From: Candidatus Zhuqueibacterota bacterium
GTDB taxonomy: Bacteria; Zhuqueibacterota; Zhuqueibacteria; Zhuqueibacterales; Zhuqueibacteraceae
Length of the DNA: 64,000 nucleotides
Reading direction: 5' to 3'
Assembly: GCA_003576975.1 (NCBI GenBank)
Contig: QEVD01000003.1
Span: 1 to 64,000, forward strand
Translations under genes and position numbers: made by a program
Shown here: positions 1-64,000 of the stretch, one piece after another
Numbering within the stretch: position 1 is the stretch's first letter
How the letters are laid out: every line of letters begins with the position of its first letter
The notes under the pieces: generated by a model
Databases searched by the model: none
What the model saw: only the letters and a program-made list of their open reading frames with translations
What the model was told of the DNA's origin: nothing

Positions 1-968
1 TAAATGCCGCGGCTGCTCACTTCGCGCGCCATGACTTCGTCCATTTTCTTGGACATCTCATACCATTTGGTGTTGTTGGTGATCTGCGCAAGCTTTTCCG
101 AATAACGGTTGAGCAGACGCGCACGCGGATCGTATGTTTTATAAACGCGATGCCCGAAGCCCATGATCTTGGCTTTATTTTGCAATTTGCTCATCACCCA
201 GGGCTCGACTTTCTCGAGGCTGCCGATTTCCATTAAATTTTGCATAACGCCGGCATTGGCGCCACCGTGCAGCGGGCCTTTCAAGCTGCCCACGGCTGAT
301 GTGATGGCGGAATACATATCCGTCAACGAGGAGATGCACACGCGCGCGGTGAAGGTCGAGGCATTGAAGCCGTGATCCGCATGCAGAATCAAGGCGACAT
401 CGAGAACTCTTGCCGAATACTCGTCCGGAGCAACGCCATTGATTTGATGCAGGCAATGCGCGGCATGCGTCAAATCCGTGCGCACCGCCACCGGCGGCTG
501 GCCTTTGCGCAACCGTTGAATCGCGCCCACGATGGCGGGAAATGCAGCAATCAAGCTGATCGCGCGCTGGCTGTTTTTTGCAACCGAATCGTCGGTGGGA
601 TTGTCATCAAACAACCCCAGCGCTGAAACCGCGGTGCGCAGCAAATCCATGGGATTTGCGCTGGGCGGAAAGGATTGCAAGAGTTTGAGCACGGCTTCCG
701 GAAGCTGGCGATGCGCTTTCAAGTTGTTTTCAAATTCATCCAGCTCGCTGCGCTTGGGCAAATGGCCGAAGAGCAGAAAAAAAACAGTTTCTTCAAAGGT
801 GGAATGATCGGCCAATTCGGCAATCGGAATACCGCGATACAAGAGAATGCCTTTTTGACCATCGATGGAGCAAATCGTGCTAGGCGCGGCAACCACTCCT
901 TCCAAACCCGGGCGATACTCGACTTTATTGCCTGCGGCGTCAATCAACTCCGTCACTTTTTCAGCCAT
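1..968 (-). CDS. gltA: citrate synthase, C-terminus cut off by window edge
   Basis: Condenses acetyl-CoA and oxaloacetate to citrate at the entry to the TCA cycle, in the cytoplasm. The reverse strand reads MAEKVTELIDAAGNKVEYRP and continues open to base 1, about 322 codons. Two of the three catalytic positions are visible: the His in GPLHGGANAG (about 255-290) and the His in KIMGFGHRVYK (about 140-173). The third, an Asp in the family's C-terminal region, lies beyond the window. The start at 968 is supported by AAAGGAG about 5 bases upstream. The large-domain layout, with LHADHGFNAS before the first His, is that of type II-like bacterial citrate synthases; 2-methylcitrate synthase is a close relative that cannot be excluded from this fragment. 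It is transcribed away from the next gene. Confidence 0.95.
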   Translation of the reverse strand, partial: MAEKVTELIDAAGNKVEYRPGLEGVVAAPSTICSIDGQKGILLYRGIPIAELADHSTFEETVFFLLFGHLPKRSELDEFENNLKAHRQLPEAVLKLLQSFPPSANPMDLLRTAVSALGLFDDNPTDDSVAKNSQRAISLIAAFPAIVGAIQRLRKGQPPVAVRTDLTHAAHCLHQINGVAPDEYSARVLDVALILHADHGFNASTFTARVCISSLTDMYSAITSAVGSLKGPLHGGANAGVMQNLMEIGSLEKVEPWVMSKLQNKAKIMGFGHRVYKTYDPRARLLNRYSEKLAQITNNTKWYEMSKKMDEVMAREVSSRGI

Positions 969-1372
969 CAAATTTCTCCTTTCCGTCGATCATGCGGCCA
1001 TCGGCGCTTGCTGCCGGGCCTGTTGTATTGATTGAATCTTGGAATTTTTGTCCTCTGCGACAACGCAATTTAAGGTAGCGATATATTAAAAAAAAATGCA
1101 CGAAAAGCAAGCGCAAGCGACTGTGAACCTGTTTCACAAATGCTGATCATTGCCTTCACACCGGCCGGGGTCCAACATAATTTCTGCAAAGCATTTCGTG
1201 GGAAAATGTTACAGTTGCGGGGTGAACTTCGAATGTGCATCCCTGGCATTGTGGTTGCTTGAGGTTTGCTCGAACACGCCGCTGATCGCGTTCATGTTTT
1301 TTTTCAACGAATCAATCAGCGCTTTTGTCAGGCGGCGGTTATGCCGCGTATGCTTAAAAAATGGAGACTCGC
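969..1372. other. divergent intergenic region gltA / CDP-alcohol transferase
   Basis: This 404-bp gap separates two divergent genes, so it should hold promoters for both. On the minus strand there is an AT-rich run with TATATC near 1080 that could be a -10 for gltA, but I do not see a well-spaced -35. No ORF here has a credible ribosome-binding site or family resemblance. Confidence 0.5.
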
Positions 1373-2128
1373 ATGCAAGCAACTGCTGTTTCACTTCGAA
1401 AAGTAAACAAACCGGATACGCGCGAGCGCAGCAATTGGTTGATGCAGCGCGAGCAGCGCACGCTCGCGTGGCTTTGCCGCCGCACACCAGCCTTTGTTAC
1501 GTCTGATATGCTGACTGTTCTGGGTCTGGCCGGCAGTGGCATCATTTTCATGAGTATTATGATGGCGCAAGCGAATCGGTTGTGGCTCATGGGCGCGATC
1601 ATCGGATTGAGCATACATTGGCTGGGGGATTCACTTGACGGCAGGCTCGCTTATTTTCGCAATCGCCCGCGCAAATGGTATGGCTTTGCGCTCGATATTA
1701 TGGTCGATTGGATTTCGTTGTGCATTGTGGCCGCGGGTTTGGCGATTTATTTTGCGGCGTTGATATTCGTGCCCGTCATTTTCATGGTCGCCTACGGCGC
1801 GCGCATGTTGATTGCCGTATTGAGCTACAAAATTCTTGAAGTTTATCGCATTGACAGCGGCAAAATTGGCCCGACCGAAGTACGCATCTTGACGGCATTA
1901 GCCTTGTGCCTTGAAATGTTCTTGCCCGGAAGTTTACTCGCTGTCACTAGTCTTGCGACAGTGTTGTTGCTGGGCGTGAATGTTTTTGAGTTTTATCAAC
2001 TCTTGCAAAGCGCCAATGCACGCGACGAGGCGCAGCGGCCAAAAGACTGGGGGCAATCCGCCCCACACCGAGTTAGCAGGATTGTAGCGCTGCCGCCAGT
2101 TGACGTTGACCAGACAAAAGACGCCTAA
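1373..2128 (+). CDS. CDP-alcohol phosphatidyltransferase family membrane protein
   Basis: Integral membrane enzyme family that transfers a phosphoalcohol from a CDP-linked donor to an acceptor during phospholipid synthesis; the substrate cannot be told from sequence. The signature D-x2-DG-x2-A[R]-x8/9-G-x3-D-x3-D is present as DSLDG RLAY ... GFALDIMVD, with all four acidic residues kept. The usual Arg of the AR pair is Tyr here, with another Arg two residues later. Several hydrophobic helices follow. I chose ATG 1373 (251 aa) because GGAG lies 6 bases upstream; an in-frame ATG at 1361 would overlap that site. The C-terminus is a polar tail of about 35 residues. It converges with the amidohydrolase gene downstream. 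Confidence 0.85.
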   Translation: MQATAVSLRKVNKPDTRERSNWLMQREQRTLAWLCRRTPAFVTSDMLTVLGLAGSGIIFMSIMMAQANRLWLMGAIIGLSIHWLGDSLDGRLAYFRNRPRKWYGFALDIMVDWISLCIVAAGLAIYFAALIFVPVIFMVAYGARMLIAVLSYKILEVYRIDSGKIGPTEVRILTALALCLEMFLPGSLLAVTSLATVLLLGVNVFEFYQLLQSANARDEAQRPKDWGQSAPHRVSRIVALPPVDVDQTKDA

Positions 2129-2150
2129 CGCGTGGAGCAAATGCTTTTTT

Positions 2151-2219
2151 TCAACGGATAACAACGGCCAACTGATCCTGTTTTGATCAGCGCAAGCAGT
2201 GACCATTGTTATCCGTTGA
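2151..2219. repeat. 69-bp nested inverted repeat
   Basis: Two perfect 14-bp arms (TCAACGGATAACAA at 2151-2164 and its complement at 2206-2219) enclose a second hairpin, CTGATC/GATCAG, near 2171-2190. It sits between two convergent genes, but the T-run lies on the 5' side (2145-2150) and no T-run follows on either strand, so it is not a classical intrinsic terminator. It may be a small palindromic mobile element. I saw no second copy in the window. Confidence 0.75.
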
Positions 2220-2254
2220 GTATTTCTGTTTGCCGCCGAGAACACCCGCGCACA

Positions 2255-3973
2255 TCACCTCGCTGCCAAAATGCCTCCACGGGCGCGATCATAAACCACT
2301 TTTCCCCCCACAATGGTCATCACATTTTGAATGCGGAACAAACTTTCTTCAGGCTCGGTCATGAGATCGCGATCGAGCACGGCGAAATCCGCCAATTTTC
2401 CCACTTCGATTGAGCCTTTTAAATCTTCTTCAAATGCCGCGTACGCGCCCCAGAGGGTGAGAGATTTCAGCGCTTCCAGGCGTGTCATTTTCAATTCCGG
2501 ATGCCAACCCTCGGCGCTGAAACCGGTGGTGTCTTTGCGCGTGACGGCGGCGTAAAACTCGATCATGGGATTGCCTTCTTCCACCGGCGCATCCGAGCCG
2601 CCGGGAATCACATTGCCTAAATCGATCAGAGTCCGCCAGGCGTATGCGCCGCTCATGCGCTCAAGTCCCAGACGGCGAATGGCAAAATGCAAATCTCCGA
2701 TGGCGTGACTGGGCTGCATCGAGGGCAGCACGCCTAGCTTTGTGAAACGTGGCAAGTCGCTCGGTTCGACGATTTGTGCATGTTCGATGCGATGCCTCGG
2801 CTCGCGAATTTTGCGCGCCTCTGCTGGCACTTCATTCAAGGCCTGCTCGTAAAAATCCAGCACTTTGCGATTGGCGCCGTCGCCGATCGCATGAATCGCC
2901 ATCTGCAAGCCTTTCTCGGTTGCCGTTTTGATCACAGGGTAAATCTCGTCATCTCCAAAAAGAATCAAGCCGTCGGTGTTTTCATCAGAATATTTTTCTA
3001 GCAAAGCTGCGCCGCGCGAGCCCAGCGCGCCATCAGCGCTGATCTTGATGCCGCGAATGGTGAGATGATTGTTGAACAGGCCAATTTCGGGCGTGCCCTG
3101 CAGCAAGGTGTCAACGTCTGCGCCCGGCCCACGAACATAACCGTAAATGCGGATTTGCATTTTGCCCTGGCCATAAAGCGATTTCCATAAATTAATCGTA
3201 TCCCAGCCGGAGCCGGCATCATGAATCGTGGTTAAACCGTAGGCTAATGCAACGTCATTTGCCTTGATTGCAAATTTCTCCTGAAACTCGCGTGAGCCGG
3301 AGGGAATATGTTTTGAGACCAGGCCCATGGCGCGATCAACCAGCAAACCGTTCGGCTCGCCGTTGCTGTCTTTGAGAATTTCGCCGCCTTGCGGATTCGG
3401 CGTGTCGCTAGTGATGCCCGCGAGTTGCAGGGCCTTGGAATTCACCACGGCCATGTGGCCGTCGGCGCGATTGAGGTAAACCGGCCAGTCTGCTGCGACT
3501 TTGTCGAGATCGTGTCGTGTGGGAAATTGTTTAACCGGCCAGTCTTCTTCCATCCAGCCGCGTCCGGTGAGCCATTCGCCCGCTGGTTTTGCCGCCGCCC
3601 AATGTTGCAGGCGTGCGAGAAACTCATCGAGCGAGGTGCAGCCGTCGAGGTTTAAATCATATTCCCGTTTTCCCACGCCTTGAAAATGGTAGTGGCTGTC
3701 GATCAAGCCCGGCGTCACGGTTTTGCCTTTGAGATCGATTACCTGGGTGTTCGGGCCGATCCATTTTTGAGTATCTTGATTTGAGCCGACAAATACGACG
3801 CGGTCGCCTTTTACAGCGACGGCTTGCGCCGTGGTATTGTTTTGATCGACGGTATGAATGACGCCGTTGTGCAAGACGAGGTCTGCACTTGTTTTTTGAT
3901 TTTGACAGGAGATCATCATTAAAGCTCCGACGACCAGAAAAAATGTTGCATAACTTGTGAATGTCTTCTTCAC
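2255..3973 (-). CDS. lipoprotein amidohydrolase (YtcJ-like, Amidohydro_3)
   Basis: Predicted exported metal-dependent hydrolase of the amidohydrolase superfamily; family members act on amides or N-substituted amino compounds, and the substrate here is unknown. The N-terminus has a hydrophobic signal followed by a lipobox-like MISC (Cys about 23), suggesting a membrane-anchored lipoprotein. The metal-binding HxH is seen in GLIDSHYHF (about residue 95). Other family motifs include MAIHAIGDGAN, PRHRIEHAQIV and GGSDAPVEEGNP, and the C-terminal strand reads GKLADFAVLDRDL. The length of 572 aa is normal. The start is GTG at 3973 with AGGAGG about 5 bases upstream. It stands alone and converges with the CDP-alcohol transferase gene. 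Confidence 0.9.
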   Translation of the reverse strand: MKKTFTSYATFFLVVGALMMISCQNQKTSADLVLHNGVIHTVDQNNTTAQAVAVKGDRVVFVGSNQDTQKWIGPNTQVIDLKGKTVTPGLIDSHYHFQGVGKREYDLNLDGCTSLDEFLARLQHWAAAKPAGEWLTGRGWMEEDWPVKQFPTRHDLDKVAADWPVYLNRADGHMAVVNSKALQLAGITSDTPNPQGGEILKDSNGEPNGLLVDRAMGLVSKHIPSGSREFQEKFAIKANDVALAYGLTTIHDAGSGWDTINLWKSLYGQGKMQIRIYGYVRGPGADVDTLLQGTPEIGLFNNHLTIRGIKISADGALGSRGAALLEKYSDENTDGLILFGDDEIYPVIKTATEKGLQMAIHAIGDGANRKVLDFYEQALNEVPAEARKIREPRHRIEHAQIVEPSDLPRFTKLGVLPSMQPSHAIGDLHFAIRRLGLERMSGAYAWRTLIDLGNVIPGGSDAPVEEGNPMIEFYAAVTRKDTTGFSAEGWHPELKMTRLEALKSLTLWGAYAAFEEDLKGSIEVGKLADFAVLDRDLMTEPEESLFRIQNVMTIVGGKVVYDRARGGILAAR

Positions 3974-4439
3974 GGTTCCTCCTCACGTTAGATTTTAACC
4001 TCAAGGCATGCAGTTGCTGTGTCGGGACAAGATTGCCGGACGACCCACAACCGATGAGTGTGCCGCAATAAAGCACGGCAGCGGCAAAACTGCAAGCGGT
4101 TTTCATGACATCACGCCATGCCGCTGCCGGGGTGTTTTACAGCGGTATAAATACGACATTTTTGCAATTTTTATTAGCAAGCCTGAACGGCAAAAATGAT
4201 CTCCAGAATTACACACGACGAGTCACCATAAGCCGCCAGAACAAAGTGCGGCAACATTGAACAAAATTAGTCGAATGAGGCGTGCAGCGTGTCTGAGGCA
4301 AAAGCATCGGGCTGTGAAAGTATGTCCACAATCCGTGTCTAAGTTCAGTAAGGAAGTGTGTCGGAGTTGGTGACTGGAGGGTTACCGCAAGCGATCAAAA
4401 TCCAATGTTACTCACACTTCAAAGTGAAAGGGGATGAAC
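3974..4439. other. intergenic region with no recognised gene
   Basis: The 466-bp gap lies between the divergent amidohydrolase and the small PH-like protein. Short ORFs here have no convincing start sites or family resemblance. A segment at 4020-4140 is GC-rich and the rest is AT-rich. I see no clear terminator or RNA gene. Confidence 0.4.
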
Positions 4440-4883
4440 ATGCCCATTTTCAACTTCAAAAAGACCAAGGAAGTTGTCGAGAAAGCTCTGAATCCGGGAG
4501 AAAAGGTTGAGCACTTCGTCGAAGGTAAGTCGTGCATTAAAACTTCAGCCGGGATAGAGGTTGTCAACTCCGGCATTGCCACCACCAACAAAAATCGACT
4601 CATTGTTGTCACCAACCCTACCTTTGAAAAAGGCAAAACCGAGACCTTCTCTGTCGCGGCGATTCATGATCAGAAACTGAGCAAGGAGAAGGACGACATC
4701 AGTTTTTGTTCGCCGAGTGGCACTTTTGATTTGAAACGAATTCCATCCGAACCGGACCCGAAGAAATTGATGGACGATTTGAGTGATCGTCAAAAAAAGT
4801 TGAAAGAGCCGGAGGTCGATATTTCGGTAAAGAATAGCGGCAACACGCCGATACGAGTGACGGTTAATCCGCCGGGAAAATAG
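4440..4883 (+). CDS. small protein, possible bacterial PH-like (YokE-type) domain
   Basis: A 147-aa protein with no signal peptide or membrane segment. The pattern 'LNPGEKVEHFVEGKS ... NRLIVVTN ... TETFSVAAIHD ... GTFDLKRIPS' resembles the strand order of small bacterial PH-like domains (a 'PGE' turn, a 'tnkRLivv' strand, then strands ending in a helix). This is a pattern match by eye only. A charged helix (residues about 105-125, KKLMDDLSDRQKKLKEPE) follows, then a short beta-like tail. ATG 4440 is preferred over the in-frame ATG at 4434 because AGGGG at 4428-4432 is correctly spaced only for 4440. It is a single gene just upstream of the rRNA operon. Function unknown. Confidence 0.7.
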   Translation: MPIFNFKKTKEVVEKALNPGEKVEHFVEGKSCIKTSAGIEVVNSGIATTNKNRLIVVTNPTFEKGKTETFSVAAIHDQKLSKEKDDISFCSPSGTFDLKRIPSEPDPKKLMDDLSDRQKKLKEPEVDISVKNSGNTPIRVTVNPPGK

Positions 4884-5231
4884 TTGGAGGACCTGCCGAT
4901 TGTAGTGAGTTATGAGAGCGGATTTTTTTTGAAGTCGATGGTTTTGATTGGACGATGTCATTTACTATCTGCGCTTACCATCGTGAGTGTGCGAGATTTT
5001 CATTTTCGCGCGATTTAGTATTGATGGGGTGAGATATGAAGTTTGGGAAATTTTGTCGGGAGTCAGCGGAGTAGATATTTTTGTAAAATTCAGTTTATAT
5101 TGATGTTTGAATTGCTTCAAAAGAATCATCTTTGTTTTGATGTGCGGATTGCTGGAGCGTTGTTTTCTGGGATTAGTTGTAACCTCAGATAAGACAACGT
5201 GAAATATTTTTGAATTGCAGCAAAAAATAAG
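4884..5231. other. AT-rich region upstream of the rRNA promoter
   Basis: No gene is visible in this 348-bp stretch. The last 40 bases are A/T-rich with phased A and T runs directly upstream of the -35 box, as expected of an UP element that binds the RNA polymerase alpha subunit. Confidence 0.45.
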
Positions 5232-5260
5232 TTGCTTTCAGGAGCTCGATTGATTATATT
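5232..5260 (+). promoter_or_regulatory. putative rRNA operon promoter
   Basis: TTGCTT at 5232-5237 and TATATT at 5255-5260 are separated by exactly 17 bases, about 100 bases before the 16S gene. A/T-rich sequence precedes it. This is a strong sigma-70-type candidate read directly from the sequence. Confidence 0.65.
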
Positions 5261-5292
5261 TGCTGCCGCGATAAAATAAACGCGGATGTAAC

Positions 5293-5304
5293 TGCTCTTT
5301 GAAA
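5293..5304 (+). promoter_or_regulatory. boxA-like antitermination element, rRNA leader
   Basis: TGCTCTTTGAAA closely matches the boxA consensus TGCTCTTTAACA, which in known rRNA operons recruits Nus factors and prevents premature termination. It lies between the promoter and the 16S gene, where boxA is expected. A related copy precedes the 23S gene. Confidence 0.65.
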
Positions 5305-5306
5305 AT

Positions 5307-5330
5307 AAAAGCGTGCGCAACATTGTGTTG
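5307..5330 (+). other. 5' arm of the 16S processing stem
   Basis: AAAAGCGTGC at 5307-5316 is perfectly complementary to GCACGCTTTT at 6991-7000, and imperfect pairing continues inward. The two arms bracket the 16S gene and would form the long duplex that RNase III cuts in rRNA precursors. Confidence 0.65.
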
Positions 5331-5359
5331 TGAATGTCAATTCCATGAGTCAAAAACAA

Positions 5360-6921
<1,562 letters not shown>

Positions 6922-6932
6922 GGGAGTCTCGT

Positions 6933-6950
6933 CTTGTAGGTTTCTACAAG
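6933..6950 (+). other. short hairpin in the 16S-tRNA spacer
   Basis: CTTGTAG and CTACAAG form a perfect 7-bp stem with a GTTT loop just after the 16S end. It is probably a spacer processing or structural element. Confidence 0.4.
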
Positions 6951-7033
6951 ATTTAGAGATTACCAATCCTGACTTCGCAACATGTGGTGTGCACGCTTTT
7001 TTATTTTTGTCATTATCTCACTTATTTAGTTTT

Positions 7034-7107
<74 letters not shown>

Positions 7108-7121
7108 CGCAAAGGGCAAAA

Positions 7122-7170
7122 GGCAAGGGGCAAAAGACGAAACTAGTTTATTTGCCGCTTGCCCCTTGCC
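7122..7170 (+). repeat. inverted repeat between the two tRNA genes
   Basis: GGCAAGGGGCAA at 7122-7133 is perfectly complementary to 7159-7170. Extra partial copies of the GGCAA/TTGCC motif surround both arms. It fills almost all of the spacer between tRNA-Ile and tRNA-Ala and would form a strong hairpin in the precursor. Confidence 0.7.
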
Positions 7171-7178
7171 GTTTGCAA

Positions 7179-7251
7179 GGGGCTGTAGCTCAACTGGGAG
7201 AGCGTCGGCTTTGCAAGCCGAAGGTCGTCGGTTCGATCCCGATCAGCTCCA
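7179..7251 (+). tRNA. tRNA-Ala (anticodon TGC)
   Basis: Acceptor GGGGCTG pairs with CAGCTCC, allowing a G-T pair. The anticodon stem is TCGGC/GCCGA with loop TTTGCAA, and the T loop is TTCGATC. The anticodon TGC decodes alanine. CCA is not encoded. It is the second tRNA of the rRNA spacer, as in many bacteria. Confidence 0.95.
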
Positions 7252-7270
7252 TAACAGATTTAGTGAAACA

Positions 7271-7282
7271 GTTCTTTGAAAA
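7271..7282 (+). promoter_or_regulatory. second boxA-like element, 23S leader
   Basis: GTTCTTTGAAAA repeats the core of the leader boxA (CTTTGAAAA shared) and lies between tRNA-Ala and 23S, where a second boxA occurs in other bacterial rRNA operons. Confidence 0.55.
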
Positions 7283-7285
7283 TTT

Positions 7286-7330
7286 CTAGATGTAAGCTTT
7301 AGTATTTTTTTCCAGAAATCACATCTGTTG
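7286..7330 (+). other. 5' arm of the 23S processing stem
   Basis: CTAGATGTAAGCT at 7286-7298 pairs perfectly with 10391-10403, and ACATCTGTTG at 7321-7330 pairs perfectly with 10360-10369. The two blocks bracket the 23S gene and form an interrupted long stem, the expected RNase III substrate. Confidence 0.7.
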
Positions 7331-7347
7331 TTGAGGTAAAGATTTTT

Positions 7348-10344
<2,997 letters not shown>

Positions 10345-10423
10345 ATTTTTTTATCTCTTCAACAGATGTTTTTTTGGATTTAATCGCAAGAGCTTACATC
10401 TAGTTATTTTATAAATTTGAAAA

Positions 10424-10545
10424 ATTCCGGTGACTTTGGCGGAGGGGTCACACCTCTTCCCATTCCGAACAGAGTCGTTAAGCCCTCCTGCGCCGATGGT
10501 ACTGCCTTGGTAACGAGGTGGGAGAGTAGGTCGTTGCCGGGAATT
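10424..10545 (+). rRNA. rrf: 5S ribosomal RNA
   Basis: About 120 nt, with terminal helix ATTCCGG/CCGGGAAT, the CACACCTCTTCCCATTCCGA block (loops B and C), and GGTAACGAGGTGGGAGAGTA in the 3' half. It closes the rRNA operon and is followed within 10 bases by an intrinsic terminator. Ends are approximate. Confidence 0.93.
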
Positions 10546-10549
10546 ATAT

Positions 10550-10583
10550 GGCCTTCTTGATCAAAAATCGAGAAGGCCTTTTT
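10550..10583 (+). terminator. rho-independent terminator of the rRNA operon
   Basis: A 12-bp stem (GGCCTTCTTGAT pairing with ATCGAGAAGGCC, one G-T pair) with a five-base CAAAA loop, followed by six T. Confidence 0.9.
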
Positions 10584-10804
10584 TATCTCTACTCCACGTT
10601 TTTCCTGCTGAAATCCCGTTTCTGTACTGACAATTTGGTTGCTTTTTGCCCTCATGTTCTTCATTATAGCATGACAGAATAGACTAAAATTCCCAACGGT
10701 GAATTCTCTATCTTCATTTTAACCCTGTGAAAAAGTAAGCCCAAAATCCCTGCACAGAAATCTTGCTCCGGGATTTTTGGGGGACTTAACTTCAGGTGAC
10801 TGGT

Positions 10805-12625
10805 ATGGCATCGCTCGTGGGCCGGGTTCTTGGTAGTGGGCGTTATGAAATTATCGAGCTTTATGGCAAAGGCGCATTTGCCGAAGTGTATCGCGGCCGC
10901 CAGCTCAACTTAAACCGCGATGTAGCCGTCAAAGTCTTGAACGAAGATTCCTCGCGCGATGACAGCCTGGTCAAGCGATTCCACAACGAGGCCGCTGCGG
11001 TCGCACGCTTTGATCATCCCAACATCATCAAAATTTTCGATCACGGTGAAGAAGAGCATATTCACTATTATGTGATGAACTTCCTGCCGCGCACGCTGCG
11101 CAGCCTCTTTCATCCCAATCGTCCGCTTCCGCTCGAAATTGTTTTGCAGGTAGCCAGCCAGCTCGCCGCCGCTTTAGCCTATGCCCAAACCATTGTCAAT
11201 AATTTTGTGCACCGTGACATCAAACCCGAAAACGTCATGCTGGATCAGAGCCACAACGCCGTGCTCTCGGATTTCGGCTTGGTGCGCGGCGATGAAATCT
11301 CGCGGCTGACCGTGGGAGACAATGTGATCGGCACGCCGACCTACATGTCACCCGAACAAATCCGTGGCAAAACACTGGATCCGCGCTCGGATCTTTACGC
11401 GCTTGGAGTGTTGCTCTATGAATGCGCCACCGGCGCGCCGCCATTCAAAGGTGATTTGATGGCCGTTTGCCATCAGCATGTCAGTGAGCCGCCGGTCGCC
11501 CCGCGTTCGCTCAACCCGGATTTATCGCCCGAGGTGGACGCGCTGATTTTAAAACTTCTCGAAAAAGCGCCGGAAAAACGTTATCAATCTGCCGCCGAAG
11601 TGTTAGCCGCGTTGGCTGATTTACCAGGCGACCTTCTCGGCAAGCATGGCAATATTTATTCGCTGCCAACCATGCCGGTGACGCGCAAACCGCAAACCAG
11701 CTCCACCCCGCCGCAAGGCTCAACTCCGCCGTCGCGATCGTCCCTACCAACCTCGCCGGCAAAGCCTCGAACCGGGAACAAGTTGTTTCCCGTTTATGTG
11801 TTTGTCGGAATTAGCGCCCTCGCGCTGTCCGTAGCGCTCTTTAATTACTTCCGCCAGCCCGGCGCGCAACCGCGTAGCGCACAAGCACAACTAGAGTCGC
11901 CGCGATCTACTCCAACTTCAACCGTGCCGCCTTTGGCGCCTGCGCTGGGAAGTATAAATATTGAAAGCACGCCGCCGGGTGCGGCCATTTACTGGAATGG
12001 TATTCAACAAAGACATGTCACGCCGGCGCGCTTTGACAGCTTGAAACCAAGCCGCTACGCCGTGAGATTAACGTTGCCTGGTTATGAGGCATGGAGCGGC
12101 TTCGTTACCATACAACAGGACTGCACCGCCTCGGTGCAGGCGACGCTTGCGCCCAGCCCAAGCCCCGCAACGCCGGCTGTAACGAAAGTATCGATTTCGA
12201 TTGTGACGCGTCCACCCGGGGAGATCATTCTCGATGGCAAAAGCCTCGGCGCACCGCTGAGTGGGGCAAGAACTGCGCTCGTCACGCCCGGGCGGCATGA
12301 TCTACAAATTCGTTTAGAGTCTTTTCCCACGGTGAAACGCGACCTTTGGGTGAAGGAGGGCTCCGATCAATCCTTTGTCATCGACTTGTTCGGTGAGATC
12401 AGTGTGCAAGCATTTGACGAAATCGGTGACCCTTTATTCGGCGCGGTTTTTTTGGATAACGTTCAAACGTCGTGGAAGTCAGACGGTTCGCGCCATAAAC
12501 TCATTGCCGGGGAATATCGTGTGACCGTCAAAAGCTTCGGTTATGAAATGATTGAATCCCCCAAAAAAATTATTGTAACCGGCGGCGATTACCGCCCGAT
12601 CGTTGTTCAGATGAGAAAAGAGTAA
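10805..12625 (+). CDS. transmembrane Ser/Thr protein kinase with PEGA repeats
   Basis: PknB-type kinase predicted to phosphorylate Ser/Thr on unknown targets at the inner membrane. The kinase domain (residues about 12-275) is complete: glycine loop GKGAFAEVY, lysine in VAVKVL, catalytic HRDIKPEN, DFG, and activation segment GTPTYMSPEQ. A Pro/Ser-rich linker follows, then one membrane helix (VYVFVGISALALSVALF, about 325-345). The exported part has PEGA-like beta repeats (IESTPPGAAIYWNG, IVTRPPGEIILDG and a third weaker one). I prefer ATG 10805, with AGGTGA just upstream, over GTG 10796, giving 606 aa. It is monocistronic by spacing, after the rRNA terminator. The sensed ligand is unknown. Confidence 0.92.
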   Translation: MASLVGRVLGSGRYEIIELYGKGAFAEVYRGRQLNLNRDVAVKVLNEDSSRDDSLVKRFHNEAAAVARFDHPNIIKIFDHGEEEHIHYYVMNFLPRTLRSLFHPNRPLPLEIVLQVASQLAAALAYAQTIVNNFVHRDIKPENVMLDQSHNAVLSDFGLVRGDEISRLTVGDNVIGTPTYMSPEQIRGKTLDPRSDLYALGVLLYECATGAPPFKGDLMAVCHQHVSEPPVAPRSLNPDLSPEVDALILKLLEKAPEKRYQSAAEVLAALADLPGDLLGKHGNIYSLPTMPVTRKPQTSSTPPQGSTPPSRSSLPTSPAKPRTGNKLFPVYVFVGISALALSVALFNYFRQPGAQPRSAQAQLESPRSTPTSTVPPLAPALGSINIESTPPGAAIYWNGIQQRHVTPARFDSLKPSRYAVRLTLPGYEAWSGFVTIQQDCTASVQATLAPSPSPATPAVTKVSISIVTRPPGEIILDGKSLGAPLSGARTALVTPGRHDLQIRLESFPTVKRDLWVKEGSDQSFVIDLFGEISVQAFDEIGDPLFGAVFLDNVQTSWKSDGSRHKLIAGEYRVTVKSFGYEMIESPKKIIVTGGDYRPIVVQMRKE

Positions 12626-13183
12626 ACATCCACCGTAGCCTTTCCTTTCGCATCGTTCCCCCCTGTTAGTTCCCGCCATCAAATACTCGGCTTTGTTTTT
12701 ATCATCATTCGAGTTACGCATTCTCGCCGCGAGCAAGTACAATTGTTGGTATAAAATTTCTTTGCGAATTTACAAAAATAGAACGTTGCCAATTCCGATC
12801 ATCTCTGCCTTGTAAAGGCCTGGTTTATTTTAAGCACAAGCCGTTTACGCTCACCTGCCGCATCATGGGCTTCAACCGGCTGCGAGGGTAAAGTGACTGG
12901 TACGCATTACGGTTTCATAAATTTTTTGGAACCCTTGCGGCCAATCGATCGCCTCAGCGCTTGGTGCAACGGTTCAAATACGAGGCGCTGTCCGGCTTCT
13001 TTTGCCCGGAGATTTCGGAGTACGCTGATTTTTGTTTTGGGCGTTTGGCAGAATCCCGGGCAGAGTCATTGTTTCGACTGCAGCTCTCGCAGGTCTCACC
13101 TCCCGCAACTCATGCATCTTTTGATGCCACAGACTGATTTCGTTTTGTAACTGAACAGGTCACGATTTAACAGGGAAATTTGT
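12626..13183. other. 558-bp gap upstream of the giant secreted protein
   Basis: No protein gene is convincing; an 85-codon ORF at 12893-13150 has no good ribosome site or family look. It presumably holds the promoter and leader of the gene at 13184. I checked by eye for known riboswitch cores and saw none. Confidence 0.45.
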
Positions 13184-15928
13184 ATGCATCGTATGACAGG
13201 ATCAATTCGGGCTGGGCTTTTCGGCCTGGTGTTGAGTCTCTTGTGCGGCGGCAATCTTTTGGCGCAAACCGGCACAACACTCGCATCGACAACGACCGCG
13301 GGGTATAGGAAAGCCAATCAGAACAAAGTTTTTTACCATGACGGTAAGTGGTGGGCATTGGCCTTTCATCAGGCCCAAGGTGCTTGGTACATTTGGCGGC
13401 AAGATGGCGCCTCCTGGACCCGAACCAATAAGTTGGAAAAAAATATCAACTATAATTTGGATGTGCTGCTCGATTCCACCGATGGCCCCGGGCGGTTGTA
13501 CATTCATGCTTCACACCACACCAAACCCAAGTTTCGGCGATATACCTACGCGGCAGGCGTCTGGGCCATTGATCCCGGTTTTCCCAAAAAGAACTTCCAG
13601 GATTTTGTGCATTCCGATAACAGCAATCCGCTCGCGATGACCATGGCCAAAAACGGCGAGCTTTGGATGTTCCGCGTCTACAACCAGCAATTGGAGGCAA
13701 AGCGCTCCTCGGATAAAGGCGTCAACTGGAGCAGCCCAATTTTGATTACCTCGAATCTCACGGACCCCAAAGGCACCATTGACGCTGTAACCTACTCAAC
13801 CGCTGCCGGAGATTTTGTCGGCGTGGGCTACGCTCAACCGAACAGCAATGGCACGGGGCAGCTCGGCTTTTTTTATCACAAAGACGGAGACGCGGAAACC
13901 GTTTGGACCGATGAGTCTGCAAGTGTGAGCGCAATGGGCAGCGAAAAGTCCCAAAACAACATCAACATGGCGGTTGACGGCGCCAACAATGTTTATATGT
14001 TCGTACGCACGGCCGGCGGCGCTTCCACCGATCCTCGCAATACTCTTTACAAACGTTCGGCGGCGGCTGGCACATGGGCAGCTTTCATCGTCAATTCGGT
14101 GGGATCAGGCGTGGCCTGGCAGTCACCGGCGCTTGCGATCGACGGCGAGAATGGCCGTCTCTATGCGATGGGCCGGAATATGAGCAGTAACATTGTGGAG
14201 TACAAAGTTTGTTTCATCGGCCAGGAAAGCACGCTCGCAAGCGCGGCAATACAGACTCTGCTCGCAAACGGGGCGCAGGCATTCGAAGAGATTAGCTCGC
14301 CCACGGGTTTGTTCAATGCCACAACCGACATATTAATAACAGGCGATAACACGACTGCTGATGACATTTGGTTCAATAAAATCGATATCGTTTCTGGCGG
14401 CGCGCCGGTAACGATCAACTCCGCCATTGTGAGTCCCAGCACGGTTGCGACGCCGGGAGAATATACGATTGACCTCACTCTTGGCACTTCCGGCGCTTTG
14501 ACTGCAGGAGCCGGTACGATTACTGTCACGTGGCCGAATGATACAAATGTTCCCGCCTCAATCGTGGCCGCGCAGGTAACGGTAAATGGCGTTGCGGCAT
14601 CATCTGTTGTCACGAATACCGCAGCGCGCACGGCAACCGTGACTGTGCCTGCAGATCTCGCGAACAGTGCGAATGTGTCGCTGGTGTTCAGCAGCGCCGC
14701 GAATATTATCAACCCGACTACCGTTGGAAATTATTCGCTGCAAGTTGCCACAAGTGCGCAGCCGGTAAACGCCCTTTCTCCGCAATATGCGATTCAAGGT
14801 TCGTTCGTGATTGGCAACATCACGGTGACCCCGGATACGGCCGAGTATCCGGCCGCGTATGAGATTCCACTCACGCTTGGCGCGGCGGGCGGTCTGGCCG
14901 GCGGTAGCGGTACAATCACCGTCACCTGGCCCGTGGGTACTTTCGTTCCTGCTGTGATTGCCCCCGCGAATGTGACTGTTAATGGCGTTGCCGCCGCGAA
15001 TGTTACGGCGGATCAGGTATTGCGCCAGGCGGTCGTAACCGTGCCGCAAGCACTCGCCGGTAGCGCAAATGTCTCTTTGATTTTCACAAACGCCGCTGGT
15101 GTCGTCAATCCCGTTTCCGGCAATTATACTCTGGAGGTTTTTACTAGTGTGGAAGTTGTTCCGGAAATTTCTCCGAGTTATGCCATTCAATCGCAACCGC
15201 CGGTGGTGGTGGGCAATGTTACAGCCAGCCCAAACGGCGCTGCCAGTGTTGGCAGTTATACGATTCCCATCACACTCGGACCTCATGGCGGTTTATCTGC
15301 TGGCAGCGGCACGATTACGGTTACGTGGCCGAACGATACGAATGTACCGAACACGATTGCCGCAGCAAATGTGACTGTTGACGGCGTAGCCGCCAGCAAC
15401 GTGGTCACGAATCAAGCGCTGCGCCTCGCCACCGTGACGGTTCCCAACATTTTGGCAAATGGCGCGAATGTGACGCTGGTTTTTGCGGCGGGCGCGAACA
15501 TTACCAACCCCTCAGTGGCGGGCAATTATTCGCTGCAAGTGACCACCAGCAAACAAAGCGCGATTGCGAATTCGCCGGACTATACGATTGCTGCGCAGGC
15601 GCCGGTTGTGGTCGGCAACATCACCGTGAATTCAAATCGGCAGTGGTACGATCACCGTTACCTGGCCGGCCAATACCAGCGTGCCCGGCAGCATCAACAC
15701 CAGCGCCGTAACAGTGAACGGCGTGAATGCCGCCGCAGTCAGCGCGAACAGCGCCACGCGCCAGGCAACCGTGACCGTGCCCAACGCTATTGCCAACAAT
15801 GCCAACGTCAGTTTGATCTTTACGAACGCCGCTTCCATTTCCAATCCGGGCATCAGCGGGGAATACTCGTTGAGCGTGCATACCAGCAAACAAACGGTGG
15901 ACGCTGCCTCGCCGGGCTATTTGATTGA
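13184..15928 (+). CDS. giant modular secreted protein, 5' part (frameshifted)
   Basis: First part of one long extracellular protein that continues in another frame. It has a signal peptide (residues about 1-28, ending LLAQ). A domain of about 390 residues follows with BNR/sialidase-like blade motifs (KVFYHDGKWWALAF, RSSDKGVNWSSP, SPALAIDGENGRLYAMG). Then come three complete immunoglobulin-like repeats of about 112 residues, each with GTITVTWP, VTVNGVAA and VTVP...A..ANV. The fourth repeat stops making sense near base 15638: after 'VVVGNITVNSN' the frame turns into Arg/Gln-rich nonsense and ends at 15928. Translation of the other frame resumes the repeat at once (GSGTITVTWP). AGGGA 7 bases upstream supports ATG 13184. 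No enzyme active site is evident; binding to surfaces or glycans is a guess. Confidence 0.8.
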   Translation: MHRMTGSIRAGLFGLVLSLLCGGNLLAQTGTTLASTTTAGYRKANQNKVFYHDGKWWALAFHQAQGAWYIWRQDGASWTRTNKLEKNINYNLDVLLDSTDGPGRLYIHASHHTKPKFRRYTYAAGVWAIDPGFPKKNFQDFVHSDNSNPLAMTMAKNGELWMFRVYNQQLEAKRSSDKGVNWSSPILITSNLTDPKGTIDAVTYSTAAGDFVGVGYAQPNSNGTGQLGFFYHKDGDAETVWTDESASVSAMGSEKSQNNINMAVDGANNVYMFVRTAGGASTDPRNTLYKRSAAAGTWAAFIVNSVGSGVAWQSPALAIDGENGRLYAMGRNMSSNIVEYKVCFIGQESTLASAAIQTLLANGAQAFEEISSPTGLFNATTDILITGDNTTADDIWFNKIDIVSGGAPVTINSAIVSPSTVATPGEYTIDLTLGTSGALTAGAGTITVTWPNDTNVPASIVAAQVTVNGVAASSVVTNTAARTATVTVPADLANSANVSLVFSSAANIINPTTVGNYSLQVATSAQPVNALSPQYAIQGSFVIGNITVTPDTAEYPAAYEIPLTLGAAGGLAGGSGTITVTWPVGTFVPAVIAPANVTVNGVAAANVTADQVLRQAVVTVPQALAGSANVSLIFTNAAGVVNPVSGNYTLEVFTSVEVVPEISPSYAIQSQPPVVVGNVTASPNGAASVGSYTIPITLGPHGGLSAGSGTITVTWPNDTNVPNTIAAANVTVDGVAASNVVTNQALRLATVTVPNILANGANVTLVFAAGANITNPSVAGNYSLQVTTSKQSAIANSPDYTIAAQAPVVVGNITVNSNRQWYDHRYLAGQYQRARQHQHQRRNSERRECRRSQREQRHAPGNRDRAQRYCQQCQRQFDLYERRFHFQSGHQRGILVERAYQQTNGGRCLAGLFD

Positions 15929-18900
15929 TCCTTCCTCCAATCCGCCGCCCTCGAGCACCGGCACACCGATAGCCGGCACTGGCGGCGACTATGACAAGCC
16001 GCATCAAAGCCGGGTCTTTTTTCATGACGGCAAATGGTGGGAGAATCAATGGAAGCTGTGGAAACTTAACGGCACGACGTGGACCGATCAAGGCCTCGTT
16101 ATTGCGAATGATCGCGCCTACCGGCCGGACTGCTTTGTCGTGAACGCGAGCAACAAGCTCTATGTTTTTGCGTCGGGCACCTCATCGTCGAGATTCTTGC
16201 GTTTGAGTTACAGCGGCGGCGCCTGGAGCATCGATAGCGGCTATCCGGTAACGATCTCGAACTTCTCTCATTCCGGCGAAAATTCGATCAGTTTTTCGCG
16301 CGCGAACAACGGCGAATTGTGGGGCGTTCGTACCAACAGCCTGCAAGTGCAGGGCATCGTTTCGACCGACGAAGGCCAAACCTGGTCAAATGTAATCGTC
16401 ATCAAATCCGGTCTGCACAACAATGCGCTCACCGATTGCCATCCGTTTACGGTCGGCGGCACGAGTTACATGGGCGTGTGCTATTCAGAAAACTCCACCG
16501 GCAACTCGATTGTCGGTTTTCTGCGCCACCAAGACGGCGCCAACTCATCATCCTGGACGGATGAAACCGGATCGCTGCCTTCTTACAGCGGAACAACTTC
16601 GGATGATCATATCAATATGGCCGTTGCGAATGATGGTGTGGTTTATCTCATCACCAAAACCGATGGCGGCGGTGCAACCATTGTTGACAATGGGCTGTAC
16701 AAACGCGCCACCAACGGTTCGTGGCAATTGTTCCCGGTGAATCGCAACAACGCGTGGACGCGGCCGACCATCAGCATCGATCAGAGCAATAATGAACTCT
16801 ATGCCATCGGCACGCCGGAAGGCAATCGTTTGGGTTATTATAAGAAGGTCGCGATCGGCAGCGAAGGTGATTTTGAAAATACGGCGCAAGCAACCCTTTT
16901 CTCGGGCGATGTCAATGCTTTTGTCAACCTTTCGACGGCGCAGCACAACCATACGAACTCTTCGGGGCTGATGGTAACGGTTGAGCATGATTCCGAGAAA
17001 CAGATCTATTACAACCTGATCTACTTTGGCTATGTGCCACCGCCGCCGCCGGTAGCGGTGAACAGTGTTCTTGTCGATCCCAATACGACGAATGCCGTCG
17101 CAGCGTATACCATCGGCCTCACGTTGGGAAGCACGGGCGCCTTGACCGGCGGCTCCGGCACCATTACTGTGACCTGGCCGGACAATACTGTTGTGCCCGC
17201 CGCGATCGCGAACAGCGCGGTTACGGTGAATGGCGCTGCGGCAAGCAATGTTGCGACGAATACGGCGAATCGTTTTGCCGTGATCACTGTGCCAAACAAC
17301 CTCGCGGCAAATGCCAATGTCACGCTGGCTTTCACGGCTGCAGCGGGTATCGTCAATCCCGCCAGCGTTGGCGATTACACATTACAAGTGAAAACCAGCG
17401 CGCAGCCCTCGCAAGCAACCTCGCCGAGCTACAATCTCGAAGCGCCGGTACCGGTTGTGGTTGGCAACATCACGGTGAATCCGAATACCACCAGCTTTGC
17501 CGCAAGTTATGAAATCCCGTTTACACTCGGCACAAAGGGCGCATTGACCGGTGGAAATGGCACGATTACCATTACCTGGCCGGACAATACCACTGTTCCG
17601 GCGAGCATGGCAACGAGCAATGTCACGGTCAATGGCGTCAATGCCGCTGCGGTAACAACTAACGCGGGCACGCGCCAAGCGGTGGTTACAGTGCCGGGCA
17701 ACTTGGCTGCCAGCTCGAATGTGACATTGTTGTTCAACAGCGCAGCCGGCCTGGTGAATCCCACGACGGCGGGCAACTATACCTTGATTGTGCAAACCAG
17801 CGCGCAGCCGGTGAATGCGACTTCGCCGTCATACGCGATTGAAGCCCCGGTGCCGGTTGTTGTGGGTAACATCACCGTGACGCCTGATTCGATTGGTCAG
17901 ACAGCGAGCTATAGCATTCCGTTCACACTTGGAACGAATGGCGCATTGGCGGCTGGCAGCGGCACAATCACCGTCACCTGGCCGATTGATACGCAAATAC
18001 CGGCCAGCATCGCGGTGGGCAACGTGTCGGTAAATGGCAGCAACGCCGCGGCCGTGGTCACGACGCCCGCCTCGCGGCGCGCAGTTGTCACGGTGCCCAA
18101 TGCCCTGGCATCCAGCTCGAACGTTACCTTGTTGTTCAACAGTGCGGCGGGTATTGTCAATCCCACCGCAGCAGGCGGTTATGTTCTGAATGTACAAACG
18201 AGCACGCAACCGATCGATGCGGCCTCGCCGACTTACGATATCTTCAGTGAAGAACCGCCGCCGCCTCTTGGCACCGGTGCATTGGTGCATGCGAATACTG
18301 CCGGCGCGCGTTTCCAAAAATCCAATCAAAGCAAAGTCTTTTATCATGACGGCGCGTGGTGGCTGGCAGCCTACGACGGTTCCGAGGGCGACTGGTTTCT
18401 GTGGAAATATGCCGCAGGCGCCTGGACCCGCACGGTTTTTCTGGAATCCAGCAGCGGTGCGCGGCTCGATCTCGTGCCCGACCTCAGCAACAACCGTTTC
18501 TTCTTTTTGGTTTCACATGATAATGATTCCAAGGTTGGCCGCGCCGTCTATAGTGCCGGCGCTTGGACCGTGCAGGCCACCACGACGCTCAGTGGTATCA
18601 CCCATGACAGCAATGATCTGCCCTTGACAATGGCGCTTGGCAAGAATGGCCATCTCTGGGTCTTCCGCATCGATAACGGCGCGCTGAGAGTCTTGCGCTC
18701 AACCGATGCCGGGGCTACTTGGTCGAGTGATACCAGCCTGAAGAGCAGTCTTGGCAGCAGCGACGGCATGACTGATTGCGTGGTGTTCTCCTCCAGCGGC
18801 GTGAATTATGTCGGCGTCTTTTATAGTGTAAACGCGACCGCCGGCGGCGTCTCCTACGGCTTCTTGAAGCATGATGACAATGCCGCCCTCGGCACGTGGA

Positions 18901-19709
18901 CGGATGAGAGCAGCGAGCTTACATTTTTTGGCAATGAGCGCGCTGATTCCAAGCTCTCGGCATTGGCCGCGAGTGATGGAACGGTGTATCTTTTGACCGT
19001 TAACGCAAGCGCCTCCGGCAGTGATCCGAGCAACACGCTGTACAAGCGCGCGAGTGATGGCGTCTGGTCAAAATTCAAAGTCAACACGGCGAATGGCGCG
19101 CAGCAATGGCGCAGTCCGGCATTGGCGATTGATGGCTCGAGCAACCGTCTTTATGTGATGGGCGTTCGTACTAGCGCTCCCAATCAAGGCCAATACAAAT
19201 TTTGCAATATTGGCTCGGAAGCCTCGTTGGAAGCGAAAGCTGTAACGACGATTTTTGCGAATAACAACGACAACTTTGATCATTTGAGCGCGCCTGCGCA
19301 GCCGTTCAGCGCCGCCAGCGGAATGATGCTGGCAGCGGCGAATTTGACCGGCGGCACGGTTTGGTACAATCACATCAGCGCTGGCGCCGCAAAGCCCGGC
19401 GCGCCGGAAGAACCGGCTGCGGTCGCTGCGCCGATAGTTGAAGGCACGAGCGTCTATCCGAATCCGTTCAATCCTGAAACCACGATCCGCTTTGCCCTGG
19501 TTGAGGACAAGGACGTGCGGCTGCAAATTTTTGATATTCGCGGGGCGCTGGTGCGCACCCTCGTGAACCGGAATTTGCCGCGCGGCATTCATGAAGCGCG
19601 CTGGAACGGGCGTGACAGAGCCGGCAATTTCGTTGCAAGCGGCGTGTATTTCTACCGCCTCATCGTCGGCGACAAGGTATTCAAGGGTAGCATGCAGATG
19701 ATCAAGTAG
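15681..19709 (+). CDS. giant modular secreted protein, 3' part with C-terminal sorting domain
   Basis: Continuation of the 13184 gene in the next frame; true homology begins near 15639, before the first ATG of this frame. The order is: rest of Ig-like repeat 4, a second BNR-like domain (VFFHDGKWWEN, STDEGQTWSN), Ig-like repeats 5-7, a third BNR-like domain (KVFYHDGAWWLAAY, STDAGATWSS), and a C-terminal module of about 85 residues. That module has VYPNPFNPETTIRFAL, a FlgD-like beta domain (LQIFDIRGALVRTL, WNGRDRAGNFVASG) and the end VYFYRLIVGD..KGSMQMIK, as in proteins routed by type IX secretion or a related sorting path. It lacks its own signal peptide, so secretion depends on the upstream part. 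A terminator follows. Confidence 0.85.
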   Translation: MPGSINTSAVTVNGVNAAAVSANSATRQATVTVPNAIANNANVSLIFTNAASISNPGISGEYSLSVHTSKQTVDAASPGYLIDPSSNPPPSSTGTPIAGTGGDYDKPHQSRVFFHDGKWWENQWKLWKLNGTTWTDQGLVIANDRAYRPDCFVVNASNKLYVFASGTSSSRFLRLSYSGGAWSIDSGYPVTISNFSHSGENSISFSRANNGELWGVRTNSLQVQGIVSTDEGQTWSNVIVIKSGLHNNALTDCHPFTVGGTSYMGVCYSENSTGNSIVGFLRHQDGANSSSWTDETGSLPSYSGTTSDDHINMAVANDGVVYLITKTDGGGATIVDNGLYKRATNGSWQLFPVNRNNAWTRPTISIDQSNNELYAIGTPEGNRLGYYKKVAIGSEGDFENTAQATLFSGDVNAFVNLSTAQHNHTNSSGLMVTVEHDSEKQIYYNLIYFGYVPPPPPVAVNSVLVDPNTTNAVAAYTIGLTLGSTGALTGGSGTITVTWPDNTVVPAAIANSAVTVNGAAASNVATNTANRFAVITVPNNLAANANVTLAFTAAAGIVNPASVGDYTLQVKTSAQPSQATSPSYNLEAPVPVVVGNITVNPNTTSFAASYEIPFTLGTKGALTGGNGTITITWPDNTTVPASMATSNVTVNGVNAAAVTTNAGTRQAVVTVPGNLAASSNVTLLFNSAAGLVNPTTAGNYTLIVQTSAQPVNATSPSYAIEAPVPVVVGNITVTPDSIGQTASYSIPFTLGTNGALAAGSGTITVTWPIDTQIPASIAVGNVSVNGSNAAAVVTTPASRRAVVTVPNALASSSNVTLLFNSAAGIVNPTAAGGYVLNVQTSTQPIDAASPTYDIFSEEPPPPLGTGALVHANTAGARFQKSNQSKVFYHDGAWWLAAYDGSEGDWFLWKYAAGAWTRTVFLESSSGARLDLVPDLSNNRFFFLVSHDNDSKVGRAVYSAGAWTVQATTTLSGITHDSNDLPLTMALGKNGHLWVFRIDNGALRVLRSTDAGATWSSDTSLKSSLGSSDGMTDCVVFSSSGVNYVGVFYSVNATAGGVSYGFLKHDDNAALGTWTDESSELTFFGNERADSKLSALAASDGTVYLLTVNASASGSDPSNTLYKRASDGVWSKFKVNTANGAQQWRSPALAIDGSSNRLYVMGVRTSAPNQGQYKFCNIGSEASLEAKAVTTIFANNNDNFDHLSAPAQPFSAASGMMLAAANLTGGTVWYNHISAGAAKPGAPEEPAAVAAPIVEGTSVYPNPFNPETTIRFALVEDKDVRLQIFDIRGALVRTLVNRNLPRGIHEARWNGRDRAGNFVASGVYFYRLIVGDKVFKGSMQMIK

Positions 19710-19774
19710 TCTGCGAAAGTTCATCTGAGATAAGCAGAAGCATGCGGCTATCTCTACCGGATTGATAAAATCAC

Positions 19775-19807
19775 AAGGCGAAAGTCCCACGGGCTTTCGC
19801 CTTTTTT
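19775..19807 (+). terminator. rho-independent terminator after the giant protein
   Basis: AAGGCGAAAG pairs with CTTTCGCCTT, three more pairs extend inward to a CAC loop, and seven T follow. It isolates the RM operon from upstream transcription and rules out an hsdR start at 19809. Confidence 0.9.
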
Positions 19808-19849
19808 TATGCCCTTTCGATTGCAACGAGTATTTGTATCGGGGAAGCT

Positions 19850-19878
19850 TTGCAATTTTAAGAATCTTGAATTATATT
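19850..19878 (+). promoter_or_regulatory. putative promoter of the hsdRSM operon
   Basis: TTGCAA (19850-19855) and TATATT (19873-19878) are 17 bases apart, between the upstream terminator and the hsdR start at 19920. Confidence 0.65.
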
Positions 19879-19919
19879 TCGTCAAATTTTTTTGTTCGTA
19901 CCAAACAACTAGGCGCATT

Positions 19920-22676
19920 ATGAATCAAAACCCTGAACAAATCGCGCGCGACAACATTGACCGGATGCTTCAGGCCGCAGGATGGGCGGTTCAGGTCGTC
20001 AGCAAATTCAATCCCAGCGCCAGCCTTGGCGTGGCGGTGAAAGAATATCCCACCGACACCGGCCCGGCTGATTATATTCTTTTTGTCGAGCGCCAACCGC
20101 TTGGCGTAGTCGAAGCCAAGCGCGAAGAAGAAGGCCATCGTCTCACCGTGCACGAGGCGCAGACGGAAGTCTACTCGCGCAGCAAATTGAAATGGGTTGC
20201 CAACAACCAACCGCTGCCGTTTGTTTATGAAAGCACCGGCGTGGTCACGCGCTTCACCGATTGTCGCGATCCCAAGCCGCGTTCGCGTCCGGTTTTCTCC
20301 TTTCACCGTCCCGAAACTTTTCAGGAATGGCTGAAACAAGGCGAGCCGCTGCGGGCACGGTTGCAGCGACTCCCAATGCTCGATCCCGCAGGACTGCGCG
20401 ATTGCCAGATCAAAGCCATCGATGAACTGGAAAAATCGTTCAAGGCCAGCAAACCTCGTGCGCTCATTCAAATGGCCACCGGCAGCGGCAAGACGTTTAC
20501 CGCCATCACCTTCATCTACCGGCTGCTCAAATTCGCCAACGCCCAGCGCATTTTGTTTCTCGTCGATACCAAGAATCTGGGTGAGCAGGCGGAGCAGGAG
20601 TTCATGCACTTCAAGCCGAGTGACGACAATCGTTTGTTTACCGAGCTTTACAATGTGCAGCGCTTGAAATCGAGTTACGTGGCTGCCAATAATCAGGTGT
20701 GCATCAGCACCATCCAGCGCATGTACTCGATTCTCAAAGGCGAGGAGCTGGACGAAAGCGCCGAGGTGACTTCGCTGAACGAAATTCAGCAAACCGGTGG
20801 CGAGAAGACGGTGGAGTACAACGAAAAAGTGCCGCTGGAATTTTTCGATTTCATCATCATCGACGAATGCCATCGCTCGATTTACAACCTATGGCGGCAG
20901 GTGCTGGAATATTTTGACGCGTTTCTCATCGGTCTCACCGCTACGCCGGACAAGCGCACGTTCGGCTTTTTCAATGAAAACGTCGTGAGCGAATACTCGC
21001 ACGAAGACGCGGTGGCTGACGGCGTCAATGTGCCGTATGATGTTTATCTCATCGAAACCGCGGTCACGCAAAAAGGCGGGCGCATTCCGGTGCAAGAATA
21101 TGTTGACAAGCGCGACCGGCTGACGCGGCGCAAGCGCTGGGAGCAGCTTGACGAAGAAGTTGTGTATGGCGCGAAGCAGCTTGATCGCGACGTGGTCAAT
21201 CCCAGTCAGATTCGCAACGTCATTCGCGCGTTTCGCGAAAAGTTGCCGGAGATTTTCCCCGGCCGCAATGAAGTGCCGAAAACGCTGATCTTTGCCAAGA
21301 CCGACAGCCACGCCGACGACATCATTCAAATCGTGCGCGAAGAGTTCGGCGAAGGCAATGAGTTCTGCAAAAAGGTGACGTATCGCGCCGAGGAGGATCC
21401 CAAGTCCCTGCTCGCCTCGTTTCGCAACGATTATTATCCGCGCATCGCGGTGACGGTGGACATGATCGCCACCGGCACGGACGTCAAGCCGCTGGAATGC
21501 CTGCTGTTCATGCGCGAGGTGAAATCGAAAAACTATTTCGAGCAAATGAAAGGCCGCGGCACGCGCACGTTTACCAAAGATGATTTACAAAAAGTGACGC
21601 CCTCGGCGATCGGCAACAAAACACATTTCGTCATCATCGATGCCGTCGGCGTGACCAAATCTATCAAAACCGACAGCCGGCCGTTGGAGCGCAAGCCCGG
21701 CGTGGCGTTGAAGAATTTGCTCATGAACGTCACGCTCGGCAACCGGGACGAAGACACGCTCACTTCATTGGCCAATCGCTTGACGCGGCTGGAAAAGGAC
21801 ATCACGCCCGCGGAGCGCCAGAAATTTCAGGAGCTGGCCAGCGGCAAGAATCTCAATCAAGTTGTGCATGAGTTGTTGGAAGCTCACGATCCCGACAAAG
21901 TTGAAGAGAAGGCGCGGGAAAAATTCACATTGAGCGCTGAGGCCGCGCTTACGCCGCAGCAAACCCAGGTCGCGCAGCAAGAGTTGATTCAAGAAGCGAC
22001 ACGCATTTTTGACAGCGGTGAGCTACGCGATTATATTGAAACCGTGCGCCGCAATCATGAGCAGATTATCGACTATAGCAATTTGGATCAGGTGGAATTT
22101 GCCGGCTGGGATCAACAGGCCAAAGTGAATGCCGAGAACCTCGTCAAGGATTTTGGGGACTTCATTGCGGCTCACAAAGACGAGATCACGGCGCTCAAGA
22201 TTTTTTACAACCAGCCGTTTCGCCGGCGCGAAGTGACGTACCGCATGATCGACGAAGTGTTGCAGTCGCTCAAAGCAAACCGGCCCTATCTCGCACCGGT
22301 GCGGGTGTGGGAAGCTTACGAGCAATTGGAGAAAGTCGATGGCCGCTCGCCGCGCAATGAGCTGACCGCGCTGGTGGCGTTGATCCGCCGCGTGTCCGGC
22401 ATCGACGACAAGCTGACGGCGTTCGAAAACATCGTCAATCGCAATTTTCAGAAATGGGTGTTTGAAAAGAACGCCGGCAACAAGCAATTTACCGAGGCGC
22501 AAATGGAATGGCTGCGCATGATGAAGGAGCACGTGATCAGCTCGGTGCATTTGGAGCGCGACGATTTGGATTATGCGCCGTTTGACGCCCAAGGCGGCAT
22601 TGGCAGAATGCACCAGTTGTTCGGCGAAGAAATGGACATAATGATTGATGAATTGAATGAGGCATTGGCGGCGTGA
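19920..22676 (+). CDS. hsdR: type I restriction enzyme R subunit (EcoEI-like)
   Basis: Motor and nuclease subunit: translocates DNA using ATP and cuts unmethylated invading DNA as part of an R-M-S complex. It has an N-terminal nuclease motif D51...E65-A-K67 (GPADYILF ... GVVEAK). The SF2 helicase core shows Walker A MATGSGKT (about residue 185), DECHRS (about 313) and LTATPDKRT. The C-terminal part ending GGIGRMHQLFGEEMD...ELNEALAA is of the EcoEI R type. ATG 19920 (918 aa) follows the promoter; the longer frame to 19809 runs back almost into the terminator. The stop TGA lies one base before a REP array. The last 27 codons are repeated in diverged form at 23655-23736. Confidence 0.93.
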   Translation: MNQNPEQIARDNIDRMLQAAGWAVQVVSKFNPSASLGVAVKEYPTDTGPADYILFVERQPLGVVEAKREEEGHRLTVHEAQTEVYSRSKLKWVANNQPLPFVYESTGVVTRFTDCRDPKPRSRPVFSFHRPETFQEWLKQGEPLRARLQRLPMLDPAGLRDCQIKAIDELEKSFKASKPRALIQMATGSGKTFTAITFIYRLLKFANAQRILFLVDTKNLGEQAEQEFMHFKPSDDNRLFTELYNVQRLKSSYVAANNQVCISTIQRMYSILKGEELDESAEVTSLNEIQQTGGEKTVEYNEKVPLEFFDFIIIDECHRSIYNLWRQVLEYFDAFLIGLTATPDKRTFGFFNENVVSEYSHEDAVADGVNVPYDVYLIETAVTQKGGRIPVQEYVDKRDRLTRRKRWEQLDEEVVYGAKQLDRDVVNPSQIRNVIRAFREKLPEIFPGRNEVPKTLIFAKTDSHADDIIQIVREEFGEGNEFCKKVTYRAEEDPKSLLASFRNDYYPRIAVTVDMIATGTDVKPLECLLFMREVKSKNYFEQMKGRGTRTFTKDDLQKVTPSAIGNKTHFVIIDAVGVTKSIKTDSRPLERKPGVALKNLLMNVTLGNRDEDTLTSLANRLTRLEKDITPAERQKFQELASGKNLNQVVHELLEAHDPDKVEEKAREKFTLSAEAALTPQQTQVAQQELIQEATRIFDSGELRDYIETVRRNHEQIIDYSNLDQVEFAGWDQQAKVNAENLVKDFGDFIAAHKDEITALKIFYNQPFRRREVTYRMIDEVLQSLKANRPYLAPVRVWEAYEQLEKVDGRSPRNELTALVALIRRVSGIDDKLTAFENIVNRNFQKWVFEKNAGNKQFTEAQMEWLRMMKEHVISSVHLERDDLDYAPFDAQGGIGRMHQLFGEEMDIMIDELNEALAA

Positions 22677-22677
22677 A

Positions 22678-22801
22678 GTAGGGGCGCACCGCCGTGGGGG
22701 CGCACCGCCGTGGGGGCGCACCGCCGTGGGGGCGCCCGGCCGTAGGGGCGCCCGGCCGTAGGGGCGCACCGCCGTGGGGGCGCACCGCCGTGCGCCCCTA
22801 C
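22678..22801 (+). repeat. REP array: seven tandem 16-bp half-units
   Basis: Begins GTA, then seven 16-base units of the type GGGGCGCACCGCCGTG (two central units read GGGGCGCCCGGCCGTA), and closes with CGCCCCTAC. It starts with GTAGGGGCG and ends with CGCCCCTAC, the two ends of the 28-bp palindrome found at 23616 and 26230. It therefore looks like one REP palindrome whose left arm has been amplified. It starts one base after the hsdR stop and lies just upstream of the RAYT gene. Confidence 0.9.
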
Positions 22802-22844
22802 AGGTTATACAAAACATAACCATTAACCAGGGGTGAGGGGTATC

Positions 22845-23600
22845 ATGTCATACGATCCGGAAATCCATCACCGTCGATCCATTCGATTGAAGGGATACGA
22901 TTATTCCCAGGCCGGCGCGTATTTCATCACAATTTGTACCTACAATCGCAATTGTATCTTCGGTGAAATTCGCGATGGCCAAATGCACCTGAATGAAATC
23001 GGTAGAATCGTCGAGACCGAATGGTTGAAAACCGCCGAGATCCGCGATAACGTTGAATTGGATGCCTTTGTGGTCATGCCGAACCATTTACACGGGACCA
23101 TCATTATCACCGGCAAAGCGGAAACGCATGATGCCGTTGATGCAAATGATTCCCCAAATTCCGTTGATATGACCGTAGGGGCGGACAGCCGTCCGCCCGA
23201 CCGTGGCATAAAATCAAATGTAGGGGCACACGGCGATGCGCCCGACCGTGGCATAAAATCAAATGTAGGGGCGCACGGCGATGCACCCGACGATGATATA
23301 GGATTACACGTAGGGGCGCACGGCGGTGCGCCCCTACAGCGCAAACCGAAATCCATCGGATCGATCATTGCCGGATTCAAATCCACCGTTACCAAACAAA
23401 TCAATACCATTCGAAATACACCGGGCGCGCCGGTGTGGCAGCGCAATTATTACGAACATATTATTCGCAATGAAGAGGCGTTCAACCGCATCCAACGATA
23501 TATCATCGAAAATCCGGCGCAATGGCAATACGACCAGGAAAATCGCAATCATATTTCCGACGAAGACAAAAAACGATTTTGGAAAGAACATTTGGGTTGA
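22845..23600 (+). CDS. REP-associated tyrosine transposase (RAYT, Y1/HUH family)
   Basis: Single-strand transposase of the IS200/IS605-related TnpA_REP group, which bind and cut REP palindromes. Family marks: RRSIRLKGYDYSQAGAYFIT at the N-terminus, the HUH motif as HLH in VVMPNHLHGTIII (about residue 77-90), and the catalytic Tyr helix region YYEHIIRNEEAFNRIQRYI (about 200-220). ATG 22845 (251 aa) follows AGGGG; a GTG at 22833 is in frame. Between HUH and Tyr lie about 54 extra residues coded by four REP units (VGADSRPPDRGIKSN and variants). Without them the protein has the usual length of about 197. It sits inside the RM operon, flanked by REPs. Activity is uncertain, as the insert splits the catalytic domain. 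Confidence 0.93.
   Translation: MSYDPEIHHRRSIRLKGYDYSQAGAYFITICTYNRNCIFGEIRDGQMHLNEIGRIVETEWLKTAEIRDNVELDAFVVMPNHLHGTIIITGKAETHDAVDANDSPNSVDMTVGADSRPPDRGIKSNVGAHGDAPDRGIKSNVGAHGDAPDDDIGLHVGAHGGAPLQRKPKSIGSIIAGFKSTVTKQINTIRNTPGAPVWQRNYYEHIIRNEEAFNRIQRYIIENPAQWQYDQENRNHISDEDKKRFWKEHLG
23175..23337 (+). repeat. four in-frame REP units inside the RAYT gene
   Basis: Units start at 23175, 23220, 23265 and 23310, a 45-base period (15 codons). Each begins GTAGGGGC(G/A) and is read Val-Gly-Ala. The last unit has the full closing end GCGCCCCTAC. The spacer CCGTGGCATAAAATCAAAT is identical in the first two units and changed in the third. Confidence 0.92.
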
Positions 23601-23615
23601 TTGTTTGTGACAATC

Positions 23616-23643
23616 GTAGGGGCGCACGGCCGTGCGCCCCTAC
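23616..23643. repeat. perfect 28-bp REP palindrome
   Basis: Two 14-base arms, GTAGGGGCGCACGG and its exact complement, lie 15 bases after the RAYT stop. This is the complete form of the element whose parts occur in the other clusters. Confidence 0.93.
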
Positions 23644-23654
23644 GGATGACAACA

Positions 23655-23736
23655 TGGCATCGATAGGATGCGCCGGTTGTTCGGCGCGGAAATGGACACG
23701 ATGATTGATGAATTGAACGAGGCATTGGCGGCGTGA
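23655..23736 (+). pseudogene. duplicated 3' end of hsdR
   Basis: By my count about 70 of 81 bases match 22596-22676, coding RMRRLFGAEMDTMIDELNEALAA and a stop where hsdR has RMHQLFGEEMDIMIDELNEALAA. The two copies are offset by 1,060 bases and bracket the REP array, RAYT and 28-bp palindrome. The copy ends one base before the hsdS ATG, so it probably preserves the original hsdR-hsdS junction (GCGTGAAATG). No start codon or ribosome site makes it a gene. Confidence 0.85.
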
Positions 23737-23737
23737 A

Positions 23738-25189
23738 ATGATAAAAAGAAATTCTATTGAAAATTTGCCAAACGGATGGTTATCAGTTGTTTTCAGTGAA
23801 GCCATCGACAAAATCCCTGCTCAGGACAAAAAGATAAAGCAGAAAGACTACCTGGAATTTGGCCAGATACCAATAATTGACCAAGGACAAGAATTTATAG
23901 GAGGCTACACTAACGACATTAGCAAAAGAATTGAATGTAACCTCCCCGTTGTTGTCTTTGGTGATCACACCAAGGCCGTCAAACTAATCTCTTTCCCATT
24001 CGCACCTGGAGCAGACGGGGTAAAAATCATAAAGCCATTAGAAGTTTATGATCCAAAGCTTTTTGCGTATTTTGTTCATGTATTAACCAAGAAAATTCCT
24101 GATAGAGGATATGCTCGACACTTTCAATTCATAGAGAAATCAGAAATTTCCCTTCCTCCCCTCGCCGAGCAGCACCGCATCGTTACCAAAATCGAAGAGC
24201 TTTTTTCCGATTTGGATGCCGGCATCGCCAGTTTGAAGCAAGCGCAGGCCCAGCTTAAAACCTACCGCCAGGCGGTGTTGAAATACGCCTTCGATGGCAA
24301 GCTCACCGCCGCGTGGCGCGAGCAGAACAAACCCGAGCCGGCAGAAAAATTGCTGGCGCAAATCAAAGCCGAGCGCGAAAAGCAGTACCAGCAAAAGCTC
24401 GCGGAATGGCAAAAAGCCAGCGCCGAAAGCAAAAACAAAAAGAAACCGCCTAAGCCACAAAAGCCGAAAGAATCCTCGCCGCTGACGGAAGCGAAGCTGG
24501 CGGAGTTGCCGCAACTGCCGGAGGAGTGGATATGGGGAACTGTGGGGGAAATAGCTTCGTCAATGAAAAATGGAATCTATAAGCCGAAAGAAATCTATTC
24601 CGAAAGTGGTATCGCATGTTTAAGAATGTACAATATCGACAATGGAAGAATTTTATGGTTTGATATCAAGCGAATGAACCTGGAAGAAAAGGAAATAGAT
24701 GAATATGAGTTAAAACCAGGAGATCTGTTAGTCAACAGAGTCAATAGTCGGGAGTTGGTTGGCAAAACTGCATTGATTCCAAAAACAATGGAAAGAAGTG
24801 TGTATGAGAGTAAAAATATTAGATTGAGATTAACAGACCGATTTGTTGGCGCATTTGTCAATTATTGGTTTTTGCTTAGTGCTAACGCATTTTTCAATAG
24901 AAATGCTCAGCAGACTGTTGGCATGGCGTCGATCAATCAGGATCAATTAGGCAAAATGCCTTTGCCAATTTGTTCACTTACAGAACAACACCAAATCGTC
25001 CAAGAAATCGAAAGCCGCCTCTCGGTATGCGACAAATTGGAAGAAAGCATCAAAGAGAGTCTGCAAAAAGCCGAGGCGCTGCGGCAGAGCATTTTAAAAA
25101 AGGCGTTCGCGGGCAAGTTAGTGCGGCAAGATCCCCACGACGAGCCGGCGGAGAAGTTACTGGAGCGCATTCGGGCGGACAAATCGTAG
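23738..25189 (+). CDS. hsdS: type I restriction-modification specificity subunit
   Basis: DNA-recognition subunit of the RM complex. It has two target-recognition domains (residues about 10-145 and 255-415), each followed by a conserved helical spacer: PPLAEQHRIVTKIEELFSDLDAGIASLKQAQ... and CSLTEQHQIVQEIESRLSVCDKLEESIKES.... The first spacer runs on into a long Lys/Gln/Glu-rich coiled segment with a low-complexity KNKKKPPKPQKPKESS linker. The length of 483 aa is typical of a full two-TRD S subunit. ATG 23738 is one base after the TGA of the hsdR remnant, suggesting translational coupling. TRD-coding DNA is more AT-rich than the flanks, as is common for exchangeable TRDs. Its stop codon TAG lies within the REP sequence GTAGGGGCG. 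Confidence 0.93.
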   Translation: MIKRNSIENLPNGWLSVVFSEAIDKIPAQDKKIKQKDYLEFGQIPIIDQGQEFIGGYTNDISKRIECNLPVVVFGDHTKAVKLISFPFAPGADGVKIIKPLEVYDPKLFAYFVHVLTKKIPDRGYARHFQFIEKSEISLPPLAEQHRIVTKIEELFSDLDAGIASLKQAQAQLKTYRQAVLKYAFDGKLTAAWREQNKPEPAEKLLAQIKAEREKQYQQKLAEWQKASAESKNKKKPPKPQKPKESSPLTEAKLAELPQLPEEWIWGTVGEIASSMKNGIYKPKEIYSESGIACLRMYNIDNGRILWFDIKRMNLEEKEIDEYELKPGDLLVNRVNSRELVGKTALIPKTMERSVYESKNIRLRLTDRFVGAFVNYWFLLSANAFFNRNAQQTVGMASINQDQLGKMPLPICSLTEQHQIVQEIESRLSVCDKLEESIKESLQKAEALRQSILKKAFAGKLVRQDPHDEPAEKLLERIRADKS

Positions 25190-25275
25190 GGGCGTATCGC
25201 ATACGCCCCCATATGGCATGCGCCCTCGTATTGCGTACGCCCAAAACGACGAGGGCGCACGGCTGTGCGCCCCAA
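25186..25275 (+). repeat. REP cluster at the end of hsdS
   Basis: Starts GTAGGGGCGTAT..., includes ATACGCCCC and a closing GGGCGCAC-GGCT-GTGCGCCC hairpin. It is a variant of the REP family with a different centre (GTATnGCATAC). Its bases 2-4 are the hsdS stop codon. Confidence 0.85.
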
Positions 25276-25281
25276 CCAATC

Positions 25282-25485
25282 GTCCACGAAATCGTCCAAG
25301 AAATCGAAAGCCGCCTCTCGGTTTGCGACAAATTGGAAGAGAGTATCAAAGAAAGCCTGCAAAAAGCTGAGGCGCTGCGGCAGAGCATTTTAAAAAAGGC
25401 CTTCGCGGGCAAGTTAGTGCCGCAAGACCCCAACGACGAGCCGGCGGAGAAGTTACTGGAGCGCATTCGGGCGCAGAAATTGTAG
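25282..25485 (+). pseudogene. duplicated C-terminal end of hsdS
   Basis: Codes IVQEIESRLSVCDKLEES...EALRQSILKKAFAGKLVPQDPNDEPAEKLLERIRAQKL and stop, nearly identical to the hsdS end apart from changes such as RQDPHD to PQDPND. It has no target-recognition domain and no start of its own. An open frame extends back to 24970, but that part is out of frame with hsdS and is a shadow. It could serve as a recombination partner for hsdS. Confidence 0.85.
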
Positions 25486-25592
25486 GGGCGTATGGCATAC
25501 GCCCCCATATGGCATACGCCCTCGTATCGCATGCGCCCCCGCATTGCGTATGCCCCAAAACGACGAGGGCGCACGGCCGTGCACCCCAACAA
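25482..25592 (+). repeat. second REP cluster, between the hsdS copy and hsdM
   Basis: Same type as 25186-25275 with one extra unit (GCATGCGCCCCCGCATTGCG). It again supplies the TAG stop of the truncated hsdS copy. It is followed by four short direct repeats of AACGAGCCC up to 25637, directly before hsdM. Confidence 0.85.
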
Positions 25593-25647
25593 ACGAGCCC
25601 GAACAAACGAGCCCAAAAAAACGAGCCCAAACGAGCGATTATAATTT

Positions 25648-27156
25648 ATGAACAACACCTCCTCCATCGTCTCCAAAGTCTGGAACTTCTGCCACACGCT
25701 GCGCGATGACGGCGTGAGCTACGGCGAGTATTTGGAACAGTTGACTTATTTGTTGTTTCTCAAGATGGCGGATGAATACGCCAAGCCGCCGTACAACCGC
25801 AAATCCAACATTCCAAGAGCATATAATTGGGAAAGCTTGCGCGAAAAAAAGGGGGCGGAATTGGAAGAGCATTACGTCAAACTGCTGCGCGAGCTGGGGC
25901 AGAAGTCCGGCATGCTGGGGCAAATCTTTTTCAAGGCGCAGAACCGCATTCAAGATCCGGCCAAGCTGTTCAAGATCATCGACCTGATCGACCGTGAAAA
26001 TTGGGTGATGATGGGCGCGGACGTGAAGGGCGAAATTTACGAAGGCCTGCTGGAGAAAAACGCCGAAGACGTGAAAAGCGGTGCCGGCCAATATTTCACG
26101 CCGCGACCGCTGATTCGCGTGATGGTAGAATGCCTGCGGCCCGAGCCGAAGAAGACCATTGCCGATCCGGCCTGCGGCACCGGCGGGTTCTTTTTGGCGG
26201 CGTATGATTTTTTGATTGGGACGAATGCTGTAGGGGCGGACGGCCGTCCGCCCCTACGGTTGGATAAACAGGAAAAGGAATTCCTCAAATTCAAAACCTT
26301 TCGCGGCTGGGAGATCGTGCCGGATACGTACCGGTTGTGTTTGATGAATTTGTTTTTGCACAACATCGGCGACATGGAAAGCGAGCCGCCGATCGCGCGC
26401 AACGATTCACTCATCGCCGACAGCGGCGAGCGCTTCGATTACGTGATGACCAACCCGCCCTTCGGCAAGAAAAGCAGCATGACTTTTACCAACGAAGAGG
26501 GCGAGCAGGAGCGGGAGGATTTGACGTACAACCGGCAGGATTTCTGGGCGACGACTTCGAACAAGCAGCTTAATTTCGTGCAACACATTCGCACAATGCT
26601 GAAGATCGACGGCAAGGCTGCAGTCGTTGTGCCGGACAATGTTTTGTTCGAGGGCGGCGCCGGCGAAACCATTCGCAAAAAACTGTTGGCGAGCACGGAT
26701 TTACACACGATTTTGCGCCTGCCGACGGGAATTTTCTACGCGCAAGGCGTGAAAGCGAACGTGATTTTCTTCGACAACCGCCCCGGCAGCAAAGAGGTGG
26801 CGACGAAGGATGTTTGGTACTACGATTACCGCACCAACGTGCATCACACGAAGAAAAAGAATCCGTTGCAGTTTGAAGATTTACAGGATTTCGTCAAATG
26901 CTACAATCCGGAAAATCGCTACAAACGCAAGCCCACGTGGTCGGAGAAAAATCCGGAAGGCCGCTGGCGGAGGTTCACCTATGATGAGATCATCGCCCGC
27001 GACAAAACGAGTTTGGATATTTTTTGGCTGAAAGACGAGAGCCTCGCCGATCTCGACAACCTGCCCGATCCCGACGTGCTGGCCGGGGAGATTGTTGAAA
27101 ATCTCGAAGCGGGGTTGGAAAATTTTAAGGAAATTGCTGAGAAGCTGGGGAGATGA
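25648..27156 (+). CDS. hsdM: type I restriction-modification methyltransferase subunit
   Basis: Methylates adenine at the site chosen by HsdS, using S-adenosylmethionine. It has an N-terminal helical HsdM_N domain (residues about 7-140), AdoMet motif DPACGTGGF (about 175), and the N6-adenine catalytic motif as NPPFGKK (about 270). The family's TFRGWE and RLCLMNL segments follow motif I. Between motif I and TFRGWE lies an extra TNAVGADGRPPLRLDK, made by an in-frame 28-bp REP. The 502-aa length is normal otherwise. ATG 25648 lacks a clear ribosome site. TATAAT at 25640-25645 is too close to the start for a normal leadered promoter. Gene order R-S-M is uncommon. Confidence 0.93.
   Translation: MNNTSSIVSKVWNFCHTLRDDGVSYGEYLEQLTYLLFLKMADEYAKPPYNRKSNIPRAYNWESLREKKGAELEEHYVKLLRELGQKSGMLGQIFFKAQNRIQDPAKLFKIIDLIDRENWVMMGADVKGEIYEGLLEKNAEDVKSGAGQYFTPRPLIRVMVECLRPEPKKTIADPACGTGGFFLAAYDFLIGTNAVGADGRPPLRLDKQEKEFLKFKTFRGWEIVPDTYRLCLMNLFLHNIGDMESEPPIARNDSLIADSGERFDYVMTNPPFGKKSSMTFTNEEGEQEREDLTYNRQDFWATTSNKQLNFVQHIRTMLKIDGKAAVVVPDNVLFEGGAGETIRKKLLASTDLHTILRLPTGIFYAQGVKANVIFFDNRPGSKEVATKDVWYYDYRTNVHHTKKKNPLQFEDLQDFVKCYNPENRYKRKPTWSEKNPEGRWRRFTYDEIIARDKTSLDIFWLKDESLADLDNLPDPDVLAGEIVENLEAGLENFKEIAEKLGR
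26230..26257. repeat. perfect 28-bp REP palindrome inside hsdM
   Basis: GTAGGGGCGGACGG and its exact complement, read in frame as Val-Gly-Ala-Asp-Gly-Arg-Pro-Pro-Leu. It differs from the 23616 copy only at the base pair in the GCGGAC/GCGCAC position and its partner. It lies in a loop between conserved methyltransferase segments. Confidence 0.93.
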
Positions 27157-27177
27157 AAGCGCCAGAACCCAATTTGC

Positions 27178-28212
27178 ATGATGAATAAATTGCCCTCACT
27201 CACACCCTCCGCCGCAAGCATCCCGCTCGTGCTCACGCCGGATACGCCGCCGTTAAGCTGCGCGCGGCAGCTCATTCTGGAGCGCGCCCACGAAATGATT
27301 CGTTTCGAAGAGGCCACGCGCACCGGCGACGACATCGAAGCCCTGCACGATATGCGCGTGTGGTCGCGACGCTTGCGTGAAGCGCTGGAGATTTTCGCTT
27401 TTTGCTTTACGCCGAAAATTTATGACAAGCTTTATGAACGTGTGCGGCAGGTGACGAAAACACTTGGCGCGGCGCGCAACGCTGATGTTGCCGTGGAGTT
27501 CTTTGCCGCGCATCATGCGCAGGCACAGGAATTGGTGGAACGCGTTGCGCTGGAAGATTTGTTGCGCCGGTTGGTGAAGGAACAAACGCGCGAACGCGAG
27601 CGCATGAAAGAACGCCTGGATAAGAAAGTCAAGGCAAACGAACTGCCGGCCGTGATTGAAGCCTCGTTTGTGAAATTGGCGCAGACTCCGGGATTCCGCC
27701 GGCGCGGGCCGCGCACCGCCTTGCGACTTGCGCGCGCTTTATTGCTGAAGCGTTTGCAGGAGGTGTTTAAGATTCGTGCGGCTATCTTGGGCGAGAACGA
27801 TGTGGAAGGCCTGCACAACTTGCGCATTGCGGTCAAGAAATTGCGCTATGCCCTGGAGATTCTCGGGTTCGCGATTGGCGAGAGTGCGGCAGAAAATCTA
27901 AGCTTTTTTAAGAAGCTGCAAACCGTGCTTGGCGACCTGCACGATCGCGATGTCTTTCTGGACGTTGTCAAGGCGAGATATGAGACGCTGGAAAAGCAGG
28001 CTTTTGTTGCGCTGTTGCTCTCAGGTTACGAAAAAGTTTTTGCGCATCTTGTGCAAGAGCGCCGCCAGTTCTATGAAAAGTATCTCAAGATTTTTGGCGA
28101 TACCCAATTCGCAGACTGGCGCAAGCGCGTTGTGCCGTCGCTGCCCAAGAAATCGGCCAATCCCGAGATGCTGGGAAATGAAGTCGCCGCTATTGCGGAG
28201 CAGCAGCCATGA
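27178..28212 (+). CDS. CHAD domain protein
   Basis: CHAD proteins are all-helical, rich in conserved His, and are known to bind polyphosphate; they often pair with CYTH phosphohydrolases. Two CHAD repeats are visible, each with the signature helix: LHDMRVWSRRLREAL (residues about 58-72) and LHNLRIAVKKLRYAL (about 210-225). There is no signal peptide. It starts 21 bases after hsdM, on the same strand, with two adjacent ATG codons (27178 and 27181). Its stop overlaps the CYTH start in ATGA, so the two are translated together. A role in polyphosphate handling is inferred from the family. Confidence 0.9.
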   Translation: MMNKLPSLTPSAASIPLVLTPDTPPLSCARQLILERAHEMIRFEEATRTGDDIEALHDMRVWSRRLREALEIFAFCFTPKIYDKLYERVRQVTKTLGAARNADVAVEFFAAHHAQAQELVERVALEDLLRRLVKEQTRERERMKERLDKKVKANELPAVIEASFVKLAQTPGFRRRGPRTALRLARALLLKRLQEVFKIRAAILGENDVEGLHNLRIAVKKLRYALEILGFAIGESAAENLSFFKKLQTVLGDLHDRDVFLDVVKARYETLEKQAFVALLLSGYEKVFAHLVQERRQFYEKYLKIFGDTQFADWRKRVVPSLPKKSANPEMLGNEVAAIAEQQP

Positions 28213-28784
28213 CGAATTTCGAATTCAAAGCGCGCTTGCATGATATGCAACATGTCAAAGCCGCGCTGCTCACGCGCGCGGCAAATTTTGCCGGCGTCCT
28301 GCAACAAACCGACACCTATTTTCATGTTTCCGGCGGGCGTTTGAAGCTGCGCGAAATTGTTTACGAATCTCAAACAGCCCCTGCGCCGCAGCGCGCCGAA
28401 ATCCAATTGATTTTTTATCAGCGTCCGGATCATGCCGCGGTGAAACGCAGCGATTATCACCTCGCTCCGATTGGCGACGCGGTGACGTTGCGCGAGGTGT
28501 TGGCGCTGGCCCTCGGCGTGCGCGTGATCGTGAAGAAACGCCGCACGCTTTATCTCCTACCCATGAAAAACGGCGGCAGCATTCGCATCCATCTCGATCA
28601 AGTTGAAGGACTGGGCGATTTCATCGAAGTGGAAGTTATGACGCCCGCAGACGAATTCTTCGCTGCTGCCGAGGCAGAGGCGCAGGACTTGTTGCAAGCA
28701 TTTCACATTGCAGAGAACGAATTGATTTCTGGCTCTTATGCCGACTTGCTGCTGGCAACGCCTTCCGGCGAACGCCTGGCCTGA
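28209..28784 (+). CDS. CYTH domain protein (triphosphate tunnel enzyme)
   Basis: Member of the CyaB-thiamine triphosphatase superfamily, whose beta-tunnel binds triphosphates. Seen: the N-terminal ExK strand (NFEFKARL), TDTYFHVSGGRLKLRE, YQRPDHAAVKRSDYH, a basic strand VIVKKRRTLYL, and the acidic strand IHLDQVEGLGDFIEVEV. The first motif is ExKxR rather than the full ExExK, as in class IV cyclase-like members. Start ATG 28209 overlaps the CHAD stop by 4 bases. Likely a soluble partner of CHAD acting on a polyphosphate or nucleoside triphosphate; the exact substrate is unknown. Confidence 0.88.
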   Translation: MTNFEFKARLHDMQHVKAALLTRAANFAGVLQQTDTYFHVSGGRLKLREIVYESQTAPAPQRAEIQLIFYQRPDHAAVKRSDYHLAPIGDAVTLREVLALALGVRVIVKKRRTLYLLPMKNGGSIRIHLDQVEGLGDFIEVEVMTPADEFFAAAEAEAQDLLQAFHIAENELISGSYADLLLATPSGERLA

Positions 28785-29259
28785 TTTGTTCAAACGGCGC
28801 GGCCATGTTTGGCCGTAATTCAAACTTTTAAACGAGAACAAACCCCGCCCTTTTTAAGGGTTCAACGCTGTCAGATTTAAGACTTGCGATGGCAATGCCA
28901 TTGATTACGGAATTTTCGCTTGACTTTATGTAACCCTTCGTCTATTTTACCGCCACACTTGTCAACTTGCCTGTGGGATTGTGCTTGAATCTTTGGGTTG
29001 CGGAGGGGAAGTTTTTGCGGCTCATGCGGTGAGCTGTGAGGAAACCGGGAGCAACGCAGGAGTTGAACATGTTCAGCGCGATAATGAATGATGGGCGTTC
29101 TCCTTGGACGATGCAACAACGGAACGGGTAGCGACGGAACGTTGCGGCCACGCTTAGGGAGAGCGCCCTTTTTGTTTCGGCGAGGGAATAGCGGAACGTG
29201 GCCATTTTTTTTCGGAACGACTTGGGCGTTACGAACCTTGACAGATCAGCGCGTTTGCT
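28785..29259. other. 475-bp gap with palindromes, no protein gene
   Basis: Contains a short hairpin CGGCCA-TGTT-TGGCCG just after the CYTH gene, a perfect 12-bp palindrome TGAACATGTTCA at 29064-29075, and the possible structured RNA at 29093-29173. No credible coding sequence was seen. Confidence 0.5.
29093..29173 (+). ncRNA. possible structured RNA ending in a terminator-like stem
   Basis: GGGCGTTCTCC (29093-29103) pairs with GGAGAGCGCCC (29158-29168), ten of eleven pairs canonical plus one G-T or mismatch, followed by TTTTT. Inside, GCAAC and GTTGC could form a second helix around a loop with two copies of ACGGAAC. This is a structural reading by eye only; it could be a leader of the next gene. 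Confidence 0.25.
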
Positions 29260-30732
29260 ATGCGAGATAAGATTCACGCATTTTTGTTGCAATGCGGCGG
29301 GCAAGCCTCTTCGGTTGCCATTGCGCGCTCTGTTTTTCACCTGCGTCACGCCTCGGTTTTGCAAGCCGAAAAAATCTTGACGCCGCTGTTGCGCGATGAT
29401 GCTCGCGTGCGGAATGATGGCTTGGGAAACTGGCATTTGGTTCCGGTGAACGGCGCGGCGGGAAATAACGTGCGGCTCAGCGCCTGCCTGATCGAAACCC
29501 CGATGCGACTGGTGGAAATCAAGCAAGCGCGCAGCATGGTTTTGGGTTTATGTTTTATGCCACAAGGCGAAATTGGCGAAATCGCCGCATATCACATTCG
29601 CGCCGGGCATACAACCGCAACCGAGGCGGAGTTCTCTGAAAAAACTGTTAGCGAGTTCTGGCAACTTTGGTCGGAACGGCTGCAACAGGCTGCGCTGGTT
29701 TCCTGGAATTTGCGTACGGCTTTGTTGGCGTTGCAACGCCTCGCAGCAATGAACCGCCAGCCGTTTTTGCCCATGACAACCCTCGCCTTGCCAAAATTGG
29801 CGCAGCATCTGCTCCAATTGCCGCGCGCGCCCAAGCTGCAGGCGCTTTATGCCCGCTTGTTTGCGGATCGCACCTGGCATGACGGGCTGGTTGATGGTCT
29901 GAAGGCGGAAAGCGAAATTTTGATGGAACTTCTCAAGCGGGGTGAAGCGCAAGGTTTGAGGACCTGGGAACAGTTGGCGGCATACGCGCGCCAGAATACG
30001 CGCGTGAATTTTGGCAGCTATGATTTCGATGAACGATTTGTTGAGCAATTGCCGGAGGCGCCCGGTGTTTATCTCATGAAAAATGCCAAAGGCAAAGTGA
30101 TTTACGTCGGAAAAGCGGCGAATTTACGCAAGCGCGTGCAAAATTACTTTCGACAGCCGACGCCGGAGGATTTAAAGTTGCAGCGCCAGCAAGCGGAATT
30201 GAAAACGTTGCACTATGAAATCCACGACACGGAGCTTGAGGCATTGCTGCGCGAGCAGGCGTTGATTCGTCGCTTCAAACCGGCACTCAATCGCCAGCGC
30301 CTGATTCACGCGGAAAAGGCTACGCAGCCGCAAAAGAAGAGCGGTATATTTATCGTGCCGCTGCGGCAAGAATCAGCCGCAACGGCGCCGCAGCGCGTAA
30401 TGATCTATTTCTTGATGCCGCACAAGCTGATAAGATTGGCGCTTGCCCTCTGCCGCAAACCCGGCAAGCGTTTGCAGAAAATGCTGTCAGCCTTTTGGCA
30501 GATGCGTTCGGCTGCCGGCCGCAGCGAAAAAGAAGCGCGTTTCGAGAGAGAGCACGTTGAGATTGCCGCGCGCTGGCTGCAACAAAATCGTCATTGGATC
30601 AGCCGCATCGATCCGGACGATTGCGCGGATGAGCAGGACGCCGAAAAGAGAATACGGGCGTTGTTGCATGCGCCAGAAATTTTCGAATCGAGTGTAAGAC
30701 TTTTATCACCTGTTGTTCCTGAGAAGGGGTAG
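29260..30732 (+). CDS. GIY-YIG domain protein with degenerate exonuclease-like N-terminus
   Basis: A GIY-YIG nuclease domain spans residues about 263-350: PGVYLMKNAKGKVIYVGKAANLRKRVQNYF, then ELEALLREQALIRRFKPALNRQ with the metal-binding Glu, as in the UvrC N-terminus. The first 60 residues look like a winged helix. Residues about 85-200 keep the outline of a DnaQ-type exonuclease (GEIGEIAAYHIRAG ... VSWNLRTALLALQRLA ... LPKLAQHLLQL) but lack the usual DxE catalytic pair. Fused DnaQ-GIY-YIG proteins are known, so this seems a decayed version. The C-terminal 130 residues are unassigned. The start at ATG 29260 has no clear ribosome site. A DNA repair or processing role is inferred. Confidence 0.75.
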   Translation: MRDKIHAFLLQCGGQASSVAIARSVFHLRHASVLQAEKILTPLLRDDARVRNDGLGNWHLVPVNGAAGNNVRLSACLIETPMRLVEIKQARSMVLGLCFMPQGEIGEIAAYHIRAGHTTATEAEFSEKTVSEFWQLWSERLQQAALVSWNLRTALLALQRLAAMNRQPFLPMTTLALPKLAQHLLQLPRAPKLQALYARLFADRTWHDGLVDGLKAESEILMELLKRGEAQGLRTWEQLAAYARQNTRVNFGSYDFDERFVEQLPEAPGVYLMKNAKGKVIYVGKAANLRKRVQNYFRQPTPEDLKLQRQQAELKTLHYEIHDTELEALLREQALIRRFKPALNRQRLIHAEKATQPQKKSGIFIVPLRQESAATAPQRVMIYFLMPHKLIRLALALCRKPGKRLQKMLSAFWQMRSAAGRSEKEARFEREHVEIAARWLQQNRHWISRIDPDDCADEQDAEKRIRALLHAPEIFESSVRLLSPVVPEKG

Positions 30733-30807
30733 CGTGAGAGGCATGGATAGCAGCACGCCGCAAGCGTGCTCGGCACACGATGATTCAGGGACGAGGAGAA
30801 TTTGAGC

Positions 30808-31248
30808 GTGACTGATAGCGCAAACCTAACACTGCCGGCAACGCCGCCGAAGAAAATTATTACCATCGATGATGAAGCGCCGATTCGCAACCTCATCCGG
30901 CATTCCTTGCGCCGGGAGCGTTATGAGATCGTCGAAGCCGGCAATGGCCGTGAAGGCCTGGAGATCATCCGCCGGGAATTGCCGGATTTGATCGTGATGG
31001 ATGTGGTGATGCCGGAGATGAACGGCCTGGATACCCTCAAAGCCATTCGTGCTGATGCAACAATTGCTCACATCCCGGTGTTGCTGTTGACCGGCATCCG
31101 CGACTCCGAGAAAATCGAAGCGGCGTTGCAATTGCCGCCGACAGAATTTCTGGCCAAGCCGTTTTTGATCGACGTGTTGAAGGAGCGTGTGCGTAAAATG
31201 ATGTTCGTGGCGAACGGCGACAGCCACGGCGTCAAGGCAGGCAGTTGA
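30808..31248 (+). CDS. stand-alone response regulator receiver protein
   Basis: A 146-aa CheY-like receiver with the acidic pair TIDDE, phospho-acceptor Asp in LIVMDVVMPEMNG, Thr in LLLTGIRD and Lys in LAKPF. There is no output domain; only a 15-residue basic tail follows. GTG 30808 is favoured over TTG 30802 because AGGAG at 30794-30798 is 9 bases before it. No histidine kinase is adjacent, so its partner must be elsewhere. The 3' end overlaps the convergent unknown gene by 17 bases. A perfect 7-bp hairpin (AGCACGC/GCGTGCT, 30752-30770) lies just upstream. Confidence 0.9.
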   Translation: MTDSANLTLPATPPKKIITIDDEAPIRNLIRHSLRRERYEIVEAGNGREGLEIIRRELPDLIVMDVVMPEMNGLDTLKAIRADATIAHIPVLLLTGIRDSEKIEAALQLPPTEFLAKPFLIDVLKERVRKMMFVANGDSHGVKAGS

Positions 31249-31903
31249 TGTACGTTCGCTTGGCGTGATACGGCATGCGGCGGAAGCGCCGGATCTCCTG
31301 CAAACGCTCGGCGGGGGACAAACCATCCAAAAAGCGTGTGTATTTCTCTCCTAAAACGACGGCCTGGTAGTAACGTCCGGCCAACGCGGAAGAAGCATAA
31401 TTCAATTCCTCCCGCTCAAAGAGATGATGGCGCAGCCAGAGCCGGTCCATGGCTTCGAGCTGTTTGCTTTGATTAAAAAACGCGAGGAAGTATTTGAGCA
31501 AGAGATAGGTGTCGATCTTGGCCTGCAGTTCCAGATCCTGCAAGAAGCTTTCCTGACCGAAATCCGGCAACCCCTCCATAAATTTCAACGCCCCGTGCAC
31601 GGCATGATTGATCTCTTCCACGAACACGCAGAACGCTGTGATGTTGCGTTCGGAAAGGCCGGTACGCGGATCATGTTTTTCGAGCGAGCGAATCAAGTCA
31701 CGCGAATAGTAAATCCCGACATAAAGCCGGCGCTCATGCACGCGAAAGAAGACACGCGCGCTATCCGACAGCTCGCCGCAGGTGAAATCATATTGGGACA
31801 AATACAAGAAACGCTCGCGCGTGATGATGAACTTCTCGAAATTCACGCCGGTCGGCTGATAGGTGCGCTCCGTGATTTTTTGAATATCAGCTAATAGAGA
31901 CAT
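31232..31903 (-). CDS. conserved-looking protein of unknown function (223 aa)
   Basis: A soluble, mostly helical protein without signal peptide. Features: an N-terminal helix, an aromatic beta-like part (RFLYLSQYDFTCGELSDSARVFFRVHERRLYVGIYYS), EEINHAVHGALKF that may be a metal- or ligand-binding helix, and a C-terminal basic region (EIRRFRRMPYHAKRTYI). I do not recognise the family. It is downstream of and co-directional with the 31974-32708 gene, 70 bases apart, and likely in one operon. It converges with, and overlaps by 17 bases, the response regulator gene. Confidence 0.75.
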   Translation of the reverse strand: MSLLADIQKITERTYQPTGVNFEKFIITRERFLYLSQYDFTCGELSDSARVFFRVHERRLYVGIYYSRDLIRSLEKHDPRTGLSERNITAFCVFVEEINHAVHGALKFMEGLPDFGQESFLQDLELQAKIDTYLLLKYFLAFFNQSKQLEAMDRLWLRHHLFEREELNYASSALAGRYYQAVVLGEKYTRFLDGLSPAERLQEIRRFRRMPYHAKRTYINCLP

Positions 31904-31973
31904 GTTGACCAGGGGCGATTCAGGTTACCGGTTGCCGCCTGCGACGAATGAATCATGCTCGCGCATGACGGCC

Positions 31974-32708
31974 TCACTTACGGGTATCGATGAAGTGATC
32001 CACGCGGCGCATGACTTTGTCGGTGGCGCCGGGATTACGATCCATGTGCAAAAAACGATCGGCCATATGATTTAACGCCAGGCGGACCTGCTGGAAGCGG
32101 CGGCCGAGCAACTCCAGAATTTCACTCAATCGGTAGCGTTCGGCCATGGCGTGTTGCGCGGCGAGTTGAAAATTGTTGCTGCCCACTTGTTCGTAATAAG
32201 AAAAATCGGGCGAGGGAGGATGATACTTGACGCGGTGATAAACAAAATCCGGGAAGAGGCCGGTGAGAAACAGCGCATAATTGCCCAGATGGCTGCGCAG
32301 ATGAAACGTTTGCTCGGAATTCGCTGCGAGCAAATCCTGCATGATATCGACCAGGTAACGATATTCTTTGGTGGAATGTGAATCGACGCGATAGGCGCGA
32401 TTGCCCCTGGCAAATTCCGCCAGCAAGCCGGCCACATAATCCGATACGGCGCGATCATCGATGTTGTAAGTTTTAAGCGCCTGCCGCACGAGAATATAAA
32501 AATAAAGAAAAAGAGAGAGGGAAGCGGTGCGTTGTTTTTCAAGCAGGCAGGCGAGCAGCCGCGGATGATCCAGCATGGCGTCGCGCGTGTCGGGATCGGC
32601 CAGCAGTTTGAGCAGCGTGGCTTCTTTTTCGCCTTCGCGGCACAAGGATGTGATAATGAATTGCAAATCTTCCTGACGCAGTTTTCCTCGACCGTAAGCA
32701 GAGATCAT
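31974..32708 (-). CDS. helical protein of unknown function (244 aa)
   Basis: Soluble, rich in helices, with many Leu and Arg; it has no signal or membrane span apart from a mildly hydrophobic LSLFLYFYILVRQAL. Ends with ILELLGRRFQQVRLALNHMADRFLHMDRNPG...DHFIDTRK. I do not recognise the family. The open frame extends to 32831, but ATG 32708 has a good AGGTGAGG 4-10 bases upstream, so I use it. It is the first gene of a two-gene minus-strand operon, divergent from the flippase gene, with a shared 150-bp promoter region. Confidence 0.75.
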   Translation of the reverse strand: MISAYGRGKLRQEDLQFIITSLCREGEKEATLLKLLADPDTRDAMLDHPRLLACLLEKQRTASLSLFLYFYILVRQALKTYNIDDRAVSDYVAGLLAEFARGNRAYRVDSHSTKEYRYLVDIMQDLLAANSEQTFHLRSHLGNYALFLTGLFPDFVYHRVKYHPPSPDFSYYEQVGSNNFQLAAQHAMAERYRLSEILELLGRRFQQVRLALNHMADRFLHMDRNPGATDKVMRRVDHFIDTRK

Positions 32709-32857
32709 ACGCCTCACCTCAAGTAGATTCGTGGGGAACAGTTGGTTGGAAAATTCGCTTGTATCGGTGTTTGCCTTGTGATAAATTGCGCCTTTGAAAA
32801 TTGTGTTGGCGCCGGTCTCCTTATTTGTCAAAAAGATTTCACGGAAAAACGTTATTC

Positions 32858-34363
32858 ATGTTTGCCAGCATTCGACGGCTGACCCAGCATTCCATCGTTT
32901 ATGGCCTCGGGCATATGCTCGCCCGTTCCCTCGGCTTTCTGCTTATTCCCTTGCATACGAATGTTTTGGCGAGCGAGGTTTATGGCGTAGCCAGTTTGCT
33001 CTTTTCGAGCATTGCCGTGATGATGACGGTGTATGGCTTCGGCATCGACTCTGCCTTCCTGCGTTATTACATAATCGAAAAGCATGTTGCGGAAAGGCGC
33101 CGCATTTTCAGCACGGCCTTTTGGTCGATTTTTGCGAGCGCCGCATGTTTTTCTCTGGTGGAATTGCTCGCCGCGCGGCCGCTGGCAGCCGTGCTCTTCG
33201 AATCGGCTGACTACGCGCATTTGGTGCGCCTTTCCGCCGGCGTTCTTTTTTTTGACGTGCTGTCAATATTGCCACTTTTACTCTTGCGCGCCGAAGAACG
33301 TTCCCTGCTTTTTATCACACAGCGTTTTGCCAATGTTGCGCTCAATCTTGCGTTGAACTATGTTTTTCTCGTCAAGCTCGGCCGCGGCCTGGCGGGCATT
33401 TTTGAAGCAAATTTGATTTCTTCAATATTATCTTTTGCCATGCTGCTGCCCATCAGCTTGCGCCAGTTGCGCCCGTTTTTTGACCGCGTGTTGCTGGGCA
33501 GGCTGTTGCGCTTTGGCCTGCCCTATTTGCCCTCCACGCTTGCCGTGGTTACGATTGACCAACTCGACCGGCTGCTGCTAAAAATTATGACGGATTTTAC
33601 GACGGTCGGCATTTACAGCGCCGGTTACCGCCTGGGCTCCTTCATGAGTTTGATGGTCACGGCTTTTCGTTTCGCCTGGGTGCCGTTTTTCCTGCAGCAA
33701 GCAGCCCAGGAAGAAGATGCCCGGCCGGTGTTTGCGCGTGTGCTGACGTATTTCATGTTTGTGTGTGCGGCTATTTTCCTGGCGACTTGTCTTTTTATTG
33801 ACGACGTGATTCGCTTGCCGCTTGGCTCCACGACTCTGTTCGGCAAGGAGTTTTGGGGCGGCACGGTGATTGTGCCGATCGTGCTGCTGGCGTATTGGCT
33901 TTATGGCATCGGTCAAAATTTTTATGTCGGCATCACACTCAAAGAGAAAACCGGTTATTTCCCGCTGATCACCGGCGCGGGCGCGCTTGTGAATATTCTG
34001 GCTAACGTACTGCTCATTCCTCCGTTCGGCATGATCGGCGCAGCATGGGCCACCGTGGCGGCTTATGCCGTCATGACGGTGATCTCCTATCGTGTCTCGC
34101 AGCCATTGTATCCCATTCAATACGAGCATGCCCGTCTGTTCAAAATCGTGCTCGTGACCGCCGCGATCTACGCGCTGCATCATTTCTTCACGCTCGGCAT
34201 TTTCTTGCGCGCGGGTTTACTCTTGTTGTTTCCCGTGCTATTATACGCGCTGGGATTTTTTGAGAAACAAGAAGGGCAGGCGCTCAAACGATTGTGGGCG
34301 CGCCGGCTATCGAATCCTGCTGAGAAAAACAAAAACATTGCCGAACAAGAAATCAATCCCTGA
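32858..34363 (+). CDS. polysaccharide flippase-like membrane protein (MOP/Wzx type)
   Basis: Moves lipid-linked saccharides across the inner membrane in related systems. About 12-14 hydrophobic helices run through all 501 residues. N-terminal SIVYGLGHMLARSLGFLLIPLHTNVLASEVYGV is the typical first-helix pattern of the PST/Wzx family. Mid-protein LDRLLLKIMTDFTTVGIYSAGYRLG and RFAWVPFFLQ are further family hallmarks. ATG 32858 is preferred because the extra residues of the longer frame (from 32801) are not hydrophobic and lie in the divergent promoter region. The next gene, a glycosyltransferase, begins 19 bases later, so they probably act together in envelope glycan synthesis. Confidence 0.9.
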   Translation: MFASIRRLTQHSIVYGLGHMLARSLGFLLIPLHTNVLASEVYGVASLLFSSIAVMMTVYGFGIDSAFLRYYIIEKHVAERRRIFSTAFWSIFASAACFSLVELLAARPLAAVLFESADYAHLVRLSAGVLFFDVLSILPLLLLRAEERSLLFITQRFANVALNLALNYVFLVKLGRGLAGIFEANLISSILSFAMLLPISLRQLRPFFDRVLLGRLLRFGLPYLPSTLAVVTIDQLDRLLLKIMTDFTTVGIYSAGYRLGSFMSLMVTAFRFAWVPFFLQQAAQEEDARPVFARVLTYFMFVCAAIFLATCLFIDDVIRLPLGSTTLFGKEFWGGTVIVPIVLLAYWLYGIGQNFYVGITLKEKTGYFPLITGAGALVNILANVLLIPPFGMIGAAWATVAAYAVMTVISYRVSQPLYPIQYEHARLFKIVLVTAAIYALHHFFTLGIFLRAGLLLLFPVLLYALGFFEKQEGQALKRLWARRLSNPAEKNKNIAEQEINP

Positions 34364-34382
34364 AAAATTGCAGCGGGCCAGC

Positions 34383-35651
34383 ATGAATGAACCGGACATG
34401 CGACGCGTGCTGTTTCTCGCGTATTACTTCCCGCCGCTGGGCATGGCCGGCACGCAGCGTGTTGCCAAGTGGTGCAAATATTTGACGCGCGAGGGCTGGC
34501 AAGTCAGCGTAGTTACCGTCAAACCGATCGCTTACTATGCCTCCGATCAAAGCCTGCTGGAAGAATTGGCGGAAACGCATATCATCCGCACCGGCTCGCT
34601 TGACCCGGCGCGCCTGCTTTATTTGCTGCGCGGTAAAAAATCTCTACAAAATTCCGGAGGCGCTGGCAGAGGCAATTTGTTGTATTGGTTTCTCTTGCCT
34701 GACCCGCGCATTTTGTGGATTCCCTTTGCGTTGTGGCACGCCTGGCGCGAAATACGGCGCCAGCGCATTTCTTTTGTCGTAACCTCCGGCCCGCCGCATG
34801 CCAGCCATCTTGCCGGCTGGCTGCTCTCCCGGATGTGCAATATTCATTGGATCAGCGATTTTCGCGACACCTGGCTGCGCGAAGAATTTCCACAAGCGCC
34901 CACCAAAATTCATCGCTTCGTGCAGCGGGCAATGGAAAGATTCATTTTGATAAATGCGCACGCTGTCACTGCTGTTTCGCGTGGGCTCGCGGCGCAATTG
35001 CAAGAAACCGGCGGGCGGCCGGAGGGCGCAACGCATTATATCCCACACGGCTACGATCATGAAGATTTTGCCGGGCAACCCAAAAGCAGCGATGGCCGTT
35101 TTTGCGTCTCGTATGTCGGCGCCCTTTCTCACATTCAAGATCCGCGGCCGTTGTTGCGCGGTTTTCGCGGTTTTGTTCAAACCGCGCAACTCACACCCGC
35201 TGAGGTCAGACTGCAATTCGTAGGCGCCGATCTTACCGGCAATTTGCATGATTGGATTGTACAACATGAGGTGCAGGCTTATGTTGACCTTGCCGGCTAT
35301 TTGCCGCATGCCGCCGCCGTGCAAGAGATGAGGGCTGCTGATCTGTTGATTTTTCTCGCAAATCCCGGCACGGGAGAGACCATCATCCCGAGTAAAACGT
35401 TTGAATACCTGGCTGCCGGCAAACCCATTTTGTTGATCGGCGAGAAAATCGAGGGCGTGCAGTTTCTCCTCCAGCATGCGCATTGCCGCCATTGTGAATT
35501 TGATGCGATTGATGCTATCGTGCGCGCGTTGCTGGCTTTTTATAAAGAATTTTGCGCGGGCGCGCTGCCGGCGGTGGCGCCGCAGCCGTTGGAATTCTCG
35601 CGGCAACAGCAAGCCAAACGCCTGGCTGAGATTATGATGGAACTGATTTGA
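34383..35651 (+). CDS. family 4-like glycosyltransferase
   Basis: Transfers a sugar from a nucleotide donor onto a glycan or lipid, at the cytoplasmic face of the membrane. N-terminal Rossmann part: VLFLAYYFPPLGMAGTQRVAKW, then VVTSGPPHASHLAGW and WISDFRDTW. C-terminal half: YVGALSHIQDPRPLLRGF, AYVDLAGYLPHAAAVQEMRAADLLIFL and the donor-binding TIIPSKTFEYLAAGKPILLIG, which fits GT-B enzymes. ATG 34383 (422 aa) starts 19 bases after the flippase stop; the longer frame overlaps that gene. The specificity cannot be told. Confidence 0.9.
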   Translation: MNEPDMRRVLFLAYYFPPLGMAGTQRVAKWCKYLTREGWQVSVVTVKPIAYYASDQSLLEELAETHIIRTGSLDPARLLYLLRGKKSLQNSGGAGRGNLLYWFLLPDPRILWIPFALWHAWREIRRQRISFVVTSGPPHASHLAGWLLSRMCNIHWISDFRDTWLREEFPQAPTKIHRFVQRAMERFILINAHAVTAVSRGLAAQLQETGGRPEGATHYIPHGYDHEDFAGQPKSSDGRFCVSYVGALSHIQDPRPLLRGFRGFVQTAQLTPAEVRLQFVGADLTGNLHDWIVQHEVQAYVDLAGYLPHAAAVQEMRAADLLIFLANPGTGETIIPSKTFEYLAAGKPILLIGEKIEGVQFLLQHAHCRHCEFDAIDAIVRALLAFYKEFCAGALPAVAPQPLEFSRQQQAKRLAEIMMELI

Positions 35652-35953
35652 TTTTTCAGCAGTACTGATAAAACAAGCGCAGACAGGATAATTTGGCATC
35701 AAAATACACAACACAAGCCGCAGGCGATCAGTTTTGAACCGCGAATACAAGCCAATGAACGCGAATAAAAAATTGCGCTTAGGGGTGGCAATTAGCGGTT
35801 TGCATTTTTTTACTTTTGTTGCGCTATGACTTAGAGCTGGCCCTGTTGCTGAGCGATTTTGTGATTATTTGCGCGTGGCTTCGCGACACGACGCTAACAG
35901 CCTTTGAAAGTTGTGATTGAATTTTCGCGGATTCATGTTATCTTTGTCAAAAT
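35652..35953. other. 302-bp gap with a degenerate ACGCGAAT repeat
   Basis: Near 35735-35770 the sequence AACCGCGAATACAAGCCAATGAACGCGAATAAA contains two copies of a CGCGAATA motif, in the style of short dispersed repeats seen in many genomes. No gene is seen. Confidence 0.4.
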
Positions 35954-36730
35954 ATGAAAAATTTATTTCTGCAACGCTTGCGTGAAGCGCGGCCTTTGAA
36001 TATCGCGCATCGCGGCGCGCGCAGCCACGCGCCGGAGAATACCCTGGCCGCCTTCGAAGCGGCGCTCGCGCACGGCGCGGACGGCATTGAGTTCGACGTT
36101 CGCTTGTGCGGCTCACACGATTGGGTGGTGTTTCATGATCAGCGCTTAAGCCGGACGACCAACGGGCGCGGTTACATTCGCATCACTTCGCTGGAAAAAA
36201 TCCGCCGCCTCGACGCCGGCATCAAATTCAGCGAACAGTTCCGCCGCGAGCCCATTCCGACGCTCGCCGAAGTTCTGGCCATGACGCGCGGCCGCTTGCT
36301 CTTGAACATCGAAGTCAAGGCGATGTCCAACATCCAAAAGCGCAAACTCGCCGTGTTGCTCGAGTTGCTTCATGAATTCAATGCCGCCCACAAATGCGTT
36401 TTGTCGTCGTTCAATCCGCTTATTTTGCGCAAACTTTCGGCGCTTGCCCCGGCCATTCCCACCGGTTTGATTTTAACCGGCTCTCGGCTGCATGGCAGAA
36501 CCGGCGCGCCGTTCAGCCGCCTCACCGGGGTGCAGGGCCTGCACGTTCATCTCAATGCCGTCAATCAGCCGTTTGTAGATAAAGTCCGGGAGCGCGGCTT
36601 GTATCTGCTGGTTTGGGGCGCGAACACGAAAACAGAATTTCGCGAAATGATCTCATTTGGCGTCGATGGCATCATCACCGATGAACCTTTGGAATTAAGC
36701 CGGATGTTAGGAAAGAAAAGTTACGCATGA
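35954..36730 (+). CDS. glycerophosphodiester phosphodiesterase
   Basis: Hydrolyses glycerophosphodiesters to glycerol 3-phosphate and an alcohol. The GDPD TIM-barrel motifs are all present: [74 protein letters not shown] and [11 protein letters not shown]. The length of 258 aa is standard for the cytoplasmic UgpQ type; there is no signal peptide. The stop overlaps the start of the M23 peptidase gene in ATGA, showing translational coupling. Both would act in envelope turnover. Confidence 0.93.
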
Positions 36731-39117
36731 AAAAAATCTTTGGACTTTGCTTCGGTTTGATCATTGCCTCGCCGTTGGGCGCGCAAGAGTATGCCTGGCC
36801 GACGGACGCGAGCCGTTATCTCACCTCGTCCTTCGGCGAGTCGCGGCCAAGACGTTTTCACGCGGGTATTGATGTCAAAACCTGGAATCAAACCGGCTAT
36901 CAAGCGATTGCCACGCGCAGCGGCTACATTGAGCGCATGGTGGTTTCGCCGTTTGGCTATGGCCGCGCGCTGTATGTTCGACTCGACACCGGCGAGAGCG
37001 CGGTCTATGCCCATCTCGAGCGCTTCAATGACAAGTTGCAAGCCGTGGGCGAGCGTGAACAAGAAGCGGCCGGCGAATATCGCATCGACAAGACATTTGC
37101 GCCGGGCGTGTTCCCGGTGCAGCAGGGCGAGGTGATCGCATACACCGGCGATACCGGCATTGGTGTGCCGCATTTGCATTTTGAGATTCGCGATCGCCAC
37201 GGCCGCCCCACCAATCCTCTGCACAAAAATTTTCCGGTGCTCGATCAAGTCGCGCCGACCGTCAGCGCGATTGCCGTATCTCCGCTCGCACCGGGTGCCA
37301 TGATCGATGGCGACTTTTTGCCCAAGGTTTATCGCCCCTTAAATATCAACGGCCGCTTCGTCATCCCCGATCCGATTCATGTCGATGGCAAAATCGGTTT
37401 TGCTGTGGGCGCTTTTGATCGCGTCACCGGCGTGAACAATCAATTTGGGGTGTATCGCTATCAATTGTTTATCGATGACAGTTTGCAGTTCCAATCGCAA
37501 TTTGATCGCCTCTCGTTCGATGAAAATCCCCTCATTGAGTTGGCGCAGGATTTTGGGTTGAACAAACAGGGCTCGGGCCGCATGCACAAGCTCTATCGCG
37601 ATCCTGCCAACACGCTCGGCATATATTCATTTTTAAATGAAAACGCCGGCGCGCTGATCGCCGGCGAACCCGGGCTTGCTGCAACCGCGTTGACGGATTC
37701 GGACGGCTTGCTGGCGCCGCCCTTTACCTCGAAATCGGGAAAAGGCCTGGCGCCGGGCGAACATAGCTTTCGCATTGTGGCGCAGGATTTTTTTGGTAAT
37801 GACAGGATCATCGCAGGCAAGCTTGTGGTCGAGACGCGTTTCACCATCACCGCAAAGCTGCAAGCCATTCAGGCGAATCGTGTCATTTGCAAGATAACGG
37901 CGCCGGATCACGTCATCAACAATGTGACAGCCTCAGGTTTATTCCCGGGCAGGCAGTGGCGCGAATTGGAATCGGTTTTTCGCCAATTCGATCCCACGGC
38001 AAGTCCGGAAGATTTTGAAATCCCGGAAAATCAATTCGGCGCATTTCGGCAAATCGAAGATGAAATCGCGCCCGCCCTCGCCGACTCGCCGGATATTTTC
38101 ATTCATCATGGCGGCGCGCGTGTGCTCAAGTTGATTGCAACCGATCAACATGGCTTCTCATCTTTTCCGGTTTATTTGGCAATAGATTCATCAACCGTCG
38201 CAACAGGACAATTCAAAATTGAAGTCAACAAGAATTTTCAACCGCAGTTTTTACGGTTTGAAGTCTCTTCCACGCAACCATTCGCGCAACCTCCGCAAGC
38301 CATTTTTACCGCGGGGGATCACCGTATCGCGCCGCCGCTGATTGCGCAAGAACCGGCGCGTTATGTCGGCTTCGTGCCGCTCGCGGATATTGCAGCGGAT
38401 TCCGTGCGGCTGCAGGTCGCCGCACAGAACAACGCCGGCGCCGGCGCTTCGTGGATTGAAGTTTTCTCGAATCGCGCCATTCGACCGCGCCAAGCCACGA
38501 CGTTGAATGCGCATGATAATCAAATGCGCGTGCATTTCAATGCCTCTGCCGTTTATTGGCCGATTCATGGCCGGGTGGCAATTGCGTCGACCGCCGGACC
38601 GATCGGCGCAGTTTATCGCGTTGAACCGCAAGATGTACCGCTCAAGAGCGCCGCGACGATCGAAATAAATTATCCGGATTCAACGCCAAATCCGAAACAA
38701 CTGGGTGTTGCATATCTCGATAAAGACAAGAAATGGCAGTTTCTCGATAATAGATTGAATGGGCAGCAGCGCACCGTTTCTGCCAGAGTCTTCAGCCTGC
38801 AGGATTACACGATTATTCGTGATGATCAAGCGCCTTCAGTTCAGATCAAATTCCCGCCGGCAGGCGGCGTGCTCGCCAATCGCCGGCCCAAATTTATTGT
38901 CACGGTGGATGACAGTGTTTCGGGCTTTGAATCGGAACGCAGTCTCGAATTGCGTTTAAACGGCAATCAATTGATTGCCGAGTATGATCCGGAGTCGAAA
39001 TTGCTCACGTACCAACCCAAAACGAACCTGGCTCCGGGCAGTTATGTTCTCGCCGCGCAAGCGCGTGATCGCTGTGAAAACCTCACGCGGCGGGAAGTTC
39101 AATTTACGGTGCAATAA
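36727..39117 (+). CDS. secreted M23 (LytM) family peptidase with long C-terminal region
   Basis: Predicted zinc peptidase acting on peptidoglycan cross-bridges in the periplasm, or an inactive regulator of such enzymes. It has a signal peptide (1-19, ending GAQ). The LytM domain spans residues about 20-165, with RRFHAGIDVKTW holding HxGxD, an insertion containing AYTGDTGIG, and VPHLHFEIRD holding HxH; all zinc ligands appear present. The remaining 620 residues are beta-rich, with Ig/Big-like segments such as PSVQIKFPPAGGVLANRRPKFIVTVDD and LELRLNGNQLIAEYD near the end. At 796 aa it is much longer than typical LytM proteins. ATG overlaps the GDPD stop by 4 bases. Confidence 0.9.
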   Translation: MKKIFGLCFGLIIASPLGAQEYAWPTDASRYLTSSFGESRPRRFHAGIDVKTWNQTGYQAIATRSGYIERMVVSPFGYGRALYVRLDTGESAVYAHLERFNDKLQAVGEREQEAAGEYRIDKTFAPGVFPVQQGEVIAYTGDTGIGVPHLHFEIRDRHGRPTNPLHKNFPVLDQVAPTVSAIAVSPLAPGAMIDGDFLPKVYRPLNINGRFVIPDPIHVDGKIGFAVGAFDRVTGVNNQFGVYRYQLFIDDSLQFQSQFDRLSFDENPLIELAQDFGLNKQGSGRMHKLYRDPANTLGIYSFLNENAGALIAGEPGLAATALTDSDGLLAPPFTSKSGKGLAPGEHSFRIVAQDFFGNDRIIAGKLVVETRFTITAKLQAIQANRVICKITAPDHVINNVTASGLFPGRQWRELESVFRQFDPTASPEDFEIPENQFGAFRQIEDEIAPALADSPDIFIHHGGARVLKLIATDQHGFSSFPVYLAIDSSTVATGQFKIEVNKNFQPQFLRFEVSSTQPFAQPPQAIFTAGDHRIAPPLIAQEPARYVGFVPLADIAADSVRLQVAAQNNAGAGASWIEVFSNRAIRPRQATTLNAHDNQMRVHFNASAVYWPIHGRVAIASTAGPIGAVYRVEPQDVPLKSAATIEINYPDSTPNPKQLGVAYLDKDKKWQFLDNRLNGQQRTVSARVFSLQDYTIIRDDQAPSVQIKFPPAGGVLANRRPKFIVTVDDSVSGFESERSLELRLNGNQLIAEYDPESKLLTYQPKTNLAPGSYVLAAQARDRCENLTRREVQFTVQ

Positions 39118-39157
39118 TTTTTTTGAAATCTGACCGCGCTGAGCACAGGAGGCGGTT

Positions 39158-39871
39158 TTGCTCCCTCTTCGGGTTTATAATCCCAGTTTCGGATTGCCGA
39201 TCATCAACTCTGTGTTGCTCGCGGCCAATCTTATGGTATTTTTTTACCTGATAGCGTCGCCTGAAAATGAAGCGTCTGCTCTCATATTGAAATACGGCGC
39301 AGTCCCGAAAAAAGTATGGCAGGGAGAAAACCTATGGAGTTTGTTGACGGCAACGTTTGTGCATGATGTCAACCGAATACCTCATATCATTTTGAATATG
39401 CTGACGCTGGCGATTTTTGGCGGTAACCTGGAAGCCGCGCTGGGGCATTTCCGGTATTTGGTTTTTTATTTGCTGGGCGGCCTGATCGCCACGCTGACGC
39501 ATGTTGTAATCTGGCATGGCCAGTCCGCCGCGATGATCGGAGCAAGCGGCGCAATTAGCGCGGTGATGGGCGCCTATCTCATGATCTATCCGCGCCGCAC
39601 GGTTTTATTTTTTACGCCGTTTTTGGGACTGATGCGCCAGCCTGCCCTGGTTTACATGTTTATCTGGTTCGCTGTGCAGATCGTTTATGGATATGTTCGG
39701 CTAAAACAAGGCGAGGGCGGCAGTGTCGCTTGGTTCGCGCACCTCGGTGGTTTTGTTGCAGGCATTGCGCTGATTCGGCCCTTGCAAATGCTCGCATTTC
39801 ACTCGTCGTCTCCGAAAGCCCGCGCCGTCGCGCCTGCCCGTGTGAGCCAGGATCGTGAAACGATTTTGTAA
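39158..39871 (+). CDS. rhomboid family intramembrane serine protease
   Basis: Cuts transmembrane segments within the membrane. Catalytic Ser in MIGASGAISAVMGAY (about residue 131) and His in AHLGGFVAGIAL (about residue 198); the HxxxN-like oxyanion element is IPHIILNMLTL. It has six or so hydrophobic helices, with the WSLLTATFVH loop typical of bacterial rhomboids. The start is TTG 39158 (237 aa) with AGGAGG 5 bases upstream. It is 40 bases after the M23 gene, so may share its transcript. Substrates are unknown. Confidence 0.92.
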   Translation: MLPLRVYNPSFGLPIINSVLLAANLMVFFYLIASPENEASALILKYGAVPKKVWQGENLWSLLTATFVHDVNRIPHIILNMLTLAIFGGNLEAALGHFRYLVFYLLGGLIATLTHVVIWHGQSAAMIGASGAISAVMGAYLMIYPRRTVLFFTPFLGLMRQPALVYMFIWFAVQIVYGYVRLKQGEGGSVAWFAHLGGFVAGIALIRPLQMLAFHSSSPKARAVAPARVSQDRETIL

Positions 39872-39991
39872 TTGCAAGTTGAGTTCGATGTTTCGCTTCT
39901 TGCTCTCCGCCTTAAAAAAGTTGGCTCCGCCTAACAGCTCATCCTTCAACTATATCCGCTGTCGACTCTTCTTCAAACAAGGCAAATCACT

Positions 39992-41104
39992 ATGATAACA
40001 TTGTATGTAGAATTGGGTGCACGGCGTTATCCTATTTTAATTGCGCCGGCTCTTTTGTCACAAGCCGGGGAACACCTGCGGCATCATGAAGCTGGCTCAC
40101 GTTTTGTAGTTATCACAAACGACATCGTTGATCAGTATCATGGTGAACGCCTGATGCAGAGTTTAAGTCGCGCCGGACTAACCGCGGATAAAATCATCGT
40201 TCCTGACGGCGAGCATCAGAAGTCGCTCACCAATGTGGATTTGATAATCGGGCGCATGTTGGAGTTGCAGTGTGATCGTCAAACCGTGGTGCTGGCATTG
40301 GGCGGCGGCGTGATCGGTGATCTTGCGGGCTTTGTGGCCTCGTGTTACATGCGCGGTGTTCCGTTCATCCAGATGCCGACGACTCTGCTGGCGCAGGTCG
40401 ATGCGAGCATTGGCGGCAAAGTGGGCGTCAATCATCGCCTGGGCAAGAACATGATTGGCGCGTTTCATCAGCCCGCGCTGGTGCTGATCGATATCGAAAC
40501 CTTACGCACCTTGCCGCCGCGTGAAATCGTAGCGGGCTTTGCGGAGATCGTCAAGCATGCGTTGATTTACGACCGCCGTTATTTTGAGTTTTTGGAGAAC
40601 AAGCTGGACAGCATGTGGGCCGGGGAAGCCGAAACGATGGCGGAGGCCATACGCCGCAGTTGCGAAATTAAGAGCGAGATCGTCAGTCAGGATGAGCGTG
40701 AGTCGGGTTTGCGCGGATTGTTAAATTTTGGTCACACGATCGGACATGCTTTGGAAGCCGCCCGCGGTTTTACCGGCCTGCGCCACGGGGAAGCAGTGTG
40801 GATTGGCATGCTGGCGGAAGCCTATCTTGCAACAAAATCGCAATATTTGGCGGCTTCCGAGTTTGCGCGCCTGGATAAATTTCTGCACAACCTTCCGCTA
40901 TCCATACAATTGGGCGGTATTTCTATGGACGAAATAGAGTATCTGATGGCACGCGACAAAAAAAACGCTGCCGGCGCTGTTCGCATGGTTATGTTGCAAG
41001 CCATCGGCCAGGCAACACTCACTGCGAGGTGGGAGAGACGTTGTCTCGCAGAGGCGATTGGTTACGCGTTGCAGCGCTTGAGGTTGGATGAGAGTATCCC
41101 GTGA
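39992..41104 (+). CDS. aroB: 3-dehydroquinate synthase
   Basis: Second step of the shikimate pathway: converts DAHP to 3-dehydroquinate with NAD and a divalent metal, in the cytoplasm. NAD-binding GGGVIGDLAGFVASCYMRGVPF and PTTLLAQVDASIGGKVGVNH are exact family signatures. Metal-site residues appear in AGFAEIVKHALI, NFGHTIGHALE and LRHGEAVWIGM. The 370-aa length is normal. ATG 39992 is preceded by AAGG. The next unknown gene starts 12 bases later. 2-epi-5-epi-valiolone synthases are relatives, but the motif set fits aroB. Confidence 0.96.
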   Translation: MITLYVELGARRYPILIAPALLSQAGEHLRHHEAGSRFVVITNDIVDQYHGERLMQSLSRAGLTADKIIVPDGEHQKSLTNVDLIIGRMLELQCDRQTVVLALGGGVIGDLAGFVASCYMRGVPFIQMPTTLLAQVDASIGGKVGVNHRLGKNMIGAFHQPALVLIDIETLRTLPPREIVAGFAEIVKHALIYDRRYFEFLENKLDSMWAGEAETMAEAIRRSCEIKSEIVSQDERESGLRGLLNFGHTIGHALEAARGFTGLRHGEAVWIGMLAEAYLATKSQYLAASEFARLDKFLHNLPLSIQLGGISMDEIEYLMARDKKNAAGAVRMVMLQAIGQATLTARWERRCLAEAIGYALQRLRLDESIP

Positions 41105-41116
41105 AAGTAAGATGCC

Positions 41117-41686
41117 ATGAATGAGCTTTTCTATTTTACCTTTGCCGATTTGATGATTCGAGTGGAATATAATGCCGACGCCAATGCGCTGCGCTATGCC
41201 AGCCACCGGAAAATAACGTTTGAGGAACGGGCTCTCGTCGAGCAATATTTGCTGTCGAATGTCGCGTTGAAAACCGATTATTACAAAAAGCAGCCGTCGC
41301 TCTTCATCTATCTTGGCCTGGAACGGCAATTGGCAAAGGAACTCAATCTCTTTCATCTGAAAAGCACGCTGCGCAAGCTGGCAGCCAAGGAAAAAAATGT
41401 CAATGCCTCGGTCGAAGGCTTGATCAATCAGTCCATGTCGAATTATTATTTTGAGCAAATCGGCGATGCCATTGTGAGCCTGCGCCGCGAAGTCGAGCAG
41501 GGGCGCAATCATGAAAACATCGCGCCGATTAAAGATAGAATGGAAGAGCTGGTCAAAGCTTATAATCTTCATTCGAACCAAAACATCACGATCACGGAAG
41601 TCATCCCCATTGAGTTACAGCCATTTTTAGGACTGCAGCGCGACGCTCAAGCCGGAGTGGCAAGAGTTTCAACGCGGGAGTCATAA
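41117..41686 (+). CDS. protein of unknown function, downstream of aroB
   Basis: A 189-aa soluble protein. Residues about 25-110 look helical and basic (TFEERALVEQYLLSNVALKTDYYKKQPS, ELNLFHLKSTLRKLAAKEKNV), followed by a helix EQIGDAIVSLRREVEQGR and the strand NQNITITEVIPIELQPFLG. I do not recognise the family. It lies 12 bases after aroB and 42 bases before the first barrel-TPR gene, all on the same strand, so it is probably co-transcribed. No signal peptide or membrane span was seen. Confidence 0.75.
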   Translation: MNELFYFTFADLMIRVEYNADANALRYASHRKITFEERALVEQYLLSNVALKTDYYKKQPSLFIYLGLERQLAKELNLFHLKSTLRKLAAKEKNVNASVEGLINQSMSNYYFEQIGDAIVSLRREVEQGRNHENIAPIKDRMEELVKAYNLHSNQNITITEVIPIELQPFLGLQRDAQAGVARVSTRES

Positions 41687-41728
41687 AAATGCTGGTGCAA
41701 GGACGCAACGCTACTCAGGAGAGCTGTT

Positions 41729-43057
41729 ATGAGATGGACACGCCTTAATATCATTCTCACCGCCGCCATCGCGCTGTCCGCGGGTCTCGCGGACGCCCAA
41801 ACTTTGCCGAAAGGTTTCTTGTTCGGATTGAGCGGGGGCACGCAAAAGCTAGTGACCTACAACAAGCGCTCGGGCTTCGGACTCGGCGTCGAAGGGCTGT
41901 TGGGCCAGCGTTTCTCCAGCCGCTTCGGCGGCAACCTGGTTCTGGGCTTCGCCACGGTGCCGTTTAATTTTCCCGGCTTCACACCGGCGGGAACACGCCA
42001 GTCGGTTGCCGTCGAATCATCGCTGCTCTATGCGCAGCTTTTGTTGGACTATGAGATTATCAATTCCGGCAAGCTGCATCCATATATTATGATCGGCGCC
42101 GGCGGCATGAATTACAAAGGTTTCAGGCCGGCCATTCAGCGAGCGACGAACAAGCGCATTAACGATGGCAGCGCCATTGCCGGTTTGGGATTGCGCTACC
42201 TGGTCTCGCCCACCGTGGCCTTGAATTTCAACGGCGCTTTTCATTATACCACCAGTCAAAATCTCGATACGCAACCCGGCGGTCCGGATAACTATGCGAG
42301 TATGCGTTTCGGCATCACGAAATTTCTCGGCCGTTCGGCGGTGGAAAGCCCGTTCGATGAGACCTTCAGCGACATGAGTGTATTCGAAGAGTCATCCGGA
42401 GAAGCATCTGCGAGCGAAGAAACGCGTGGCGGCGATTTGCAGTCCCTTCTGGCAGATTTGGATGACGCTGACGACGGCGGCATGGACAATCCCCAGCGCG
42501 ACGATATGGAAGAATACATCCGGTTGAAATCGCAAGTGGAAGAAATCAATCAGGAGATTGACAGCAAAGAAAGCGAGATTTCTTCACTGCGGACGGCCCT
42601 TGTTTCGCAAAAGGAGCAGGCCGTTAGCATGGAAAAGAATTTGCAGAAAATGCCAAAGAGGACGGCGGCAACGCCGGCCGCCCCGTCCAGCAGTTTCTCC
42701 CGGGCTTATGAAGATGCCTTAAACAGCTTTTATCTCAAGCGATACGCTGAAGCGAGCGAAAAATTTTCGACATTGCTCGACCAGTTTCCCAATCACAGCC
42801 TGGCCAGTAATTGCTATTATTGGAGAGGCGAAGCGGAGTATCAATTGGGCAACCCGCAAGCAGCGATTGCCGACTTCAAACGAGTACTCGAATATGCCAA
42901 ATCACTCAAGCGAGATGATGCCTTGTTGATGTTGGGCCAATGCTATGCCAAGCTCAATCGTCGCCAGGATGCGCGCGAAGCTTTCGATCGGTTGATTCAG
43001 GAATTTCCGAGCAGTGAATTTGTGGCCAAGGCCGAAGAGCTGCGGGACAAAATCTGA
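41729..43057 (+). CDS. outer-membrane barrel protein with CpoB/YbgF-like TPR tail, paralogue 1
   Basis: Signal peptide (1-24, ending LADAQ), then about 190 residues of alternating beta strands with glycine turns (FLFGLSGGTQKL, FGGNLVLGFATVPFNF, LYAQLLLDYEI, YIMIGAGGMNYKGF, MRFGITKFLGR), resembling an OmpW/OmpA-type barrel. An acidic Ser/Glu/Asp linker (about 205-255) and a coiled coil (EYIRLKSQVEEINQEIDSKESEISSLR) follow. The last 120 residues are tetratricopeptides: AYEDALNSFYLKRYAEASEKFSTLLDQFPNHSLASNCYYWRGEAEYQLG and repeats, as in CpoB/YbgF. AGGAGA precedes ATG 41729. First of three tandem paralogues. Barrel plus CpoB-like TPR in one chain suggests a link between outer membrane and cell wall; this is inference. 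Confidence 0.85.
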   Translation: MRWTRLNIILTAAIALSAGLADAQTLPKGFLFGLSGGTQKLVTYNKRSGFGLGVEGLLGQRFSSRFGGNLVLGFATVPFNFPGFTPAGTRQSVAVESSLLYAQLLLDYEIINSGKLHPYIMIGAGGMNYKGFRPAIQRATNKRINDGSAIAGLGLRYLVSPTVALNFNGAFHYTTSQNLDTQPGGPDNYASMRFGITKFLGRSAVESPFDETFSDMSVFEESSGEASASEETRGGDLQSLLADLDDADDGGMDNPQRDDMEEYIRLKSQVEEINQEIDSKESEISSLRTALVSQKEQAVSMEKNLQKMPKRTAATPAAPSSSFSRAYEDALNSFYLKRYAEASEKFSTLLDQFPNHSLASNCYYWRGEAEYQLGNPQAAIADFKRVLEYAKSLKRDDALLMLGQCYAKLNRRQDAREAFDRLIQEFPSSEFVAKAEELRDKI

Positions 43058-43145
43058 ATACGCCAGCAGCGATGATCGTGAAATGACTTCGTGAGGGATT
43101 ACTTAGGACAGATTCATATCATCAGGCCATTTGGAGGCACATTAT

Positions 43146-44555
43146 ATGCGAATTTTCTCAAGAACAGCTCTGGCGTTGGTGGGCGTTCTTTGGACTAATG
43201 TCTTTAGCCAAAGTAACGTCGGGCAATTTTCGATCGGCCTTTTAGGAGGGCCGATCAAAATGGCCGGGGACGTCGTCGATTTCTCGACGGTGGAGCAATG
43301 GATCGGAATTTCCAGCCGCTATGTCTATACCGAGCGCGTCTCGTTTGGTGTGGAAGCCGCGGGCGGATGGGTGCGCGCCTGGAACGGCCAGGGCAGCATG
43401 TTTAATTCGGCCAATTCCCTGCCGTTCAAAACGAATTTAATCGCACTCAGCGGCAACGCCTATATCTTTCCGTTTCGGAGCCAGCGTTTCTCGCCTTTTG
43501 TCAATGCCGGCGCCGGATTTATTTTTTGGGATGTGCGCGATTTACGCACGCCAGGCGGCGGCGGCACCTTCGCCAATGGCACACGCATTCGCAGCCAACT
43601 CAGCCCCTCGTTGAGCGGCGCTCTCGGCTTCGACTATCATTTCAATGATCGTTTTGCGCTTACGAGTTTGGCGCGTCTGCACGGCATGTTGAAAGGCCGG
43701 CAGGACACCAGCGGTTTGCAGGGCAACCTCGGCGGCACAGGCGATGCCAACTATCTCGTCGTGGAAGGCCAGTTGGGGCTTCGTTATAGTTTTGGCGGAA
43801 GTCCGCGCGCGCAATCTCCGGACGAAGATTTGTTCAGCAGCGATGAAACCTCGCCGTTCGGCGATCCCTCCGACGATCCTGCTTTCGGCAGCGCCTCGCC
43901 CCTCGAGGAAACGGATCCCTTTGCAGCCGGCGCCGAAGATACGGCAGATTCGGGTATAGCCTCCGATGAGGATATGCAGGAATACATTCGCCTCAAATCT
44001 TTGTCCGACGAGTTGACGCAAGGCATCGAATTGAAAGAGCGTGAGATTTCCTCGTTGCAAGAAACGCTGTTCGACCGGCGAACAAAACTGGGCGAGCTGG
44101 AAAGCGGCAAGATCAGTGCAAGCAACGGCGCCGATCGCAACGTGACCCAGCCCCGCATGGACACCGGCGCGCTGACAGGCTCGACGGCCAGCTTCTCGCT
44201 GGCCTATGAACGAGGTTTAAGCCTGCTGACTGCGAAGCGCTATCAGGATGCCATCAACATTTTTTCGGATTTGGTGGCGCGTTTTCCGTCACATGCGTTG
44301 GCCAGCCATTGCCATTATTGGAACGGTGAGGCCTACTTCAATTTGGGCAATTATCAAGCGGCGATTACCGCGCTCAACAATGTGCTGCAATCATCGCTTT
44401 CATTGAAAAAAGACAATGCCCTGTTGTATTTGGGCCGCAGCTATGTCCAGCTCAATCGCACGGACGAAGCCCGCCGCGTGTTTAATCAGTTGATCCAGGA
44501 ATATCCCAGCAGCGAATTTGTCGGAACGGCTGAGGAAATGCTGGCCAAACTCTAA
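43146..44555 (+). CDS. outer-membrane barrel protein with CpoB/YbgF-like TPR tail, paralogue 2
   Basis: Same architecture as its two neighbours: signal peptide ending VFSQ, barrel strands (VSFGVEAAGGW, NLIALSGNAYIFPFRSQRFSPFVNAGAGFIFW, YLVVEGQLGLRYSFGG), a long acidic linker rich in Asp, Ser and Pro (about 220-280), a coiled coil MQEYIRLKSLSDELTQGIELKEREISSLQ, and three C-terminal TPRs. The coiled coil and TPRs match paralogue 1 more closely than the barrel does. TGGAGG 9 bases before ATG 43146 decides the start (469 aa); the frame is open to 43131. The gap to paralogue 1 is 88 bases and to paralogue 3 is 102 bases. Confidence 0.85.
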   Translation: MRIFSRTALALVGVLWTNVFSQSNVGQFSIGLLGGPIKMAGDVVDFSTVEQWIGISSRYVYTERVSFGVEAAGGWVRAWNGQGSMFNSANSLPFKTNLIALSGNAYIFPFRSQRFSPFVNAGAGFIFWDVRDLRTPGGGGTFANGTRIRSQLSPSLSGALGFDYHFNDRFALTSLARLHGMLKGRQDTSGLQGNLGGTGDANYLVVEGQLGLRYSFGGSPRAQSPDEDLFSSDETSPFGDPSDDPAFGSASPLEETDPFAAGAEDTADSGIASDEDMQEYIRLKSLSDELTQGIELKEREISSLQETLFDRRTKLGELESGKISASNGADRNVTQPRMDTGALTGSTASFSLAYERGLSLLTAKRYQDAINIFSDLVARFPSHALASHCHYWNGEAYFNLGNYQAAITALNNVLQSSLSLKKDNALLYLGRSYVQLNRTDEARRVFNQLIQEYPSSEFVGTAEEMLAKL

Positions 44556-44657
44556 GCTTGGCGCTGTTACCACGGACAAGGTAGCCGCCGCCTTCTGCGC
44601 AAGCGGAAAGCGGCAGAGAATAATCTGAATCAGGACGATGAAGAGGCGATAACAAGG

Positions 44658-45950
44658 ATGACATCAAATCGCTTGCCGGTCATTGCATGTTGGATAGTGC
44701 TGGCTGGCCTCTGTTCGCCGGCGCACAGCCAAGATTTGAGCGGGCGCTGGCTTTATGGTTTTAGTTTGGGCACGCAAAAATTCATTGGCAATCAAAATGA
44801 TTCCGCCAATGTTCTGCTCTCCGCCGGGAATGCGACTACCGGCCGGGTGGTGCAATCCGGATACGGCCTCGGCCTTTCCGGTTCGCTGGAACGCCGTTTT
44901 TCCTCCCGCCTGGGTTTGGGCTTGTCGCTCGGGTACGCGACTCTGCCGTTCAATCTCCGGTTGAACTTGCCGAATTTTACCGCCACTTCTGCGCTCCGCA
45001 CCCAGTTGCTATATAGCGAGTTGTTGTTTGACTATGAGCTGGCCAACCAGACGCTCTTTCGTCCCTATCTCATGCTGGGCGCCGGTTATCTCAACTTTCG
45101 TGTGTCGGATTCCAAACGCTTGCACGGCGGCAAAGGCTTGATTGGCGCAGGCGCGCGCGTGAAGATTCGACCGCAAATGATGCTGAACGCCAGCCTCGCG
45201 TATAATTTCCAGGCGAGCGACAATCTCGACGCCGCCAACAACGGCAAACAAGACGCCTTCGTCAGTGCGCGCCTGGGCGTTTCTTTTATCACCGGCGGCG
45301 CGGGTTATACTCCCAAAGATCTGTTCAGTGAAAACCGCACGCGCGAAAATCGCGTTGAACCGGCGATGACGCCATCCCGTGAAGGCAAGGATTCTGCGCG
45401 CACGCAAAAAGCAAGCGTGGGCGAGGTTGAAAGCAAGAACAGGTTCGCCGCAAATAACGCGGCCGCGCGCGCGAATCAATCCCCGCCGACCGCAAAATCC
45501 AATCCGGCTGGTAAGGCCGGGTCTGCTTCCCAAGCGCAACCCAATCGCAGCAGACCTGCGACGACGGCGCGAGCAAAAGCTCCGAGTTTCCCGGTCGCCT
45601 ATGAGCAAGCCCTGCAGAGCTTTTATGCGCAGCAGTATGCCGCGTCTGTGCAGCAATTCTCCAATTTGATTACACATTATCCCACACATGTTTTGGTTCA
45701 CAATTGCCATTATTGGCTGGGCAAGGCGCAATTTGAGTTGAAAGACTATCCGGCGGCGATTGTGTCGTTCAATCGCGTGTTGCTGGCGACAAAATCGGCA
45801 AAACAAGATGACGCTTTGTTTTTGCTCGGCAGCAGTTTGCTGGAAGTGCGCCGTCCGGAGGAGGCGCGTCAAACATTGCAGCGTCTCGTGCAAAGTTATC
45901 CCGAAAGCGCGCTTGCCGGGAAAGCCAAAGAATTGCTCGCGAAGATGTAA
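44658..45950 (+). CDS. outer-membrane barrel protein with CpoB/YbgF-like TPR tail, paralogue 3
   Basis: Signal peptide ending CSPAHSQ, barrel strands close to paralogue 1 (WLYGFSLGTQKFIGN, LGLGLSLGYATLPFNLRLNLPNF, LLYSELLFDYELANQTLFRPYLMLGAGYLNF), then a different linker: basic, Ala/Pro/Asn/Lys-rich, about 100 residues, without the acidic run or coiled coil. C-terminal TPRs are kept (AYEQALQSFYAQQYAASVQQFSNLITHYPTH...HNCHYWLGKAQFEL). The barrel is therefore nearest paralogue 1, while the linker is unique. ATG 44658 (430 aa) has only a weak ribosome site. Probably an outer-membrane/periplasmic scaffold; function inferred. Confidence 0.83.
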   Translation: MTSNRLPVIACWIVLAGLCSPAHSQDLSGRWLYGFSLGTQKFIGNQNDSANVLLSAGNATTGRVVQSGYGLGLSGSLERRFSSRLGLGLSLGYATLPFNLRLNLPNFTATSALRTQLLYSELLFDYELANQTLFRPYLMLGAGYLNFRVSDSKRLHGGKGLIGAGARVKIRPQMMLNASLAYNFQASDNLDAANNGKQDAFVSARLGVSFITGGAGYTPKDLFSENRTRENRVEPAMTPSREGKDSARTQKASVGEVESKNRFAANNAAARANQSPPTAKSNPAGKAGSASQAQPNRSRPATTARAKAPSFPVAYEQALQSFYAQQYAASVQQFSNLITHYPTHVLVHNCHYWLGKAQFELKDYPAAIVSFNRVLLATKSAKQDDALFLLGSSLLEVRRPEEARQTLQRLVQSYPESALAGKAKELLAKM

Positions 45951-46195
45951 AACGGCGTAAATACTTTTTGTGAATCTTGACATTTGAGTTTGGTTTGGCG
46001 ATGTTCGGCCACGGTTCCGCCGTGGCTGAAGCGTATTCGGCGCGGGCATACTGCGCCAGAAGAACTGCACCTCGAAGCCGTCCCGTTTAATCAAATCCCC
46101 ACACTGCCTTCACCCTTGCGGTTTAGAGCCTGCCTTATTATATTCGCGTCACAATTTTATCGAAAAGAGAACTTTGCAATTTTTGAAACATTCTC

Positions 46196-47437
46196 ATGCG
46201 AAACATTGCGCTCGCGTTGGTGTTCGGCGTCCTTTTGCTGGGCATGTTGTATCTGGCTTTTGGCGGCTCGCGTCCGGATCCGAATGAACTCATCATTTGG
46301 ACGCAAGACTTTGCCCCCGGCCGGGTGGTGTTGGATTCGTTGCTCGCCAAGTTCAGCCGTGAGAATCCCGGTCTCACCGCCAAGCAAATTTATTATGAAA
46401 CCGAAGAATTGCGTAGCAATTACATCATCGCGGGACTCGGCGGCAGCGGCCCGGATTTGCTTTATGGTCCGGCAGACATGGTCGGCCCGATGCACGTCAT
46501 GAAATTGATTCAACCGCTGGACAGTTTGTTGAGCGAAGTTGAACTGGCGAACTTCGATCCCATGGCGCGCGTGCGCTACAAAGGCCATTTGTACATGCTC
46601 GCCGATCGCGTCGGCAATCATCTCACCCTGGTCTACAACAAAAAGATTTTGCCGCATCCGCCCAAAACCACCGACGAACTGCTCGATATCGGCAAACGCC
46701 TTTCGCAAGACTTGGACGGCGATGGCAGGTATGACATGTACACCCTGGCGTGGAATTTTATCGAACCCTTTTTCTTTGTTCCGTTTTTGGGTGGTTATGG
46801 CGGCTGGGTCATGGATGAAAATGCGCGTCCGACGTTGAACACCGAAGCCACCATTCGCGCCTCGCAATTCATTGCTCTGCTGCGTGAAAAAAAAATTGTG
46901 CCGTATGAATGTGATCTCGATCTCGCCAATCAACTGTTCAAGCAAGGCAAAGCCGCGATGGTGATCAACGGGCCGTGGAGCTGGGGCGGATACATTGACG
47001 CCGGCGTTGATATTGGCCTGGCGCGTATTCCTCAAGTGAGTGAAACCGGCCTGTGGCCGACGCCCATGGTTTCCGCCACCGGTTTTTGTTTGAACGTGAA
47101 CAGCAGCGGCGAGCGCCGCGAAAAAGCCCTGAAGCTTCTGCGCTTTTTGACCGAGCCGGAAAATGAATTGCAATACACCTATGCCCTGCGCGCCATTCCG
47201 TCACGTTTGGATGCGCGCCAGGACTCGGTTTTCTTGCAGGATCCGATCTTGATCAGCTCGCGGGATCAAATTTCCGTTGGCAGGCCCATGCCGATTGATC
47301 CCGAAATGCGCGCGATTTGGGACGCCATGCGGCCGGCATATCAAAGTTTATTGAACGGCCGCCTGACACCCGAACAGGCCGCGCTGAAAATGCAAACCGA
47401 CGCCGAAAAACTGATTCATGAAATGTTTGCGCAGTGA
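46196..47437 (+). CDS. ABC transporter solute-binding protein, sugar (family 1) type
   Basis: Captures a solute, probably a sugar or oligosaccharide, outside the inner membrane and delivers it to the permeases encoded next. An N-terminal hydrophobic segment (residues 4-23) lacks a lipobox and may be an anchor or signal peptide. MalE-like features: NELIIWTQDFAPGR, GGSGPDLLYGPADMVGPM, YNKKILPHPPKTTDELLDIGKRL, QGKAAMVINGPWSWGGYI and ATGFCLNVNSSGERREKALKLLRFL. The length of 413 aa is typical. First gene of an operon with two permeases and a kinase, but no ATPase gene is nearby. A shared MsmX/MalK-like ATPase from elsewhere would be needed. Confidence 0.9.
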   Translation: MRNIALALVFGVLLLGMLYLAFGGSRPDPNELIIWTQDFAPGRVVLDSLLAKFSRENPGLTAKQIYYETEELRSNYIIAGLGGSGPDLLYGPADMVGPMHVMKLIQPLDSLLSEVELANFDPMARVRYKGHLYMLADRVGNHLTLVYNKKILPHPPKTTDELLDIGKRLSQDLDGDGRYDMYTLAWNFIEPFFFVPFLGGYGGWVMDENARPTLNTEATIRASQFIALLREKKIVPYECDLDLANQLFKQGKAAMVINGPWSWGGYIDAGVDIGLARIPQVSETGLWPTPMVSATGFCLNVNSSGERREKALKLLRFLTEPENELQYTYALRAIPSRLDARQDSVFLQDPILISSRDQISVGRPMPIDPEMRAIWDAMRPAYQSLLNGRLTPEQAALKMQTDAEKLIHEMFAQ

Positions 47438-47494
47438 GTTGATGATTCCGCACAAACGATTTTGGATCAAACAACCTGCTAAAACGGAGCATTC

Positions 47495-48397
47495 GTGAGC
47501 CTCGCCGATCTCGCCAAAAACTTTCGTGAGAACAAGCTCGCTTATTTTTACGTCCTGCCTTCGTTCCTGGTGCTGGGTTTCGTCGTTCTCTATCCGTTTA
47601 TCTACAACCTCGTTATTTCCTTCTCGAACATGAGCCTGACCAATTTCCTCGATTGGAAATTCGTCGGCTTTGAACAATATGTCAAAGTTTTTGCCGAGCC
47701 GCAGTTCTACATATTGTTTTTGAAAACCATTACCTGGACCGTCGTCAACCTGTTTTTTCATGTCTCCATCGGCGTGTCTCTGGCATTGCTGCTACACCGG
47801 CCGTTGCCCGGCCGCGCGATTTTTCGCACGCTGCTGATTCTGCCCTGGGCCGTGCCGCAATACATCACGGCATTGACCTGGCGCGGCATGTTCAACTATG
47901 AGTTCGGCTCGATTAATCTCATCATGCAGCAAATTCTCAATCTCGCGCCGGTGCAATGGCTGTCGGATCCGTTCTGGGCTTACACCGCTGCGACGATTAC
48001 CAACATCTGGCTCGGCTTCCCGTTCATGATGATCATCGCTCTCGGCGGCTTGCAATCGATTCCGAAAGAATTATATGAAGCCGCCGACGTCGATGGCGCG
48101 AGTTCGTGGCGGCAGTTCTGGACCATTACCGCGCCGTTGCTCAAACCCGTGATGGTGCCGGCCATCACGCTGGGCGTGATCTGGACGTTCAACAACTTTA
48201 ACGTCATCTGGCTGGTTAGCGACGGCGGCAAGCCCGCAGATTCGACGCATATTTTGGTGTCTTATGTTTATCGCCAGGTATTCAATTACTACCGCTACGG
48301 CTTTGCGGCGGCGCTGTCGCTGGTGATTTTCGGCATTCTATTGGTGTTCGGCATTCGTTTCATCAAGCAAACGAAGGCGACGGAAGCCGTGTATTGA
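47495..48397 (+). CDS. ABC transporter permease, MalF/UgpA type
   Basis: Inner-membrane channel subunit with six hydrophobic helices. N-terminal AYFYVLPSFLVLGFVVLYPFIYNLVISF is the family pattern, and the EAA loop that docks the ATPase reads LYEAADVDGASSWRQFWTITAPLLKP (about residue 188-215). The length of 300 aa is normal. The start is GTG 47495 with CGGAG 6 bases upstream. It pairs with the MalG-type permease at 49453, but a Ser/Thr kinase gene lies between them; this permease gene ends 20 bases before the kinase. Confidence 0.93.
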   Translation: MSLADLAKNFRENKLAYFYVLPSFLVLGFVVLYPFIYNLVISFSNMSLTNFLDWKFVGFEQYVKVFAEPQFYILFLKTITWTVVNLFFHVSIGVSLALLLHRPLPGRAIFRTLLILPWAVPQYITALTWRGMFNYEFGSINLIMQQILNLAPVQWLSDPFWAYTAATITNIWLGFPFMMIIALGGLQSIPKELYEAADVDGASSWRQFWTITAPLLKPVMVPAITLGVIWTFNNFNVIWLVSDGGKPADSTHILVSYVYRQVFNYYRYGFAAALSLVIFGILLVFGIRFIKQTKATEAVY

Positions 48398-48417
48398 ATC
48401 GAAAACAACAATAACCC

Positions 48418-49437
48418 ATGTCTGCAACGATCTATCGCGGCCAACGCGGCAGCTATCAAACCGATGATCCTCGTCCGATCGCCTATGGCCGCGTGAGTGT
48501 GCTGTTGGCGGGCGCGGACAAAGACGGTAAAAAAGTTGCGCTCAAAGTATTTCGCGAAGCCCCTGAGTTAAAAATGGAATTCGCGCGGGAAATTGCGGCG
48601 CAGCAGGCGATGAACCATCCGAATATTTTACCGGTGTTGGATTACGGCGAAAATGCGGGCCCCAATGCCGCGCCGTTTTTAGTGATGCCGTTTTGTGAGG
48701 GCGGCAGTTTGCGCCAGTTGATGCAGGGCCGCGATTTTCTTGCGCCTGCCGCGGCGCTCAACATTCTCGATCAAATCGCCCTGGCCGTGGATTACGCGCA
48801 TCAAAACGGGCTGGTGCATGGCGATATTAAGCCGGAGAATATTCTTTTTCCCCAGCAGGCGGTGTATGCGTGTTTATCTGATTTTGGCGCGGCCAAATAT
48901 TTTCCGGTGATCGGCAAGATCTCAACGGCCACCGCCGCCGAGCATCGCGGCACCATGACGTATCTCAGCCCGGAAGAGATTCAATATGCGCGGCAATCGC
49001 CGGCCTCGGATATTTATGCCTTTGCCGTGGTGGCTTATGAAATGTTTACTGGAAAATATCCGTTTAAAATCGATGCGCCGCTTTATCAATTGCTCACCGC
49101 AAAAGTCGAAGGCAAAGTCATCGACCCGGTTGAGTTCAATCATCATTTGACGGCGGCCGTCAAGCAAGCGTTGCTCGCCGGCTTGCGCGTCGATCCCAAG
49201 CAGCGCCCGGCCTCAGCGCGTGACTTCTGTCGCATGCTGCGCGAAGAAATGAAACCCTCGGCTGCGGCTGTTGCGCCGGAAAACGCCGAAGCCGAGCCTG
49301 CGCCGGGCAAGTCACGCGGTTTTTGGCCCTCGCTTTCAGCCACGCAAAAAGTCGCTATTATCAGCGCCCTCATTACCGCGGCTGTGGCGATTGTAACGGC
49401 TGTCATCAACATCATTCCCGAGCTGGTGAAGAAATGA
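48418..49437 (+). CDS. membrane-anchored Ser/Thr protein kinase inside the ABC operon
   Basis: Protein kinase fold with VALKVFRE (lysine), HGDIKPENILF (Asp kept, but Gly replaces the Arg of HRD) and SDFGAAKYF. Then GTMTYLSPEEIQYARQSPASDIYAFAVVAYEMFTGKYPF. The glycine loop is weak (YGRVSVLLAGADKDG). One membrane helix ends the protein (KVAIISALITAAVAIVTAVINII, about 315-336), placing the kinase in the cytoplasm with no sensor domain outside. The non-RD form suggests regulation not by loop phosphorylation. It sits 20 bases after the first permease and 15 bases before the second, so its target may be the transporter or the missing ATPase; that is inference. Confidence 0.9.
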   Translation: MSATIYRGQRGSYQTDDPRPIAYGRVSVLLAGADKDGKKVALKVFREAPELKMEFAREIAAQQAMNHPNILPVLDYGENAGPNAAPFLVMPFCEGGSLRQLMQGRDFLAPAAALNILDQIALAVDYAHQNGLVHGDIKPENILFPQQAVYACLSDFGAAKYFPVIGKISTATAAEHRGTMTYLSPEEIQYARQSPASDIYAFAVVAYEMFTGKYPFKIDAPLYQLLTAKVEGKVIDPVEFNHHLTAAVKQALLAGLRVDPKQRPASARDFCRMLREEMKPSAAAVAPENAEAEPAPGKSRGFWPSLSATQKVAIISALITAAVAIVTAVINIIPELVKK

Positions 49438-49452
49438 TTGGGAGTCTGCCTC

Positions 49453-50379
49453 ATGCCGAAGCTTGAAAAGACGACGTCGACCCCGACCTATGTTTTGATT
49501 TACGCCGTTCTCATCGCCGTCACCGCGCTCACGATTTATCCGGTGCTGCAGGTGATCGGCGTATCGCTGCGGCCTAATGACATGCTGCACACGACTTCGT
49601 TGCGTTTGATACCGGAGGATGCTTCATTCGATTCCTACCGCCAGCTCATTGCCATTGATAAAAATGTGCGCGACAAGGTTGCCCTGGGCTGGCACAACAA
49701 CGGCCTGCTTGGCGCCTATCGCGCTTTGACGCGGGAAAAACCTTTCATGGGCTGGTTGTTGAACAGTACGATCGTTTCATTCTTGGTGACGATTGTGAGC
49801 GTCGTGTTGGCCAGCACCGCCGGTTATGCGTTTTCACGCTACAAATTCGTGGGCCGCGATGCCAGTTTGATTGCGCTGATCACGACGCAAATGTTTCCGG
49901 TCACGATGTTGCTGTTGCCGTTGTTTTTGATGCTGATCAAATTGAAAGTGTATAACACATATTGGGGCTTGATTATCGCGTACACGGCCACGGCCCTGCC
50001 GTTCACGATTTGGCAGATGAAAGGCTATTACGATACCGTGCCCTACAGTTTGGAAGAAGCCGCGCGCATTGACGGTTGCAGCCAATTCCGCACGTTTTAT
50101 CAAATCGTGCTGCCGCTGGCGGCGCCGGCATTGGTGATTACGGCGCTGTTCAGTTTCATGACGGCGTGGAGCGAGTATCTCGTCGCCGCCGTGATCATCA
50201 ATGATAAAGCGCTCTACACCCTGCCCATTGGCTTGAAGCAATTTCAATCGAATTTTGAAACGCAATGGGGGCTTTACGCCGCCGGCGCGGTGATGGTGTG
50301 CATTCCCGTGGTGACGCTGTTTCTCATCCTCAGCCGCTGGCTGATTTCAGGGCTGACGTTGGGAAGTGTGAAGGGCTAG
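49453..50379 (+). CDS. ABC transporter permease, MalG/UgpE type
   Basis: Second channel subunit of the importer. Six helices; EAA loop LEEAARIDGCSQFRTFYQIVLPLAAP (about 195-220), and the MalG-like ALYTLPIGLKQFQSNFETQWGLYAAGAVMV near the end. MalG's typical large external loop after helix 1 is present (SLRLIPEDASFDSYRQLI ... REKPFMGWLLNSTIVSF). ATG 49453 (308 aa) has GGGAG 8 bases upstream and is preferred to TTG 49438. It closes the operon; dispersed repeats follow. Confidence 0.93.
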   Translation: MPKLEKTTSTPTYVLIYAVLIAVTALTIYPVLQVIGVSLRPNDMLHTTSLRLIPEDASFDSYRQLIAIDKNVRDKVALGWHNNGLLGAYRALTREKPFMGWLLNSTIVSFLVTIVSVVLASTAGYAFSRYKFVGRDASLIALITTQMFPVTMLLLPLFLMLIKLKVYNTYWGLIIAYTATALPFTIWQMKGYYDTVPYSLEEAARIDGCSQFRTFYQIVLPLAAPALVITALFSFMTAWSEYLVAAVIINDKALYTLPIGLKQFQSNFETQWGLYAAGAVMVCIPVVTLFLILSRWLISGLTLGSVKG

Positions 50380-50673
50380 GCGCTGAATACGACAACGTCA
50401 AAATGACGCAAGCACTCTCAAACTGTCATTCCGTAGGAATTTTTTGAATTACTGGCAGGGTCGCAAATACTTCACCAGCTCCCTTCGGGATAACATATTA
50501 GATGGTTTGATGAAATCACTTATAGCCCTGTCATTCAGCAGGAATCCTGTGAAGCACCAGTACGGTCGCACGCACTGGAAAAAGCCAATCCGATGAAATA
50601 AATGATAAGATCAAATACCTACTTTTTAAGGTAGAGGGTTTTATTTATTTCTTTTTGTTACGGGGAAATCATC
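50380..50673. repeat. intergenic region with dispersed hairpin repeats (family GTCATTCCGCAGGAAT)
   Basis: Two copies of a dispersed motif: TGTCATTCCGTAGGAATTTT at 50424-50443 and CTGTCATTCAGCAGGAATCC at 50528-50547, the latter continuing TGTGAAGC. Each can fold as ATTCC-GnA-GGAAT. A TTCG-capped hairpin TCCCTTCGGGA is at 50480-50490. Further copies of the same family lie at 61321-61495. Confidence 0.75.
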
Positions 50674-51444
50674 ATGGAACTGGCGCTTTTGCAGAAAGAT
50701 ATCATCATAAATATTATCTCCAGCCTGCTCGGAGCCGCGCTTAGCATTCTTGCTACAATTGTTATTCGATATTTCAGGCTCAACCGCCCCATTCGAAAAA
50801 TTTGGAATAATCTAATCCAGGATGATGAAAAATTCTCTTTTATCACAACAGCGCTTGTAACTTCCGAGCATAAGATTTACACGGCAGTACCATCTGCGGA
50901 GTTTACGGCTTTATCTGATCTTTTGGCTCAGTTCAAAAAAGTCTACAAAAACATTGAGTTTGATCACTATCCTTCCGGTAAATTTCCCTTTTCCAAAATC
51001 GGCGGGCCGCTGCTGCTTGTGGGAGGGCCACGCCACAACGATATAACCAAGCTCTTGTTTGAACGTGTTCATCTACCGGTACGCTTTGATGGGCATAGTC
51101 TGGTCGACAAAGATAATGTGCGCAGCACGCCGCTAGCCATTAATCAAACGATCATCAAAGACTATGGCATTATTATCAGTATTCCCAACCCGTTTCATGA
51201 TAATAATCGAATCATACTCCTGGCGGGCTGCCATGCTTATGGAACAAACGCTGCAATTCGAGCGATGACTTGGCCGTTTCTCAAGGAAACGTTGAAGCAT
51301 ATCTCTTCGCCAGATTATGCCGTTGTTGTGGAGGCCCTGGTCGTAAATGAGTTTGTCAGCAAGCCTAAAATTGTAAAAGTTTTTGAAATTACAGAGTTAG
51401 TTGGCACGAGCATGCCAATTATCGAATCCTCACATCCAATTTGA
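50674..51444 (+). CDS. membrane-anchored protein of unknown function
   Basis: A 256-aa protein with one N-terminal membrane helix (IIINIISSLLGAALSILATIVI, about 10-31) and a cytoplasmic alpha/beta domain. Visible motifs: GGPLLLVGGPRHNDITKLLFERV, then DYGIIISIPNPFHDNNRIILLAGCHAYGTNAAIRAM and DYAVVVEALV. The GGPxxN turn and the GxHxYGT turn look like paired ligand-binding loops of a Rossmann-like fold, but I cannot name the family. ATG 50674 follows GGGGA with 7-base spacing. It ends 52 bases before argB, with the open frame of argB extending back into it. More AT-rich than its neighbours. Confidence 0.8.
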   Translation: MELALLQKDIIINIISSLLGAALSILATIVIRYFRLNRPIRKIWNNLIQDDEKFSFITTALVTSEHKIYTAVPSAEFTALSDLLAQFKKVYKNIEFDHYPSGKFPFSKIGGPLLLVGGPRHNDITKLLFERVHLPVRFDGHSLVDKDNVRSTPLAINQTIIKDYGIIISIPNPFHDNNRIILLAGCHAYGTNAAIRAMTWPFLKETLKHISSPDYAVVVEALVVNEFVSKPKIVKVFEITELVGTSMPIIESSHPI

Positions 51445-51496
51445 ATCTAGTGTCTTCAAGAGTTCTGAGAAACTATATAAACCGGCTCTTCCCACC

Positions 51497-52282
51497 ATGG
51501 AAAAACTCTTCATCATCAAAATTGGCGGAAACGTTATCGATCAACCCGAGGCCTTTGCGACTTTTCTCGACGATTTTGCGCAAATTGAAGGCAAAAAAAT
51601 TTTAGTGCACGGCGGAGGAAAGCTCGCCACCGACCTCGCCAAAACTCTCGGCATTGCAACCAAAATGGTGGAAGGCCGGCGCATTACCGATGCTGAAACG
51701 CTCAAAGTTGTAACGATGGTGTACGCCGGTTTGATCAACAAAAGCATTGTCAGCGGCCTGCAAAGCCGGGGTTGTAATGCCCTGGGTTTAACCGGCGCAG
51801 ACGCGAATGTCATCGCAGCTACGAAACGGCAGCATGCAACGCTCGATTTCGGTTTCGTGGGCGATATTGCGCGCGTCAACTCGGCGGCGATTATATCGTT
51901 TTTGCAAGCCGGCATTTCTCCCGTGTTTGCGCCCCTGACGCACGACGGCAAAGGCTTGATGCTCAACACCAATGCCGATGCCATTGCGGCCGCGCTGGCC
52001 GCCGCATTGTTACCGCATTTTAAAATGAGTTTGATTTATTGCTTCGACAAGCCGGGGGTCTTAGCGTCCACCCATGAAGACAGCCTCATTTCCCGCCTCA
52101 CGCTTGCCCGCTATCATGAACTGCGCACAGCAGGCATCATCTCGCAAGGCATGATTCCCAAGCTGGACGAATCCTTCGCCGCTCTGCAAGCCGGGGCGGA
52201 AGCCATCATTCTCTGCCACGCCTCCCAAATTCGCCAGGCCGCCGGCGGTGAAACGCCGGTGGGCACCCGCCTGAGTTTGTGA
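51497..52282 (+). CDS. argB: acetylglutamate kinase
   Basis: Phosphorylates N-acetylglutamate with ATP, second step of arginine synthesis. Signatures of the amino acid kinase family: FIIKIGGNVID at the N-terminus, ILVHGGGKLATDLAKTLGI, VEGRRITDAETLKVVTMVYAGLINKSIV, GLTGADANVI, LNTNADAIAAALAAAL and ISQGMIPKLDESFAALQAGAEAI. The length of 261 aa fits. ATG 51497 is chosen because these motifs begin at once; the frame is open to 51401 over the end of the previous gene. No other arg genes lie in the window. Confidence 0.95.
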   Translation: MEKLFIIKIGGNVIDQPEAFATFLDDFAQIEGKKILVHGGGKLATDLAKTLGIATKMVEGRRITDAETLKVVTMVYAGLINKSIVSGLQSRGCNALGLTGADANVIAATKRQHATLDFGFVGDIARVNSAAIISFLQAGISPVFAPLTHDGKGLMLNTNADAIAAALAAALLPHFKMSLIYCFDKPGVLASTHEDSLISRLTLARYHELRTAGIISQGMIPKLDESFAALQAGAEAIILCHASQIRQAAGGETPVGTRLSL

Positions 52283-52589
52283 CATAACCGTAATTTTATG
52301 CCGGCAGGAATTTTCAGCGATTGTCCTGGAATGCCGGTATAAAAGTATGACCAGAAAAGGCTTGAGGACTTCATTTATTAATTAATGAATCGGTAACGCC
52401 GCCTCGTTCATACTGATTGAAATGTATCAGCGGTAGGCGGACGCGTTATTTGCCTGCCTCGTCGAGCGGGAGCTAAGCCTGCAACCCGAAGGCGCAATCA
52501 CGTGACTCTCGAATGATGAGGGCGGATGAGCTTGCGCTTTTTTCATTTGATCCCCCTGGTTTGCAATCATACGGCGCTTGTTAGAGATT
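52283..52589. other. 307-bp gap upstream of the sigma-54 activator
   Basis: Contains an AT-rich near-palindrome TTCATTTATTAATTAATGAA at 52371-52390 that could be an operator or promoter element. I looked for a -24/-12 sigma-54 promoter and saw none with correct GG/GC spacing. No gene was seen. Confidence 0.4.
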
Positions 52590-54080
52590 ATGGAAAACGA
52601 AGAACGTCACAACGGCGACGCCCTTCTTGACGCCCTGTCGCGCATCAGCACGGTTATCAACACGCTGCAAGAGTTCGACGTTTTGCTCGAAAAGATCATG
52701 GACATCGCGGTCGAGACGGTGGGCGCCGAGCGCGGCTTTATTTTATTAAACAATGAAACCGGCACGCCGACCGTGCGCATTGCGCGCAACATCACCGAAG
52801 AGAAAATTCAAGATGTGGCCCGCATCTCCAGCAGCGTGGTGCGCCAGGTGTTGCAAACCGGCGAAGCCGTGTTGATTTATGACACCGAGAGCGAAGGCGC
52901 TTTCGAAGACATGCACAGCATCGTCATGTATCAGATTCGCTCGATTGCCTGCGTGCCGCTGAAAATCAAAGAACGGCGCATCGGCGCGCTTTATCTCGAC
53001 AGCATCAATCATCGCAGCGGTTTCACGCAAACCAGCATTCCCTTCCTGATGACGTTTGCCAATCAAGCGGCCATCGCCATCGAGAATGCCCAGCTTTACC
53101 AGCAGCTTCAGGAAGAAAACCGGCAGTTGCGCAAGGAAGTGCAGCGCGTCAGCGGGTTTGCCGGCATCATCGGCGAGAGCCACAAAATGAAGCAGATTTT
53201 TGACACCATCAACAGCCTGCTGGATTCGGATGCGCCGGTATTGATTCAAGGCGAAAGCGGCACAGGCAAGGAATTGGTGGCGCGCGCGTTGCACCATCAC
53301 GGCGCACGGCGCGAAAAAACATTTGTCGCCCTGTTTTGCGGCGCGCTGCCGGAATCGCTGCTCGAAAGCGAGCTGTTCGGACACAAGAAAGGCGCGTTTA
53401 CCGGCGCCATCAGCGATAAAAAAGGCCTGTTCGAAACTGCCGACAACGGCACGTTCTTTCTCGATGAGATCGGCGATATCTCGCTCACGCTGCAAACCCA
53501 GCTTCTGCGCGTGCTGCAAGAAGGCGAGATCAAGCGCGTCGGTGAAAATCACGTGCGCAAAGTCGACGTCCGCATCATCACCGCCACCAACAAAAACCTG
53601 CAGGAAAAAATCAAAGACGGCTCGTTTCGCGAAGATTTGTATTACCGCCTGAACGTCATGAATATCTATTTGCCGGCGTTGCGCGAGCGCGCCGAGGATA
53701 TTCCGTTGCTGGTGCAGCATTTTCTGCAATTGTTTACCGAAAAATACCGCAAGAACATTCACGGTTTTTCAACTGCCGCACTCGATCGCTTGACGCGCTA
53801 TCACTGGCCGGGAAACATCCGGGAATTGCGCAACACCGTCGAGCGCGCCGTGGTGCATGCCAAGGGCGCGTTGATCGGCGTGGAAGATTTGCGCCTGGCC
53901 GAGACCAACGGCCATCTTGCGCTGGCCTCCAACATGACGGTGGAGCAGCTCGTGCGCAAGCTGGTCGAGCAAACGTTGCAGGAAACGGGCGGCAATGTGA
54001 CGCACGCCGCGCAGCGGCTGGGGGTATCGCGACGCTGGATTCAGTACAAACAGAAACAGTGGCAATATGGACAGAATTGA
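52590..54080 (+). CDS. sigma-54-dependent transcription activator with GAF sensor
   Basis: Enhancer-binding protein that remodels RNA polymerase-sigma-54 using ATP. An N-terminal GAF domain (residues about 20-170; LLEKIMDIAVETVGAERGFILL ... IACVPLKIKERRIGALYLDS) is followed by a short coiled coil. The AAA+ domain (about 195-430) has Walker A GESGTGKE, the sigma-54 contact loop GAFTGA, Walker B TFFLDEIGD and the arginine region FREDLYYRLNVM. A Fis-type helix-turn-helix closes it (GGNVTHAAQRLGVSRRWIQYK). ATG 52590 (496 aa). It overlaps the kinase gene by 14 bases, so the pair is probably one signalling unit. The GAF ligand is unknown. Confidence 0.95.
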   Translation: MENEERHNGDALLDALSRISTVINTLQEFDVLLEKIMDIAVETVGAERGFILLNNETGTPTVRIARNITEEKIQDVARISSSVVRQVLQTGEAVLIYDTESEGAFEDMHSIVMYQIRSIACVPLKIKERRIGALYLDSINHRSGFTQTSIPFLMTFANQAAIAIENAQLYQQLQEENRQLRKEVQRVSGFAGIIGESHKMKQIFDTINSLLDSDAPVLIQGESGTGKELVARALHHHGARREKTFVALFCGALPESLLESELFGHKKGAFTGAISDKKGLFETADNGTFFLDEIGDISLTLQTQLLRVLQEGEIKRVGENHVRKVDVRIITATNKNLQEKIKDGSFREDLYYRLNVMNIYLPALRERAEDIPLLVQHFLQLFTEKYRKNIHGFSTAALDRLTRYHWPGNIRELRNTVERAVVHAKGALIGVEDLRLAETNGHLALASNMTVEQLVRKLVEQTLQETGGNVTHAAQRLGVSRRWIQYKQKQWQYGQN

Positions 54081-55368
54081 TGGTTACCAAATTTTTGCCG
54101 AGCTGAAAAACGGGCCGGTAACCACGGTTTTCAAAGCGTTCGATACGCGTCGCAATCAAGTCGTCTTGATCAAATTGCTGCAGGCGGAAGCGGCGATCAA
54201 GGAACATTGGCGCGCGCAATTCATGCAGGAAAGCCGGATTAGCGCGCAACTCAACCATCCCAACTTGCGCCGCACCCTGCACGCCGGCACCCTCGCCGAT
54301 CAGCCTTACATCGTTCTGGAATACGTCGAAGGCCCCACGCTCGCGGAGCTGATCAAGCAGCATAAAAAACTGCCGATTGATTTGTGCATCTACATTGCCA
54401 AAGAACTGGCGCGCGCCATTGCGGCGGTGCATCGCAACAAAGTTCTGCATCGCGACATCAAGCCGCAGAACATTTTTTTGTCCATGAGCGGCGCGGTCAA
54501 GCTGGGCGATCTCGGTTCGGCGCACGAGCTGGCAGATGTCAGCCCGCTGACGATCGGCACGCCCGCCTACATGTCGCCGGAGTATATTTTAGGGCAGGAG
54601 GTGGGGGAATCGAGTGACCTGTTTTCACTGGGCGCGGTGTTGTATGAAATTCTCACCGGTGAAGTCGCGTTTGTCAATCGCACGCTGGCTTCGACCTTGC
54701 TTCATGTGGTAAATTGGGATCCCGTGCCCATTTCGAAATTGCGTCCGGAAACCCCCGCCGAGCTTATCATCACCTGCCAAAAATTGCTCGCCAAGAAATC
54801 CGCCGAGCGCTACGGCAGCGCCAAAGTGGTGCTGGACGATCTCAGCTTTTTGGGGCGCAGTTATGGCTTGAGCACCAACCAGCGCGATCTCGCGCAATTT
54901 CTGGAATCGCCGGAAACCTACGAAGGCATTGATTTGAAAGCTGTGGCGCAGCGGGATGCTGCGCGCGCCGCCGGTTCGCGTTTGCAGCGCATTCCGACGC
55001 TGAGCTGGGGCGTGGCCGCGATTCTCAGCGCCAGCATGTTTCTGGCGGGTGTGCTTTTTATCAAGGGCCTGAAGGAATATTTTTATGGCCCTCTGGTCAA
55101 AGCGCCGTCCAGCAGCGTCACTGCGCCGCTGCCGCGTGCGTTTACCAGCGCGAATTTTGGCTATCTTGATTTGCATGTAAACTCCGGCGGCGAAGTCTTC
55201 ATCGACGGCGAGACGATTGGCGCCGGGCCGATGCGCGCGCTGATGGCGTTGCCAGTCGGCCCTCACGAGATCGATATCAACGATCCGTTTGAAGGCGTGA
55301 CGAAAAAGAATATCACGATCAATTCCGGCGACACCTTGCGGCTGACGATTGATCTGGATGAACCGTGA
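54067..55368 (+). CDS. transmembrane Ser/Thr protein kinase with PEGA-like domain
   Basis: Kinase domain at residues about 4-265: VVLIKLLQAE holds the Lys, VLHRDIKPQNIFL the catalytic Asp, and IGTPAYMSPEYI the activation segment. Two changes: the DFG motif reads GDLGSA (Phe to Leu) and the glycine loop reads LKNGPVTTVFKA without the usual three glycines. One membrane helix (WGVAAILSASMFLAGVLFIKG, about 315-335), then a short exported PEGA-like repeat (YLDLHVNSGGEVFIDGETIGAGP). ATG 54067 lies inside the end of the sigma-54 activator gene, so translation is coupled. It may phosphorylate the activator; that is inference. Activity is likely but not certain given the glycine loop. Confidence 0.9.
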   Translation: MDRIDGYQIFAELKNGPVTTVFKAFDTRRNQVVLIKLLQAEAAIKEHWRAQFMQESRISAQLNHPNLRRTLHAGTLADQPYIVLEYVEGPTLAELIKQHKKLPIDLCIYIAKELARAIAAVHRNKVLHRDIKPQNIFLSMSGAVKLGDLGSAHELADVSPLTIGTPAYMSPEYILGQEVGESSDLFSLGAVLYEILTGEVAFVNRTLASTLLHVVNWDPVPISKLRPETPAELIITCQKLLAKKSAERYGSAKVVLDDLSFLGRSYGLSTNQRDLAQFLESPETYEGIDLKAVAQRDAARAAGSRLQRIPTLSWGVAAILSASMFLAGVLFIKGLKEYFYGPLVKAPSSSVTAPLPRAFTSANFGYLDLHVNSGGEVFIDGETIGAGPMRALMALPVGPHEIDINDPFEGVTKKNITINSGDTLRLTIDLDEP

Positions 55369-55546
55369 GCAAGACCCCAGACGAAAGCTTTTAATTCGAA
55401 TGATTTCTATTCTCCAGATTTGCTTCCGGCTCGGCCTGGTCGCGCTGGCTGTTGCCATGCTGGCTGCCATCACGCCGCAGCAAAAGCTCGAAACCATGTT
55501 GAATATTCTCCCCGCAACCATGGGGGAAAACAAATGCTGTTCATGA
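55358..55546 (+). CDS. possible 62-aa membrane protein
   Basis: MNREQDPRRKLLIRMISIL then a hydrophobic helix (QICFRLGLVALAVAMLAAIT) and a polar tail. The start overlaps the end of the kinase gene (stop 55368) and its stop overlaps the start of the next gene (55534), which fits a translationally coupled chain. Basic residues before the helix suggest an inward N-terminus. I do not recognise it, and its small size leaves some doubt that it is real. Confidence 0.5.
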   Translation: MNREQDPRRKLLIRMISILQICFRLGLVALAVAMLAAITPQQKLETMLNILPATMGENKCCS

Positions 55547-57402
55547 CCCTGCCTTTCAGTGAGCATCGCGTTTTTATTTCAGCTTATCACTTTCCCGGAT
55601 TATTGCTGGCGCTGATTTTTGCGTTGTTTCTCTGTTCGCGCGTTGGCAGGGCGATTCTTGCGGCGCTGACCAAAAATAAAAAAGCCGGGCTTGCCGGAGC
55701 CGTATCGTTATTAATTTTTTTGTTTACGCTAACCCCGCGACCGCCCGTGATTGGCGGGGAAATTACCTGGTATACCATTGTTTATCTGCTGTGGGGATCG
55801 CTCTGCTTGGGGCTGCTGCTGCACGGCCTTGGGCCGTTGGTATTGTTGATTAATCAGGAAGCATCTTGTCGTCATATGATGATTAAGGCCTGGGATAAAG
55901 TGAATCAAATTTTTCTTGGCACCAGACCATTCATTTTCTTAAGTGTTCTGTTTTTGGCTTTCTTTGTTTTGACAAATCTTGCCTCATATTTTCTGTTCGA
56001 ACACTTACCCCATATTACCGATAGTATTGCGCAAGTATTTCACGCAAAGATTTTTTCTGAAGGGAAATTAGTTGCTCCTTCACCGGAGCCTCGAGAGTTT
56101 TTTGATCTCAAAAATGAACGAGGGCAAAGTACGATTATCAACAACGGCAAGTGGTATTCGCAGTATCCCCCTGGACATTCTTTACTCTTGATGCTAGGCG
56201 TTTTTTTCGATGTGCCGTGGCTGATTAATCCTTTGCTGGGTTCGTTGACTATAATCGTTCTTTATTGCCTTGGAAAAGAATTGTATGACGAAAAGACTGC
56301 CAGGCTATCGGCCTCGTTTTTGTTGTTCTCGCCCTTCATTTTCTTTATGTCTTCAGAGTTTATGAACCATGCGAGTGCTTTGTTTTTTTTCGTATTGTTC
56401 ATGCTATTTTTTGCAAAGGCGATACGTGCTGGAAGAACCGGCTTTGGTACAATTTCTGGTGCCTCTCTGGGGATGATCTTAAACATTCGCCCGCTAACCG
56501 CGGTGGCGTTGGCAGTCCCCTTTTTTGTATATAGCAGTTATTTACTGTTGACGCAGTTTCATAAAAGCGTTCGACCACTGATCGCAATAGCTATAACATT
56601 TTTTGTTTTTGTTGCATTTTTACTAGGCTTTAATTCTCTTACCAACGGCGATCCTTTTTTGTTCGGATATGAAGTTTTGTATGGAGATCAGGTTAAGCCT
56701 GGCTTTGGTCATGCGGCGTGGGGTGAACCTCATACACCGGATTTGGGACTGCGTAACACTCTGAACGATTTGAATGGGTTAAATAAATATTTGTTTGAAT
56801 GGCCTATACCATCGTTGTTCTTTGTGTTTTTGCTGTTTGCCTCTCTCACCCGCAATACGTGGGATTATTTGTTATTGGCAACGTTTGTTTCGCTCACGCT
56901 GGCATATTTTTTTTATTGGTTCCATCAATGGATTTTTGGTCCGCGATTCCTCTATGAATCAACAGCTGCTCTTATGGTATTGATAGCGCGCGGTATCTTA
57001 CGGGTTCCAACATTTCTTCGAAGTGAGTTAGGCCTCACCTTTTCTGCTAGAAAAATAAATGCCGGCACTATGTCGATTGTCGCGATATGTTTTGGCATTG
57101 CGCTTTTGGGCAATATCCCAACGTTGATACAATACTATGGTCGCGATTTTGGGAAAGTTAACAGAAAAGTCATAACTGCGGTGGAAGAACGTGGACTCAA
57201 GAAAGCCATTATCTTTACTCGCTCCTACTACGGCAGCGTCCTACCGGCAAATTCACCATTGTTGGATGGGGATATTATTTACGCGCGGGATCTCGGTGAG
57301 AAGAATCATCTGCTCATGGCAAGCTTTCCCGATTATGATTATTATCTCGCCGAAGGTGAAAAGGTCGAGCCCTTAAGCAAATGCGAATACCAGATGCCGT
57401 AA
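55534..57402 (+). CDS. large polytopic membrane protein, GT39/PMT-like glycosyltransferase candidate
   Basis: 622 residues with about 12 hydrophobic helices. Mid-protein YSQYPPGHSLLLMLGVFF, followed by LGKELYDEKTARLSASFLLFSPF and MNHASALFFFVL, is the pattern of GT-C enzymes of the ArnT/PMT (family 39) type, which add sugars from polyprenyl-phosphate carriers at the outer face of the inner membrane. WFHQWIFGPRFLYESTAAL fits the later part. The usual acidic DE/DD pair in the first external loop is not obvious (HITDSIAQVFHAK is the nearest). ATG 55534 has GGGGGA 7 bases upstream. The codon use is more AT-rich than upstream genes. Substrate unknown. Confidence 0.7.
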   Translation: MLFMTLPFSEHRVFISAYHFPGLLLALIFALFLCSRVGRAILAALTKNKKAGLAGAVSLLIFLFTLTPRPPVIGGEITWYTIVYLLWGSLCLGLLLHGLGPLVLLINQEASCRHMMIKAWDKVNQIFLGTRPFIFLSVLFLAFFVLTNLASYFLFEHLPHITDSIAQVFHAKIFSEGKLVAPSPEPREFFDLKNERGQSTIINNGKWYSQYPPGHSLLLMLGVFFDVPWLINPLLGSLTIIVLYCLGKELYDEKTARLSASFLLFSPFIFFMSSEFMNHASALFFFVLFMLFFAKAIRAGRTGFGTISGASLGMILNIRPLTAVALAVPFFVYSSYLLLTQFHKSVRPLIAIAITFFVFVAFLLGFNSLTNGDPFLFGYEVLYGDQVKPGFGHAAWGEPHTPDLGLRNTLNDLNGLNKYLFEWPIPSLFFVFLLFASLTRNTWDYLLLATFVSLTLAYFFYWFHQWIFGPRFLYESTAALMVLIARGILRVPTFLRSELGLTFSARKINAGTMSIVAICFGIALLGNIPTLIQYYGRDFGKVNRKVITAVEERGLKKAIIFTRSYYGSVLPANSPLLDGDIIYARDLGEKNHLLMASFPDYDYYLAEGEKVEPLSKCEYQMP

Positions 57403-57451
57403 TTTGTCGCTGAATTGTTTTGAGCATTCGCACGCCACGATTTAATATTGT

Positions 57452-59128
57452 CTATTTTTCTATCTCATTGAGAGAACTATCACTTACCTCCATTATTCTT
57501 TCCAATTTCCAGAGCATCAGGCCGGGCACTAGCTCATGCCTGGACTTGATGGGCGCCGCCGGAGCGGCAGACATTCTCAGACCATACCGGGAAATGATTT
57601 CTTGATCATCGAATTCATAGATCATGTTGGACAATAAGTATATTGGCCCCTTGTGCTGTTTCAAAAGCGCTGACATTTCTGCTTGAAACTTGTTGTCATC
57701 GCCTGGTTCGGTAAAGTAGGTGTTGACCCGTACGAACCGGAGGGCCGGGGGAAAAAACGGAATCAGATAAGACCAGGCTTTTTTCTGGGTGATGAGAACA
57801 ATGGTATTTTCCGGGTGCTCAATTTCCGGCAAATCGATTTCAAAGAATCGTGATTTCCACGAAAGCCGTTCCCAATGCGAGTATTCTACACTTGCGATTA
57901 TGCCCGTAAAAACCAATGCCAGCAGCATTATTTGAAGCTTGTGAGAACGAATTAAGCGCGTGATCAATATGGCAATGATCACCGGCGCCAACAGTTCAAG
58001 CGGTATGAGAAAGCGATAGAGAGAAAATCTCAGTTGCCAAATGAGGTATGAGCTTATAAAGAATATGATTAGGAAAACCGAAAGGCGCGCAAAGCCCGTA
58101 TCGTGTTCCGTATTGGGCTGAACTTGTCTCACGCTGCCACTGCCACTGCCGCTGCGCTTTCGGTATATCTTTAGCAATGCCGTCCCTAACAGCAAAATGT
58201 AAATAACCGCCCAGCGGGCATCGCGAAATGGAATTTCCAGAGCATTTGTGTCGGTAATCGCAAAATAGAAGGGATAGAAAAGCCCTTGCACCCAATCATC
58301 CGGAAAATACTTGTTCATGGTATAATTGGTGGCGGAAATATAGGGTGATTGAAAGATGCGATTATAAAATGGAAACAGCGGATTGCCAAACAGGTTCCAC
58401 ATTTTGAACATCCATGCGCCCGCCGACAGAAGAACGCCGCTCACCATGCCAAGACCCCACCAACCACCCACGACCAACCTCTCGCGCCAGCTCGTTGCCT
58501 GAAACGGCAGCGCAATAAGGAATCCGAGCCCAAACGTGAGTACCGTCAACTTAAATCCTATTCCCATCCCCATGACTAGTCCCGAGAGCAACACATAGCA
58601 GATTTTGCGATGCGCCGGCGTTGCGGCGCTCTCCCTTCCTGCTTTGATGATCAAGAGCAGAGATGAAAGCACAAAAATGCTGACTAGATTGTCGTTGGTT
58701 GCAGTGCCCAACACAGGTAGAAAGCCCCCGCCATAAACACCGACGCCCGCGCTGAACAGGGCGAAAATCAATTTTTTGCCGGCGCCGATTTGCGTAAAAG
58801 CGCTATCACAGAACCACAGGGCCAACAGGAATATCAACCAAAAGTTTAAACCGTGAATGCCGCCCATGATGAATCCCGCAACGACAGGAGGCGTGAATTC
58901 AATCAAATAATAATAAGGTAGATCGGGCAGAGGATTGAGAAACGTTTGCAATCCGGCTGGCAGATAGTCATAGCCGAGACGGTTGTGCAGAAAAGCATGG
59001 GCGTTGTAATAGTGATAATTACGGATATCCCAAATGTTATCCTTGCCGAAATAAACCGACAATAACCCAAAAAACAGAAAGCTTTGCAGCAAGATTATTG
59101 TGATCGTCGATTTTTGCACTTGTTCCAT
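57452..59128 (-). CDS. polytopic membrane protein, GT-C glycosyltransferase-like
   Basis: 558 residues with about 11 hydrophobic helices. The first loop after helix 1 has KDNIWDIRNYHYYNAHAFLHNRLGYDYLPAG, an arrangement with Asp and aromatic residues that in GT-C enzymes binds the polyprenyl-phosphate sugar. Later: GLVMGMGIGFKLTVLTFGLGFLIALP and WQLRFSLYRFLIPLELLAPVIIAILI. The tail after the last helix is a soluble domain of about 120 residues. The start at 59128 has no strong ribosome site. It is last in a minus-strand group with a GT2 enzyme and a methyltransferase; together they suggest lipid-carrier sugar transfer to envelope glycans. It converges with the GT39-like gene. Confidence 0.7.
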   Translation of the reverse strand: MEQVQKSTITIILLQSFLFFGLLSVYFGKDNIWDIRNYHYYNAHAFLHNRLGYDYLPAGLQTFLNPLPDLPYYYLIEFTPPVVAGFIMGGIHGLNFWLIFLLALWFCDSAFTQIGAGKKLIFALFSAGVGVYGGGFLPVLGTATNDNLVSIFVLSSLLLIIKAGRESAATPAHRKICYVLLSGLVMGMGIGFKLTVLTFGLGFLIALPFQATSWRERLVVGGWWGLGMVSGVLLSAGAWMFKMWNLFGNPLFPFYNRIFQSPYISATNYTMNKYFPDDWVQGLFYPFYFAITDTNALEIPFRDARWAVIYILLLGTALLKIYRKRSGSGSGSVRQVQPNTEHDTGFARLSVFLIIFFISSYLIWQLRFSLYRFLIPLELLAPVIIAILITRLIRSHKLQIMLLALVFTGIIASVEYSHWERLSWKSRFFEIDLPEIEHPENTIVLITQKKAWSYLIPFFPPALRFVRVNTYFTEPGDDNKFQAEMSALLKQHKGPIYLLSNMIYEFDDQEIISRYGLRMSAAPAAPIKSRHELVPGLMLWKLERIMEVSDSSLNEIEK

Positions 59129-59500
59129 GAGAAGGAAACTTATTGGTTATCACCTTAATTTTGCACCGGATTTAGTCGGGCACGCAATCGGCTCGGTTTT
59201 GAGCGCATTACGAGTCATCCAAGTGGTTGGGCATTAAATTTTTGCCTCAAGATGAAATGAAAAACTCCGCTAGGAGTGAAATGTTTATAGTAATGGACGC
59301 AAACAGTTTTCGACAACTCCGGAGGAGTGGTATGCTCTTTTCATCGAACGATAAAGTTGTAAAATCAAGCCCATACACCATTTCACTCCTTCGGAGTTTT
59401 GAAGGATAGTGGGGCGGATTTCACTATAAATATTCCACCGCTTCGCGGTTTGTTTAAGACGATTGTCGATTCTTTCTTGTCATATCTCAGCATGCAAAAT
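59129..59500. repeat. gap filled with ACTCC/GGAGT hairpin repeats
   Basis: Three copies of a short hairpin element: 59264-59277 (ACTCC-GCTA-GGAGT then GAAATGTTTATAG), 59316-59328 (ACTCC-GGA-GGAGT), and 59385-59397 (ACTCC-TTC-GGAGT), the last in the opposite orientation with CATTTC on its other side. A related hairpin ACCGC-TTC-GCGGT is at 59437-59449. No gene was seen. Confidence 0.75.
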
Positions 59501-60256
59501 TCAGGTAGTAAGAGGTGAATCTGTAGAATTCTGGGGTAAGGAGGCCAACGCTGGCAACGATGGCCGTAGCCGGCTCCGCACCACCAGCCCCCATCTTAAT
59601 AGAGCTACCAACGCGCGCACACCATCCCGCCAGGTTATTTTTTTACCCTCGGCGTAATCGCGACCCGTGTACGTAATCGGGATTTCATAAACGCGATAAC
59701 CGTAGCGGAAAAGCTTGACCGTCACTTCGACTTCGAAATCGAAGGTGTATGATTGAATATCAAGTGCCTTGAAAACATCCGCACGGATAACTTTGAAGCC
59801 CGTTTCCATGTCGGTGAGAATGCCGGAGGTGATGGCATTCGCCAGGAACGTGAGAAACTTGTTTCCGAGATAATGCCAAAACAGAAAAACGCGATGCGGG
59901 CCCAGAAACCGCGAGCCGTAAACCGCATCCGCCCAGCCCTGTTCAATCAACTTAAGCGCTTGCGGATAATCTTCCGGATGATATTCTAAATCCGCGTCTT
60001 GAATCACGATGACGTCGCCGGTCACCGCTGCCAGCGCGGTTTTGATGGCCTGGCCCTTGCCTTGATTGCGTTGATGGAACAAGCACAACAGCGAGGCTTT
60101 GCCGTCAAGTTGCGCGAGTATCTCGCGCGTGCCGTCGGTGGACCCGTCATCTACCACAATCACTTGCTTCGCACAGGGCACATTCAGCACGCGGCTGATG
60201 ATTTCTCGGATGGTTTGTTGTTCGTTATAGACCGGAATAATGACGGATAGGGTCAA
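59501..60256 (-). CDS. family 2 glycosyltransferase (polyprenyl-phosphate sugar synthase type)
   Basis: Transfers a sugar from a nucleotide donor, probably to a polyprenyl phosphate (as DPM1-type enzymes do), on the cytoplasmic side. GT-A motifs: LSVIIPVYNEQQTIREII, VIVVDDGSTDGTREIL, NQGKGQAIKTAL, DVIVIQDADLEYHPEDYP (DxD-like), and DMETGFKVIRADVF, which is typical of this subgroup. YTFDFEVEVTVKLFRYGYRVYEIPITYTGR follows. The length of 251 aa, without the C-terminal membrane helices seen in some relatives. It could charge the lipid carrier used by the GT-C enzyme encoded next. Confidence 0.92.
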   Translation of the reverse strand: MTLSVIIPVYNEQQTIREIISRVLNVPCAKQVIVVDDGSTDGTREILAQLDGKASLLCLFHQRNQGKGQAIKTALAAVTGDVIVIQDADLEYHPEDYPQALKLIEQGWADAVYGSRFLGPHRVFLFWHYLGNKFLTFLANAITSGILTDMETGFKVIRADVFKALDIQSYTFDFEVEVTVKLFRYGYRVYEIPITYTGRDYAEGKKITWRDGVRALVALLRWGLVVRSRLRPSLPALASLPQNSTDSPLTT

Positions 60257-60355
60257 TCAAATCTCCTCGTTCAAATAATTGAGCCACGGATGGACACGGC
60301 TAAAGTTAAAATAGAAAACCCGTGCCAATCAGTGGCTAAGCTTTGTCATGGCGCT

Positions 60356-61075
60356 TTAGCGTTGCGCCACGATCAACAGTGACTGGCCAAACGGCCGCCA
60401 TAACCAGGGCTCAACACGCCGCAGCACGGGTACAATATAGCGATCGAACGCGAGCGTTGAAAGCGGCGGCAATGATTTATTGTGAGCAAAGCGGCCGTGC
60501 AGCCACCAGCCGAAGAAACCCGGCAGATTCCAATATTCACAGGATATGATTTTGAAACCGGCTTTGCGAAAAAGCGCAATTGCCGTTTTGCGCTGATACC
60601 GGCGATAGTGCCCAAACGAGACATCCATGCTGCCAAAAATACATTGCAAGGCCGGTACCCAGTGTGCTGCAAAGCCGCCGGGTTTGAGCACACGCGACAT
60701 GGCTGCAACCACTTCAAATTCCATCGCATCCGGAATATGCTCCAGAACATTGGAGGACACCACGGCATCAAACGATTGCCGGTATGCGTTTTGTGCGGCA
60801 AGCTCTTGTATGGCAATGTGGGATACCGAAAGCCGTGGGCTGGCTGGCACACGCTGGCGATGCTGTTCGAGGAGCCGGGCATCAATGTCAATCGCCATTA
60901 CGTTGCGATTTTCTTCCAGAAAAAACGGCGTCAACACGCCAATGCCGGCCCCCAGCTCGAGCACGCGCGCGCCGAGGTAAGGCCGCATGAGATCGTAAAT
61001 CCAGCGATTGTAATGAACTGCTTCTGAAGTGATTTCCAGAGAGTAGTCGGTTTGTGATGTCGCGTTGCTTGTCAT
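60356..61075 (-). CDS. class I SAM-dependent methyltransferase
   Basis: AdoMet-binding motif I VLELGAGIGVLTPFF (residues about 40-54), motif II VMAIDIDARLLEQH, and motif IV SFDAVVSSNVLEHIPD, followed by VLKPGGFAAHWVPA. The C-terminal half has an aromatic-rich region (FGHYRRYQRKTAIALFRKAGFKIISCEYWN, FFGWWLHGRFAH) seen in methyltransferases near glycan genes. ATG 61075 is my choice (239 aa); the frame is open to 61171, and neither start has a good ribosome site. First of the three-gene minus-strand group with GT2 and GT-C genes. The methyl acceptor is unknown. Confidence 0.85.
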   Translation of the reverse strand: MTSNATSQTDYSLEITSEAVHYNRWIYDLMRPYLGARVLELGAGIGVLTPFFLEENRNVMAIDIDARLLEQHRQRVPASPRLSVSHIAIQELAAQNAYRQSFDAVVSSNVLEHIPDAMEFEVVAAMSRVLKPGGFAAHWVPALQCIFGSMDVSFGHYRRYQRKTAIALFRKAGFKIISCEYWNLPGFFGWWLHGRFAHNKSLPPLSTLAFDRYIVPVLRRVEPWLWRPFGQSLLIVAQR

Positions 61076-61320
61076 CAGTAACGTAAATTCTAAGTGTGAT
61101 TCATGCTCCAATTTTGCGTTGGCCGGGCTTTTTATCTCGTTATGCTTGCATAGCCTTGTATGAAACATCAAGCAATGAGCCGATCATTGAGCCGTGAAAT
61201 TATGTCACCACTTCGTGGTTTCATGAAGAAAAAATGCCAAATGACTATAGTCATGTCATCCCTTCGGGATTTTCCGAACCGAATTTACTGCACCAACTTT
61301 TTGGAATTGCACCCAAGCGC

Positions 61321-61495
61321 CGAGTACGTCACAGGATTCCTGCTGAATGACAAGGCCATATGACGGTTCTCCAAGCGTTGTCATCCCGCAGGGAACTTGT
61401 GAAGTATTTACGGAATGCTCCGAGTACGTCACAGGATTCCTTTAAATGACATGATAAAGATGTATGCCTTACCGGATTCCTGCGGAATGACAAGA
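61321..61495. repeat. cluster of four dispersed hairpin repeats (family GTCATTCCGCAGGAAT)
   Basis: Copies: 61321-61355 (minus; CACAGGATTCCTGCTGAATG), 61380-61413 (plus; GTCATCCCGCAGGGAACTTG then TGAAGTATTTACGG), 61421-61451 (minus) and 61469-61495 (minus; ACCGGATTCCTGCGGAATGA). The two minus copies at 61321 and 61421 share the same 20 bases CGAGTACGTCACAGGATTCC. Same family as the copies near 50.4-50.55 kb. Confidence 0.8.
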
Positions 61496-62106
61496 CGAGG
61501 AGGTGTGCCTTACCGGCATCCCGAACAAGACGACTTGTTGAATTTGCGCATCGTCGCATAAAATACCTCTGCTAGCCTATCCTTGCGGAGAAACATGGTT
61601 GTTTCGTATTGCATGGAATGTTAGCTGTTCCGCGCAATTTTTTTTGTTCCTCCCAACCCTCACCAAACCGTAATGCGGAGTACACGATTTGTAATCGCGC
61701 TGCTAAAAAATCTCGCAGCGCTGCGAAAGAATTTTGCAGTTTGCTGCGCCGGTGCGGCAACGGCACCGCTGGAGGTCTGTAATTATGAAAAGGCGTTTGC
61801 GCTAATTGCTTGATATTGCAAGAGAGTTTCCGGATAAGCTCCTCAAGCTGCGGTAAAATGCACGAACTGGTATGGAATTTGTCGAATCAAAAAGCATTCA
61901 TGGTGACGGCGTCTTTGTTCCTCCATGTCAAGGACGGGTTATCATCTCGCCATCTCGCCCACATGGCATTCAGATGAATCTCAAAGGACTTGAGTCGCAT
62001 ACAACGGATGGTGTGCATCGTTGTGGGTAACATGTGTTGAGCGTGAAGCATGACCTTTGCAGTGCTGGCGGTACGTTGTTAGGCATGCTTCCCGCTTTTC
62101 ATTTTA

Positions 62107-62157
62107 AAACGCTCATCTAGGGATTGATGAAGGGATTCTCAGATGAGCGTTTTTCTT
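62107..62157 (+). terminator. strong terminator-like hairpin with no gene upstream
   Basis: Perfect 12-bp stem AAACGCTCATCT (62107-62118) with 62141-62152, a 22-base loop, then TTCTTTTTT. The nearest upstream plus-strand gene is more than 4 kb away, so it may end a small RNA made from the preceding gap or be a leader attenuator of the pilin-like genes. Confidence 0.7.
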
Positions 62158-62289
62158 TTTTGGGCGGGAGCAGGCGGGCAAAAAATCTGCAAATCGCCGG
62201 ACAAGGGCATACTATTACTCACGCGGTTCGAACCTTGACGCGACAAGCTCGTCAAGCATCGTGACGGTGTAACCAACAGCAGCAATGTT

Positions 62290-62661
62290 ATGGCGCAACA
62301 ACAGTTGATGCTCCTTGTTTCAGCGGCTCTGGTGGTCGCGGCGGCGCTCGTAACTGGGATGAATCGATTCACCGAGCAGGCGGAGTCTGCCGAGAAGGAT
62401 CAAATCCTGCTTACCGTCGTCAACCTCGCCACCCGCGCGCAGGCGTGGTATCACACGCCGGCCGTGCTCGGCGGCGGCGGGCGGTCATTCGATGATTTTT
62501 CGTTTGAGAAGATTCATTTCAAGCCCCATGACGGGCTCGGCACCGTGACGCTGACCAATCGCATGCCGCACAGCTTGCGCGTCACCGGCGCCGTTCATAC
62601 GGATACCGATTGGAGCATCGTCGTCGAAGTCTACCCGGACTCTTTCGACGTTTCACACTGA
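62290..62661 (+). CDS. small pilin-like protein, paralogue 1
   Basis: 123 aa starting MAQQQLMLLVSAALVVAAALVTGM: a short polar start and one long hydrophobic helix, followed by a small exported-looking domain with ATRAQAWYHTPAVLGGGGRSFDDF, the pattern shared with the next two proteins. It resembles a type IV pilin-like subunit (N-terminal helix for assembly, C-terminal head), but lacks the usual FTLxE motif. The family is unnamed to me. The head is the most diverged of the three. The start ATG 62290 has no clear ribosome site. It follows the terminator-like hairpin by 130 bases. Confidence 0.75.
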   Translation: MAQQQLMLLVSAALVVAAALVTGMNRFTEQAESAEKDQILLTVVNLATRAQAWYHTPAVLGGGGRSFDDFSFEKIHFKPHDGLGTVTLTNRMPHSLRVTGAVHTDTDWSIVVEVYPDSFDVSH

Positions 62662-62844
62662 ACCCATATCAAATGAAGGAGGCTAATGCCGGGGAGTGAT
62701 GCTAGTTTGCCACCTCATGCAAGTTGCAGATACATCGGTAAACCGGCAGGCAAATTTGTTGTGTAACGAGTGATCAAGATTTTGTTCAACCATCAGTCAA
62801 TTCTTTCAAGTATTCACCCATTTATTTAACAGGAGCACTGCACC

Positions 62845-63240
62845 ATGGGTCAGCAGCAACTTTTATTGCTTATTCTCGCGGCCGTTATCGTCGGCGTCGC
62901 GATCACCTTGGGCATCAACATGTTCGCCCAAAACTCGGCGCAAGCCAACCAAGAAGCTGTTATGCAAGACGTTTTGACCATTGCCTCGCGCGCACAAGCG
63001 TGGTATCGCCGTCCGGTGCAAATGGGCGGTGGTGGACGCAGCTATGCGAATATGACGCTTGCCAACCTCAATTTCCCGCAAACAAATGCGAACGGCACGT
63101 ACGCCTTGTCCGGTGGTAATGCAACGACTGTACAAATTGAGGGCACAGGCGTTGAGGACGGCAACGGTGATGGCAACGAATTGGAAGTCGTAGCTCTCAT
63201 CACGCCCGATAGCGTGAGAACGATGACTATTACGCCATAA
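62845..63240 (+). CDS. small pilin-like protein, paralogue 2
   Basis: 131 aa: MGQQQLLLLILAAVIVGVAITLGINMF (hydrophobic helix), then a conserved IASRAQAWYRRPVQMGGGGRSYANM, a Gly/Asn/Thr-rich beta segment (ANGTYALSGGNATTVQIEGTGVEDGNGDG) and a last strand VVALITPDSVRTMTITP. AGGAG lies about 10 bases before ATG 62845. The N-terminus, Gly-Gln-Gln-Gln then hydrophobic, recalls pilin-like signal peptides cut after Gly. Similar 'MGQQQLLLL' proteins occur in FCB genomes as I recall, with no assigned function. Confidence 0.82.
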   Translation: MGQQQLLLLILAAVIVGVAITLGINMFAQNSAQANQEAVMQDVLTIASRAQAWYRRPVQMGGGGRSYANMTLANLNFPQTNANGTYALSGGNATTVQIEGTGVEDGNGDGNELEVVALITPDSVRTMTITP

Positions 63241-63254
63241 CTAGCTGTATGCTA

Positions 63255-63288
63255 AGGGACAGGCAAATTTGCTGAACAGCCTGTCCCT
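63255..63288 (+). terminator. hairpin after pilin-like paralogue 2
   Basis: Perfect 10-bp stem AGGGACAGGC / GCCTGTCCCT, 14-base loop. The T-run after it is poor (GGCTTTCAG), so it may be a weak terminator or an mRNA-stabilising stem. A close relative lies after paralogue 3. Confidence 0.55.
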
Positions 63289-63379
63289 GGCTTTCAGATC
63301 GATCAGATGTTTGTTTGACAATATCAGGATGAATCTCGCTGTCAGGGAGAATGCCAACCCTTAACCGGAGCATTTCATT

Positions 63380-63781
63380 TTGGGACAGCAACAGCTCTTG
63401 CTGCTTGTTCTTGCCGCTGTGATCGTGGGCGCCGCCATTTTGTTGGGAATCAGTTTGTTTGGACAGGGCGCGGCGCAAGCCAACCAGGAAGCGGTTGTGC
63501 ATGATATTATGAACATTGCTTCGCGCGCACAAACCTGGTATCGCCGGCCCGTGGCCATGGGCGGAGGTGGAAGAAACTTTGCCGGTCTCAATGGCAATCT
63601 TACTCCGATCAATTGGCCGGCCAGCAATACAAATGGTAGCTATAGCATCTCAGGCGGAAACGCAACCACCGCAACAATCACAGGAAATGGTTTTGAAGAC
63701 GGTAATGACGACGGAACGCCATTGCAAGTGGTGGCTATCATTACCCCGGACAGTATCACGAGCTTGACGGTTACACCTTAG
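63380..63781 (+). CDS. small pilin-like protein, paralogue 3
   Basis: 133 aa, very close to paralogue 2: MGQQQLLLLVLAAVIVGAAILLGISLF, IASRAQTWYRRPVAMGGGGRNFAGL, NGSYSISGGNATTATITGNGFEDGNDDG and VVAIITPDSITSLTVTP. The start codon is TTG at 63380 with CGGAG 9 bases upstream; no in-frame ATG would keep the conserved N-terminus. Recent tandem duplication from paralogue 2 is likely, including the downstream hairpin. Location is probably the cell envelope or surface. Confidence 0.82.
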   Translation: MGQQQLLLLVLAAVIVGAAILLGISLFGQGAAQANQEAVVHDIMNIASRAQTWYRRPVAMGGGGRNFAGLNGNLTPINWPASNTNGSYSISGGNATTATITGNGFEDGNDDGTPLQVVAIITPDSITSLTVTP

Positions 63782-63792
63782 GCCGAACACAA

Positions 63793-63828
63793 AAGGGACA
63801 GGTTGCCACGACAGACAGCTTGTCCCTT
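63793..63828 (+). terminator. hairpin after pilin-like paralogue 3
   Basis: AAGGGACA pairs with TGTCCCTT, with GTTTA following. It shares the AAGGGACAGG arm with the hairpin after paralogue 2, so it was probably copied together with the gene. The remaining bases to 64000 hold another small hairpin (CGGCCC/GGGCCG near 63940) and no gene that I can see. Confidence 0.55.
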
Positions 63829-64000
63829 GTTTATGTAGCGCCCGCCCGAACTACTATCGCCCGGGCGGTTGTTCTCGACAAAGTCTGAATGGCAGCTTAA
63901 AAGCAATAGCGGTCACTTAAAATTTCGTTCGTAGTCCCGGCCCCTTGTGGGCCGATGCTAACGCAAATAATTTCAATCTTCCTGCAGTGCCCCACGAGGG

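Follow-up and report, generated by a model that had tools for sequence, protein, structure and literature searches.

In-frame REP units in the beta3-alphaC loop of a RAYT transposase gene of Candidatus Zhuqueibacterota and of its homologues

A RAYT (TnpA_REP) gene of Candidatus Zhuqueibacterota bacterium carries four units of its own REP family in its reading frame. The gene lies in the window, the 64,000-nucleotide stretch of contig QEVD01000003.1 analyzed here (positions 1 to 64,000). Its core is under purifying selection, and the REPs in its loop match those in the flanks and keep the frame. New here are a window gene with a longer array and the observation that, at these loci, the loop is the part densest in REP feet.

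The gene is present as a single copy in its genome and is located between hsdR and hsdS in a type I restriction locus. Its main features are as follows.

22845..23600, + strand, RAYT / TnpA_REP gene, 251 aa from the ATG at 22845, frame intact (alternative in-frame start: GTG at 22833)
23082..23093, + strand, HUH motif NHLH, from the translation, (nearly) invariant across alignments
23436..23441, + strand, conserved WQ motif (W198 Q199 in VWQRNYY), from the translation and alignment
23499..23516, + strand, catalytic tyrosine motif YIIENP, with the class 2 signature Y---NP (PMC6006769)

In a profile search of the open reading frame, matches to NCBIfam NF047646 REP_Tyr_transpos (72.5 bits, cut-off 80) and Pfam Y1_Tnp (20.2 bits, cut-off 23) were obtained in pieces, and both scores remained just below the cut-off because the insert splits the matches. 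Together with the motifs and the fold described below, these split family matches bear out the identification of the gene as a RAYT. An IS200/IS605 TnpA (subclass 1.1) was considered and rejected, as it would be expected to have Y---Q and multiple near-identical copies, while the gene has Y---NP and one copy. More distant RAYT-like genes are found in the same genome at C628 6234-6629 (NHYH motif; no REP insert on full reading), C177 2428-2766 and C23 47811-48131. Searches for RAYT relatives returned four distant matches and no near one in plasmids, and just two matches, both distant, in viral contigs.

Judged by motifs and architecture, the gene is a Y1 (HUH) RAYT of RAYT group 4, which corresponds to TnpA_REP subclass 2.4; all 100 group 4 sequences of Bertels were assigned to this subclass by Quentin et al. 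2018 (PMC6006769). The same study describes double-foot REPs (GTAG...CTAC) for subclass 2.4, a beta3-alphaC region that varies and is predicted to lie at the periphery, and REPs that interrupt tnpA_REP genes without breaking the frame, in general in the part from HuH to Y. It reports in-gene REPs for no other subclass apart from a few in 2.7 and 2.8. The original prediction had held such in-gene copies to be unusual; this is wrong, as they are already a published trait of the subclass. The window gene resembles subclass 2.4, as set out there, in its NHuH, WQ and Y---NP motifs, its variable beta3-alphaC insert, its patchy spread over many phyla, its double-foot flanking REPs and its in-frame in-gene REPs. 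It differs from the consensus given there by one substitution in the tyrosine motif (YIIENP instead of YIxNNP) and has L instead of I, F or V in an otherwise identical NH[IFV]H motif. Other palindromes in frame within coding regions include intragenic REPs and Rickettsia palindromic elements, and in-frame REPs in other genes were reported by Di Nocera et al. 2013 (PMC3733652). There, however, the palindromes lie in unrelated host genes, whereas the window units lie inside the cognate transposase's own gene.

The array was detected by Tandem Repeats Finder at 23175-23333 (period 45, 3.5 copies, score 199). Four units of 45 bases each had been predicted; the four starts and the period of 45 were recovered, but the fourth unit is the bare 28-bp REP palindrome and not a complete 45-mer.

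23175..23219, + strand, REP unit 1, in frame, VGADSRPPDRGIKSN; GTAG foot intact, 3' foot degenerate; shared with orthologue L009
23220..23264, + strand, REP unit 2, in frame, VGAHGDAPDRGIKSN; missing from orthologue L009
23265..23309, + strand, REP unit 3, in frame, VGAHGDAPDDDIGLH; missing from orthologue L009
23310..23337, + strand, REP unit 4, in frame, double-foot 28-mer GTAGGGGCGCACGGCGGTGCGCCCCTAC, read as VGAHGGAPLQ; matches L009 over 28 nt

Direct reading confirmed that all four units are translated as Val-Gly-Ala in the RAYT frame, which stays open, and that about 54 residues are added between HLH and Tyr. The 3' foot is degenerate in units 1 to 3 (CTAC changed to GACC or GACG), and both feet are intact in unit 4 alone. 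The REP immediately 3' of the gene (23615-23643) shares 97% identity with unit 4 over 29 nt, and units 1 to 3 are 76 to 79% identical to unit 4. The proposed derivation of the units from the gene's own REP is therefore supported, as the flanking REPs match at 76 to 97% identity.

An AlphaFold model built on 57 homologues has a confident Y1 core, with ten-residue mean pLDDT above 90 over residues 21-90 and 171-230. Confidence is low from about residue 90 to 166, and residues 109-159 mostly have pLDDT below 50. As this stretch follows the HUH strand (beta3, 81-88) and precedes the helix 171-190 (alphaC), the insert is modeled as a disordered surface loop from beta3 to alphaC, and the earlier placement of it within the catalytic domain misleads. 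The closest solved fold was PDB 4er8, the Escherichia coli RAYT with bound REP hairpin (Foldseek E 3.2e-5). A PDB sequence search had given no more than a weak similarity to 4er8 alongside chance matches to capsid proteins, and the fold search settled on 4er8. Like the window gene, this best structural match (E. coli TnpA_REP, subclass 2.2) is flanked by REP hairpins with GTAG feet, but it has DHLH, YIHYNP, no beta3-alphaC insert and REPs with bulged stems.

A syntenic orthologue (L009) occurs in genome G006, a relative from the window's family with a separate assembly; the cores are 91% identical. It has exactly two in-frame units, the counterparts of units 1 and 4, and no differences from unit 4 over 28 nt. 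The window array is thus longer, at four units with a 45-bp period, than that of this subclass 2.4 orthologue. Units 2 and 3 would then be 45-bp steps added in the window lineage, a direction we infer because gain there is simpler than two losses in the orthologue, and the four units probably arose by 45-bp tandem duplication, the simplest route from two.

REPs also surround the gene. The pattern GTAGGGGCGNNNGGCNGT (up to 3 mismatches) occurred 26 times in the window, compared with 4.9 +/- 2.4 in shuffles, and nearly all matches fell within 22.68-26.26 kb. The RAYT gene is flanked by REPs at 22774-22801 and 23616-23643.

22678..22801, no strand assigned, upstream REP grown into a tandem array of seven 16-bp half-REPs that ends with one intact REP half
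23616..23643, no strand assigned, downstream flanking double-foot REP with GTAG and CTAC feet, GTAGGGGCGCACGGCCGTGCGCCCCTAC, from pattern search and alignment
26230..26257, no strand assigned, REP of the RAYT's family inside the neighboring hsdM (25648-27156), in frame, VGADGRPPLR

The orthologue has one intact REP at the site of the upstream half-REP array. The hsdM REP is of the kind described in PMC3733652. It is single in the window, and the same site in G006 (C256 15434-15461) has grown by 15-bp steps (VGADGVGAHGVGAHGGAPLR, read as VGADG-VGAHG-VGAHGGAPLR). Expansion steps were therefore 45 bp (RAYT) and 15 bp (hsdM of G006) in coding DNA and 16 bp in noncoding DNA; the coding steps are multiples of three and the noncoding one is not, which is what frame selection predicts. 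The window genome has three exact 28-bp double-foot REPs of the RAYT's family, none of them away from this locus: one is within the RAYT gene, one directly downstream of it and one in hsdM. Six 29-bp REPs of other types are on other contigs. Four of the five exact double-foot REPs of G006 are likewise at the syntenic locus.

Gene tails are duplicated at the locus as well. The end of hsdR (22605-22680, ~75 bp with the stop codon) is repeated at ~85% identity at 23665-23741, beyond the RAYT gene and its REPs, so that the two copies bracket the whole REPtron, and a related arrangement is present in G006. A second instance of a gene tail duplicated together with REPs is found at 24989-25538, where the hsdS 3' end and REP-like 17-bp arrays form a 296-bp tandem duplication (92%), apparently single copy in G006.

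The loops of homologues were surveyed in two samples, with a foot counted as exact GTAGGGG or CCCCTAC. The first comprised 178 distinct relatives (176 usable) from many phyla, going by their record titles, e.g., Chloroflexi, Bacteroidetes, Cyanobacteria, Planctomycetes and Zixibacteria. As its query contained the loop and could have favored VGA loops, a second, loop-blind sample of 107 genes was collected by the N-terminal domain alone, and the result held. Part of this survey may overlap figures in the supplements of PMC6006769 and PMC3733652. Overall, an exact REP foot was present in the loop of 201 of 280 non-redundant homologues (72%). The insert is thus not unique to the window, the point on which a comparison with homologues had been proposed: loop feet are common, the orthologue has two units, and the supposed rarity of in-gene copies does not fit these counts. 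In the second sample, foot density was 11.3/kb in the loop and zero in the 44.6 kb of N and C domains. Outside the gene it was 2.5-3.1/kb at 0-100 bp on either side and ~0-0.6/kb beyond 500 bp. Feet were found in 78 of these 107 loops, compared with 54 of 107 genes with a foot within 300 bp outside the gene.

Loops also resembled their own surroundings. The loop matched its own flanks in 51 of 107 genes of the second sample and a random other locus in 3 of 107 (Fisher p 2e-15). In the first sample, 89 of 176 loops matched their own flanks at a score of at least 16, compared with 4 N-domain and 7 C-domain segments; about half of the loops had no match to their own flanks at threshold. Among pairs with cores 60-65% identical, the loop's own flank beat the relative's flank in 95%, counting only loops that match their own flank. 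Many loops contain degenerate or non-REP tandem peptides. Long tandem peptides of non-REP or REP-half type, up to nearly 200 residues, occur in L010, L012, L034, L265, L331, L332 and others, examples being repeats of IGQAQ, GAETA, NND and GDSLLGEPL. The RAYT beta3-alphaC loop is a general hotspot for in-frame tandem expansion.

Codon usage in the loops indicates conservation of the DNA rather than of the peptide. VGA tripeptides were encoded by GTA-GGG-GC in 141 of 161 cases (88%), whereas codon usage in these genes would lead one to expect ~4%. The stems of 29 distinct 28-mers were diverse, but all inner seven pairs were retained in 16 and one was lost in 13; only these inner pairs were counted because the 28-mers had been chosen by their ends. 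Judged from these sequences, the persisting feature is the hairpin, not the peptide, and the encoded loop peptide is probably of little consequence. The foot was read in the Val-Gly phase in 131 genes and in the second open phase in 43; no gene had it in the TAG-stop phase. A FastTree tree of 117 labelled genes required at least 18 phase changes, fewer than in shuffles (mean 25, minimum 22), so phase is partly inherited. For this reason, the frame bias was not accepted as selection for the peptide. At least 18 changes imply, within the accuracy of the tree, that REPs entered the loop or were replaced in it repeatedly.

With moderate confidence, we attribute the array to REPs of the RAYT's own family that settled in a tolerant disordered loop, as they did in the flanks, through enzyme-driven copying, frame selection and slippage. 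In this scheme, the RAYT would recognize single-stranded DNA by its GTAG and hairpin, and would itself drive the local copying or gene conversion that places REPs and keeps those of loop and flank similar. Frame selection would discard the other insertion outcomes in the loop, and slippage at the GC-rich palindromes could expand the arrays, in multiples of three inside genes and in other lengths outside. REPs and RAYTs also occur together: across the genomes of one phylum, double-foot REPs were present in 30 of 56 with a group-4 RAYT and in 8 of 77 without (p 6e-8). Because loop and flank REPs are alike, self-targeting of in-gene REPs by the RAYT appears more plausible. Tolerance alone is hard to square with a foot density in the loop that is approximately 4-fold that of the adjacent 100 bp, or with the five genomes (G022, G038, G068, G081 and G109) in which every exact double-foot REP detected was within a RAYT loop. 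The excess of loop REPs over flanks therefore leaves room for selection that keeps a substrate or regulatory site within the gene.

Such selection is possible but rather doubtful as the main explanation: the in-gene REP could be a master copy of the substrate that moves horizontally with the RAYT, or an autoregulatory site at which the enzyme binds its own gene or mRNA. It would account for the higher foot density in the loop than in the flanks, the strong GTA-GGG-GC bias, the widely varying stems that stay paired (at least 6 of 7 inner pairs in 29 of 29 28-mers) and the five genomes with exact double-foot REPs in RAYT loops alone. In the window's family, exact double-foot REPs were limited to the two carriers of this RAYT, G000 (the window genome) and G006, and none were found in family members G001-G005. 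However, 27-28% of loops lack an exact foot, many hold the degenerate or non-REP peptides mentioned above, and the frame constraint may itself slow the loss of loop REPs relative to intergenic DNA. REP-rich genomes also occur: G391 has 66 copies and at most 7 RAYT matches, so that most copies in genomes of this type must lie elsewhere. We therefore suggest only tentatively that the group-4 RAYT loop might hold a useful master copy of the substrate, kept by DNA-level selection or enzyme-driven homogenization, with the peptide irrelevant.

A role at the mRNA level, with the units forming a hairpin that delays translation or stabilizes the transcript, is improbable. The 181-nt stretch did fold better than shuffles (z -5.2 as RNA, -5.1 as DNA), but any REP array folds, such scores fail to separate an mRNA role from palindromes, and a DNA hairpin accounts for the same signal, which is also present in copies outside the gene. 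An Rfam search gave no family match, which likewise counts against this role.

Inactivation of the enzyme by the insert, with the gene decaying, had also been suggested and is very improbable. The 54 extra residues within the Y1 fold and the sub-threshold family scores could point in this direction, but the scores reflect a split match, NHLH, WQ and YIIENP are kept, the core fold is confident, and a REP foot lies in the same loop of 72% of homologues. Core dN/dS between the window RAYT and L009 was 0.158, and as both orthologues carry the insert, the protein has been maintained while carrying it. Least probable of all is an assembly artefact of the repeat region: the genome is fragmented (776 contigs) and copy number 4 comes from one assembly, but units 2 and 3 are distinct from one another as well as from units 1 and 4, the independent G006 assembly has units 1 and 4 in frame in L009, and the trait is present in hundreds of homologues.

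The gene bears on the spread of REPs and on how the match between a RAYT and its REP is maintained. An enzyme and its own substrate in one reading frame form a compact system for studying this matching, as loop and flank REPs change together, phase restricts the outcomes, and copy number differs among close relatives. The survey figures allow REPs that are merely tolerated to be separated, by recoding of the loop, from those that are selected or homogenized.
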